NCBI RefSeq assembly: GCF_003287285.1
Contig: NZ_QMIG01000037.1
Location: forward strand, 1 to 43,488
Reading direction: 5' to 3'
Source of the DNA: Phytoactinopolyspora halophila
GTDB taxonomy: Bacteria > Actinomycetota > Actinomycetes > Jiangellales > Jiangellaceae
Length of the DNA stretch: 43,488 nt
Part shown: piece after piece, positions 1 through 43,488 of the stretch
Position numbering within the stretch: position 1 is the first letter of the stretch
Layout: each line of letters opens with the position of its first letter
Notes under the pieces: model-generated
What the model saw: the letters and a program-made list of their open reading frames with translations, nothing else
What the model was told of the DNA's origin: nothing
Databases searched by the model: none
Translations under genes and position numbers: made by a program

Positions 1-67
1 AGACTCCAACCCAGCGGCTCAACCAGCTGCTCATTGCAAGCACCGATTGAACCTGCCATGTGGCCGA

Positions 68-862
68 CTAGTGTTCACGATCATCGGAGGGGGGATCGAG
101 GGCAGTGAGCACGTACGGGCCGTCACTCGTCACGGCCACGCTGTGCTCGAAGTGTGCCGCCCACGCGCCATCAGTCGTCTTGACCGTCCAGTCGTCGTCG
201 AGCGTGTACGTCGCCGGATCACCAAGGGTGATCATCGGTTCGACCGCCAGGCAGAGTCCCGGCTGGAGCTTCGGCCCGCGCCGGCGAGTCCGATAGTTCA
301 TCACGTGTGGGTCTTGATGCATCGCGGTGCCGATGCCGTGCCCGCCGTATTCTTCGACGATCCCGTAGTCGCCCCGAGACTGCACCAGCCGTTCGACGGC
401 AGTACCTATCTCGCGTAGCCGACGGCCAGGGCGCATGGCCGCAATGCCCGCCCACAATGCGTCCTCGCAGTCACTCAGCATTCGTGCCACGTCGTCCGAG
501 ACATCTCCGACCGGCAGCGTCACCGCGGCATCTCCGTGCCAGCCGTCGACTACCGCGCCGAAATCGATGGATACGATATCTCCATCACGAAACGGCACGT
601 CGTTGGGGATGCCGTGGACGACGACGTCGTTCACAGACACGCAGACCGTCGCTGGAAAGCCGTGGTAGCCCAGAAAATTCGACGTAGCGCCCCGCTCTTT
701 CAGCTCTCGGCGGGCCAAGGCATCGAGATCGCGTCCGGTAGTGCCGGCTGTGACCGCCTCGCGCATCACAGCGTGGATCTCGGCCACCACCATTCCCGCC
801 GCGCGCATTCCGACGAGCTCGGCGTCACTCTTGATCTCCAATGCCGGACGCCTCGCCCGCAT
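68..862 (-). CDS. map: type I methionine aminopeptidase
   Basis: Cytoplasmic metalloprotease that removes the initiator methionine from new proteins. The 264-residue product has the M24 peptidase signature: the metal ligands lie in DIVSIDFGAVVDGWHGDAAV, GHGIGTAMHQDPHV, CLAVEPMI and the terminal HFEHSVAV, so all five expected Asp/His/Glu positions appear present. I chose the ATG at 862 (MRARRPALEIKSDAEL) rather than the longer open frame, because the longer frame runs back into adk. The start lies 4 bases after the adk stop, so this is the last visible gene of the spc operon. Bases 1-67 beyond its TAG stop show no recognisable gene; the infA gene that often follows map is not visible there. 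Confidence 0.95.
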   Translation of the reverse strand: MRARRPALEIKSDAELVGMRAAGMVVAEIHAVMREAVTAGTTGRDLDALARRELKERGATSNFLGYHGFPATVCVSVNDVVVHGIPNDVPFRDGDIVSIDFGAVVDGWHGDAAVTLPVGDVSDDVARMLSDCEDALWAGIAAMRPGRRLREIGTAVERLVQSRGDYGIVEEYGGHGIGTAMHQDPHVMNYRTRRRGPKLQPGLCLAVEPMITLGDPATYTLDDDWTVKTTDGAWAAHFEHSVAVTSDGPYVLTALDPPSDDREH

Positions 863-866
863 GCCC

Positions 867-1448
867 TCAAGCGCTCCGCGATGCGGTAACGATCGCGTTC
901 TCCACGCGTGCCGCGACCTCTTCGACCCGGCCCATGCCGTCCACGCGGACCAGCAGGCCACGCTCCGCATACAGCGCGGTCAACGGTGCGGTCTGCTCGT
1001 TGTAAACGCGCATCCGATTCCGGACGACTTCCTCCGAGTCGTCCGTGCGGCCCTCTTCCGCGGCACGCTTCAGCAGGCGGGAGACGATCTCGTTCTCGTC
1101 GACGACGAGTTCGACGACGTAATCAAGCTCGGCACCTTGCTCGGCCAGCACACTGTCGAGGAAGTCCACCTGAGACAGGGTCCGAGGGTAGCCGTCGAGC
1201 AAGAAGCCATCGGCGGCGTCGGGCTCGGAAAGGCGGTCACGCAACATGTTGTTGGTGATCTCGTCTGGAACGTACTCGCCGGCATCCATATACCGCTTGG
1301 CTTCGACACCGAGCGACGTTCCGTTGGACACGTTCGCCCGGAAGATGTCACCCGTGGAGATCGCGGGGATGCCGAAGTGTTCGGCCACCAGCTGTGCTTG
1401 GGTTCCCTTGCCAGCCCCGGGCGGGCCCATGATCAGAAGACGCGTCAC
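867..1448 (-). CDS. adk: adenylate kinase
   Basis: Interconverts ATP + AMP and 2 ADP in the cytoplasm. The 193-residue protein starts with the P-loop GPPGAGKGT (residues 8-16), followed by the AMP-binding segments STGDIFR and FLLDGYPRT. The LID region (KRAAEEGRTDDSEEVVRNR) is the short form without zinc cysteines, the usual actinobacterial length. The start is a GTG at 1448 whose bases overlap the secY stop as GTGA, so translation is probably coupled to secY. The longer open frame upstream is only secY read in another frame. secY-adk-map is the classic end of the spc operon. Confidence 0.95.
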   Translation of the reverse strand: MTRLLIMGPPGAGKGTQAQLVAEHFGIPAISTGDIFRANVSNGTSLGVEAKRYMDAGEYVPDEITNNMLRDRLSEPDAADGFLLDGYPRTLSQVDFLDSVLAEQGAELDYVVELVVDENEIVSRLLKRAAEEGRTDDSEEVVRNRMRVYNEQTAPLTALYAERGLLVRVDGMGRVEEVAARVENAIVTASRSA

Positions 1449-2755
1449 TTCAAGAATCCCTCGTAGTTGCGTTGCTGCAGCTGTCCCTCGATCTGCTGCA
1501 CAGTCTGCAGACCGACACCGACCATGATCAGAATGCTGGTGCCTCCGAACGTGTTGCTGAACGCCATGCCCATACCGGGATTGATGATGTTGAACGCCAT
1601 CAACGGCAACAGGGCCACCAGACCGAGATAGATCGCACCGGCCGACGTGATCCGGTTCAAAATGTAGGTCAGGTATTCCTCCGTCGGCCGCCCAGCCCGG
1701 ATACCCGGCACGAACCCGCCGTACCTCTTCATGTTGTCCGACACGTCTTTCGGATTGAACGTGATGGACACATAGAAGAACGCAAATCCCACGATCAAGA
1801 GGAAGTAGAACGCGAGATAGATCGGGTGATCGCCCCGCTGGAAATGCTCGGCGACCCACGCCGCCCATGCGCTTTCCTGGTTGAACTGCGCCCACAACAT
1901 GGGCACATACAACAGCGAAGAAGCGAAGATCACAGGAATGACGCCGGCCTGATTGATCTTCAACGGAATGTACGTGGACGATCCCCCGTACATCCGCCGG
2001 CCGACCATTCGCTTGGCGTACTGGACCGGAATGCGGCGCTGCGACAGCTCGACGTAGACGATGAGGGCCACGACGACCAACGCCACGGCCAGAACCAGGG
2101 CGAAGATGCCCCATCCGCGAGTCAGCTGGATGTTCCAGAACATCCCCGGAACGCTGGCCACGATCTGGGTGAAGATGAGCAACGACATGCCGTTGCCCAC
2201 GCCGCGGTCGCTGATCAGCTCACCCATCCACATGACCAGGGCCGTTCCCGAGGTCATCACTAGCACCATCAAGGCGAGCGATCCCACGGAGTTGTCGGCA
2301 ACGATCTCTTGGGGGCAGCCGGGGAAGAACTGTCCACTCTCCGCCAGCGTCACCAGCGTCGTCGCCTGCAGCAGAGCCAGCCCGATGGTCAGATACCGGG
2401 TGTACTGGGTGATCTGGGCTTGTCCCGAGGGCCCTTCCTTCTTCAAGGTTTCCAGCTTCGGGATCACCACGGTCAGCAGCTGGAAGATGATGGCCGACGT
2501 GATGTACGGAATGATCCCGAGCGCGAAGATGGCCAGGTTCAGTAACGCGCCGCCGGTGAACAGGTTGAGCAATCCGTACAGGCCGAAGCCTTCTTCTTCG
2601 AGCGCTTGATCAGAGCAGATCTGCACAGCCTCGACGTCGACGTTCGGCGTTGGCAGATTGGAGCCCAACCGAAAGAGGACAATGATGCCCAGCATGAACA
2701 GCAGCTTCTGGCGCAGGTCAGGCGTCCGGAACGCCTGAACGAACACTCTGAGCAC
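1445..2755 (-). CDS. secY: preprotein translocase subunit SecY
   Basis: Central channel of the Sec translocon in the cytoplasmic membrane, partner of SecE (also encoded in this window, 31037-31285). The 436-residue protein has the typical hydrophobic pattern of about ten membrane helices and starts MLRVFVQAFRTPDLRQK. It contains the conserved GGYVPGIR-like segment (GGFVPGIRAGRPTEEYL) before the last helices. The GTG start at 2755 is preceded by a strong AGGAGG seven bases upstream. It overlaps adk by 4 bases at its end. A 143-base spacer, unusually long for this operon, separates it from rplO and contains a large inverted repeat. Confidence 0.97.
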   Translation of the reverse strand: MLRVFVQAFRTPDLRQKLLFMLGIIVLFRLGSNLPTPNVDVEAVQICSDQALEEEGFGLYGLLNLFTGGALLNLAIFALGIIPYITSAIIFQLLTVVIPKLETLKKEGPSGQAQITQYTRYLTIGLALLQATTLVTLAESGQFFPGCPQEIVADNSVGSLALMVLVMTSGTALVMWMGELISDRGVGNGMSLLIFTQIVASVPGMFWNIQLTRGWGIFALVLAVALVVVALIVYVELSQRRIPVQYAKRMVGRRMYGGSSTYIPLKINQAGVIPVIFASSLLYVPMLWAQFNQESAWAAWVAEHFQRGDHPIYLAFYFLLIVGFAFFYVSITFNPKDVSDNMKRYGGFVPGIRAGRPTEEYLTYILNRITSAGAIYLGLVALLPLMAFNIINPGMGMAFSNTFGGTSILIMVGVGLQTVQQIEGQLQQRNYEGFLK

Positions 2756-2840
2756 TTCGCTGCCTCCTGGAGACCGGCGACGGGCCGGCCCTCGTTCGTT
2801 CGTATACCGTCAGTGGGTGACCGCCGTCACAGCACCCGCT

Positions 2841-2904
2841 TTGTGACGATAACGTACCCGGCTGTCCGAAGAACGCCCGGACTCCGGGTACGTGATCGTC
2901 ACAA
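2841..2904. repeat. 64-bp imperfect inverted repeat between rplO and secY
   Basis: The outer arms are 2841-2861 and 2884-2904: 21 bases, 20 of them complementary, with one mismatch at 2851/2894. The left arm begins TTGTGACGATAACGTACCCG. A second stem inside uses GTCCG (2864-2868) and CGGAC (2878-2882) around a 9-base loop. The rplO TGA stop (2899-2901) lies within the right arm, so the rplO-secY transcript would fold into this hairpin starting at the stop codon. There is no U-tract after it, so it is not a textbook intrinsic terminator. It could be a partial attenuator, an RNA processing site or a dispersed palindromic element. Confidence 0.8.
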
Positions 2905-3351
2905 TTGTGTAGCCGTCCCCCCGGCCGCCTCGATCTTCTCCTTGGCGGTCTTGGAAAAGGCGTGGGCACTGACGTCCAGTTTCACGGACACCTCCCCGGT
3001 GCCGAGCACCTTCACCCGACGCTTCGGGCGTACCGCACCCTTGCCGGCCAGGTCCTCGACCGTCACCGTACCGCCATCGGGATACAGTTCCGCGAGCTTG
3101 TCCAGGTTGACTACCTGGTACTCCACGCGGAACGGGTTGTTGAATCCCTTGAGTTTCGGCAGCCGCATGTGCAACGGCATCTGGCCACCTTCGAAGGTCG
3201 CCGGAACCTGACCGCGAGCCTTCGTTCCCTTGGTTCCGCGCCCGGCAGTCTTCCCCTTGGACGCCTCGCCACGACCGACACGGGTCTTGGCCTTCTTCGC
3301 ACCCGGAGCCGGACGAAGGTGATGCGGCTTCAGTGGAGATTTCTCGCTCAT
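2899..3351 (-). CDS. rplO: 50S ribosomal protein L15
   Basis: Large-subunit protein that helps late 50S assembly. The 150-residue product has the Gly/Lys/Arg-rich N-terminal extension typical of L15 ([20 protein letters not shown]-like, residues about 18-45), which threads through 23S rRNA, followed by the globular L15/L18e domain. ATG start at 3351 is 4 bases after the rpmD stop. The stop codon lies inside the right arm of a long inverted repeat that occupies the spacer before secY. Confidence 0.96.
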
Positions 3352-3355
3352 CGCC

Positions 3356-3538
3356 TCAGTCGACCTCCTCGACGGTGACCAGGTGAGATACCGCCTTGAT
3401 CATGCCGCGAACCTCGGGGCGATCATCCTTGACGACGTGGTCACCGATGCGCTTCAGCCCCAAGGAACGCAACGAATCACGCTGCGCCGACGTTCCGCCG
3501 ATCTTGCTCTTCACCTGGCGGATCTTCAACTGACTCAT
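3356..3538 (-). CDS. rpmD: 50S ribosomal protein L30
   Basis: Small large-subunit protein, 60 residues, the normal bacterial L30 length. It begins [15 protein letters not shown] and contains the conserved [17 protein letters not shown] helix segment. Its ATG overlaps the rpsE stop by four bases (ATGA, 3535-3538), indicating coupling. It lies in the standard spc order rpsE-rpmD-rplO. Confidence 0.96.
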
Positions 3539-4152
3539 GCGTTGGCCTCCGCTCGTGCACGCAACAGCGCCGCCGGGGCGACGTCCTCGAGCGGCAATCC
3601 ACGCCGGGCGGCGACCTGTTCCGGACGTTCCAGGCCACGCAACGCTTCCACCGTGGCATGCACGATGTTGAGCGCGTTCGCCGAACCCAGCGACTTGCTC
3701 AGCACGTCAGAGATGCCGGCGGCTTCCAAGACGGCGCGAACCGGCCCACCCGCGATCACACCGGTACCAGGCGATGCGGGGCGCAACAGCACCACACCCG
3801 CCGCCTTTTCACCCTGGACGGGATGCGGAATGGTGCCCTGGATCCGCGGCACCTTGAAGAACTGTTTCTTGGCCTCCTCGACACCCTTGGCGATCGCCGC
3901 GGGTACCTCCTTGGCCTTGCCATATCCGACACCGACCGTGCCATCACCGTCGCCGACGACGACCAGGGCGGTGAAGCTGAAACGCCGACCTCCCTGGACG
4001 ACCTTCGCCACGCGGTTGATGGCGACGACACGTTCTACGTAGGTGGTCTTCTCCGCGCCGCCATCACCGCGACGACTGTCGCGGTCGCGACGGTCACGGC
4101 GTTCACGGCGCTCGCCACCGGCACCGCTCCCGCGGCGCTGTGGTTCAGCCAT
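3535..4152 (-). CDS. rpsE: 30S ribosomal protein S5
   Basis: Small-subunit protein important for decoding accuracy and helicase activity at the mRNA entry. The 205-residue protein has the double-stranded-RNA-binding S5 N domain ([23 protein letters not shown]) from about residue 35 and the C-terminal S5 domain with [18 protein letters not shown]. The first 34 residues form a low-complexity Arg/Asp/Glu/Gly stretch ([18 protein letters not shown]), longer than in E. coli but common in actinobacteria. The gene follows rplR after 38 bases and overlaps rpmD by 4. Confidence 0.97.
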
Positions 4153-4190
4153 AACTCCTTCTCTCTCTGCTCGTCGTCACAATGCTCCGT

Positions 4191-4574
4191 CTACAGCTGA
4201 AGGCCCGACTCCCGAGCGCCTTCGGCCACCGCAGCAACCCGGCCGTGATAGCGGTTACCGGCGCGGTCGAATACCACGGACTCCACACCAGCCGACTTCG
4301 CGCGTTCGGCCACGAGCTCACCGACCTTGCGTGCCTTCGCGGTCTTGTCGCCCTCCATCGAACGGAGATCGGACTCCATGCTCGTCGCCGACACGATGGT
4401 GTGCCCCGCCGTGTCATCGACCACCTGTGCCACCATGTGCCGCAGTGATCGTGTAACCACGAGGCGCGGCCGCTGTGGCGTACCGCTGATCTTTTTACGG
4501 ACCCGCAGATGCCGCCTGTCTCGCGCGGCTCTCTTGTCGCCCCGCCGAACTCGGCGGTTGATCCCGATGCCCAT
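4191..4574 (-). CDS. rplR: 50S ribosomal protein L18
   Basis: 5S rRNA-binding protein of the large subunit, working with L5 (rplE, 5996-6559). The 127 residues include the basic N-terminus [21 protein letters not shown], the conserved [20 protein letters not shown] strand-helix segment and the C-terminal [21 protein letters not shown] motif. ATG start at 4574 is 3 bases past the rplF stop. Confidence 0.96.
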
Positions 4575-4577
4575 CGT

Positions 4578-5120
4578 CTACTTCTTCCCAGCCTTCCCGA
4601 CCTTACGCCGGACTTGCTCACCTTCGTAGCGGATGCCCTTGCCCTTGTACGGCTCCGGTGGACGCAGGCCTCGGATCAGCGCCGCGACGTGGCCCACTCG
4701 TTGCTTGTCGATCCCTCGCACGGCGAACCTCGTCGGAGATTCCACCGTGAAGGTGATGCCCTCGGGCGCCGCGAACGGGACGGGGTGGCTGTAGCCGACA
4801 GCGAGCTCGATGTCCTCGCCCTTCGCTGTCACGCGGTAACCCACGCCGACGATCTCGAGCTTCTTCTCATAGCCGTCGGTGACACCGGTGACCATGTTGG
4901 ACACCAATGTTCGGGTGAGCCCGTGCTTGGCCTTGCTGTCGGGCTCGTCATCGGGACGACGAACCTCCAGCGCGCCGTCTTCGTTGCGCTCGATCTCGAT
5001 CGTCTCCGGCAGCGTATGCTGCAAGGTGCCCTTCGGGCCCGTTACCGAGATGTCCCGGCCATCGATCGCGACATCCACACCGGCAGGTACGGGAATCGGA
5101 AGCTTACCGATACGCGACAC
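4578..5120 (-). CDS. rplF: 50S ribosomal protein L6
   Basis: Large-subunit protein near the factor-binding site. The 180-residue product has the usual two repeated L6 domains and begins [19 protein letters not shown]. The second domain carries the conserved signature [20 protein letters not shown] and [20 protein letters not shown] at the end. It starts with GTG at 5120. It sits between rpsH and rplR in standard spc order. Confidence 0.96.
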
Positions 5121-5141
5121 GTCCGTCTTTCCTCCTTCCCG

Positions 5142-5549
5142 CTACCAGACGTAGGCGAGGACTTCCCCGCCGACACCTTGTTTGGCCGCTGCCCGGTCGG
5201 TGAGGAGTCCATGCGACGTCGAAATGATCGCGACGCCGAGACCACCCAGCACCTTGGGCATGTTGTTGGCCTTCGCGTACACGCGAAGACCGGGCTTGCT
5301 GACCCGGCGAACGCCCGCAATGGATCGCTCTCGCGAGGGTCCGTACTTCAGCTCCAACACGAGAGCCTTGCCGACCTTGCCCTCGGCAGGCTCCTGCACG
5401 TCGTAACCGCTGATGAAGCCCTCTTGCTCGAGGATCTGAGCGATACGTTCTTTGAGTTTGCTATACGGCATCGGCACTTCATCGTGGAAGGCCGAATTCG
5501 CGTTTCGCAGACGTGTCAACATGTCTGCGATCGGATCGGTCATGGTCAT
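5142..5549 (-). CDS. rpsH: 30S ribosomal protein S8
   Basis: 16S rRNA-binding small-subunit protein; in E. coli it is the translational repressor of the spc operon. The protein shows the conserved start [18 protein letters not shown] and the C-terminal signature [20 protein letters not shown], ending EVLAYVW. I chose the ATG at 5549 (135 residues) because related S8 proteins start [14 protein letters not shown] at 5558 in frame would add three residues, and the purine-rich GGGAAAG upstream does not clearly decide between the two. Confidence 0.94.
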
Positions 5550-5613
5550 GGTCGTCAAACCACTTTCCCGCCGGGGTTTCCGTGTCGCACGGACCTACGG
5601 CGATCTAGAAATG

Positions 5614-5799
5614 TCACCAGCTGGACTTCGTCAGGCCCGGAAGTTCGCCCCGGTGCGCCATCTCCCGAAGGCAGATCCGGCACAGGCCGAACTTGCGATA
5701 CACCGAATGCGGGCGCCCGCACTTCTGGCAACGAGAGTACGCGCGGACCGCGAACTTCGGCTTCTTCTTGGCCTTGTGGACCAGCGCTTTCTTCGCCAC
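5614..5799 (-). CDS. rpsN: 30S ribosomal protein S14 type Z
   Basis: Zinc-binding short form of S14 (61 residues) of the small-subunit head. Four cysteines in two CxxC pairs, C24-x2-C27 and C40-x2-C43 ([11 protein letters not shown] and [19 protein letters not shown]), form the zinc site. The GTG start at 5799 has a good AGGAG seven bases upstream, and that SD lies in the same AGGAGCAGTGAC string that forms the 3' end of rplE. The spacer upstream is filled by a tandem duplication. Confidence 0.96.
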
Positions 5800-5819
5800 G
5801 TCACTGCTCCTGTTTCATG

Positions 5820-6006
5820 GTCGCGTTCCTCAGCTCACTCGCTCCGCGCACGGCTGCTCCTCCGTCGCGACGCCGGGCACTCCGCTCGCTCACCTTGTCA
5901 CTGCTCCTCGTTCTTGAGTCGCGTTCCTCGGCTCACTCGCTGCGCGCACGGCTGCTCCTCCGTCGCGACGCCGGGCACTCCGCTCGCTCACCTTGTCACT
6001 GCTCCT
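5820..6006. repeat. tandem duplication, 98-bp period, between rplE and rpsN
   Basis: Bases 5820-5908 and 5918-6006 are two 89-base copies that differ at only two positions (about 5832/5930 and 5844/5942), offset by 98 bases. The copy nearest rplE includes the last codons and stop of rplE (AAGGAGCAGTGA), and the other copy repeats this string as GAGGAGCAGTGAC. Read on the minus strand each copy contains GTGAGCGAGCGGAGTGCC. In most spc operons rplE and rpsN are nearly adjacent, so the 196-base spacer here is explained by this duplicated block. Two overlapping small reading frames run through it (see findings). Confidence 0.9.
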
Positions 6007-6559
6007 TGAACGGAAAGCCGAGCTGCCGCAACAACATCCGGCCCTCATCGTCGTTGGTCGCTGTCGTCACGACCGTGATGTCCATACCCCGGACCCGATC
6101 GATCCGATCTTGATCGATCTCGTGAAACATGGATTGTTCGTTGAGGCCGAACGTGTAATTGCCGCGACCATCGAACTGCCGGGGCGACAGACCGCGGAAA
6201 TCACGAATCCGGGGCAGAGCGATCGTGATCAGGCGATCCAGGAACTCCCACATACGATCGCCACGCAACGTCACATGCACCCCGATCGGCATGCCCTCAC
6301 GCAGCTTGAACTGGGCGACCGATTTACGGGCCCGGGTCACCGCGGGTCGCTGACCGGTGATGTCCGACAGATCACGAATGGCGCCCTCGATCAACTTCGT
6401 GTCACGGGCGGCCTCGCCGACGCCCATGTTCACGACGACCTTCTGGACCGAGGGAACCTGCATGATGTTCGCGATGCCGAACTGCTCACGCAGCGACGGA
6501 ATGATCTCCTCGCGATAACGCTGCTTGAGCCGAGGCATGGCGGTAGTCGTTGTACTCAT
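5996..6559 (-). CDS. rplE: 50S ribosomal protein L5
   Basis: 5S rRNA-binding protein of the large subunit central protuberance. The 187 residues include [20 protein letters not shown] at the start, [17 protein letters not shown], the [19 protein letters not shown] segment and the C-terminal [25 protein letters not shown]. The ATG at 6559 overlaps the rplX stop by one base (TGATG). Its stop codon and final codons form the edge of the 98-base tandem duplication. Confidence 0.97.
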
Positions 6560-6894
6560 CAGATATCCTCACCGGTGCGCTTGGCATACCGGACCTTGTT
6601 GCCGTCCTCGTCGAACCGGTAGCCGACGCGCGTTCCGACGGTCTTCTTCTCGCCGTCAACGTCGACCTCTACGGCCAGCTGAACGTTGGACACGTGGATG
6701 GGCGCTTCCTTGTGGATGATGCCCCCTCCTTCACGTCCCCGGGCCGTTCGAGTTGGCCTGCTGTGCTTGGTGATCCGGTTGACACCTTCCACTAGCACCT
6801 TCTCGTCCTGCGGGAACGCCCTGATCACCTTGCCGACCGAGCCCTTGTCACGGCCAGCGATCACGACGACCTTGTCACCCTTCTTCACACGCAT
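6559..6894 (-). CDS. rplX: 50S ribosomal protein L24
   Basis: Assembly-initiator protein of the 50S subunit. The 111-residue product has the N-terminal KOW motif ([19 protein letters not shown], residues about 4-22) and the conserved [13 protein letters not shown]-like segment. It is slightly longer than E. coli L24 (104) because of a C-terminal basic tail. It lies 3 bases after rplN and overlaps rplE by 1. Confidence 0.96.
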
Positions 6895-6897
6895 GAC

Positions 6898-7266
6898 TTA
6901 CAACACCTCCGGGGCGAGAGAGATGATGCGCATGAAGCGCTTCTCTCGAAGCTCGCGGCCGACAGGACCGAAAATGCGAGTGCCTCGCGGGTCGCCACCG
7001 TCTCTGATAAGAACGGCGGCGTTCTCATCGAACCGGATATAGGAGCCGTCGGGCCTGCGCCGCTCCTTCACCGTCCGCACGATCACGGCTTTGACGATGT
7101 CGCCCTTCTTCACACTACCGCCCGGAATGGCATCCTTCACGGTTCCTACGACGACATCGCCGATGCCGGCGTACCGCCGGCCCGAGCCGCCGAGAACGCG
7201 GATGCACAAGATTTCCTTGGCACCCGTGTTGTCAGCGACGCGTAGTCGCGACTCCTGCTGAATCAT
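6898..7266 (-). CDS. rplN: 50S ribosomal protein L14
   Basis: Large-subunit protein at the subunit interface, target of the silencing factor RsfS in other bacteria. The 122 residues match the standard length and start [19 protein letters not shown], with the L14 signature region [23 protein letters not shown] 91-base spacer precedes it (7267-7357) and contains a short hairpin, GCCGGT/ACCGGC around 7290-7306. This is the boundary between the S10-type and spc-type gene groups. Confidence 0.96.
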
Positions 7267-7357
7267 CTCAATGGCTCCTGTGTGTCACGCCGGTTCTCCA
7301 CCGGCACACCCGAGGCGCGCCGGCAAGCCTTGCGGAACGGTCCTGGCACGGTATGAA

Positions 7358-7669
7358 CTACTTCGCCTTCTCGACTATCTCCACGACGCGCCAACGCTTG
7401 GTAGCCGACAGCGGCCGGGTCTCCATCAGAAGGACGCGGTCGCCGATGCCGCAAGCGTTTTGCTCATCGTGCGCTTTGAACTTGTTGGTACGCCGTACGA
7501 CCTTGCCGTACAGCGGGTGCTTGAAGCGGTCCTCGACGGCCACCACGACCGTCTTGTCCATCTTGTCGCTGACGACCCGGCCCTCGCGAAGCTTACGGAA
7601 GCCGCGAGTCCGGTCTTTCATGACAGCGTTCGTGTCACTCACAGACGTGTCCTTATTCGTCGGGCTCAT
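7358..7669 (-). CDS. rpsQ: 30S ribosomal protein S17
   Basis: 16S rRNA-binding assembly protein. The 103-residue product is an OB-fold S17 with [19 protein letters not shown] and the signature [24 protein letters not shown]. The first ~20 residues are an extension compared with E. coli S17 (84 residues). The start at 7669 is supported by the four-base ATGA overlap with the rpmC stop. Confidence 0.95.
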
Positions 7670-7932
7670 GCGGCATCTTCCTTGGCCGCATCGTCGGAAG
7701 CGGGCTCGACCACGGGCGTGATACCGAGCTCACGCTCGCGCATGATCGTATAGATCCGAGCGATGTCGCGGCGCACAGCCTTCAACCGGCCGTGGCTCTC
7801 AAGTTGACCGGTAGCTGCCTGGAAGCGCAGGTTGAACAGCGTTTCCTTGGCCTTTCCCAGCTCTTCGACCAGCTCCGCGTCGGTCTTCTTCCGCAGCGAC
7901 CCGGCGTCGAGGTCCTTCGATCCGATCGCCAT
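7666..7932 (-). CDS. rpmC: 50S ribosomal protein L29
   Basis: Large-subunit protein at the peptide exit tunnel and part of the docking site for signal recognition particle and trigger factor. The 88 residues contain the antiparallel helix pair [26 protein letters not shown] and the [20 protein letters not shown] motif. The C-terminal tail ([21 protein letters not shown]) is an acidic extension. I chose the ATG at 7932, which overlaps the rplP stop as TGATG, over a GTG one codon earlier. Confidence 0.95.
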
Positions 7933-8351
7933 CACAGATCACCTGTTTCGCGTGTCACGATCTTCGCCTTCATCGGCAGCTTGTGGATGGCCCGGGTGAG
8001 CGCCTCTTTGGCGATCGCCTCGTTCGGATACGAAAGCTCGAACATGACCCGTCCGGGCTTGACGTTCGCCACCCACCATTCCGGCGAACCCTTACCCGAG
8101 CCCATCCGGGTCTCGGCGGGCTTCTTCGTCAACGGCCGATCCGGGAAGATGTTGATCCATACCTTCCCGCCCCGGCGAACGTGCCGGGTAATGGCGATAC
8201 GCGCGGCCTCGATCTGCCGGTTCGTCACATAGTGACCCTCGATCGCCTGGATGCCGTACTCGCCGAACGCCAGGCTCGTGCCGCCCTTCGAGATACCGCG
8301 ACGCTTCGGGCTGTGCTGCTTGCGGTACTTGATCTTGCGTGGAATCAGCAT
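7932..8351 (-). CDS. rplP: 50S ribosomal protein L16
   Basis: Large-subunit protein near the A-site tRNA. The 139-residue length is normal. It begins [19 protein letters not shown] and contains the signature region [20 protein letters not shown] and [19 protein letters not shown]. The much longer open frame upstream is rpsC read out of frame, so the ATG at 8351, which falls 4 bases after the rpsC stop, is the start. Confidence 0.96.
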
Positions 8352-8355
8352 GATC

Positions 8356-9201
8356 TCACGCCTCCTGCTTGCTGCTCGGCTCAGCCGCCGACGTGTCCGC
8401 CGGTGTCGCCGAGGCGTCGGCGGATTCCGTCTCGCCCGTCCCGCTGGTTTGCTGCTGACCACCGCGCTCTCCGCGAGCCGGCCGCCGGCGTTCGGGACGC
8501 CTGCGTTCGCGCTGCTGTGCCCGCGCCTGCGCCGCCTGCTCGGCCGCACGCTCGGCGCGGGATCCGGTGACATCGCCCTTGTAGATCCATACCTTCACAC
8601 CGATGCGACCGAACGTGGTGCGAGCCTCGTAGAATCCGTAGTCAACATCGGCGCGCAACGTGTGCAGCGGTACCCGGCCCTCACGGTAGAATTCCGAGCG
8701 GCTCATCTCGGCACCGCCGAGCCGCCCGGAACACTGGATCCGAACACCCTTGGCGCCCGCACGCATCGTGGTCTGAATGGCCTTGCGCATCGCCCGGCGG
8801 AATGCGACTCGCGCAGACAGTTGCTCGGCCACACCCTGCGCGACCAGCTGGGCGTCGAGCTCGGGCTGTTTCACCTCGAGCACGTTCATCTGGACCTGCT
8901 TACCCGTGAGTTTCTCCAACTCCGAGCGCAGGCGGTCGGCTTCGACACCACGCCGGCCAATCACGATCCCCGGGCGTGCCGTGTGAATGTCCACCCGGAC
9001 TCTGTCACGGGTTCGTTCAATCTCCACACTGGAGATTCCGGCACGCTCCATACCCTGGGTCATGAGCTTGCGGATCGCTACATCTTCGGCAATGTAGTCC
9101 CGATACCGCTGACCCTCATTGGTGCTGTCCGCGAACCACCGGCTCTTGTGGTCGGTGGAAATACCAAGTCGAAACCCGTGCGGGTTGATCTTCTGACCCA
9201 C
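8356..9201 (-). CDS. rpsC: 30S ribosomal protein S3
   Basis: Small-subunit protein at the mRNA entry channel with helicase activity. The 281 residues hold the N-terminal domain ([14 protein letters not shown]), the KH domain with [19 protein letters not shown], and the C-terminal S3 domain ([20 protein letters not shown]). The last ~60 residues are a low-complexity Arg/Ala/Gln and then Ser/Thr/Glu-rich tail, longer than the 233-residue E. coli protein. GTG start at 9201 overlaps the rplV TAG by one base. Confidence 0.96.
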
Positions 9202-9614
9202 TAGCGGGCCCCTCCCTTCGCACCGCCGGCACCGGCCGAGGCACGCGTCCTCGCCGAAGCCGGAGCGCCGTTAGCCGACTGCTTGTCCGCCACGACGATC
9301 GTGATGTGGCACGTTCGCTTCTTGATCCGAAACGCCCGGCCCTTGCCTCCGGGCCGGAAACGCTTCAGCGTCGGTCCCTCGTCGACATAGGCCGTACCTA
9401 CTTTGAGCGTGTCCCGCTGGGTACCCGTCAGATCGTAGGCATTGGCGACCGCGCTCTCCAGAGTCTTGCGCACCGGCTCCGCCGCCGCACTGGGTGTGAA
9501 CTGGAGAAGGGCCGATGCCTCGTCGACATCCAGGCCACGGATGAGATCCACCACGCGGCGCGCCTTGGTGGGCGCGACACGGACGAACCGCGCCTGGGCC
9601 CTGGCTGCTTCCAT
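9201..9614 (-). CDS. rplV: 50S ribosomal protein L22
   Basis: Lines the peptide exit tunnel with its long beta hairpin; macrolide-resistance mutations map here in other bacteria. The 137 residues start [20 protein letters not shown] and include the signature [10 protein letters not shown]-like segment [20 protein letters not shown] followed by [13 protein letters not shown]. The ATG at 9614 has GAGGAG seven bases upstream, which decides it over a start five codons earlier. The C-terminus is an Ala/Gly/Arg-rich tail. Confidence 0.95.
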
Positions 9615-9645
9615 CGTCAAACTCCTCAACTCAGCGTGGTAGACG

Positions 9646-9927
9646 TCACCGGCGACGGCTCTTGCGGTCGTCCTTCTCGTGACCCCGGAAGGTCCGCGTC
9701 GGAGCGAATTCGCCGAGCTTGTGACCGACCATGGCCTCGGTGATGAACACCGGGACGTGCTTGCGGCCGTCGTGCACGGCGATCGTATGTCCGATCATCT
9801 CCGGCACGATCATCGACCGGCGTGACCACGTCTTGATCACGTTCTTGCTGCCCTGGTCGTTCTGCGCCTCGACCTTCTTGGCCAAGTGCTCGTCGACGAA
9901 GGGCCCCTTCTTCAGGCTGCGTGGCAT
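9646..9927 (-). CDS. rpsS: 30S ribosomal protein S19
   Basis: Small-subunit head protein that contacts the P-site tRNA region and forms an intersubunit bridge with L5. The 93-residue product starts [19 protein letters not shown] and has the S19 signature [20 protein letters not shown] and [18 protein letters not shown] start at 9927; standard position between rplB and rplV. Confidence 0.96.
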
Positions 9928-9944
9928 CTCTTCGGTCTCCCGAC

Positions 9945-10781
9945 TCAGCGCTTCTTACCGGTCTTGCGGCGGCGCACGATCTGACGATTACTGGGCTTGT
10001 TCTTCCGGCGGGTACGACCCTCTGGCTTACCCTTCGGGTTCACCGGATGGCGGCCACCGGACGTCCGGCCTTCACCACCACCATGCGGATGATCGACCGG
10101 GTTCATGACCACACCCCGGACGTTGGGGCGCTTACCCTTCCAGCGCATCCGGCCGGCCTTGCCCCAGTTAATGTTCGACTGTTCGGCATTGCCGACCTCA
10201 CCAACGGTGGCACGGCACCGGACGTCGACGTTGCGGATCTCGCCCGACGGCATCCGCAGCTGCGCCCACGTCCCTTCCTTGGCCACCAGCTGAACGCGGG
10301 CACCAGCAGAGCGTGCGATCTTGGCACCTCCACCCGGCCGCAGCTCGATAGCGTGGATGATGGTACCGACCGGGATGTTCCGCAGCGGGAGGTTGTTGCC
10401 CGGCTGGATGTCTGCCCGCGGGCCAGACTCGATCCGGCTGCCCTGCTTGACCCGGTTCGGCGCCAAAATGTAGCGCTTTTCGCCGTCCGCGTAGTGCAAC
10501 AATGCGATGCGGGACGTCCGGTTTGGATCGTATTCGATATGCGCGACCCGCGCCGGCACACCGTCCTTGTCGGCCCGCCTGAAGTCGATCACTCGGTACT
10601 GCCGCTTGTGTCCGCCACCCTGGTGACGCGTAGTGATCTGGCCCGAGTTGTTCCGGCCGCCCTTCTTGGGCAGCGGCCGCACGAGCGACTTCTCCGGTTC
10701 GGACCGGGTGATCTCAGTGAAGTCGGCGACACTGGAGCCTCGACGCCCCGGGGTCGTCGGCTTGTACTTTCGGATTCCCAT
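9945..10781 (-). CDS. rplB: 50S ribosomal protein L2
   Basis: One of the most conserved large-subunit proteins, required for subunit association and peptidyl-transferase centre formation. The 278 residues begin [15 protein letters not shown] and include the conserved C-terminal segment [17 protein letters not shown] followed by [13 protein letters not shown], which holds the essential histidine region. ATG start at 10781, 34 bases after rplW. Confidence 0.97.
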
Positions 10782-10815
10782 TCCAGACCTCGATACTCGT
10801 ATCGTGACGCCGGTC

Positions 10816-11121
10816 TTACGTGACCGGGCCGGAGAAGATGTCGATGCGTTGGCCAGGAGCCACTGCCACGATCGCCCGCTTCGTGTCCGGGCGCTTGCCC
10901 ATACCGAACCGGGTCCGGCGACGCTTTCCAGAGCGGTTGGCGGTGTTTACTCCGACGACCTTGACGTTGAACACCTTCTCGACGGCAATCTTGATCTCGG
11001 TTTTGTTCGCCCGAGGATCGACGATGAAGGTGTACTTGTTCTCATCCAGCAAGCTGTAGCTCTTCTCGGAGACGACTGGCTTGATGAGGATGTCGTGCGG
11101 GTCCTTACCGACCTTACTCAT
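10816..11121 (-). CDS. rplW: 50S ribosomal protein L23
   Basis: Exit-tunnel protein that forms the docking site for trigger factor and SRP. The 101-residue product has the L23 fold landmarks [21 protein letters not shown] and [20 protein letters not shown]. Its ATG overlaps the rplD stop by four bases (ATGA, 11118-11121). Confidence 0.96.
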
Positions 11122-11789
11122 GTGGCCACCTCCGCCTCAGCTTGCTTCGCGCCGTCACCGTTCTGCTGGCGATCGGCGACGAACGCGTCGAACGCTGCCT
11201 TCGTAAAGATCAGATCGTCCGCACACAGGACGTCGTACGTGTTCAGCTGATCGTGCGGCAGCAAGTGAACGTCGGGCGCGTTTCGCAGGCTCTTCGCCGT
11301 CAGCTCGTCGCCGCGGTCGAGCACCACCAGCACACGACGGCGCTCGGTCAGCGCTCGCAAGGTGGCCAAGGCCGCCTTGGTGGATGGTGTGTCGCCGTCG
11401 ACGAACCCGGTGACGACGTGCACGCGATCGTGCTGCGCCCGATCCGACAGCGCGCCCCGCAGCGCCGCCGCCTTCATCTTCTTCGGCGTGCGCTGCGCGT
11501 AGTTGCGTGGTTGCGGCCCGTGCACCGTGCCACCACCGGCGAACTGCGGCGCCCGAATCGACCCTTGCCGGGCCCTCCCAGTGCCTTTCTGCCGGTACGG
11601 CTTCGCTCCGCCACCGCGGACCATGCCCCGCGTCTTCGACGCATGAGTACCCTGCCGTGCGGCAGCCAGCTGTGCAACCACCACCTGGTGGATCAACGGC
11701 ACGTTGACCTGAACGCCGAAGATCTCGGGGGGTAGTTCGACCGTCCCGGCCGACTTCCCACTCGTGTCGCGTACGGAGACCGTCGTCAC
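11118..11789 (-). CDS. rplD: 50S ribosomal protein L4
   Basis: Large-subunit protein whose extended loop lines the exit tunnel; in E. coli it is the autoregulator of the S10 operon. The 223 residues include the long basic loop ([20 protein letters not shown] then [10 protein letters not shown]) around residues 48-80. GTG start at 11789 overlaps the rplC stop as GTGA, and its own stop overlaps rplW. Confidence 0.96.
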
Positions 11790-12460
11790 TTCGATGCCTC
11801 CTTTACCGCCGTCCGGACCAGCACGACACCGCCGTTGGGGCCGGGGACGGCGCCCTTGAGCAGCAACAGCCCGTTGTCGGGGTCCACGGCGTGAATGGCC
11901 AGGCTCTGGACCGTGACCCGTTCGCCACCCATCCGGCCAGCCATCTGCTGCCCCTTGAACACCCGGCCTGGCGTCGCGCAGCCGCCGATCGCGCCTGGCG
12001 AGCGGTGTTTGCCGTGCACACCGTGCGAGGAACGCAGGCCGTGGAAGCCGTGCCGCTTCATGACACCGGCAAAACCCTTGCCCTTGCTCGTGCCTGTCAC
12101 GTCCACCTTCTGGCCAGCCTCGAAGACGTCAACCGTCAGCTCCTGGCCCAGGGTGTACTCGGACGCGTCACGCGTGCGGAACTCGACCGTGTGCCGCCGT
12201 GGCGTCACGCCGGCCTTGTCGAAGTGGCCCTGAGCTGGCTTCGTGACCTTTCGAGGGTTCGGCGCTCCGTAGCTGATCTGGACCGCGTCGTAGCCGTCCC
12301 GCTCCGGGGTACGCACCTGGGTCACCACGCAGGGGCCGGCCTTCACGACCGTAATGGGAACGACCCGATTGTTCTCGTCCCATACCTGCGTCATGCCAAG
12401 CTTCTCGCCAAGCAGGCCAGATACGACCCGGCCACCGGCCTGAGTTGCGTCGATAGTCAT
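11786..12460 (-). CDS. rplC: 50S ribosomal protein L3
   Basis: Early assembly protein whose loop reaches the peptidyl-transferase centre. The 224-residue product contains [18 protein letters not shown] near the start and the central signature [20 protein letters not shown] followed by [20 protein letters not shown]. The ATG at 12460 ([12 protein letters not shown]) is 13 bases past the rpsJ stop with an AAGGGA upstream; the longer open frame overlaps rpsJ and is rejected. Confidence 0.95.
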
Positions 12461-12473
12461 CGCACTCGGTCCC

Positions 12474-12782
12474 TTAAAGCTTGATCTCGATGTCGACACC
12501 CGCCGGGAGATCGAGACGCATGAGCGAATCGACCGTCTTGGGCGTGGGGTCGATGATGTCGATGAGCCGCTTGTGTGTGCGCATCTCGAAATGCTCGCGG
12601 CTGTCCTTGTATTTGTGCGGCGAGCGGATCACGCAATACACATTCTTCTCGGTTGGCAGCGGCACCGGGCCCGCAACCTGTGCACCGGTACGCGTGACCG
12701 TGTCGACGATCTTACGCGCCGAGGTATCGATCACCTCGTGGTCATAGGCTTTGAGCCGGATGCGGATCTTTTGTCCCGCCAT
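12474..12782 (-). CDS. rpsJ: 30S ribosomal protein S10 (NusE)
   Basis: Small-subunit protein that also acts as NusE, linking NusG to the ribosome. The 102-residue product is the exact family length, starting [19 protein letters not shown] and including the S10 signature [23 protein letters not shown] at 12782 is chosen; extension upstream has no homology. It is the first gene of the S10 operon, with its leader and promoter expected in the 469-base gap up to tuf. Confidence 0.96.
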
Positions 12783-12844
12783 GGCTGCTATGTCGTCCTT
12801 TTCCCTCGTACCGCTCACGAACCGAATACTGGCTGTTGCCCGAG

Positions 12845-12869
12845 CGACCCCCGCGGTCGGGCGTGTCGC
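12845..12869 (-). promoter_or_regulatory. S10-operon leader element shared with the str operon
   Basis: This 25-base element, reading GCGACACGCCCGACCG then CGGGGGTCG on the minus strand, lies 63-87 bases upstream of the rpsJ ATG. It recurs upstream of rpsL (17665-17689) with 24 of 25 bases identical. Its ends (CGAC and GTCG) can pair around a CCC/GGG core, so it could be an RNA hairpin in the leader. The 469-base gap it lies in (12783-13251) otherwise holds the hairpins downstream of tuf and no ORF that I would support. I cannot place a clear promoter by eye. Confidence 0.6.
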
Positions 12870-13155
12870 ACCCGACAGGCACAATTCACCGCCTATCGAC
12901 GGCGTCTCTCATCGGGAGATCGGCTAGACCGGGCCCGAACGTGAACCCGATCAACTAACAGGGAAGGTCTCCGTTTCGGTCACCACAGCTGGATAAACCA
13001 GCGTGCGGACCACGGCGGCCTCCGCCGAGCAACCTGACCAGTATGCCAGAGAGAACCGGCCTCTGGCCAATCCGGGTGATCGGATCCAGGTTGTAGCCAC
13101 ACCCCCGGGATGCCGGCCCCGGCGTCGTAGGATCTGTTCTTCGTCCTGTGACTAC

Positions 13156-13174
13156 CCGGCCGTTTTCTGGCCGG
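13156..13174 (-). terminator. hairpin downstream of tuf (distal)
   Basis: CCGGCC (13156-13161) and GGCCGG (13169-13174) pair perfectly around a 7-base loop. It lies about 80 bases beyond the tuf stop and has no U-tract. It may contribute to ending the str operon transcript before the S10 promoter region. Confidence 0.4.
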
Positions 13175-13209
13175 CATTCCGAGGGTGCAACCTCTGGGCC
13201 CGATCTTGT

Positions 13210-13233
13210 GGTGCCGAGGCTCGCCCCGGCACC
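13210..13233 (-). terminator. hairpin just downstream of tuf
   Basis: GGTGCCG (13210-13216) and CGGCACC (13227-13233) form a 7-bp stem 19 bases after the tuf TAG stop. No U-run follows, as is common for actinobacterial terminators, so this is a probable rather than certain terminator of the str operon. Confidence 0.5.
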
Positions 13234-13251
13234 GCGTATTGTTCCTGCGTC

Positions 13252-14451
13252 CTACTTGATGATCTTGGTGACGTGGCCGGCACCGACGGTACGGCCACCT
13301 TCACGGATCGCGAACTTCAGCCCTTCTTCCATGGCGACCGGCTGGATGAGCTCCACCTGCATGGTGGTGTCGTCACCGGGCATGACCATGGCATCCGGGC
13401 CGTCAGGCAGCGTCACCACACCGGTGACGTCGGTGGTCCGGAAGTAGAACTGAGGACGGTAGTTGTTGAAGAACGGCGTGTGCCGGCCGCCCTCGTCCTT
13501 CGACAGGATGTACACCGTGGCTTCGAACTCCGTGTGAGGAGTGGTGGTGCCGGGCTTGGTGACCACCATGCCGCGCTCGACGTCGTCCTTCTTCGTCCCA
13601 CGAAGCAGGAGGCCGACGTTCTCGCCCGCGCGGGCCTCATCGAGAATCTTGCGGAACATCTCGATGGCCGTCACCGCCGTCTTCTGCGCCTGGCCCGGGC
13701 GGATACCGACGAGCTCGACGTCCTCGTTGGGCTTGAGTACGCCACGCTCAACCCGGCCAGTGACCACCGTTCCACGACCGGTAATGGTGAAGACATCCTC
13801 GATCGGCATAAGGAACGGCTTGTCGTCCTGGCGCACCGGGTCCGGGATGTTCTCGTCCACCGCATCCATCAAGTCCTCAATGGACTTGACCCACTCGGCG
13901 TCACCTTCGAGCGCCTTCAGCGCGGACACCCGGATGACCGGCACGTCGTCACCGGGGAATTCGTACTCGGTGAGCAACTCGCGAACCTCGAGCTCCACGA
14001 GTTCGAGGATCTCCGGATCGTCGACCATGTCGGCCTTGTTCAGCGCGACCAAGATGTAGGGCACGCCGACCTGACGGGCGAGCAGCACGTGTTCCTTGGT
14101 CTGCGGCATCGGACCATCAGTGGCGGCGACGACCAGAATTGAGCCGTCCATCTGGGCCGCACCGGTGATCATGTTCTTGATGTAGTCAGCGTGACCCGGA
14201 GCGTCGACGTGTGCGTAGTGACGCTTGTCCGTCTGGTACTCGACATGCGCGATGTTAATCGTGATGCCGCGCTGCTTCTCCTCCGGAGCCTTGTCGATGT
14301 CGTCGAACGGCATCGCTGCGTTCAGCTCCGGGTACTTCTCGTGCAGGATCTTCGTGATCGCCGCCGTCAGCGTCGTCTTACCGTGGTCGACGTGACCAAT
14401 CGTGCCGATGTTGACGTGCGGCTTGCTCCGCTCGAACTTCGCCTTAGCCAC
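13252..14451 (-). CDS. tuf: elongation factor Tu
   Basis: GTPase that delivers aminoacyl-tRNA to the ribosome. The 399 residues show G1 [10 protein letters not shown]2/G3 [12 protein letters not shown] and DAPGHADY, G4 NKAD and G5 SALKAL, followed by beta-barrel domains 2 and 3. GTG start at 14451 has AGAGGA six bases upstream. The GE2270A/kirromycin contact region reads [20 protein letters not shown], with Ala262 where E. coli EF-Tu has Gly257 and Ala where it has Gly268. The rest of the protein looks intact. It is the last gene of rpsL-rpsG-fusA-tuf. Confidence 0.97.
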
Positions 14452-14568
14452 TGTAGGTCCTCTCCGTATCTAGGACTCGAAGGTTTTTCTTGAGCCGGTA
14501 CTGCTCGGCTGCCTTACTTGTCGGGGGCCGGTGGAAAGCACCAGACCGAGATCGATCTCCGTCTTGAT

Positions 14569-16674
14569 TCACTCTCCTCGAGCCTTCTTGATGATCTCCT
14601 CAGCTACGCTCCTGGGAACTTCGCCATAGGAATCGAAGAACATCGAGTAGCTCGCGCGGCCCTGGGTCTTGCTGCGGAGGTCACCGACATAGCCGAACAT
14701 CTCCGACAGCGGGACCAGCGCGGTCACCACCCGCTGGCCGGCACGCTCCTCCATGGACTGAACTTGACCACGGCGGGAGTTGAGGTCGCCGATGACATCG
14801 CCCATGTATTCTTCCGGCGTCGTCACATCGACCTTGAACATCGGCTCGAGCAACACGGGATCCGCGCGGCGCGCAGCATCCTTGAACGCCATCGAGCCTG
14901 CGATCTTGAAGGCGAGCTCCGAGGAGTCGACGTCGTGATAGGCGCCATCCTGGAGCGTCACCTTGACATCCACCAGCGGATACCCGGCGACGACGCCGAA
15001 CTCCATCGCCTCCTGACATCCCTCGTCCACAGCCGGGATGTACTCACGCGGGATACGGCCGCCGGTGATGTTGTTGACGAACTCGTAACCGCCGTCGCCA
15101 TCGCCCCCGGTCGGCTCGACGTCGATGATCACCCGGCCGAACTGACCGGAACCACCGGTCTGCTTCTTGTGGGTGTACTCGACATTCTCGACCTTGCGCC
15201 GGATGGTCTCGCGGTAGGCAACCTGCGGCTTACCGACGTTCGCCTCGACCTTGAACTCTCGCTTCATGCGATCGACGAGCACCTCGAGATGCAACTCGCC
15301 CATCCCCGAGATCACGGTCTGGCCCGTCTCCTCGTCGGTGCGCACCTGGAACGTCGGATCTTCCTCGGCCAGGCGCTGGATGGCCGTCCCGAGCTTGTCC
15401 TGATCGCTGCGCGACTTCGGCTCGATCGCCACGTGAATCACGGGAGCCGGGAATTTCATCGATTCGAGGATGATGGGCTGGCCCGAGTCTGAGAGCGATT
15501 CACCGGTCGTCGTGTTCTTCAAGCCCATCACCGCAACGATCTGGCCGGCGCTCGCCTTCTCGATCTCCTCACGCTTGTTCGCGTGCATGCGGTAGATCTT
15601 GCCGATCCGCTCCTTCTGACCCTTGACGCTGTTCAGCACGTGGGAGCCGCTGATCAGCGTGCCCGAATAGATACGAATGAAGGTCAGCTTACCGAGGTGC
15701 GGATCAGCCATGATCTTGAAGGCCAGCGCCGACATCGGAGCGTCGTCCTCGGGTGGACGGGTGAGTGCGTGCGACTCGTCGCCAACCGCGTGCCCTTCGA
15801 CTTCACCGGCCTCGAGGGGCGAGGGAAGGTAGCGGACCACCGCGTCCAGCATCGGCTGCACGCCCTTGTTTTTGAACGCGGAGCCACACAAGACCGGCGT
15901 CACCAAGTTCGCGATAGTGGCGCGCCGGATCGCTGCAATGAGCTCGTCACGGGAGGGTTCCTTACCCTCCAGGTAAAGCTCCATCATCGCCTCGTCGTTC
16001 TCGGCGATGGTTTCGAGCAGCTTGTCACGATGTTCTTGCGCTGCCTCGACGTGAGTATCCGGGATGTCGACCGTGTCGTACATCTCCCCCAGCGGCGTCT
16101 CGGCCGACCACATCATCGCCTTCATGTCGATGAGGTCGACCAGGCCGCGGAAGTCGGATTCCGCTCCGATCGGCAACTGCAGGACCAGCGGAGTGGCCTG
16201 CAGCCGTGTCACGATCATCTCGACACACCGGTGGAACTCCGCCCCGGTACGGTCGAGCTTGTTCACGAAGCAGATCCGGGGCACACCATATTTGTCCGCC
16301 TGGTGCCAGACCGTTTCCGACTGCGGCTCCACGCCTGCGACGCCGTCGAAGACCGCGACCGCTCCGTCGAGCACTCGAAGTGAACGTTCCACTTCCACCG
16401 TGAAGTCGACGTGGCCCGGAGTATCGATGATATTGATGGCGTGGTCGTCCCACTCGCACGTCGTCGCTGCGGACGTAATCGTGATGCCGCGCTCTTGTTC
16501 CTGCGTCATCCAGTCCATCGTGGCCGCGCCATCGTGGACCTCACCGATCTTGTAGTTGATACCGGTGTAGTACAGGATCCGCTCGGTAGTAGTGGTCTTA
16601 CCCGCGTCGATGTGCGCCATGATCCCGATGTTGCGGACCTTGGCGAGGTCGATCTTGCGGAGGTCGGTCGCCAT
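14569..16674 (-). CDS. fusA: elongation factor G
   Basis: Translocation GTPase. The 701-residue length is normal. GTPase motifs are clear: [19 protein letters not shown] (P-loop), [16 protein letters not shown] (switch), [20 protein letters not shown] and NKLDRTGA. Domains II-V follow, including the [12 protein letters not shown] and YAKRTEGRAS-equivalent [20 protein letters not shown] at the C-terminus. ATG start at 16674, 38 bases after rpsG; tuf follows after 117 bases. Confidence 0.97.
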
Positions 16675-16712
16675 GTTCGTCTGCGTCTTCCTACGTCGTC
16701 GCCGAGTATCGG

Positions 16713-17183
16713 CTACCAGCGGTAATGTGCAAAGGCCTTGTTCGACTCGGCCATCTTGTGAGTGTCTTCCCGACGCTTCACACTGGCACCCAGGCCGTTG
16801 GAGGCATCGAGAATCTCATTCATCAGCCGCTCGGTCATCGTCTTCTCGCGGCGCGCGCGCGAGTAGTTCACCAGCCAACGCAGCGCGAGTGTCGTGCTGC
16901 GTCCGGCGCGAACCTCCACCGGGACCTGATACGTGGCGCCACCAACCCGGCGGCTGCGCACTTCCAGCGTCGGCTTCACGTTATCCAGCGCACGCTTCAA
17001 TGTCACGACGGGGTCGGTACCGGTCTTCTCCCGGCATCCCTCCAGCGCACCGTAGACGATCCGCTCGGCGAGCGACTTCTTGCCGTCTTCGAGAACCTTG
17101 TTGACCAGCTGTGTCACGAGCGGCGAACCGTAGACCGGATCGACCACCAGCGGTCGCTTCGGCGCGGGGCCCTTGCGCGGCAT
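16713..17183 (-). CDS. rpsG: 30S ribosomal protein S7
   Basis: Primary assembly protein of the small-subunit head; in E. coli it represses str-operon translation. The 156 residues contain the S7 signature [26 protein letters not shown] and [22 protein letters not shown] (read as consecutive segments). ATG at 17183 overlaps the rpsL stop by one base (TGATG). Confidence 0.96.
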
Positions 17184-17557
17184 CAGCTCTTCTCCTTCTT
17201 CGCACCGTAGCGGCTACGTGCTTGCTTGCGGTTCTTCACGCCCTGCGTATCGAGCGAGCCGCGAACGATCTTGTAGCGAACACCCGGAAGATCCTTCACT
17301 CGGCCACCACGCACGAGCACCATGGAGTGCTCCTGCAGGTTGTGACCGACCCCAGGGATGTAGGCCGTGACTTCGATCTGGCTGGTCAGCTTGACCCTCG
17401 CGACCTTGCGCAGCGCCGAGTTGGGCTTCTTCGGGGTGGTCGTGTAGACGCGGGTACACACACCGCGCCGCTGCGGACTGCCCCTCAGGGCAGGCGTCTT
17501 CTTCTTGGCGACCTTGTCCTGACGGCCCTTACGGACCAGCTGCTGGATCGTAGGCAC
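17183..17557 (-). CDS. rpsL: 30S ribosomal protein S12
   Basis: Decoding-centre protein. The 124-residue product begins [19 protein letters not shown] and has [17 protein letters not shown] and [18 protein letters not shown]. Lys43 and Lys88, the two positions where changes usually give streptomycin resistance, are wild type, as is the PNSA loop. It is the first gene of the str operon, following a 312-base gap (17558-17869) after rpoC that contains three hairpins and a conserved leader element. Confidence 0.97.
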
Positions 17558-17664
17558 TACGTCTCCGTCATCCTCGTCGTCTCAGCCGGGGGCTCCCGGG
17601 TGTCGGCTTATTGGTCGGACCGGCGATCCAACGGCACCGGGACCGAAGAACGCCGAGGTGTTGA

Positions 17665-17689
17665 CGACCCCCGCAGTCGGGCGTGTCGC
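17665..17689 (-). promoter_or_regulatory. str-operon leader element shared with the S10 operon
   Basis: A 25-base element 108-132 bases upstream of the rpsL ATG, differing from the S10 leader copy (12845-12869) only at 17675. Both are on the same strand as the gene they precede. Between it and rpsL lies another GC-rich palindrome near 17585-17610 (GGGGGCTCCCGGG core). No confident -10/-35 pair was found; the first transcribed bases may lie at or just before the element. Confidence 0.6.
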
Positions 17690-17743
17690 CCTACCTCGGT
17701 CCCGCACCGCCCGGATGAACCGATCGGTGTGGTCTGAACAATC

Positions 17744-17770
17744 CGTACCACCCGCCGAGCGGGCGGTACG
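17744..17770 (-). terminator. third hairpin after rpoC
   Basis: CGTACC (17744-17749) pairs with GGTACG (17765-17770), and CCCGC (17751-17755) with GCGGG (17759-17763), around a 3-base loop, with one A/C mismatch between the two stems. It is the farthest of three consecutive hairpins between rpoC and the str operon leader and may be a back-up terminator. Confidence 0.45.
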
Positions 17771-17798
17771 AGCCTGAAAGAACTCCAGGCACGAGGAA

Positions 17799-17824
17799 TG
17801 AGACTACCCGCTCGGGCAGTCTCA
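17799..17824 (-). terminator. second hairpin after rpoC
   Basis: TGAGACT (17799-17805) pairs with AGTCTCA (17818-17824), and an inner CCCG/CGGG pair closes a 2-base loop, interrupted by one A/C mismatch. It lies between the main rpoC terminator and a further hairpin. Possible back-up terminator or part of a processed 3' end. Confidence 0.45.
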
Positions 17825-17866
17825 GGTCAAAGCGGAGGTGCGGTCTACGCACCTCCGCTTTCGACC
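17825..17866 (-). terminator. rpoBC intrinsic-type terminator
   Basis: A 14-bp perfect stem, AAAGCGGAGGTGCG (17829-17842) with its complement at 17848-17861 around a 5-base loop, is extended by GGTC/GACC (17825-17828 and 17863-17866) with a one-base bulge. It starts 4 bases after the rpoC stop codon. The stability and position make it the likely end of the rpoB-rpoC transcript, although the U-run is short. Confidence 0.85.
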
Positions 17867-17869
17867 TTA

Positions 17870-20800
17870 TCAGGTGTACGAACCGAAATCGTAGTCCTCG
17901 AGACGTACGGCTTCGCCCGAACCCTGGCCGAACTCATAGTCGGAATAATCGGAGCCGTAGTCGACCATCGAATACATGGCCGCCTTGGCCTCCTCCGTGG
18001 GCTCCACACGCAGATTCCGGTATCGCGGGAGCCCGGTTCCGGCTGGAATGAGCTTACCCAGGATCACGTTCTCCTTCAGCCCGATCAACGGATCGGACTT
18101 GGCGTTGATCGCCGCCTCGGTCAGCACTCGCGTCGTCTCCTGGAACGACGCTGCCGACAGCCACGAATCGGTCGCCAGCGACGCCTTCGTGATACCCATC
18201 AGCTGGGGCCGCCCGGAGGCCGGCTGGCCACCTTCCGCGACCACCCGGCGGTTCTCCTCTTCGAACCGCACCCGCTCGACGAGCTCACCTGGCAGCAAGT
18301 TCGTGTCGCCACTCTCCAGCACGGTGATCCTGCGAAGCATCTGCCGCACGATGATCTCGATGTGCTTGTCGTGGATCGACACACCTTGCGACCGGTAGAC
18401 CTCCTGCACCTGATCGGTGAGGTAGATCTGCACCGAGCGCTGTCCTTGCACTCGCAGGATGTCGTGCGGATCCGCGGTACCGGAGTGCAGGAGCTCGCCG
18501 ACATCGACGTGATCGCCGTCCTGGACCCTCCACTGAGCGATGCCCGGTCCCCGGCGGTTGCTCCACTCGTAGACCCGGCGGCTGATGGGGAAGGACTGTT
18601 CGTCCGTGCCGTCATCCGGCACGATGATCACGCGCGCTCCCCTGCCGTCCTCTTCGACACGTACCCGACCGGACACCTCGGCGATAGGAGACTTACCCTT
18701 CGGGGCCCGGGCTTCGAAGAGCTCGACGACACGGGGAAGACCGTGCGTGATGTCTTCACCCGCGACACCACCGGTGTGGAACGTACGCATGGTGAGCTGG
18801 GTACCCGGTTCGCCGATCGACTGTGCAGCGATGATCCCGACTGCTTCGCCGACGTCCACCAGCTTGCCCGTGGCCAGCGACCGGCCGTAGCAGACCGCGC
18901 ACACTCCGGTCTTGCTCTCACACGTGAGCACGCTTCGGACTCGAACCTTCTCGATGCCGTTCTGCACCAGGTACTTGATCTGGACATCGCCGACATCGTC
19001 ACCTGCCGACGCGAGACGCGTGCCGTCTTCCGCCACGATGTCTTCGGCAAGTGCCCGTGCATAGACCGATGTCTCCGCCAGCTCGGCGACCGACAGCGTC
19101 CCGTTCGCATCGCGACTCGCGATCGGCAGGTTGAGCCCACGCTCGGTGCCGCAATCGACTTCACGGATGATGATGTCTTGCGAGACATCGACGAGACGCC
19201 GGGTCAGGTAACCCGAGTCCGCCGTACGCAGCGCCGTGTCGGCCAGACCCTTACGGGCACCGTGCGTGGAGATGAAGAACTCCAGCACCGACAGCCCCTC
19301 ACGGAAACTGGACTTGATAGGCCGTGGGATGGTGTCACCCCGTGGGTTTGCCACCAGGCCACGCATGCCGGCGAGCTGCCGGATCTGCATCCAGTTACCA
19401 CGCGCACCGGCATGCACCATCCGGTGGATCGAATTCGACGACACGAAGGACTCACGCATCGCCTCGTCGACCCGGTTGGTTGCCTCGGTCCAGATATCGA
19501 TGAGCTCTTCACGGCGCTCGCCGTCGGAGATCACACCCCGATTGAAGTTTCGCTCGACCTTGTCTGCCTTGGACTCGAACTCTTCGAGGATGTTCTGCTT
19601 GGTGGGCGGCGCCACGACGTCAGAGACGGCAATCGTCACACCGGAGCGGGTGGCCCAGTAGAAGCCGGCCTCCTTCAGCGCATCCAGAGTCGAGGCGACT
19701 TCCGTCTTCTGGTACCGCTCGGCGAGATCGTTGACGATCTCTCCCAGACGCCCCTTGTCGACCTCGTTGTTGATGTAGGGGTAATCATCCGGAAGCATCT
19801 CGTTGAACAGGGCCCGGCCCAGCGTCGTCGACATCGTCAACTGTTGACCTGGCTCCCAGCCGTCCGGTTGCTCCACGCCGTCCGGCAGCCTTCCCGGAGT
19901 GACACGGATGCGAATCGGCGCCTGCAACGCCAGCTCGCCCTTATCGAAGGCGTTGATGGCCTCCGCCGTAGACTCGAATGCCCGTCCTTCGCCTACCAGG
20001 TCCTCGCCCTCGCTCGTGAGGACATAGAGACCCAACACCATGTCCTGCGTTGGCATGGTGACCGGGCGACCGTCCGCAGGCTTGAGGATGTTGTTGCTGG
20101 ACAACATGAGAACCCGGGCTTCGGCCTGGGCCTCTGCCGACAGCGGCAAGTGAACAGCCATCTGGTCGCCGTCGAAGTCCGCGTTGAAGGCGGTACACAC
20201 GAGCGGGTGGATCTGAACGGCCTTACCTTCAATCAGCTGTGGTTCAAAGGCCTGGATACCCAGTCGATGTAGCGTCGGCGCGCGGTTGAGCATCACCGGA
20301 TGTTCAGCGATGACCTCTTCGAGCACATCCCAGACGATCGGACGCGCACGCTCCACCATGCGCTTGGCGCTCTTGATGTTCTGGGCGTGCGATAGGTCCA
20401 CCAACCGCTTCATGACGAACGGCTTGAAGAGCTCGATCGCCATACCCTTCGGCAGGCCACACTGGTGCAGCTTGAGCTGAGGCCCGACGACGATCACCGA
20501 ACGGCCGGAGTAATCCACACGCTTACCGAGCAGGTTCTGCCGGAATCGGCCCTGCTTGCCCTTAAGCATGTCGGAAATCGACTTCAACGGCCGATTTCCC
20601 GGTCCGGTCACCGGACGCCCCCGGCGTCCGTTGTCGAACAACGCATCGACGGATTCCTGAAGCATCCGCTTCTCGTTGTTCACGATGATCTCCGGCGCCC
20701 CGAGATCGAGCAGCCGCTTGAGCCGGTTGTTCCGGTTGATCACTCGGCGATACAAATCGTTGAGGTCGCTCGTGGCGAACCGGCCGCCGTCGAGCTGCAC

Positions 20801-21781
20801 CATCGGACGAAGATCCGGCGGCATGACCGGCACGGCGTCCAGCACCATGCCTCGCGGGTCGTTGCGTGTGGTCAGGAACGGGGAGACGACCTTGAGCCGC
20901 TTAAGCGCACGCGTCTTCTTCTGTCCTTTTCCGCTACGGATGATCTCCCGCAGCCGTTCCGCCTCGGCGTCGAGATCGAAGTTCTCCAACCGTTCCTTGA
21001 TCGCCTGGGCACCCATACCGCCCTGGAAATAGGCGCCGAAACGATCCCGCATCTCGCGGTAGAGCATCTCGTCACCCTCGAGGTCTTGGACCTTGAGAGT
21101 GCGGAACCTCTCCCAGACGGCGTTCAGCCGATCGATCTCGGAGTCGGCGCGCTTGCGGATCTGGCTCATCTCCCGCTCGGCCGACTCCTTGACCTTGCGG
21201 CGCACATCGCCCTTGGCGCCCTCGGCCTCGAGCTCGGCGAGATCGGACTCCAGCTTCTTGTGCCGGGCCTCGATGTCGGTATCCCTGCGCTGTTCGATCT
21301 GCTTGCGCTCGACATCGATCTGCCCCTCCAGCGACGACAGGTCTCGATGCCGGGCATCTTCGTCGACCCACGTGATCATGTAGGCAGCGAAGTAAATGAC
21401 CTTCTCAAGGTCCTTGGGCGCGAGGTCGAGCAGGTACCCCAGACGCGAAGGAACTCCCTTGAAGTACCAGATGTGGGTCACCGGTGCCGCGAGCTCGATG
21501 TGACCCATCCGCTCCCGACGGACCTTGGCCCGGGTGACCTCGACACCACAGCGTTCGCAGATGATGCCCTTGAATCGGACACGCTTGTATTTACCGCAGT
21601 AGCACTCCCAATCCCGGGTGGGGCCGAAGATCTTCTCACAGAAGAGGCCGTCCTTTTCCGGCTTGAGCGTGCGGTAGTTGATTGTCTCCGGCTTCTTGAC
21701 CTCGCCATGCGACCAGTCACGGATGCTGTCCGCTGTGGCGAGGCCAATGCGCAGCTCGTCGAAGAAGTTGACGTCGAGCAC
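17870..21781 (-). CDS. rpoC: DNA-directed RNA polymerase subunit beta'
   Basis: Largest RNA polymerase subunit, 1303 residues. Zinc site 1 is C60, C62, C75 and C78 (WECYCGKYK and ICERCGVEV). The catalytic magnesium motif NADFDGDQM has Asp535, Asp537 and Asp539. Zinc site 2 cysteines lie in [19 protein letters not shown]. Residues about 140-235 form a charged coiled-coil insertion ([20 protein letters not shown] and following), which is a known actinobacterial feature of beta'. GTG start at 21781 has AGAAGGA five bases upstream. It follows rpoB after 49 bases and is ended by a strong hairpin. Confidence 0.98.
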
Positions 21782-21830
21782 GTGGTTCCTTCTCTCAGAT
21801 CAGTCTGTGTTCGAAAGCGAGCGGTCGGCC

Positions 21831-25325
<3,495 letters not shown>

Positions 25326-25407
25326 ACGGTCGGATTCAATCGCGTTGATCAGCTATGCACAGACCTCACCCGTACAGACGACAGGGCAGAGGACAGCGCA
25401 AAGTCGC

Positions 25408-25437
25408 AGTCTAGCCTACAAGGCTCACTGCTGTCGA
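25408..25437 (-). promoter_or_regulatory. candidate rpoB promoter
   Basis: On the minus strand TCGACA (25432-25437, 5/6 to TTGACA) is separated by 18 bases from TAGACT (25408-25413, 4/6 to TATAAT). Transcription would start near 25400, about 75 bases before the rpoB GTG. The 316-base gap between rpoB and rplL (25326-25641) contains this site and the rplL terminator and otherwise no feature I can support. Confidence 0.45.
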
Positions 25438-25588
25438 GTGGCGGCCCATCTCTCGTTTCAGGACGCTTCCTATCGTGCCTTCATCGCTGCATGAAGGATC
25501 TCCCGGACGTATCGCCCAAGTCAAGGACCCTGCGCACGCGCCACGTGTCCGGCCTCTGACGATCCGGCCCAGCATGTGGAAAGTAGGC

Positions 25589-25624
25589 GACGGGGACCCG
25601 GCACCGTGCGGCCGGGTCCCCGTC
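25589..25624 (-). terminator. rplJL terminator
   Basis: A perfect 14-bp stem, GACGGGGACCCGGC (25589-25602) and its complement (25611-25624), closes an 8-base loop 17 bases after the rplL stop. There is no long U-run, but the hairpin is very stable and correctly placed. It separates rplJL from rpoBC, which therefore probably have mostly separate transcripts here. Confidence 0.8.
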
Positions 25625-25641
25625 ACGCAAGAGGCATGTGC

Positions 25642-26034
25642 CTACTTGATGGTCACCGTCGCGCCAGCGCCTTCGAGTGCCTCCTTGGCCTGATCGGCCG
25701 TCTCCTTGTTGACCTTCTCGAGGAGCGGCTTCGGCACCTCTTCGACGAGGTCCTTGGCTTCCTTCAGGCCGAGGTTCGTCAGGCCACGAACTTCCTTGAT
25801 GACCTGGATCTTCTTGTCGCCGGCCGAATCGAGCACGACGTCGAACTCGTCCTGCTCCTCGACCTCTTCCGCTTCTTCGCCTCCGCCCGCAGCGGCACCG
25901 CCTGCCGCAACGGTCACCGGAGCAGCAGCGGTGACCTCGAAGGTCTCCTCGAACTTCTTGACGAACTCCGAGAGCTCGATCAAGGACATCTCCTTGAATG
26001 CATCCAGGAGCTCATCGGTGCTGAGCTTCGCCAT
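25642..26034 (-). CDS. rplL: 50S ribosomal protein L7/L12
   Basis: Acidic stalk protein that recruits translation GTPases. The 130 residues have the N-terminal dimerisation helices ([20 protein letters not shown]), an Ala/Gly-rich hinge extended with acidic residues ([18 protein letters not shown]) and the C-terminal domain with [20 protein letters not shown] and [13 protein letters not shown] start at 26034. It follows rplJ after 76 bases and is followed by a strong hairpin. Confidence 0.97.
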
Positions 26035-26110
26035 GGTGGCGGGTTCCTTTCTCGTGTTCGGCTAACGCCGGATCTGGTGCTGGGTTGCCCCGGTCACGTT
26101 TCCCAACCGG

Positions 26111-26665
26111 TCAACCCTCGTCGTTGCTCTCCTTCGCGGAAGCGTCGCCGCCTTCCTCGACCTTCTGGCGGAGCGCGTCGACCACGCGGGCCGTCTGGGA
26201 CAGTGGCGCGGCGAAGAGCGAAGCTGCGTTTTGCGTGGACGCCTTCAGCGCGCCGGCCAGCCTGGCCAACAAGACCTCACGCGACTCGAGGTCGGCGAGC
26301 CTCTTGATCTCGTCCGGCGTGACCGGCGAGCCATCGAACAGGCCGCCTTTCACGTCGAGAGCAGGGTGACTCTTGGCGAAGTCACGCAAGCCCTTGGCCA
26401 CCGCGACCGGATCGCCCTTGACAAAGGCGATGGCTGACGGGCCTTCGAGATAGTCCTCGATCCCGTCCACCCCGGCCTCCTTGGCCGCGAGCTTGGTCAG
26501 CGTGTTCTTCACCACCGTGTACGACGCGTCCCCACCGAGAGAACGGCGCAGCTCCGTCATCTCCTTGACGGAGAGGCCGCGATATTCGGTCAACACGACG
26601 GCCGACGAGCTCCGGAACTCCTCGGCCAACTCGGCGACCGCGGCTGCCTTCTCAGCCCTCGCCAT
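26111..26665 (-). CDS. rplJ: 50S ribosomal protein L10
   Basis: Base of the L7/L12 stalk; in many bacteria the L10-L12 complex binds its own leader mRNA and represses translation. The 184 residues begin [20 protein letters not shown] and include [20 protein letters not shown] and the C-terminal helix that binds L12 dimers. The ATG at 26665 has AAGGAG close upstream; the longer open frame upstream reads through the leader and is rejected. Confidence 0.96.
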
Positions 26666-26901
26666 GGGACTCCTTATGACGTACGAATAGGTCGGTGCTG
26701 TCGACCACCGGATCTCGAGATCACGTTCGACATCGATCGATCTCAACAAGCCCGAACACGAAAAAGGCCCCGAGCGCAGGGCACGGGGCGGCTGTCATGT
26801 AGATAGACATGACACGTCGTCTTACGTACACCTGCGCAGGCCGTCCACATGCAGCGGAACCTTCGTCGTGCCCTGGGACACGAAACCGGCGGTCTTCGGC
26901 G
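26666..26901 (-). promoter_or_regulatory. L10 leader (rplJL 5' UTR autoregulatory region)
   Basis: A ~236-base untranslated leader runs from the predicted start near 26901 to rplJ. It shows the pieces expected of the ribosomal protein L10 leader family: conserved strings such as CCGAAGACCGCCGG, GAAGGTTCCGCTGCATG and GGACGGCCTGCGCAGGTG on the minus strand, then AAGTAAGACGACG-like sequence, an 8-bp hairpin (26793-26814) and a terminator-like hairpin. In the known family L10-L12 binding to a kink-turn in this leader controls expression. The 411-base gap between rplJ and the hydrolase gene holds this leader, its promoter and a large palindrome. Confidence 0.8.
26761..26789 (-). terminator. attenuator hairpin in the L10 leader
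   Basis: On the minus strand GCCCCG (from 26789-26784) pairs with CGGGGC (26772-26767) and is followed by CUUUUU (26766-26761). This is a canonical intrinsic terminator with a U-tract inside the 5' leader, about 95 bases before the rplJ ATG, so it most likely acts as an attenuator controlling read-through into rplJL. Confidence 0.75.
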
Positions 26902-26907
26902 TTTGTC

Positions 26908-26936
26908 ATCATACGGCCGACGGCTCCGGTTCACAA
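26908..26936 (-). promoter_or_regulatory. rplJL promoter
   Basis: On the minus strand TTGTGA (26931-26936) and TATGAT (26908-26913, 5/6 to TATAAT) are separated by exactly 17 bases. Transcription would begin near 26901. It is the best vegetative-type promoter I can see in the window. The near edge of the 88-bp palindrome lies 35 bases upstream of the -35 hexamer. Confidence 0.7.
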
Positions 26937-26971
26937 AATGCTCGAACTCCCCACCCCACCGAGCCACCCCA

Positions 26972-27059
26972 GAATGATCATGTTTGGTACGTTTTCTCGG
27001 GCCGTACTACGTCTATAGACGTGTTATGGCCCGAGAAAACGTACCAAACATGATCATTC
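26972..27059. repeat. 88-bp near-perfect palindrome
   Basis: The outer arms 26972-27003 and 27028-27059 are perfectly complementary over 32 bases; the left arm begins GAATGATCATGTTTGGTACG and ends TCTCGGGCC. The centre ACGTCTATAGACGT (27009-27022) is itself a perfect palindrome with the same centre (between 27015 and 27016). Over all 44 pairs only three fail, at 27004, 27007 and 27008 and their partners. It begins 17 bases after the stop of the minus-strand hydrolase gene. It is much more AT-rich than its surroundings and has no terminal U-run on either strand. Confidence 0.95.
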
Positions 27060-27076
27060 GGAAAAGGGGGAGCGGG

Positions 27077-28852
27077 TTACCAGAGGCGAGTGTCGTCTTC
27101 CAGATCGAACGACTGTACGTTCCCGCGCAGTTCGTCCAGGCGTTCTTCCGACCAGCGATGGTCGGGCGGTGCCACGTGGAGCCACGCGTCGACGAGCTCG
27201 CCACCATAGTTGTGCGCATGGCCCTCGGGCATCAGGCCAGACACCGCCATATCGGCAGTGAGCTGCCAGAACGTCACGAAGGGATACCAGTTGAAGTGTG
27301 GCAGCACATCCTCACCGGGCGGCTCGCGTAGCCAATCCGGCTCTGCCCAGATCAGTTCGGGAGACCAGAACGCCACCGGATCGGAAGCGTGCTGCAAGAA
27401 CAACACTCTGGGCTCTTCCCAGCCCGTCGTATCGAGTGGCTGGTGCCAACCGCCCCAGAACCGGACCGTCTGCCCTCCCTCATACACCGGCAGCCGCTCC
27501 AGCGATCCGGGTTCCCGGTTCCGGGTGACCTCTTCTCGTAGCGGGTGCCATCGTGGAGAACCGACCCAGAGAGCGCCGTCAATCTTCGTCCCCAGCTCGT
27601 CGAGGTCTTCGAACGCGGCCGCGCTCCCCACAGCGCCAAAGCTCTCTCCGTAGACGAGCAACCGCGGCCGGGAGTCCTCCGGAAGCCGGGACCAACGTTC
27701 GTAAACGGCGTCGAAGAGTTCCTCACCGGAGATCTCCACCTGTTCGCGTTCGGCCAGGAACGAGAGCCAGCTCGGCAAGTACGAGTACTGGATCGAGACG
27801 ATCGCGCTGTCACCGTTGTACAAGTACTCGAGGGCGTCGGCTGCTGCGTCGTCGACCCATCCGGTCCCCGTTGGCGTGACGACCACCAGCACTTCACGTT
27901 CGAAGCCGCCCGCGCGTTCGAGCTCTCGCACCGCGAGCGACGCCAGCCCCGGTGCCGTTTCGGCCGATTCCATGCCGATGTAGGTCCGTACCGGATCCAG
28001 AGCTGGGCGCCCGCTGAACTCTTCGAGCTCGGCCGCCGTCGGCCCATCGGAGATGAACTCTCTCCCTTTACGGCCCAACGAATCCCAGGTGACCAGCGAG
28101 TCGGGGCCACCGGAGTGAGTGGTGACCGGTGGCGGCCCGCGCTGTGCATCCGTGACTTGATTGATCGCCGCGAACGCGTTGTTGGCCACACCGAGCAACG
28201 ACGGATACAGCACGCCGGTCCACGACCAGAACACGATCCCGGCCACGGCGAGTGCGGACCCGACGACGGCCACCGGGATCGGGACCCAGCGGGACAGGAT
28301 CCGGCCCAGCCAACGTGACGCTCCCCGCAACAACCTCCCTATCGCCAGGAGCCCGACGAATAGGAGGAACGAGAAGAGCAAGATGAGCAAGTAGTGGCTC
28401 GGCCCCGGGCTCCCCACGTCCATGAGCTCCCGGAGTTCACTCTGCCAGCGGGCGGAGGCCACCAGGTACCAGGCAGACCAGCCGGCGACGTTGATGCCCA
28501 ACAAGGTCCACGCGATCAGGACGGTCCGCCGATCCGGCCGCCAGCCTCGTCTGACACGTCGGACGGCGAACCGGATGATGGCGCCGATGAGGGCGCCGAT
28601 GGTATAGCCCACCGCCGCGGTGACACCGGTAACGAGCGCCTGGTAATACCACGTCCGGGGCAGCAGCGAGGGTGTCAGTGACCAGGCGAAAAACGACGCC
28701 GCCCCGACGACACCGGCAAAGTCCAGACGAAGCCACGTCAGCAGCGGTCCGATGACCGGAAGCCGGAGAATCGCCGCGAACTGCCGTTCGACGGCGGGAA
28801 GCTGGCGCCACAACGGCTCCGCGCGCTCATACAGCGCGGACCTCATCGACAT
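27077..28852 (-). CDS. membrane-anchored alpha/beta hydrolase family protein
   Basis: The 591-residue protein resembles the family with an alpha/beta-hydrolase N-terminal membrane domain and a C-terminal catalytic domain (Abhydrolase_9 type); substrate unknown. Residues ~45-235 contain four or five hydrophobic helices (for example SLLPRTWYYQALVTGVTAAV and LLILLFSFLLFVGLLAIGRL). The C-terminal half has the nucleophile elbow GESFG with Ser404; Asp491 (HASDPVAFW) and His545 or His547 (EGHAHNYGG) are candidates for the rest of the triad, an inference from order. The ATG at 28852 has AAGGG eight bases upstream, better than the GTG at 28861. It lies alone between rplA and rplJ, where many bacteria have no gene. 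Confidence 0.85.
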   Translation of the reverse strand: MSMRSALYERAEPLWRQLPAVERQFAAILRLPVIGPLLTWLRLDFAGVVGAASFFAWSLTPSLLPRTWYYQALVTGVTAAVGYTIGALIGAIIRFAVRRVRRGWRPDRRTVLIAWTLLGINVAGWSAWYLVASARWQSELRELMDVGSPGPSHYLLILLFSFLLFVGLLAIGRLLRGASRWLGRILSRWVPIPVAVVGSALAVAGIVFWSWTGVLYPSLLGVANNAFAAINQVTDAQRGPPPVTTHSGGPDSLVTWDSLGRKGREFISDGPTAAELEEFSGRPALDPVRTYIGMESAETAPGLASLAVRELERAGGFEREVLVVVTPTGTGWVDDAAADALEYLYNGDSAIVSIQYSYLPSWLSFLAEREQVEISGEELFDAVYERWSRLPEDSRPRLLVYGESFGAVGSAAAFEDLDELGTKIDGALWVGSPRWHPLREEVTRNREPGSLERLPVYEGGQTVRFWGGWHQPLDTTGWEEPRVLFLQHASDPVAFWSPELIWAEPDWLREPPGEDVLPHFNWYPFVTFWQLTADMAVSGLMPEGHAHNYGGELVDAWLHVAPPDHRWSEERLDELRGNVQSFDLEDDTRLW

Positions 28853-28872
28853 GCGTGCCACCCTTGCGAGAA

Positions 28873-28915
28873 CGCCGGGCTCGGTGGAGCTGACCGCGCC
28901 AGCCCGAGCCCGGCG
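28873..28915 (-). terminator. hairpin after rplA
   Basis: A perfect 12-bp stem (28873-28884 with 28904-28915) starts CGCCGGGCTCGG and has a 19-base loop. It lies in the 69-base spacer between the rplA stop and the hydrolase start, on the shared strand. No U-run follows. It probably ends most of the secE-nusG-rplK-rplA transcript. Confidence 0.65.
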
Positions 28916-28921
28916 GAGGGG

Positions 28922-29632
28922 TCACGCGCCGGCCGGTCGCGGCACGCGAACCTTGCTGGGATCGATGGGGATGCCTGGACCCATCGTCGACGTGATCGTT
29001 GCCCGCTTCAGATAACGGCCTTTGGAGGACGCCGGCTTGAGCCGCACGATCTCCTCGATCGCTGCGTTGTAGTTCTCGAGCAACGCCTCATCGGAGAACG
29101 AGGCTTTGCCGATCACAAAGTGGAGATTGGCGTGGCGGTCCACCCGAAATTCGATCTTGCCGCCTTTGATGTCACTCACAGCTTTGGCGACGTCGACCGT
29201 GACAGTACCGGTTTTCGGATTCGGCATCAGGCCGCGCGGACCGAGGACACGGCCCAGACGGCCGACCTTGCCCATCATGTCGGGGGTCGCGACGACCGCA
29301 TCGAAGTCGAGCCGGCCACCTTGTACTTCCTCGATCAGCTCGTCGCCGCCGACGATGTCGGCGCCAGCGTCGCTCGCCTCCTGAGCTTTCGGCCCGGCGG
29401 CGAAGACCAGGACCCGGGCGGTCTTGCCGGTGCCGTGCGGGAGGTTGACCGTGCCACGGACCATCTGGTCCGCCTTGCGGGGGTCGACACCGAGTCGTAT
29501 CGCCACCTCGATCGTGGCGTCGTACTTGGTGACGGAGGTCTCTTTCGCCAGGCGGATCGCCTCGGCGGCGGTGTAGAGGCGGCCGCGATCGATCTTCTCG
29601 GCGGCTGCCCGGTAGGCCTTGCTGCGCTTCAT
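28922..29632 (-). CDS. rplA: 50S ribosomal protein L1
   Basis: Protein of the mobile L1 stalk that moves deacylated tRNA out of the E site; in E. coli it represses its own rplKA mRNA. The 236 residues include [40 protein letters not shown]-type segment and the L1 signature [24 protein letters not shown] start at 29632, 92 bases after rplK. Confidence 0.97.
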
Positions 29633-29724
29633 CGATACTCCTCAAGTGTGTGGAGGTGTGGTACGGGCTAGCGCTGCCCTTCCACAAGCTGGGCAATCCG
29701 CATCGCCCAGCGCGAGCTGTACAT

Positions 29725-30156
29725 CTACTCGTTGATCTTTACGCCCATCTGGCGCGCGGTTCCAGCGACAATCTTCTCGGCAGCGTCGAGGTCATCCGTA
29801 TTGAGATCCGGCATCTTCTGCTCGGCGATACCACGGATCTGATCACGCGTGACCGTGCCGACCTTGTTCCGGTGCGGCTCGCTGGAACCCTTATCCACGC
29901 CAGCCGCCTTCAAGATCAGCTTGGCTGCCGGTGGCGTCTTGGTGACGAACGTGAACGAGCGGTCTTCGTAGACCGTGATCTCGACCGGCACGACGTTGCC
30001 ACGCTGAGCCTCGGTGGCTGCATTGTAGGCCTTGCAAAACTCCATGATGTTCACGCCGTGCTGACCGAGCGCCGGGCCGACGGGCGGCGCGGGCGTGGCC
30101 TGACCGGCCTGGATCTGGAGCTTGATCAGGCCTGCGACTTTCTTCTTCGCGGGCAT
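29725..30156 (-). CDS. rplK: 50S ribosomal protein L11
   Basis: Stalk-base protein at the GTPase-associated centre, needed for stringent activation of RelA and part of the thiostrepton binding site. The 143 residues start [20 protein letters not shown] and contain the proline-rich segment [20 protein letters not shown] with the helix-switch prolines intact, and end with [14 protein letters not shown] start at 30156. Confidence 0.97.
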
Positions 30157-30219
30157 CTTCTCGGGTCCTCTTCGTTCCTCGTTGGTCGTGGACGGCTCGG
30201 GCCGCCCCGTAGCACCCTG

Positions 30220-30993
30220 CTACAGCTTCTGAATCTGGTTGAACGAGAGCTCGACCGGCGTCTCGCGACCGAAGATCTCGACCAGGCCCTTGACCTTCTG
30301 CGAATCGGTGTTGATCTCGTTGATGGTCGCATGCAGCGTGGCAAACGGACCATCGACGACCATCACCGAATCACCGACCTGGAAGTCGACGACCTCCACC
30401 GGCTTCTTCTCGTCCGTCGTCTTCTTGACCGGCTCCTTGATCTCCGGCGCGAGCCACCGCTCGACCTCGGACAGCGTCAGCGGCAACGGTTCATGCCCGT
30501 GCCCGACGAATCCGGTGACGGCCGGCGTGTGACGGACCGCGGCCCAAGACTCGTCCGTCATCTCCATTCGCACGAGCACGTAACCGGGAAAGCGATTGCG
30601 CTTGACCATGCGCCGCTGCCCGCCCTTGATTTCGGCTACTTCCTCGGTCGGCACCTCGACCTCGAAGATGTAGTCCTCCATGTTGAGGCTGACGATCCGG
30701 TTCTCCAGATTCAGCCGGACACGGTTCTCCATACCGGAGTACGTCTGGATCACGTACCATTCGCCCGGCTTGGCCCGAAGGGCGCGGCGAAACTCCGCGA
30801 GCGGGTCTTCTTCCTCGCCCTCCGCTTCGTCGCTCTCCGCGCTGGACGAGCTCACCGAATCCGGTGCCTCGGCGGCGCCTTCCTGGCCGCCGACGTCCTC
30901 CACGGCCGGGGCGTCAGACTCTGCGCCGGTCACGTCCTGCTCCGGCTCCATCGCGGCAGCCTCGTCGTCGATGGGCGTGTGCTGTTCGGACAC
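30220..30993 (-). CDS. nusG: transcription termination/antitermination protein NusG
   Basis: Transcription factor that binds RNA polymerase by its N-terminal domain and S10 or Rho by its KOW domain. The product has an acidic Ser/Glu-rich N-terminal extension (~70 residues, common in actinobacteria), then the NGN domain ([20 protein letters not shown] and [16 protein letters not shown]) and the C-terminal KOW domain ([20 protein letters not shown]). I prefer the GTG at 30993 ([12 protein letters not shown]): the 12 codons before it mainly encode a translated AGGAGGAAGAAG. An ATG at 31029, without a Shine-Dalgarno, is the alternative. Confidence 0.95.
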
Positions 30994-31036
30994 GGTGCGG
31001 ACTTCTTCCTCCTGGTAGCTTTCCTGCATGGGCGGG

Positions 31037-31285
31037 TCAGCCGAATATCTCGATTATCGCCCAGCCGAAGCCCAGGTCGAGCACGGAGACGATGGCAATC
31101 ATGATCGCGACGAACACGAGCACCACCGCCGTATACGTCAACAGCTGCTGGCGCGTCGGGTAGACGACCTTGCGAAGCTCGGCCACCACCTGCCGGACCC
31201 ACAGCGACAGGCGCGCGATCGGCCCGCGCCGCCTCGGCTGACGCGGACGGTCGGGCGTGGCGGTCTGACCGCTCGTCTCCGTCAC
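31037..31285 (-). CDS. secE: preprotein translocase subunit SecE
   Basis: Small essential membrane subunit that clamps SecY. The 82-residue single-span form has a basic amphipathic segment ([20 protein letters not shown]) with the conserved EL(R/K)KVxWP-like motif, followed by one hydrophobic helix (about residues 48-72). GTG start at 31285 has GAGG seven bases upstream. It sits between tRNA-Trp and nusG, as in many bacteria. Confidence 0.95.
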
Positions 31286-31388
31286 GTACTTACCTCGCTT
31301 GATCCTGGATTTTCACCGCCCACGCGGGGCGGTAGCTGGTGCCGGCACGGCCGCCACGCCGCGTCCGGGACGCGGCACTGGCGACCAG

Positions 31389-31461
31389 CAGGGCAGGAGG
31401 GACTCGAACCCCCAGCCGCCGGTTTTGGAGACCGGTGCTCTGCCAATTGAGCTACTGCCCT
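31389..31461 (-). tRNA. tRNA-Trp (CCA)
   Basis: A 73-base cloverleaf on the minus strand. The acceptor pairs AGGGCAG with CTGCCCT, followed by discriminator G. The D arm contains GCTCAATTGGCAGAGC, the anticodon loop CTCCAAA gives anticodon CCA, and the T arm has GGGTTCGAGTCCC. CCA is not encoded at the 3' end. It lies just upstream of secE and may be co-transcribed with it, as in other actinobacteria. Confidence 0.95.
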
Positions 31462-31690
31462 TCGGGGTGTGGCCGCACATACCACCCTAGCGCCGCAGGC
31501 ACACTCCGGCACGGATCCACGACCACCGAAGACAAGAGTGTACGGGGTAAGGGGCGCGAAGGTCGAACTCGCGTCACAATACGGGGTGGGAAAGCGACCG
31601 AATTCGCGGATCGACAACGCCGCCAGCTAGAGTTCCAGCAGAGGACTTGTCTCGTACCGGCAAGGATGTCGATCATGTGGGAGCGCTGAG

Positions 31691-32308
31691 ATGAGCGGCA
31701 GCACACCAGGCGACGACGCTGGCTCGGGTTCCCGGTGGAATCCGTTCAGCATGCCCAGCGGGCGGCGTGATCCGGAGCAATCATCGTGGGGCGATGAGCA
31801 CTCGTCGGCATCGTGGGGTTCGGGATCGCCAGAACGAGCAGGTCACGGCGCGCCGCATCCGCCACGTCAGCTCGTGCTCGCCGTCAGGCTGATGTATATC
31901 GGAGCCGCCATCTTCGGGCTCAATCTCCTGTTCTTTCTTGTCAACGCCGAGAACATACGTACCGAGCTACGCGAGAGTCTCCAGACAGAGGACGAACTCG
32001 GCGTGGAACAACTCGAAAGCCAGGCCGACACCATCTACGCGTCAGGTGTCGGCATGCTGATCGTCGGCATTCTCCTCTGGCTCTGGATGGCGCGCGCCAA
32101 CAAGCGCGGCCGCTACTGGGCGCGGATCGTCGCCACGATTCTCGGTGGGATGTACATCATCTTTGCCTTGTTCAGCCTCCTGGGGGCACTCACCTTGGCG
32201 TCGGTCATCACTGCCGTCACGATCGCGATCGCGGCAAGCGCGCTGGTTCTCATGTACCGGCCCGAATCGAGCGAGTACTACCGGGCCATGTCGCCACGCG
32301 TGTACTGA
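31691..32308 (+). CDS. hypothetical four-helix membrane protein
   Basis: I do not recognise a named family. The 205-residue product has a 55-residue Ser/Gly/Pro-rich, probably disordered, N-terminus and then four predicted membrane spans: about residues 62-84 (VRLMYIGAAIFGLNLLFFLV), 117-133 (GMLIVGILLWLWMA), 143-166 (IVATILGGMYIIFALFSLLG) and 171-188 (TAVTIAIAASALVLMY). The linker between spans 1 and 2 is acidic. Similar small Gly/Pro-tailed membrane proteins are common in actinobacteria. ATG start at 31691; the gene stands alone and is followed by a strong hairpin. Confidence 0.75.
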   Translation: MSGSTPGDDAGSGSRWNPFSMPSGRRDPEQSSWGDEHSSASWGSGSPERAGHGAPHPPRQLVLAVRLMYIGAAIFGLNLLFFLVNAENIRTELRESLQTEDELGVEQLESQADTIYASGVGMLIVGILLWLWMARANKRGRYWARIVATILGGMYIIFALFSLLGALTLASVITAVTIAIAASALVLMYRPESSEYYRAMSPRVY

Positions 32309-32349
32309 ACCGTCCCCACGGGTGCCGCTCGGGTACCGCCGCATCAACA

Positions 32350-32374
32350 GCCCCATGGTGAGCCACCATGGGGC
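32350..32374 (+). terminator. hairpin after the membrane protein gene
   Basis: GCCCCATGGTG (32350-32360) pairs perfectly with CACCATGGGGC (32364-32374) around a 3-base loop, 41 bases after the stop codon. No U-run, but it sits between two plus-strand genes where a terminator is expected. Confidence 0.7.
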
Positions 32375-32437
32375 GCGCATCGGGAGCCCGGACAACTCCT
32401 TGGCGCGCCGCCCCAGGGTGATGCCAAGATAAGCGGC

Positions 32438-33670
32438 ATGACCCTGGCATCCTCCGCCGGCGCCCCGTCCGGCGCTTCGCGTTCCCGAATATCGAACCGC
32501 ATCTCGGCCATCACCGAGTCCGCCACGCTAGCCGTCGACGCCAAGGCCAAGGCGTTGAAGGCCGAGGGCCGTCCCGTTATCGGGTTCGGCGCCGGCGAGC
32601 CGGACTTCCCCACACCCGAGTACATCGTCGAGGCAGCCGCAGCCGCGTGCCGCGACCCGAAGAATCACCGCTACAGTCCGGCCGGCGGGCTTCCCGAGCT
32701 GAAGGAAGCGCTGGCGGCAAAGACCGCTCGGGATTCCGGTTACGAGGTCGATCCTTCCCAGGTGCTCGTCACCAACGGCGGCAAACAAGCCGTCTACGAG
32801 GCGTTCGCCACGATCATCGACCCGGGTGACGAAGTCCTGCTCCCCACTCCGTACTGGACGACGTACCCGGAGGCCATCAAGCTCGCAGGCGGGGTGGCAG
32901 TCGAGGTGATTACCGACGAGAACACGGGCTATCGGGTGAGTATCGAGCAGCTCGACGCCGCCCGCACCGATCGCACCAAGGTGCTGCTGTTCTGCTCGCC
33001 GTCCAACCCGACGGGTGCCGTGTACCCGCCCGGCGAGGTCCGGGACATCGGCCTCTGGGCCCACCAGAACGGAATCTGGGTCGTGACCGACGAGATCTAC
33101 GAACATCTCACCTACGGGGATACGTCGTTTGCATCCATGCCCGTGGAGGTGCCCGAGCTCGCCAGCACGTGCCTCGTCTTGAACGGCGTGGCCAAGACCT
33201 ATGCCATGACCGGCTGGCGGGTGGGCTGGCTCATCGGGCCCACCGACGTGGTCAAGGCCGCGACCAACCTGCAATCGCACGCCACGTCCAACGTCGCCAA
33301 CGTGTCGCAGCGAGCCGCTCTCGCCGCCGTCACTGGTGATCTCGCGGCCGTCGCGACGATGCGCGCAGCCTTCGACCGCCGACGCCACACGATCGTGTCG
33401 ATGCTCAACGAGATCGACGGTGTGCACTGCCCCGAACCGCAGGGCGCGTTCTATGCTTACCCGTCGGTCAAAGGTGTGCTCGGACGTCAGATCGCGGGTC
33501 GTACCCCGCGGACGAGCGTCGAGCTCGCCGAGGTGATCCTTGAGGAGGCCGAGGTCGCGGTCGTGCCGGGCGAGGCTTTCGGGCCGAGCGGATACCTCCG
33601 GCTCTCCTACGCCCTCGGAGACGACGACCTTGCCGAGGGCATCGGGAGGATCCAACGGCTGTTGGGCTGA
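32438..33670 (+). CDS. aspC: pyridoxal phosphate-dependent aminotransferase (aspartate aminotransferase type)
   Basis: Fold-type I class I/II aminotransferase, probably aspartate:2-oxoglutarate (class I-beta), cytoplasmic. The 410 residues include [10 protein letters not shown] at the substrate-binding start, [28 protein letters not shown], the cofactor aspartate in [11 protein letters not shown], the Schiff-base Lys253 in [16 protein letters not shown], and the carboxylate-binding Arg in [12 protein letters not shown] start at 32438. A related gene sits near secE-nusG in Streptomyces, so the context is conserved. Exact amino acid preference cannot be read from sequence; the symbol is tentative. 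Confidence 0.85.
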
Positions 33671-33799
33671 ACTACGTGAGCTGAATCGCGCATCCAGGTA
33701 GTGAGCGGGCACGCGGTCACGGGAGAAGGGAAGGACGCCAACGGGGGCGTGAATCCTGCCACAAGTGCGTCGCGCAGCGCCCCCGATCGAAGGCACAGT

Positions 33800-34834
33800 A
33801 TGTATGTGACCCTTCGTGATCTCAGTTTGCTCCCCAAGGCCCACCTCCACCTGCACTTCACCGGATCGATGCGGCATTCCACTCTGGTGGAACTCGCGGA
33901 TCAGCACGGCATTCGGCTTCCGGACGCCCTGCGGGACGAGTGGCCACCGCGACTTTCCGCCGCAGATGAGAAGGGGTGGTTCCGGTTCCAACGCCTCTAC
34001 GATCTCGCGCGATCTGTCCTTCGCACCGAGGCGGACGTGCGCCGGCTACTGTTCGAGGCAGCGGAGGACGATGCCGCCGAGGGATCCCGGTGGCTGGAGA
34101 TCCAGGTCGATCCATCCGGGTACGGAAACCAGTTCGGCGGCATCACGGCGTTTACCGATCTCGTCCTGGACGCCGCACGAGATGCGGCTGAACGCCACGA
34201 CATCGGCATCGCCGTGATCATCGCCGCCAATCGGACCCGTCACCCGCTCGACGCGCGGACCCTGGCTCGGCTCGCGGCGAAGTACGCGGGACGCGGGGTT
34301 GTGGGCTTCGGCCTGTCCAACGACGAGCGGCGCGGCGTGACCGAGGACTTTGCCCGCGCCTTCAAGATCGCTCGCCGGGCGGATCTGATCGCGGCACCAC
34401 ACGGAGGCGAGCTCCGTGGACCGGACAACATCTGGTCCTGTCTCGACGAACTCGACGCGCACCGTCTCGGGCACGGGGTGCGCGCCGTGGAGGACCCCGC
34501 GCTCTTGTCGCGCGTCGTCGAGGAGAACGTGACACTCGAGGTCTGCCCCGCGTCAAACGTGTCACTGGGCGTGTACACGGATCTGCCGAGCGTCCCCCTC
34601 GAGGTACTGCAGCGAGCGGGAGCGCAGATCGCGCTGGGCGCCGACGACCCGCTTCTGTTCGGGTCTCGCTTGCTGGATCAGTACGAAACGGCGCGCCAGG
34701 TACACGGGTTCAGCGACGCCGAACTCGCCGCCTTGGCTCGTTCATCGGTTCACGGCTCAGCTGCGCCGTCGGATATTCGAAAGCGCATGCTCGAGGACAT
34801 CGACGCGTGGCTGGCGGCCCCTGCCGACGAGTAG
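33800..34834 (+). CDS. add: adenosine deaminase family protein
   Basis: Metal-dependent amidohydrolase, 344 residues. The zinc motif is AHLHLHFTGS (His17, His19), followed by PHGGEL with the proton-shuttle Glu (HAGE in typical adenosine deaminases), AHRLGHGVRA with the catalytic His, CPASNVSLGVY, and GADDPLLFGS with the metal and catalytic Asp pair. All catalytic positions appear present. Substrate may be adenosine; a related subgroup deaminates 6-aminodeoxyfutalosine in menaquinone synthesis, and I cannot separate them by eye. The ATG at 33800 has GAAGG six bases upstream. A weak 7-bp hairpin (33743-33784) lies before it. Confidence 0.85.
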   Translation: MYVTLRDLSLLPKAHLHLHFTGSMRHSTLVELADQHGIRLPDALRDEWPPRLSAADEKGWFRFQRLYDLARSVLRTEADVRRLLFEAAEDDAAEGSRWLEIQVDPSGYGNQFGGITAFTDLVLDAARDAAERHDIGIAVIIAANRTRHPLDARTLARLAAKYAGRGVVGFGLSNDERRGVTEDFARAFKIARRADLIAAPHGGELRGPDNIWSCLDELDAHRLGHGVRAVEDPALLSRVVEENVTLEVCPASNVSLGVYTDLPSVPLEVLQRAGAQIALGADDPLLFGSRLLDQYETARQVHGFSDAELAALARSSVHGSAAPSDIRKRMLEDIDAWLAAPADE

Positions 34835-34883
34835 CCCGACGGGAACGACGACGGGCAACCGCTGTTGGGGAGACACGCTGGGC

Positions 34884-35669
34884 TCAGCCCGGCACGGCGG
34901 CCGCTGCCTGACGATCGCCCACGATGTCGAGGATCCCCGGTGCACCGGATCGGACGTACCATTCGTACCCATACGCCACGTCGAACGCTTCGTGGCTGAC
35001 CTCGTCGGCCTCGATCTGGCTGGCGTGCGCGGCGATCGCGGCACGCTTGCTGCGCAGTTCGGAGGGAGTCGCGGCCAGCATGAGCTCGACCTCGGAGGAA
35101 GGGACGCCGTACGGGAGTGCCGTAGCGCGGGCCGCAGCGTGAACGAGGTGCGGGCGGGCGTCGTGCAAATGGTCGCGGTCCACGGTTGCCTGGTATGCGG
35201 TCACGCCGGTGAGCTCGGCTGTCATGGTGCCGATCCGATGCGCTGCGACGTGATCCGGGTGTCCGTAGATTCCCGACGCGTCGTCGTGCACGATCGCCTC
35301 CGCGTTCTCCTCTTCGACGATGGCTGCCAGACGGCGCGCCATGAGCTGGACATCGGCCGTGACGAGGGCATCCGGGTGGAGGTTGTCAGCCGCACCCGGC
35401 AGCCCGGAGTCGCGCCGGCCCAGGAGGACCAGCCGTGACACGCCGAGCAGCTCGGCAGCACGCTCGACCTCGGCGATCCGGCGTCCGGTAAGCGTCTCGT
35501 CCACGTCGAGCGGAACGCGCACCTCTCCGAGATCGCCGAGCGTCGCGGTGACGAGAACCACTCGCGCGCCGCGATCCGCAAGACGGCGCAGCGTCACCCC
35601 GGTGAAGATGGCTTCGTCGTCGGGATGAGCGTGCAAGACGAGTATGGTGCGACCGTGTAGCGTGATCAT
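34884..35669 (-). CDS. PIG-L family deacetylase (MshB/LmbE-like)
   Basis: Zinc-dependent N-acetylglucosamine-type deacetylase family; actinobacterial members include MshB (mycothiol synthesis) and Mca. The ~261-residue product has the signature AHPDDEAIFTG near the N-terminus and the third metal-binding histidine in GHPDHVAAH. The exact substrate is not evident. Two ATGs lie in tandem at 35672 and 35669; AGCAGG is better spaced for the second. It converges on the adenosine-deaminase-like gene with a 49-base spacer. Confidence 0.85.
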   Translation of the reverse strand: MITLHGRTILVLHAHPDDEAIFTGVTLRRLADRGARVVLVTATLGDLGEVRVPLDVDETLTGRRIAEVERAAELLGVSRLVLLGRRDSGLPGAADNLHPDALVTADVQLMARRLAAIVEEENAEAIVHDDASGIYGHPDHVAAHRIGTMTAELTGVTAYQATVDRDHLHDARPHLVHAAARATALPYGVPSSEVELMLAATPSELRSKRAAIAAHASQIEADEVSHEAFDVAYGYEWYVRSGAPGILDIVGDRQAAAAVPG

Positions 35670-35866
35670 CATTACCTGCTGACGAGATGGCCCGAATCGG
35701 GCGACGGACGATGGTCGAGACGTCGAGTACGTGCGTCAGCGACAACAACAGCAGGCGACGGCAGCGCGGGCCCGACCGGCCTCGGCGAGAATCTGCGCAT
35801 CGATCACGGAGGGAATTGTGCCACAATCCGGCTCGGCACGCATACCCGCATGCCGGAGTCGGCCAC

Positions 35867-36961
35867 CTACAGCGTGCAGCCCACCAACACAGGCTCGTTG
35901 GTCAGCTCGATTCCGAACACGTCCCGCACGCACGCGCGGATCTCGCGCGCCAACGCCAGCAACTCGTCGGTCGAGGCGCCACCCCTGTTCGTGAGCGCGA
36001 GGGTGTGCTTGGTCGACAACGAGACCCGGGCATCCGGACGATCATTCCCGCCATCGGTACCGGCCGTCGACGGATATCCACGCCCGAAACCGGCATGTTC
36101 GATCAGCCATGCCGCGCTGGTCTTGATCTTTCCATCGGGCTGGGACCACCGCGGGGCACCCTCCGGCAGCCGGTCGGCATCGGCGGCGTCGAGCACCGGG
36201 TTCGTGAAGAACGATCCGGCACTCCAGGTGTCGTGGTCTGCGGCGTCCAGGACCATGCCCTTGCGTCGCCGCAGCTCGAGGACGGCAGCGCGCACGTCGT
36301 CCAGCGGGGCACGCTCGCCCGGCTGCACGCCGAGTTTCCGGGCCAGTTCCGCGTAACCGACGGGGGCGCCGAGCGTGCCCTGCCGCAGCTGATAGCTGAC
36401 GGACAGGATGACATAGCGTTCGGAGCCCTTGAAGCGGCTCTTCCGGTACTCGAATCGGCAGTCGGCGTTGGCAAAGGTCCGAACACGCTGATCGACCCGA
36501 TCGTACGTCCGAACGGTCCAGATCGTCTGCGCCACGTCCTGTCCGTACGCACCAACGTTCTGCATCGGTGTCGCACCCACGGCACCGGGGATGCCGGACA
36601 GCGCCTCGATTCCCACCCACCGCTCACCTACGGCGCGCTCGACCAGTTCATCCCACGATTCGCCCGCAGCCACAGTGACGATGACCCCACCACAAGCCGC
36701 GAGGTCATCAGCTTCACATCCCGCAGAATCGACATCGACGCCCCTGGTCGCGACGCGAACTACGGTGCCCTCGAAACCCTCGTCCGCGACGACGAGGTTG
36801 GATCCGCCACCGAGGACGAGGACCGGCTCGCCACGCGAATCGCATTCTCGTACCGCGTCGATGAGATCGGCCTCGGTCTCGGCATCGACGATCCGCTTGG
36901 CCGGTCCGCCGAGCCGCAGCGTGGTGAGCTCGGACAGGGGAATCCCGGACCTCTCCACCAT
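35867..36961 (-). CDS. murB: UDP-N-acetylmuramate dehydrogenase
   Basis: FAD enzyme that reduces UDP-N-acetylglucosamine enolpyruvate to UDP-MurNAc in peptidoglycan synthesis. The 364-residue type I protein has LTTLRLGGPAKRIVDAETE, the FAD-binding PVLVLGGGSNLVVADEGFEG, GIEALSGIPGAVGATPMQNV and the catalytic-serine region AGSFFTNPVLDAADADRLPE. C-terminal half includes HAGFGRG and LSTKHTLALTNRGGAS. ATG start at 36961 has GAGGAG five bases upstream. It follows the MaoC pair by 48 bases and may share their transcript. The 197-base gap below it (35670-35866) holds nothing I can name. Confidence 0.96.
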   Translation of the reverse strand: MVERSGIPLSELTTLRLGGPAKRIVDAETEADLIDAVRECDSRGEPVLVLGGGSNLVVADEGFEGTVVRVATRGVDVDSAGCEADDLAACGGVIVTVAAGESWDELVERAVGERWVGIEALSGIPGAVGATPMQNVGAYGQDVAQTIWTVRTYDRVDQRVRTFANADCRFEYRKSRFKGSERYVILSVSYQLRQGTLGAPVGYAELARKLGVQPGERAPLDDVRAAVLELRRRKGMVLDAADHDTWSAGSFFTNPVLDAADADRLPEGAPRWSQPDGKIKTSAAWLIEHAGFGRGYPSTAGTDGGNDRPDARVSLSTKHTLALTNRGGASTDELLALAREIRACVRDVFGIELTNEPVLVGCTL

Positions 36962-37009
36962 CAGTGCTCCTCGCCGTGGAACCCGGGTAGAACGTATCGG
37001 AGCGGCCCG

Positions 37010-37462
37010 CTACGAGGACTCGCCGGCACCGGTGTGGCTTCCTGGCGGGCGCGTCAGCGCACGAGCCTGGGTCAGAACCTTCTGCTCGTCGACCCGAACG
37101 TCGAGTTCGACGGCCACCAGGCCATCATCACGCAGCTCGGCGACCGTGCCGGTGACGTCGACGGCCACGCCCTCGTCGTCATCAGGAACGACGACCGGAC
37201 GGGAGAACCGGACGCCGTACTCGACTACGGCTGCCGGATCACCGAGCCAATCCGTGAGCAGCCGGCCGGCCAGTGCCATCGTCAGCATCCCGTGCGCCAG
37301 GACGCCGGGCAGCCCGACCGATTTCGCGACCCGGTCGCTCCAATGGATGGGGTTGAAATCGCCGGAGGCGCCAGCGTAGCGGACAAGATTCTCCCGCGTG
37401 ATTCGATACTGTGCCGAGGCCACGACCTGTCCAACTGTCAGATCTGTCCGATCCTCACGCAT
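37010..37462 (-). CDS. MaoC-like (R)-hydratase, HadB-like subunit
   Basis: Hot-dog-fold hydratase of 150 residues. The catalytic motif is intact: Asp35 and His40 in GDFNPIHWSDR, followed by GLPGVLAHGMLTMALAG. This resembles the HadB subunit of mycobacterial 3-hydroxyacyl-ACP dehydratase. The ATG at 37462 overlaps the upstream MaoC gene by 8 bases, as expected for subunits of a heterodimer. The order rpmG-hadA-hadB matches that of Mycobacterium and Streptomyces; no hadC is seen here. Its role in an organism of unknown lipid type is open. Confidence 0.88.
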   Translation of the reverse strand: MREDRTDLTVGQVVASAQYRITRENLVRYAGASGDFNPIHWSDRVAKSVGLPGVLAHGMLTMALAGRLLTDWLGDPAAVVEYGVRFSRPVVVPDDDEGVAVDVTGTVAELRDDGLVAVELDVRVDEQKVLTQARALTRPPGSHTGAGESS

Positions 37463-37907
37463 CGCTCTCCTCCTCCGGCCGGATGAGCAGCGTGGCCTTG
37501 GCCGTGCACACGTGGGTATCAAGGGCGGCGTTGCGGACCTCGTTGCGGATCGTCAAGAGGTCGTTGCCACCTACCTGCCGGATCGCGTCGAGCGTCGTGG
37601 TGGTCTCGACGAGTTCGCCGACGACGAGAGGTCTGGCGTACGTGAATCGTTGATCGACATGTACCAGCCGGGCGAACTCGATCCCCAAGTCGTCCATCAG
37701 CAACTCGAACCCGCGCATCACCGGGATCATCGCGAACGTCGGTGGCGCGACGACATCCTGGTGTCCGTGCTGCCGGGCTGCTTCGGTCTCGGTGTATACC
37801 GGGTTGGGATCGCCGATCGCCTCAGCGAATTCTCGAACCTTCTCCCTGCTCACCTCATACGGTTGCGGCGGGTACACACGTCCAACGACGGAAGGATCGA
37901 TAGCCAT
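37455..37907 (-). CDS. MaoC-like dehydratase N-terminal-domain protein, HadA-like subunit
   Basis: Hot-dog-fold protein of 150 residues resembling mycobacterial HadA (UPF0336 family). It has YEVSREKVREFAEAIGDPNP near the start, but the catalytic His of the hydratase motif is replaced (GDPNPVYTETEA rather than NP-x-H), as in HadA, so catalysis would come from the neighbouring HadB-like partner. ATG start at 37907 has no clear Shine-Dalgarno. Lies 75 bases after rpmG. Confidence 0.85.
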   Translation of the reverse strand: MAIDPSVVGRVYPPQPYEVSREKVREFAEAIGDPNPVYTETEAARQHGHQDVVAPPTFAMIPVMRGFELLMDDLGIEFARLVHVDQRFTYARPLVVGELVETTTTLDAIRQVGGNDLLTIRNEVRNAALDTHVCTAKATLLIRPEEESDA

Positions 37908-37982
37908 GGCGTCGCGTTATCGACGTTCGGTCTCGACCGGGCGGCGTGCCGCGGTCCGACCGTGCTGGACGAATCGCATCGA

Positions 37983-38153
37983 TCAGCGGGTCTCGCGATG
38001 CGGCGTGTGAGTGCGACAGCGAGCGCAATACTTCTTGAGCTCGAGCCGGTCGGGATCGTTACGCCGGTTCTTCCTCGTGATGTAGTTGCGCTCCTTGCAC
38101 TCCGTGCATGCCATGGTGATCTTCGGACGGATGTCAGCGGTCTTGGCGGCCAC
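37983..38153 (-). CDS. rpmG: 50S ribosomal protein L33
   Basis: A 56-residue zinc-type L33: [20 protein letters not shown] continuing to an end in [15 protein letters not shown]. Two CxxC pairs (C16/C19 and C43/C46) make the zinc site, and [20 protein letters not shown] is the family core. The GTG start at 38153 has AGAGAGG five bases upstream. The gene is easily missed because of its length. It precedes the MaoC pair as in Streptomyces and Mycobacterium. Confidence 0.94.
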
Positions 38154-38252
38154 GGGTGCCTCTCTTAGGGTTCAACGACTACGAACCTAGCAAGGATAAC
38201 CGGCGCTCGAGCGAATCTTCGAATCGTGCGGACACGCCCGGGCCGGCCACAG

Positions 38253-38326
38253 TAGCGGGGGCGGGACTTGAACCCGCGACACCACGATTATGAGCCGTGT
38301 GCTCTGACCACCTGAGCTACCCCGCC
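38253..38326 (-). tRNA. tRNA-Met (CAT), elongator type
   Basis: A 74-base cloverleaf. Acceptor GGCGGGG pairs with CCCCGCT (one G-U at the end), discriminator A. The anticodon loop CTCATAA gives CAT, and the T arm is GCGGGTTCAAGTCCCGC. A paired first position of the acceptor (G1-U72) and absence of the GGG/CCC anticodon-stem run argue for elongator rather than initiator. No 3' CCA is encoded. It lies 99 bases upstream of rpmG, on the same strand. Confidence 0.95.
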
Positions 38327-38366
38327 AAGTCCGGTCCCGCCGCCCTCAGGCTGCGGGATCGTCCAG

Positions 38367-38439
38367 AGCCCCAATACGGAATCGAACCGTAGACCTTCTC
38401 CTTACCATGGAGACGCTCTGCCGACTGAGCTATTGGGGC
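38367..38439 (-). tRNA. tRNA-Thr (GGT)
   Basis: A 73-base cloverleaf. Acceptor GCCCCAA pairs with TTGGGGC, discriminator T. Anticodon stem TCTCC/GGAGA closes the loop ATGGTAA, giving GGT. T arm TACGGTTCGATTCCGTA. It lies 40 bases upstream of tRNA-Met on the same strand. tRNA-Thr and tRNA-Met next to rpmG is a common actinobacterial arrangement. Confidence 0.95.
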
Positions 38440-38676
38440 ACATGCGCGAGACGAGGGTACACAACCCGGCAGCATCGACGCGAATCCATTCCATGATCGA
38501 CTCGCATTGATCATGTCGGCCAGTGTCGAAGTCACGCCGGATACCCTCGTGCCCGATTGCCACGACAAGACTACCAAGCACGCCGGCCGGCACGGCCACC
38601 GTGCCTCGCCGTCAGCGTCACGACGAACATCAAACGAGAAGTCAGGAAACGCCGACGACTGTGGCCGGAGCAGGAC

Positions 38677-38704
38677 CGCCCTGGACCCGAGGGGGTCCAG
38701 GGCG
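38677..38704 (-). terminator. terminator hairpin after tRNA-Tyr
   Basis: CGCCCTGGACCC (38677-38688) pairs perfectly with GGGTCCAGGGCG (38693-38704) around a 4-base loop, 26 bases beyond the tRNA-Tyr 3' end. The 291-base gap between tRNA-Tyr and tRNA-Thr (38440-38730) contains this hairpin; the rest, which should hold a promoter for the Thr-Met tRNAs, shows nothing I can name. Confidence 0.7.
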
Positions 38705-38730
38705 ATGCCGAACGTTCTCAACGAACGCCG

Positions 38731-38812
38731 TGGCAGGTGTAGGATTCGAACCCACGTAGGCTGTGCCGGCTGATTTACAGTCAGCTCCCTTTGGCCGCTC
38801 GGGCAACCTGCC
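38731..38812 (-). tRNA. tRNA-Tyr (GTA)
   Basis: An 82-base class II tRNA with a long variable arm. Acceptor GGCAGGT pairs with ACCTGCC, discriminator A. The anticodon stem GCTGA/TCAGC closes loop CTGTAAA, giving GTA; T arm GTGGGTTCGAATCCTAC. No 3' CCA is encoded. Divergent from yajQ. Confidence 0.95.
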
Positions 38813-38957
38813 GTAGACCGGCACCTCGGCTCGGTCCGGATGAGAGAATACCTCATAGCCCGTGTAGCTCGGCAACTCGGTTCGCGGCACGATCCAGGCC
38901 GATCAGCGCCGGCGCCGCCCACACCGCGACAAGTCCGTACATGACAAGGAGTATCAG

Positions 38958-39452
38958 GTGGCAGGCGAGTCTTCGTTCGACGTCGTCAGCAAGATCGACA
39001 AGCAAGAAGTGGACAATGCCCTCAACCAGGCAGCCAAGGAAATCTCCCAGCGCTTCGACTTCCGCGGCACGGAAGCCGCCATCCGTTGGCACGGCGAGTA
39101 CGGAGTAGAGATGGAGGCCTCCGCCGAGGACCGCGTCCTGGCCGTGCTTGACGTGTTCAAGAACAAGCTCGTCAAACGCCAGGTGTCGCTCAAGGCCCTG
39201 GATGCGGGCGAGCCCAAAGCGTCAGGCAAGCTCTACAAGATCGTCGCCAGCTTGCAGGACGGCCTCGACCAGGAGCAGGCGAAGAAGGTCACGAAGGTGA
39301 TCCGGGACGGGGGCCCCAAGGGCGTCAAGACCCAGGTCCAAGGCGACGAGGTCCGCGTGTCGGCGAAGAAGAAAGATGACCTTCAGGACGTCATGACGCT
39401 TCTGAAAGAACAGGATTTCGACTTCGCGATCCAGTTCACCAATCTGCGCTGA
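38958..39452 (+). CDS. YajQ family cyclic di-GMP-binding protein
   Basis: The 164-residue protein matches the YajQ family (formerly UPF0234): [53 protein letters not shown] and [20 protein letters not shown] with a final [12 protein letters not shown]. Family members bind nucleotides, and some bind cyclic di-GMP as transcriptional effectors. GTG start at 38958 has AAGGAG six bases upstream. It is a single gene convergent with the HtpX-like protease. Confidence 0.9.
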
Positions 39453-39502
39453 ACACCTCGAGGATCGCTTCCCGACGGACCGGCAACGGTGCGTTCACCG
39501 CC

Positions 39503-40303
39503 TCAGCGGCGGTAGCCGGCAAGGTGCTCGAGGCGAGCGATACGTTCGGCGGTCGAGGGGTGAGAGCGGAACAACCGCCAGTATCCCGTCGAACGCAACG
39601 GACTAGTGATCATCAAATGGCTCGCGGCTACCACGCCCGGCTCGGTGGGAAGCACCAGCGCGCGACCCGCGGCGTCGAGCTTGCGCAGCGCCCGTGCCAG
39701 GGCGAGAGGCTCGCCTATGACGCGTGCGGCCTCGCGGTCGGCCTCGAACTCCCGGGACTCGCTCACGGCGAGACGCGCCCAGGCAGCCATGAGCACGCCC
39801 GCCGGTGGTATGGCCATCGCGACGCGGGTCAGTGCTACCGCGACGCAAGCCGGGACGGTATCACGGTGCCGAATGTGCGCCAGTTCGTGACCGATGACTG
39901 ACCGCAGCTCATCAACGTCGAGCTGATCGAGAGCACCTTGTGTGAGACAGATCACCGCATGGTCGGGGTGCCGCCCAGCGGCGAACGCGTTCACAGCCGG
40001 AGTCGGACTGACATAGACGCGTGGCATCGGAACCCGGCTGCGGGTCGTCACGTCCCGCACGATCCGGCACAATTCCGGCTGCTCGGCTTCACCGACGGGA
40101 TAGGCGTGCATGGCCCGGACGGCTACTGCCACTCCCCGCACCCAGGCGTACCCACCGAACACGACGACGAGAACCAGTGCGACCGAGATTCCCACCGGAC
40201 CGAAGATCGACCCCCCGAGCACGAGCACCGATGCCGGAACGGCGAGCAGTACGACGGCTCGTAGCTGGTTGCGCCACGCCCGGCAGACGTGAATCTTCAG
40301 CAT
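39503..40303 (-). CDS. htpX: M48 family zinc metalloprotease (HtpX-like)
   Basis: Membrane-bound peptidase family involved in membrane protein quality control. The ~266-residue protein has two N-terminal spans (about residues 15-65, AVVLLAVPASVLVLGGSIFG and VALVLVVVFGGYAWV), a mature domain with PRVYVSPTPAVNAFAAGR, the zinc motif GHELAHIRHRD (HExxH) and the third ligand Glu in SREFEADREA. Neither the ATG at 40303 nor an ATG at 40348, 15 codons earlier, has a clear Shine-Dalgarno; the shorter form starts like family members. Divergent from korA. Confidence 0.88.
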   Translation of the reverse strand: MLKIHVCRAWRNQLRAVVLLAVPASVLVLGGSIFGPVGISVALVLVVVFGGYAWVRGVAVAVRAMHAYPVGEAEQPELCRIVRDVTTRSRVPMPRVYVSPTPAVNAFAAGRHPDHAVICLTQGALDQLDVDELRSVIGHELAHIRHRDTVPACVAVALTRVAMAIPPAGVLMAAWARLAVSESREFEADREAARVIGEPLALARALRKLDAAGRALVLPTEPGVVAASHLMITSPLRSTGYWRLFRSHPSTAERIARLEHLAGYRR

Positions 40304-40493
40304 GCTGGGCACACAGGCCGAACGTCTGGTGCAGGTCGTCGGTTCCATTTTCTGGACGCGATGGAATAAGGAGGGTGCCTCTCACGCTATGGACGACAAG
40401 GCTCGTCACTCAGGCTTGCCTTACCATGGACAGGAGACAGGCCCCCACGCGCGCCCCTGAAAGGCGCCCACACGCAGGAGGCATCGACACGCC

Positions 40494-42350
40494 GTGACGG
40501 CGAAAGAGGTCCGCGAACTCGATCGCGTGGTGATCCGGTTCGCCGGTGACTCCGGTGACGGCATGCAGCTCACCGGCGATAGGTTTACCGCAGAGACGGC
40601 ATCGTTCGGTAACGATCTGTCAACATTGCCCAACTTCCCGGCGGAGATCCGGGCCCCGGCAGGCACGCTGCCGGGTGTCTCGAGCTTCCAGCTACACTTC
40701 GCCGATCATGACATCCTGACTCCCGGCGATGCTCCGGATGTCCTGGTCGCGATGAACCCGGCAGCGCTGAAGGCCAATCTCGCCGACCTTCCCAAGGGCG
40801 CGACGATCATCGCTGACACCGCCGAGTTCACGTCGAGAGCGTTGAAGAAGGTCGGCTATACGTCGAACCCGTTGGAAGACGGCAGCCTGGCAAGCTACAA
40901 GGTTCATGCGGTCGATCTGACCGGCATGACCATGAAGGCGCTCGAGCCGTTCGGGCTCAGCCGCAAGGAAGCGTCCCGCTCGAAGAACATGTTCGCGCTC
41001 GGCCTGCTGTCGTGGATGTACGGACGATCCATCGACGGCACGGTCACGTTCTTGCAGTCCAAGTTCGCCACCAAGGCGGCGATCCGCGATGCGAACATCA
41101 GCGCCGTCAAGGCCGGATGGAACTATGGCGAGACCACCGAGGATTTCGCCGTCTCGTACCAGATCAAGCCGGCGCCGACGCCCCCCGGCACGTACCGGAA
41201 CATCACGGGGAATACGGCGCTCAGTTACGGGCTGGTCGCCGCGTCCCGCCAGTCGTCACTTCCGCTCTTCCTCGGGTCGTACCCGATCACTCCGGCCTCG
41301 GACATCCTGCACGAGATGTCCAAGCACAAGAAGTTCGGCGTGCGCACCTTCCAGGCCGAGGACGAGATCGCCGGCGTGGGCGCGGCACTCGGAGCGTCGT
41401 TCGGCGGATCCCTGGGAGTCACCACCACCTCGGGGCCGGGAGTCGCGCTGAAATCCGAGACCGTCGGGCTCGCGGTGGCCCTCGAGCTCCCCCTGATCAT
41501 CGTCGACGTGCAGCGAGGTGGCCCCTCCACGGGGTTGCCGACGAAGACCGAACAGGCTGACCTGTTGCAAGCGATGTTCGGGCGGAACAGCGAGGCGCCC
41601 ACGCCGATCGTTGCTCCTGCCTCCCCGGCCGATTGCTTCGAGATGGCCCTGGAGGCAGCCCGGATCGCCGTGACGTATCGCACTCCGGTCTTCTTGCTCT
41701 CCGATGGCTACCTGGCCAACGGATCCGAGCCGTGGGCGATTCCGGACGTCGAGACGCTGCCCACCATTGATCCCGGATTCGCGACGGAGCCGAACCACCA
41801 TTCGGATGATTCCGCGGAATTCTGGCCCTACCTTCGGGATCCGCAGACACTGGCCCGGCCCTGGGCGATTCCGGGCACTGCCGGCCTCGAACACCGCGTG
41901 GGCGGTCTGGAAAAGGCCGACGGCACGGGCAACGTCTCCTACGATCCGACCAATCACGACTACATGGTGCGCACCCGGCAGGCGAAGGTCGACGGTGTCG
42001 ACGTGCCCGACCTCGAGGTCGACGATCCCACCGGGGATGCCCGGCTGCTGGTGTTGGGCTGGGGTTCGACGTATGGCCCCATCGGCGCGGGGGTACGCCG
42101 GGCACGCCGGGCAGGACACTCCGTCGCGCAAGCGCACCTGCGCTATCTCAACCCCCTTCCGGCCAATACCGGTGAGATCTTGCACCGGTACGAACGCGTT
42201 CTGCTGCCAGAAATGAATCTCGGCCAGTTAGCGATGTTGCTCCGCGCCCGGTACCTGATCGACATCATCGGCTACAACCAGGTTCGCGGGCTGCCGTTCA
42301 AGGCCGAAGAGCTCGCCGACATCATCATGAAAGAGGATGATCAACTGTGA
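40494..42350 (+). CDS. korA: 2-oxoacid:ferredoxin oxidoreductase, alpha subunit (gamma-alpha fusion)
   Basis: Subunit of CoA-dependent 2-oxoglutarate:ferredoxin oxidoreductase, which oxidatively decarboxylates 2-oxoacids to acyl-CoA. The 618 residues combine the gamma domain (VVIRFAGDSGDGMQLTGDRF, residues ~8-190) with the alpha pyrimidine-binding domain (FLGSYPITPASDILHEMSKH, FQAEDEIAGVGAALGASFGG, TTSGPGVALKSE, VDVQRGGPSTGLPTKTEQAD). This gamma-alpha fusion with a separate beta subunit is the KorAB type of Mycobacterium. GTG start at 40494 has GCAGGAGG 12 bases upstream. It overlaps korB by 4 bases (GTGA). Confidence 0.95.
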   Translation: MTAKEVRELDRVVIRFAGDSGDGMQLTGDRFTAETASFGNDLSTLPNFPAEIRAPAGTLPGVSSFQLHFADHDILTPGDAPDVLVAMNPAALKANLADLPKGATIIADTAEFTSRALKKVGYTSNPLEDGSLASYKVHAVDLTGMTMKALEPFGLSRKEASRSKNMFALGLLSWMYGRSIDGTVTFLQSKFATKAAIRDANISAVKAGWNYGETTEDFAVSYQIKPAPTPPGTYRNITGNTALSYGLVAASRQSSLPLFLGSYPITPASDILHEMSKHKKFGVRTFQAEDEIAGVGAALGASFGGSLGVTTTSGPGVALKSETVGLAVALELPLIIVDVQRGGPSTGLPTKTEQADLLQAMFGRNSEAPTPIVAPASPADCFEMALEAARIAVTYRTPVFLLSDGYLANGSEPWAIPDVETLPTIDPGFATEPNHHSDDSAEFWPYLRDPQTLARPWAIPGTAGLEHRVGGLEKADGTGNVSYDPTNHDYMVRTRQAKVDGVDVPDLEVDDPTGDARLLVLGWGSTYGPIGAGVRRARRAGHSVAQAHLRYLNPLPANTGEILHRYERVLLPEMNLGQLAMLLRARYLIDIIGYNQVRGLPFKAEELADIIMKEDDQL

Positions 42351-43402
42351 CCGCCACTGAACTCGGCATGCCCGGTCTCGATGGCGTCCCCACGACGGAC
42401 GTCGCGCAGACCAAGAAGGAGTTCTCCAGCGATCAAGAAGTTCGCTGGTGCCCGGGCTGTGGCGACTACGCCGTCCTCGCCGCCGTCCAGGGATTCTTGC
42501 CAGACCTCGGCCTCGCGCGGGAGAACATCGTCTTCATCTCTGGCATCGGCTGCGCCGCGCGCTTTCCGTACTACATGAACACGTACGGCCTGCACTCGAT
42601 CCATGGCCGGGCACCGGCCATCGCCACCGGACTCGCCGCGTCCCGGCCGGACTTGTCGGTCTGGGTCGTCACGGGAGATGGAGACGCGCTGTCCATCGGT
42701 GGCAACCATCTCATGCACGCCCTGCGACGCAACGTGAACATGACGATCTTGTTGTTCAACAACAGGATCTATGGCCTGACCAAGGGGCAATACTCTCCCA
42801 CCAGCGAACAGGGCAAGATCACAAAATCCACACCGATGGGGTCACTCGACGCCCCGTTCAATCCGATCTCTCTCGCGCTCGGCGCGGAGGCGACGTTTGT
42901 CGCCCGCACCATCGATTCCGATCGAGCGCACCTGACCTCAGTCCTACACGCTGCCGCAGCGCACCGGGGCACGTCGCTCGTGGAGATCTATCAGAACTGC
43001 AACATCTTCAACGATGGCGCGTTCGAGATCCTCAAGAATCGTGACACCCGCGAGGAAGTTCTCATCCGCCTCGAACATGGCGAACCGGTCCGTTTCGGTG
43101 CCAACGCCGAACACGGCATCCGGCGCAACCCCAACACCGCCGGACTCGAGGTGTGCGGCGGCGATGACCCGGCCGTCGTTGTCCACGATGCCCAGGCACC
43201 GGACCCGAGCCGAGCTTTCGCGCTCTCCCGGTTGGCCGACCCGGGGACCCTGGCTCGCACCCCGATAGGGATCTTCCGCCAGGTCGAACGACCCACCTAT
43301 GGCGATCTGATGAATGATCAGGTCGATCAGGCAGTCGCCACCCAGGGTCCTGGTGATCTCGCCGGACTGCTGCACGGAGGCGACACCTGGACCGTGGAGT
43401 GA
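42347..43402 (+). CDS. korB: 2-oxoacid:ferredoxin oxidoreductase, beta subunit
   Basis: TPP- and iron-sulphur-binding beta subunit partner of KorA. The 351 residues have the four cysteines expected as [4Fe-4S] ligands: Cys35 and Cys38 (RWCPGCGDY), Cys69 (SGIGCAARFP) and Cys218 (YQNCNIFND), with spacing like characterised OFOR beta subunits. The TPP motif is TGDGDALSIGGNHLMHALRR through FNNRIYGLTKGQ. GTG start at 42347 overlaps the korA stop as GTGA, indicating coupled synthesis of an equimolar complex. Confidence 0.96.
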   Translation: MTATELGMPGLDGVPTTDVAQTKKEFSSDQEVRWCPGCGDYAVLAAVQGFLPDLGLARENIVFISGIGCAARFPYYMNTYGLHSIHGRAPAIATGLAASRPDLSVWVVTGDGDALSIGGNHLMHALRRNVNMTILLFNNRIYGLTKGQYSPTSEQGKITKSTPMGSLDAPFNPISLALGAEATFVARTIDSDRAHLTSVLHAAAAHRGTSLVEIYQNCNIFNDGAFEILKNRDTREEVLIRLEHGEPVRFGANAEHGIRRNPNTAGLEVCGGDDPAVVVHDAQAPDPSRAFALSRLADPGTLARTPIGIFRQVERPTYGDLMNDQVDQAVATQGPGDLAGLLHGGDTWTVE

Positions 43403-43430
43403 GGCGCATCGGCGCCATCATCCCGGACGC

Positions 43431-43488
43431 CTAGGGCATGTCTGACAAATGTGCGGTCCAAGCGATCACTGCGTTGAGCATGACAGCA
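43431..43488 (-). mobile_element. possible insertion-sequence edge, truncated by the window
   Basis: After a CTAG at 43431-43434 the sequence GGGCATGTCTGACAAATG begins, which looks like a terminal inverted repeat of an IS5-type element. On the minus strand an open frame enters from the window end and reads VMLNAVIAWTAHLSDMP before the TAG at 43433-43431, a plausible transposase C-terminus. Only 58 bases are visible, so this is weak; it could be ordinary coding or intergenic DNA. Confidence 0.3.

Follow-up and report, generated by a model that had tools for sequence, protein, structure and literature searches.

What an 88-bp palindrome is doing between the end of a gene and the promoter-like site ahead of rplJ is the question raised by the window analysed here, a stretch of 43,488 nucleotides from the genome of Phytoactinopolyspora halophila. 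The original prediction described 41 of its 44 pairs as complementary, and re-measurement with 44-nt arms gave the same count; because the mismatches fall at pairs 33, 36 and 37 only, the outer 32 pairs are perfect, as had also been claimed. The 17-base gap between the stop codon of the neighbouring gene (hereafter the host gene) and the palindrome is present, as is the rplJ promoter-like site 35 bases past it. The palindrome is indeed AT-richer than its surroundings (GC 0.443 vs. 0.638 for the window), and a scan for hairpins with a T-run was empty at the window copy, in agreement with the reported lack of a U-run.

It tops the 19 inverted repeats detected in the window, and the RNA fold of positions 26965-27066 reached -69.2 kcal/mol compared to -22.0 (sd 2.9) for shuffled sequences (z -16). 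A search of Rfam at E <= 5 returned five matches only, all of them to miRNA-precursor models and all under the gathering scores. A separate, small G+C hairpin followed by TTTTT lies on the minus strand at 26767-26782, past the promoter-like site and ahead of rplJ; it is perhaps part of the L10 leader.

A dispersed repeat family in two forms

The palindrome belongs to a dispersed repeat family, probably as a non-autonomous member. One of the readings first proposed was that of a mobile palindromic element, for which many copies between genes were to be expected, and the genome search for the arm that had been set beforehand as its check did find many dispersed copies in the genome of the window (G000; 5.04 Mb in 77 contigs, the sole member of its genus in the set). 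There, blastn gave 82 matches at about 41 places, a search for the arm with up to three mismatches gave 47 and 42 matches vs. 0 in a reversed control, and the 20-nt end of the element, which we call A, was found 85 times at up to two mismatches (78 exact, 6 with one mismatch and 1 with two). The places from the blastn and arm searches were examined with about 2.5 kb on either side and then aligned, giving a total of 62 elements: 24 full ones, with A, core and inverted A (Table 1), and 38 polar ones, with A, core and a short end X, which are 79 bp long and in which sequence likeness stops at nucleotide 79. Four core-only places that had no A end (L056, L058, L060 and L061) are excluded from these counts. 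The consensus of X over the 38 polar copies is C[CG]TGTTACGGC; at their other end, 37 of the 38 start with GAATGATCATG and one with AAATGATCATG. The doubt that the palindrome might be an assembly artefact is countered both by these 62 elements, each at a place of its own in the assembly, and by the copies in other genomes described below. Plasmid and phage searches were without a match (the L163 copy against both, the window copy against plasmids).

Table 1. The palindrome of the window and the features around it (positions are those of the window).
Feature	Position	Strand	Remark
Full element (A, core, inverted A), 88 bp	26972..27059	.	one of 24 in G000
End A, GAATGATCATGTTTGGTACG	26972..26991	+	element columns 1-20
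Palindromic core	26992..27039	.	variable sequence, pairing maintained through double changes
Inverted end A	27040..27059	-	replaced in polar copies by X
Flank outside the left A end, C-rich and G-poor	26952..26971	+	
Flank between host-gene stop codon and right A end, C-rich on the minus strand	27060..27076	-	
Host gene, 594-aa protein	27077..28861	-	"hydrolase" in the original prediction; 3' end towards the element
Promoter-like TTGTGA-17-TATGAT ahead of rplJ	26936-26908	-	context, outside the element

The elements lie mostly behind genes. With genes predicted by an in-house codon-usage script, the first 100 bp outside the 86 A ends held a gene 3' end in 60 cases, a 5' end in 14 and neither in 12, and at 18 of the 86 the stop codon fell inside the element itself. 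None of the 24 full elements was more than 74 bp from the nearest gene 3' end. The polar copies differ between their two sides: of the 38, 29 have a gene 3' end opposite A, 3 a 5' end and 6 neither, the figures for X being 12, 5 and 21. The 20 nt outside A are rich in C and poor in G (0.50 and 0.145, compared to 0.356 and 0.33 at 120 control stop codons), with C at the second base before A in 98% of cases; this bias persists at A ends that face no gene 3' end and is absent past X. When the 24 full copies were searched for a target-site duplication none was seen, the junctions sharing no base in 22 and one base in 2; old copies could have lost such a duplication.

Some host genes take their last codons from the repeat: the IspH frame of G000 (L009 and L171) closes with the element's own GAATGA (..ATPSE, then stop), and several further host genes likewise end in SE via the element. 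In another genome (G256; L244, 2440-2480), a 14-base sequence at the host-gene end, CCCTCTCCCGTTGA, recurs as a direct repeat at end A of the copy inserted there, which may reflect the way in which copies are joined to their target.

The two halves of the element remain paired while their sequence changes. Across 43 full elements from six genomes (42 of them distinct), 90.9% of cells were paired and double-sided changes were found in 24 of 41 pairs, a level reached by 0 of 500 shuffles; in the polar core (38 elements) they were found in 13 of 21 pairs, and end A of the polar form is nearly invariant despite having no partner. The mismatches in the polar form were divided about equally between A-C and G-U (38 and 40 with two loose pairs excluded, 42 and 45 with them), and so do not point to selection acting on a single RNA strand; a constraint at the RNA level, which we had considered as a candidate, was set aside since these mismatches favour neither strand. 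It seems that pairing matters in DNA, or else that it gets renewed by copying.

By eye, the inner motif of the core recurs in X, both in G000 and in the copies of family f40; in a scripted test over class-wide loci, no more than 12 of 36 ends showed X as a significant third occurrence of that motif. The idea that the C-rich and G-rich flanks form an outer stem was dropped, matched flanks pairing no better than swapped ones (119 of 300 permutations did as well).

Relatives and turnover of host sites

The repeat family extends well beyond one genome. A search of genome_contigs returned 10 stretches with the end, eight from Phytoactinopolyspora endophytica and P. halotolerans and two from unrelated phyla, and a second type of end (up to three mismatches) was matched in all 22 genomes of the taxonomic family of G000 (f1, Jiangellaceae), with 297 matches in G008 and 105 in G001; counts of 1-4 per genome may be chance. 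When 296 genomes of the class were scanned with a covariance model of the full element (R1, trained on a single family), it turned up in 17 of the 22 f1 genomes and in 8 from elsewhere. Copies of 88 bp are again found in other genera and in families f9, f31 and f40, where they also have C-rich flanks and TGAYCACGT- or CGACCACGT-like ends; other lengths among the R1 matches listed were 87 (twice, in G018), 89 (once, in G010) and 82 (once, in G003). A pattern for the f40 lineage matched 26 times in one species and 57 times in another of the same genus (controls 1 and 0); both forms occur among the f40 copies, which lie after genes at 19 of 26 and 37 of 59 ends.

The genes that carry a copy are rarely the same from one relative to the next. 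The element was found after the ortholog of the window's host gene in just 2 of 20 genomes (G000 and G008), for which reason we reject the special role in rplJ regulation that had been suggested, and the remaining G000 copies are placed after other genes. IspH is followed by the element in 1 of the 22 family genomes; in G001, TGATCATGT stands at the IspH stop codon and the remainder of the element is missing, possibly a decayed copy, a precursor or chance. Two genomes of one genus, G168 with 19 tagged genes and G256 with 37, had zero orthologs among them, the sole matches being 31 and 38% identical, and in one syntenic block each of the two carries a polar copy after a gene whose counterpart has none. 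At one filled/empty site of that block the gap that holds the element exceeds the empty one by about 95 bp; at a second the element is absent in the other species and the downstream sequence does not align. The far junctions cannot be placed in these comparisons. Likewise, L219 and L230 have two neighbouring genes in common and different tagged genes. Because the tagged genes differ between relatives in this way (IspH, G168 and G256, the syntenic block), the host sites of the family turn over. The description of the palindrome as "recently mobile" holds for this turnover, but not for the family as such, which is old and spread through the class.

Other palindromes were seen along the way. After an orthologous host gene in G021 (L101) lies an unrelated palindrome of about 95 nt with arms GGTGATCGTGAGCGGATTTTAGCTGCT, perhaps the repeat of another module, and in G020 and G017 (L100 and L102) other short repeated palindromes with CTGATC ends follow orthologs of the host gene, the one in L100 reading CATCTGATCGCC...GGCGATCAGATG. 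In G019, seven copies (L082-L086) join a TTTGG arm to a non-complementary GTGAAG arm, and L154 has the GTGAAG type on both sides; the arms look as if two subfamilies recombine. A single asymmetric source for all G019 copies was considered and dropped, as the seven had been found via one arm type and L154 differs.

A gene for a predicted AbiEi-nuclease protein between facing ends

Seven pairs of A ends face each other at a distance of 1.0-1.7 kb. Three of them, one each in G000, G168 and G256, enclose homologous genes for a protein that we call the AbiEi-nuclease, and a single gene lies between the ends at each of the three loci (L043, L208 and L244). The other four enclose unrelated genes (L040, L229 and two in L243; the L040 gene is peptidase-like, the contents of L229 and L243 being named by eye at most), and the notion of a composite element with cargo was abandoned for this reason. 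The A ends beside the nuclease gene of G000 also lie at the 3' ends of its neighbours, so that flanking in one genome could be coincidence.

With a profile of the three proteins, six genomes each gave a single top ortholog (E 3.4e-107 to 1.6e-174, the next match being 5.3e-39); three of these genomes had supplied the members of the profile, and the three new ones gave 1.0e-124, 4.5e-116 and 3.4e-107. Facing A ends surround the ortholog in five of the six, 171-230 bp ahead of the matched start and 73-151 bp past the stop, and G001 has the upstream end alone. The syntenic block of G168 and G256 in which the polar copies differ also holds the nuclease gene, at a matching position and with six neighbours in common, and the gene therefore acts there as a stable locus.

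With a six-sequence profile at E <= 1e-50 the gene is present in 90 of 393 genomes (other families can carry several weaker homologs). Across the class, flanking inverted repeats were found at 25 of 30 retrieved loci with scores of 21.5-72.5, compared to a maximum of 20.0 over 642 cross-family pairs and 1500 shuffles; the cross-pairs were restricted to different families, since the unrestricted control had outliers of 157-259, probably from related genomes. The 25 flanked loci come from seven families (f1, with 14 of 15, and f9, f26, f28, f31, f40 and f42), and at the other five ortholog loci (G001, with one end only, G026, G092, G265 and G391) a flanking repeat was not found. In G081 (f26) and G215 (f42) the ends are palindromic and quite different in sequence, with one further clear copy each within the 200 kb examined.

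Paralogs may be flanked as well: inverted repeats unlike the window family surround 6 of 16 paralog loci (scores 20.5-47.0), and a search of the 16 for the A motif gave no facing pair and one stray match, in L271. One paralog flank has a further copy in the same genome (L277 in G021, with 67-bp palindromes CGTTGATCATGGGCAGGTG... and the copy in L095).

Gene and repeat also tend to occur in the same genomes. In f1, gene and R1 element occur together in 14 genomes, the gene alone in 1, the element alone in 3 and neither in 4 (p 0.02); the genome with the gene and no R1 element, G009, has 22 matches to the second-end-type pattern. Outside f1 the gene is present in 7 of 8 element-positive genomes vs. 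50 of 266 others (p about 8e-5, Fisher test on G022-G295, counted by hand and with all genomes assumed to be in both samples). The genomes with an element and no gene at E <= 1e-50 are G007, G018 and G004 and, outside the family, G035, and model R1, having been trained on one family, found no element in most gene-positive genomes outside that family.

The partner protein is predicted to join two folds, a DNA-binding one of AbiEi type and a nuclease one that is Vsr-like (PD-(D/E)XK-type). Pfam assigned AbiEi_4 to all three proteins scanned (two over the cut-off, one just below), DUF559 to one of them under the cut-off and no Y1 family to any; the PADLOC AbiEi models matched four of four proteins (best E 8.8e-19, weakest protein 1.7e-5), and NCBIfam gave no match for four proteins. 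A structure model built from 29 orthologs (mean pLDDT 94.4) resembles the AbiEi antitoxin 6y8q (Z 11.3, rmsd 6.1, 182 residues aligned) and Rv2827c (1zel; Z 8.8) over residues 1-198, and the homing enzyme I-Bth0305I (Z 11.2, rmsd 2.8, 97 aligned) as well as 3hrl (Z 10.1) and Vsr (Z 9.7) over residues 203-314. Invariant in all 29 sequences are G205-E206, D238, E249-F-D251-G, K255-Y256 and E273. Actinobacterial proteins of this kind often carry the annotation "AbiEi antitoxin" or "endonuclease-domain protein".

How the repeats may spread, and comparison with known systems

We consider it probable that the palindromes and the AbiEi-nuclease gene make up a two-part system, comparable in its working to REP/RAYT but built on an unrelated enzyme, with the palindrome as the non-autonomous member. 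The AbiEi-type part would bind the inverted motifs of the core (and of X), the nuclease part would nick or cut the conserved A end, and copying in trans would place the hairpin in C-rich DNA at the 3' ends of genes. The core motif, variable between lineages, would act as the address for the AbiEi domain and the conserved A end as the cutting site, so that a stable enzyme gene would be coupled to many mobile palindromes moved by its nuclease, as in the REP/RAYT pair. Once landed, a copy may double as the 3' hairpin of the host transcript, and it may benefit or harm its host. At their own promoters, AbiEi and Rv2827c bind to inverted repeats of 23 bp (PMC7319586), and this fits binding of the core by the partner protein. 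With less assurance, we also favour a broader view, namely that AbiEi-Vsr-like fusions are a new class of repeat-dispersing proteins in Actinobacteria in which each gene copy has its cognate palindrome pair, several modules can coexist and the hairpins go into gene 3' ends.

The alternative that survives best is nonetheless unlikely. It holds that the elements are selected transcription terminators, bidirectional or polar, or stabilising 3' hairpins, kept alike by a factor that reads end A or by gene conversion, and that the flanking of the nuclease gene is simply terminator use by this gene and those next to it. The position and orientation at gene 3' ends, the strong hairpin and the compensatory changes are all in its favor, and the C-rich, G-poor flank resembles Rho loading sites. 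However, a T-run is missing at the window copy and, in the G000 column counts, after the core, which distinguishes the element from an intrinsic (Rho-independent) terminator; the polar form favours neither RNA strand (G-U 40, A-C 38); the sites are not conserved among relatives; and the nuclease gene is flanked in lineages with differing ends, some paralogs having palindromes of their own. The termination or RNase III role first proposed is possible as a side effect. A family of sequence-alike hairpins after stop codons, the TRIT terminators of Mycobacterium tuberculosis, has reportedly been described in the RNIE paper (Gardner 2011). TRIT terminators are also mentioned in PMC3526491.

Quite unlikely, too, is a selfish gene of the homing-endonuclease kind, which would cut empty sites and spread only itself, leaving palindromes behind as deletion remnants. 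The predicted nuclease domain is nearest to I-Bth0305I, and the fused 88-bp form would be expected from core-core recombination around a flanked gene, but each of the six genomes has one top gene copy, syntenic in G168 and G256, and the small copies are many and lie at other genes. Very improbable is a MITE of a classical transposon (DDE or HUH transposase) with the AbiEi-nuclease gene as passenger or frequent neighbour: the elements are short, non-coding and dispersed, have defined ends and, in the manner of a MITE, share these with a gene-bearing element (the facing ends around the nuclease gene), but a single protein family is flanked at 25 of 30 loci from seven families with lineage-differing ends, and no target-site duplication was seen in the 24 full copies.

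To our knowledge, the bacterial pairs of palindromic repeat and dedicated enzyme known so far (REP/RAYT) rest on HUH transposases. If the two-part system is real, a second, unrelated enzyme would mean that repeat-enzyme partnerships arose more than once; it would also assign a role to one set of actinobacterial proteins, account for long palindromes after genes and provide an enzyme that can be tested on a defined DNA substrate. AbiEi matches in defence-system scans would then not have to be toxin-antitoxin systems, PADLOC labelling these very proteins AbiEi. Among the papers listed by our literature searches, no title or abstract opening linked AbiEi or DUF559 proteins with palindromic repeats.

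In comparison with the AbiE type IV toxin-antitoxin systems, the partner is predicted to share the whole AbiEi fold, and its gene, too, is bordered by inverted repeats; unlike AbiE, in which an AbiEii nucleotidyltransferase toxin is adjacent, it has one gene between the ends at the three loci examined, an extra predicted nuclease domain, and repeats that lie on both sides of the gene and are dispersed over the genome. The likeness to Vsr, I-Bth0305I and DUF559 resides in the modelled fold of residues 203-314 with its invariant acidic and lysine residues, whereas fusion to AbiEi and the tie to palindromic repeats set this predicted nuclease apart from Vsr-like enzymes.

The closest comparison is with REP/RAYT. 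REP/REPIN repeats are lineage-specific and thought to co-evolve with the RAYT enzyme (PMC3116915, PMC3733652); the two systems share many dispersed extragenic palindromes, mostly after coding regions, a single-copy gene with repeats alongside (here a top ortholog in six of six genomes) and repeat sequences specific to lineages. They differ in the enzyme, a Y1 HUH transposase in REP/RAYT vs. predicted AbiEi and Vsr-like folds over model residues 1-314 here, in the foot tag, GTAG or CGTC in REP vs. GAATGATCATG or TTGATCACGT-like ends here, and in the unit, which here measures 79 or 88 bp, about 48 bp of it core. As the enzyme is unrelated to RAYT, the palindrome family is not a member of REP/RAYT; it looks like a previously unrecognised bacterial means of scattering small repeats over the chromosome.
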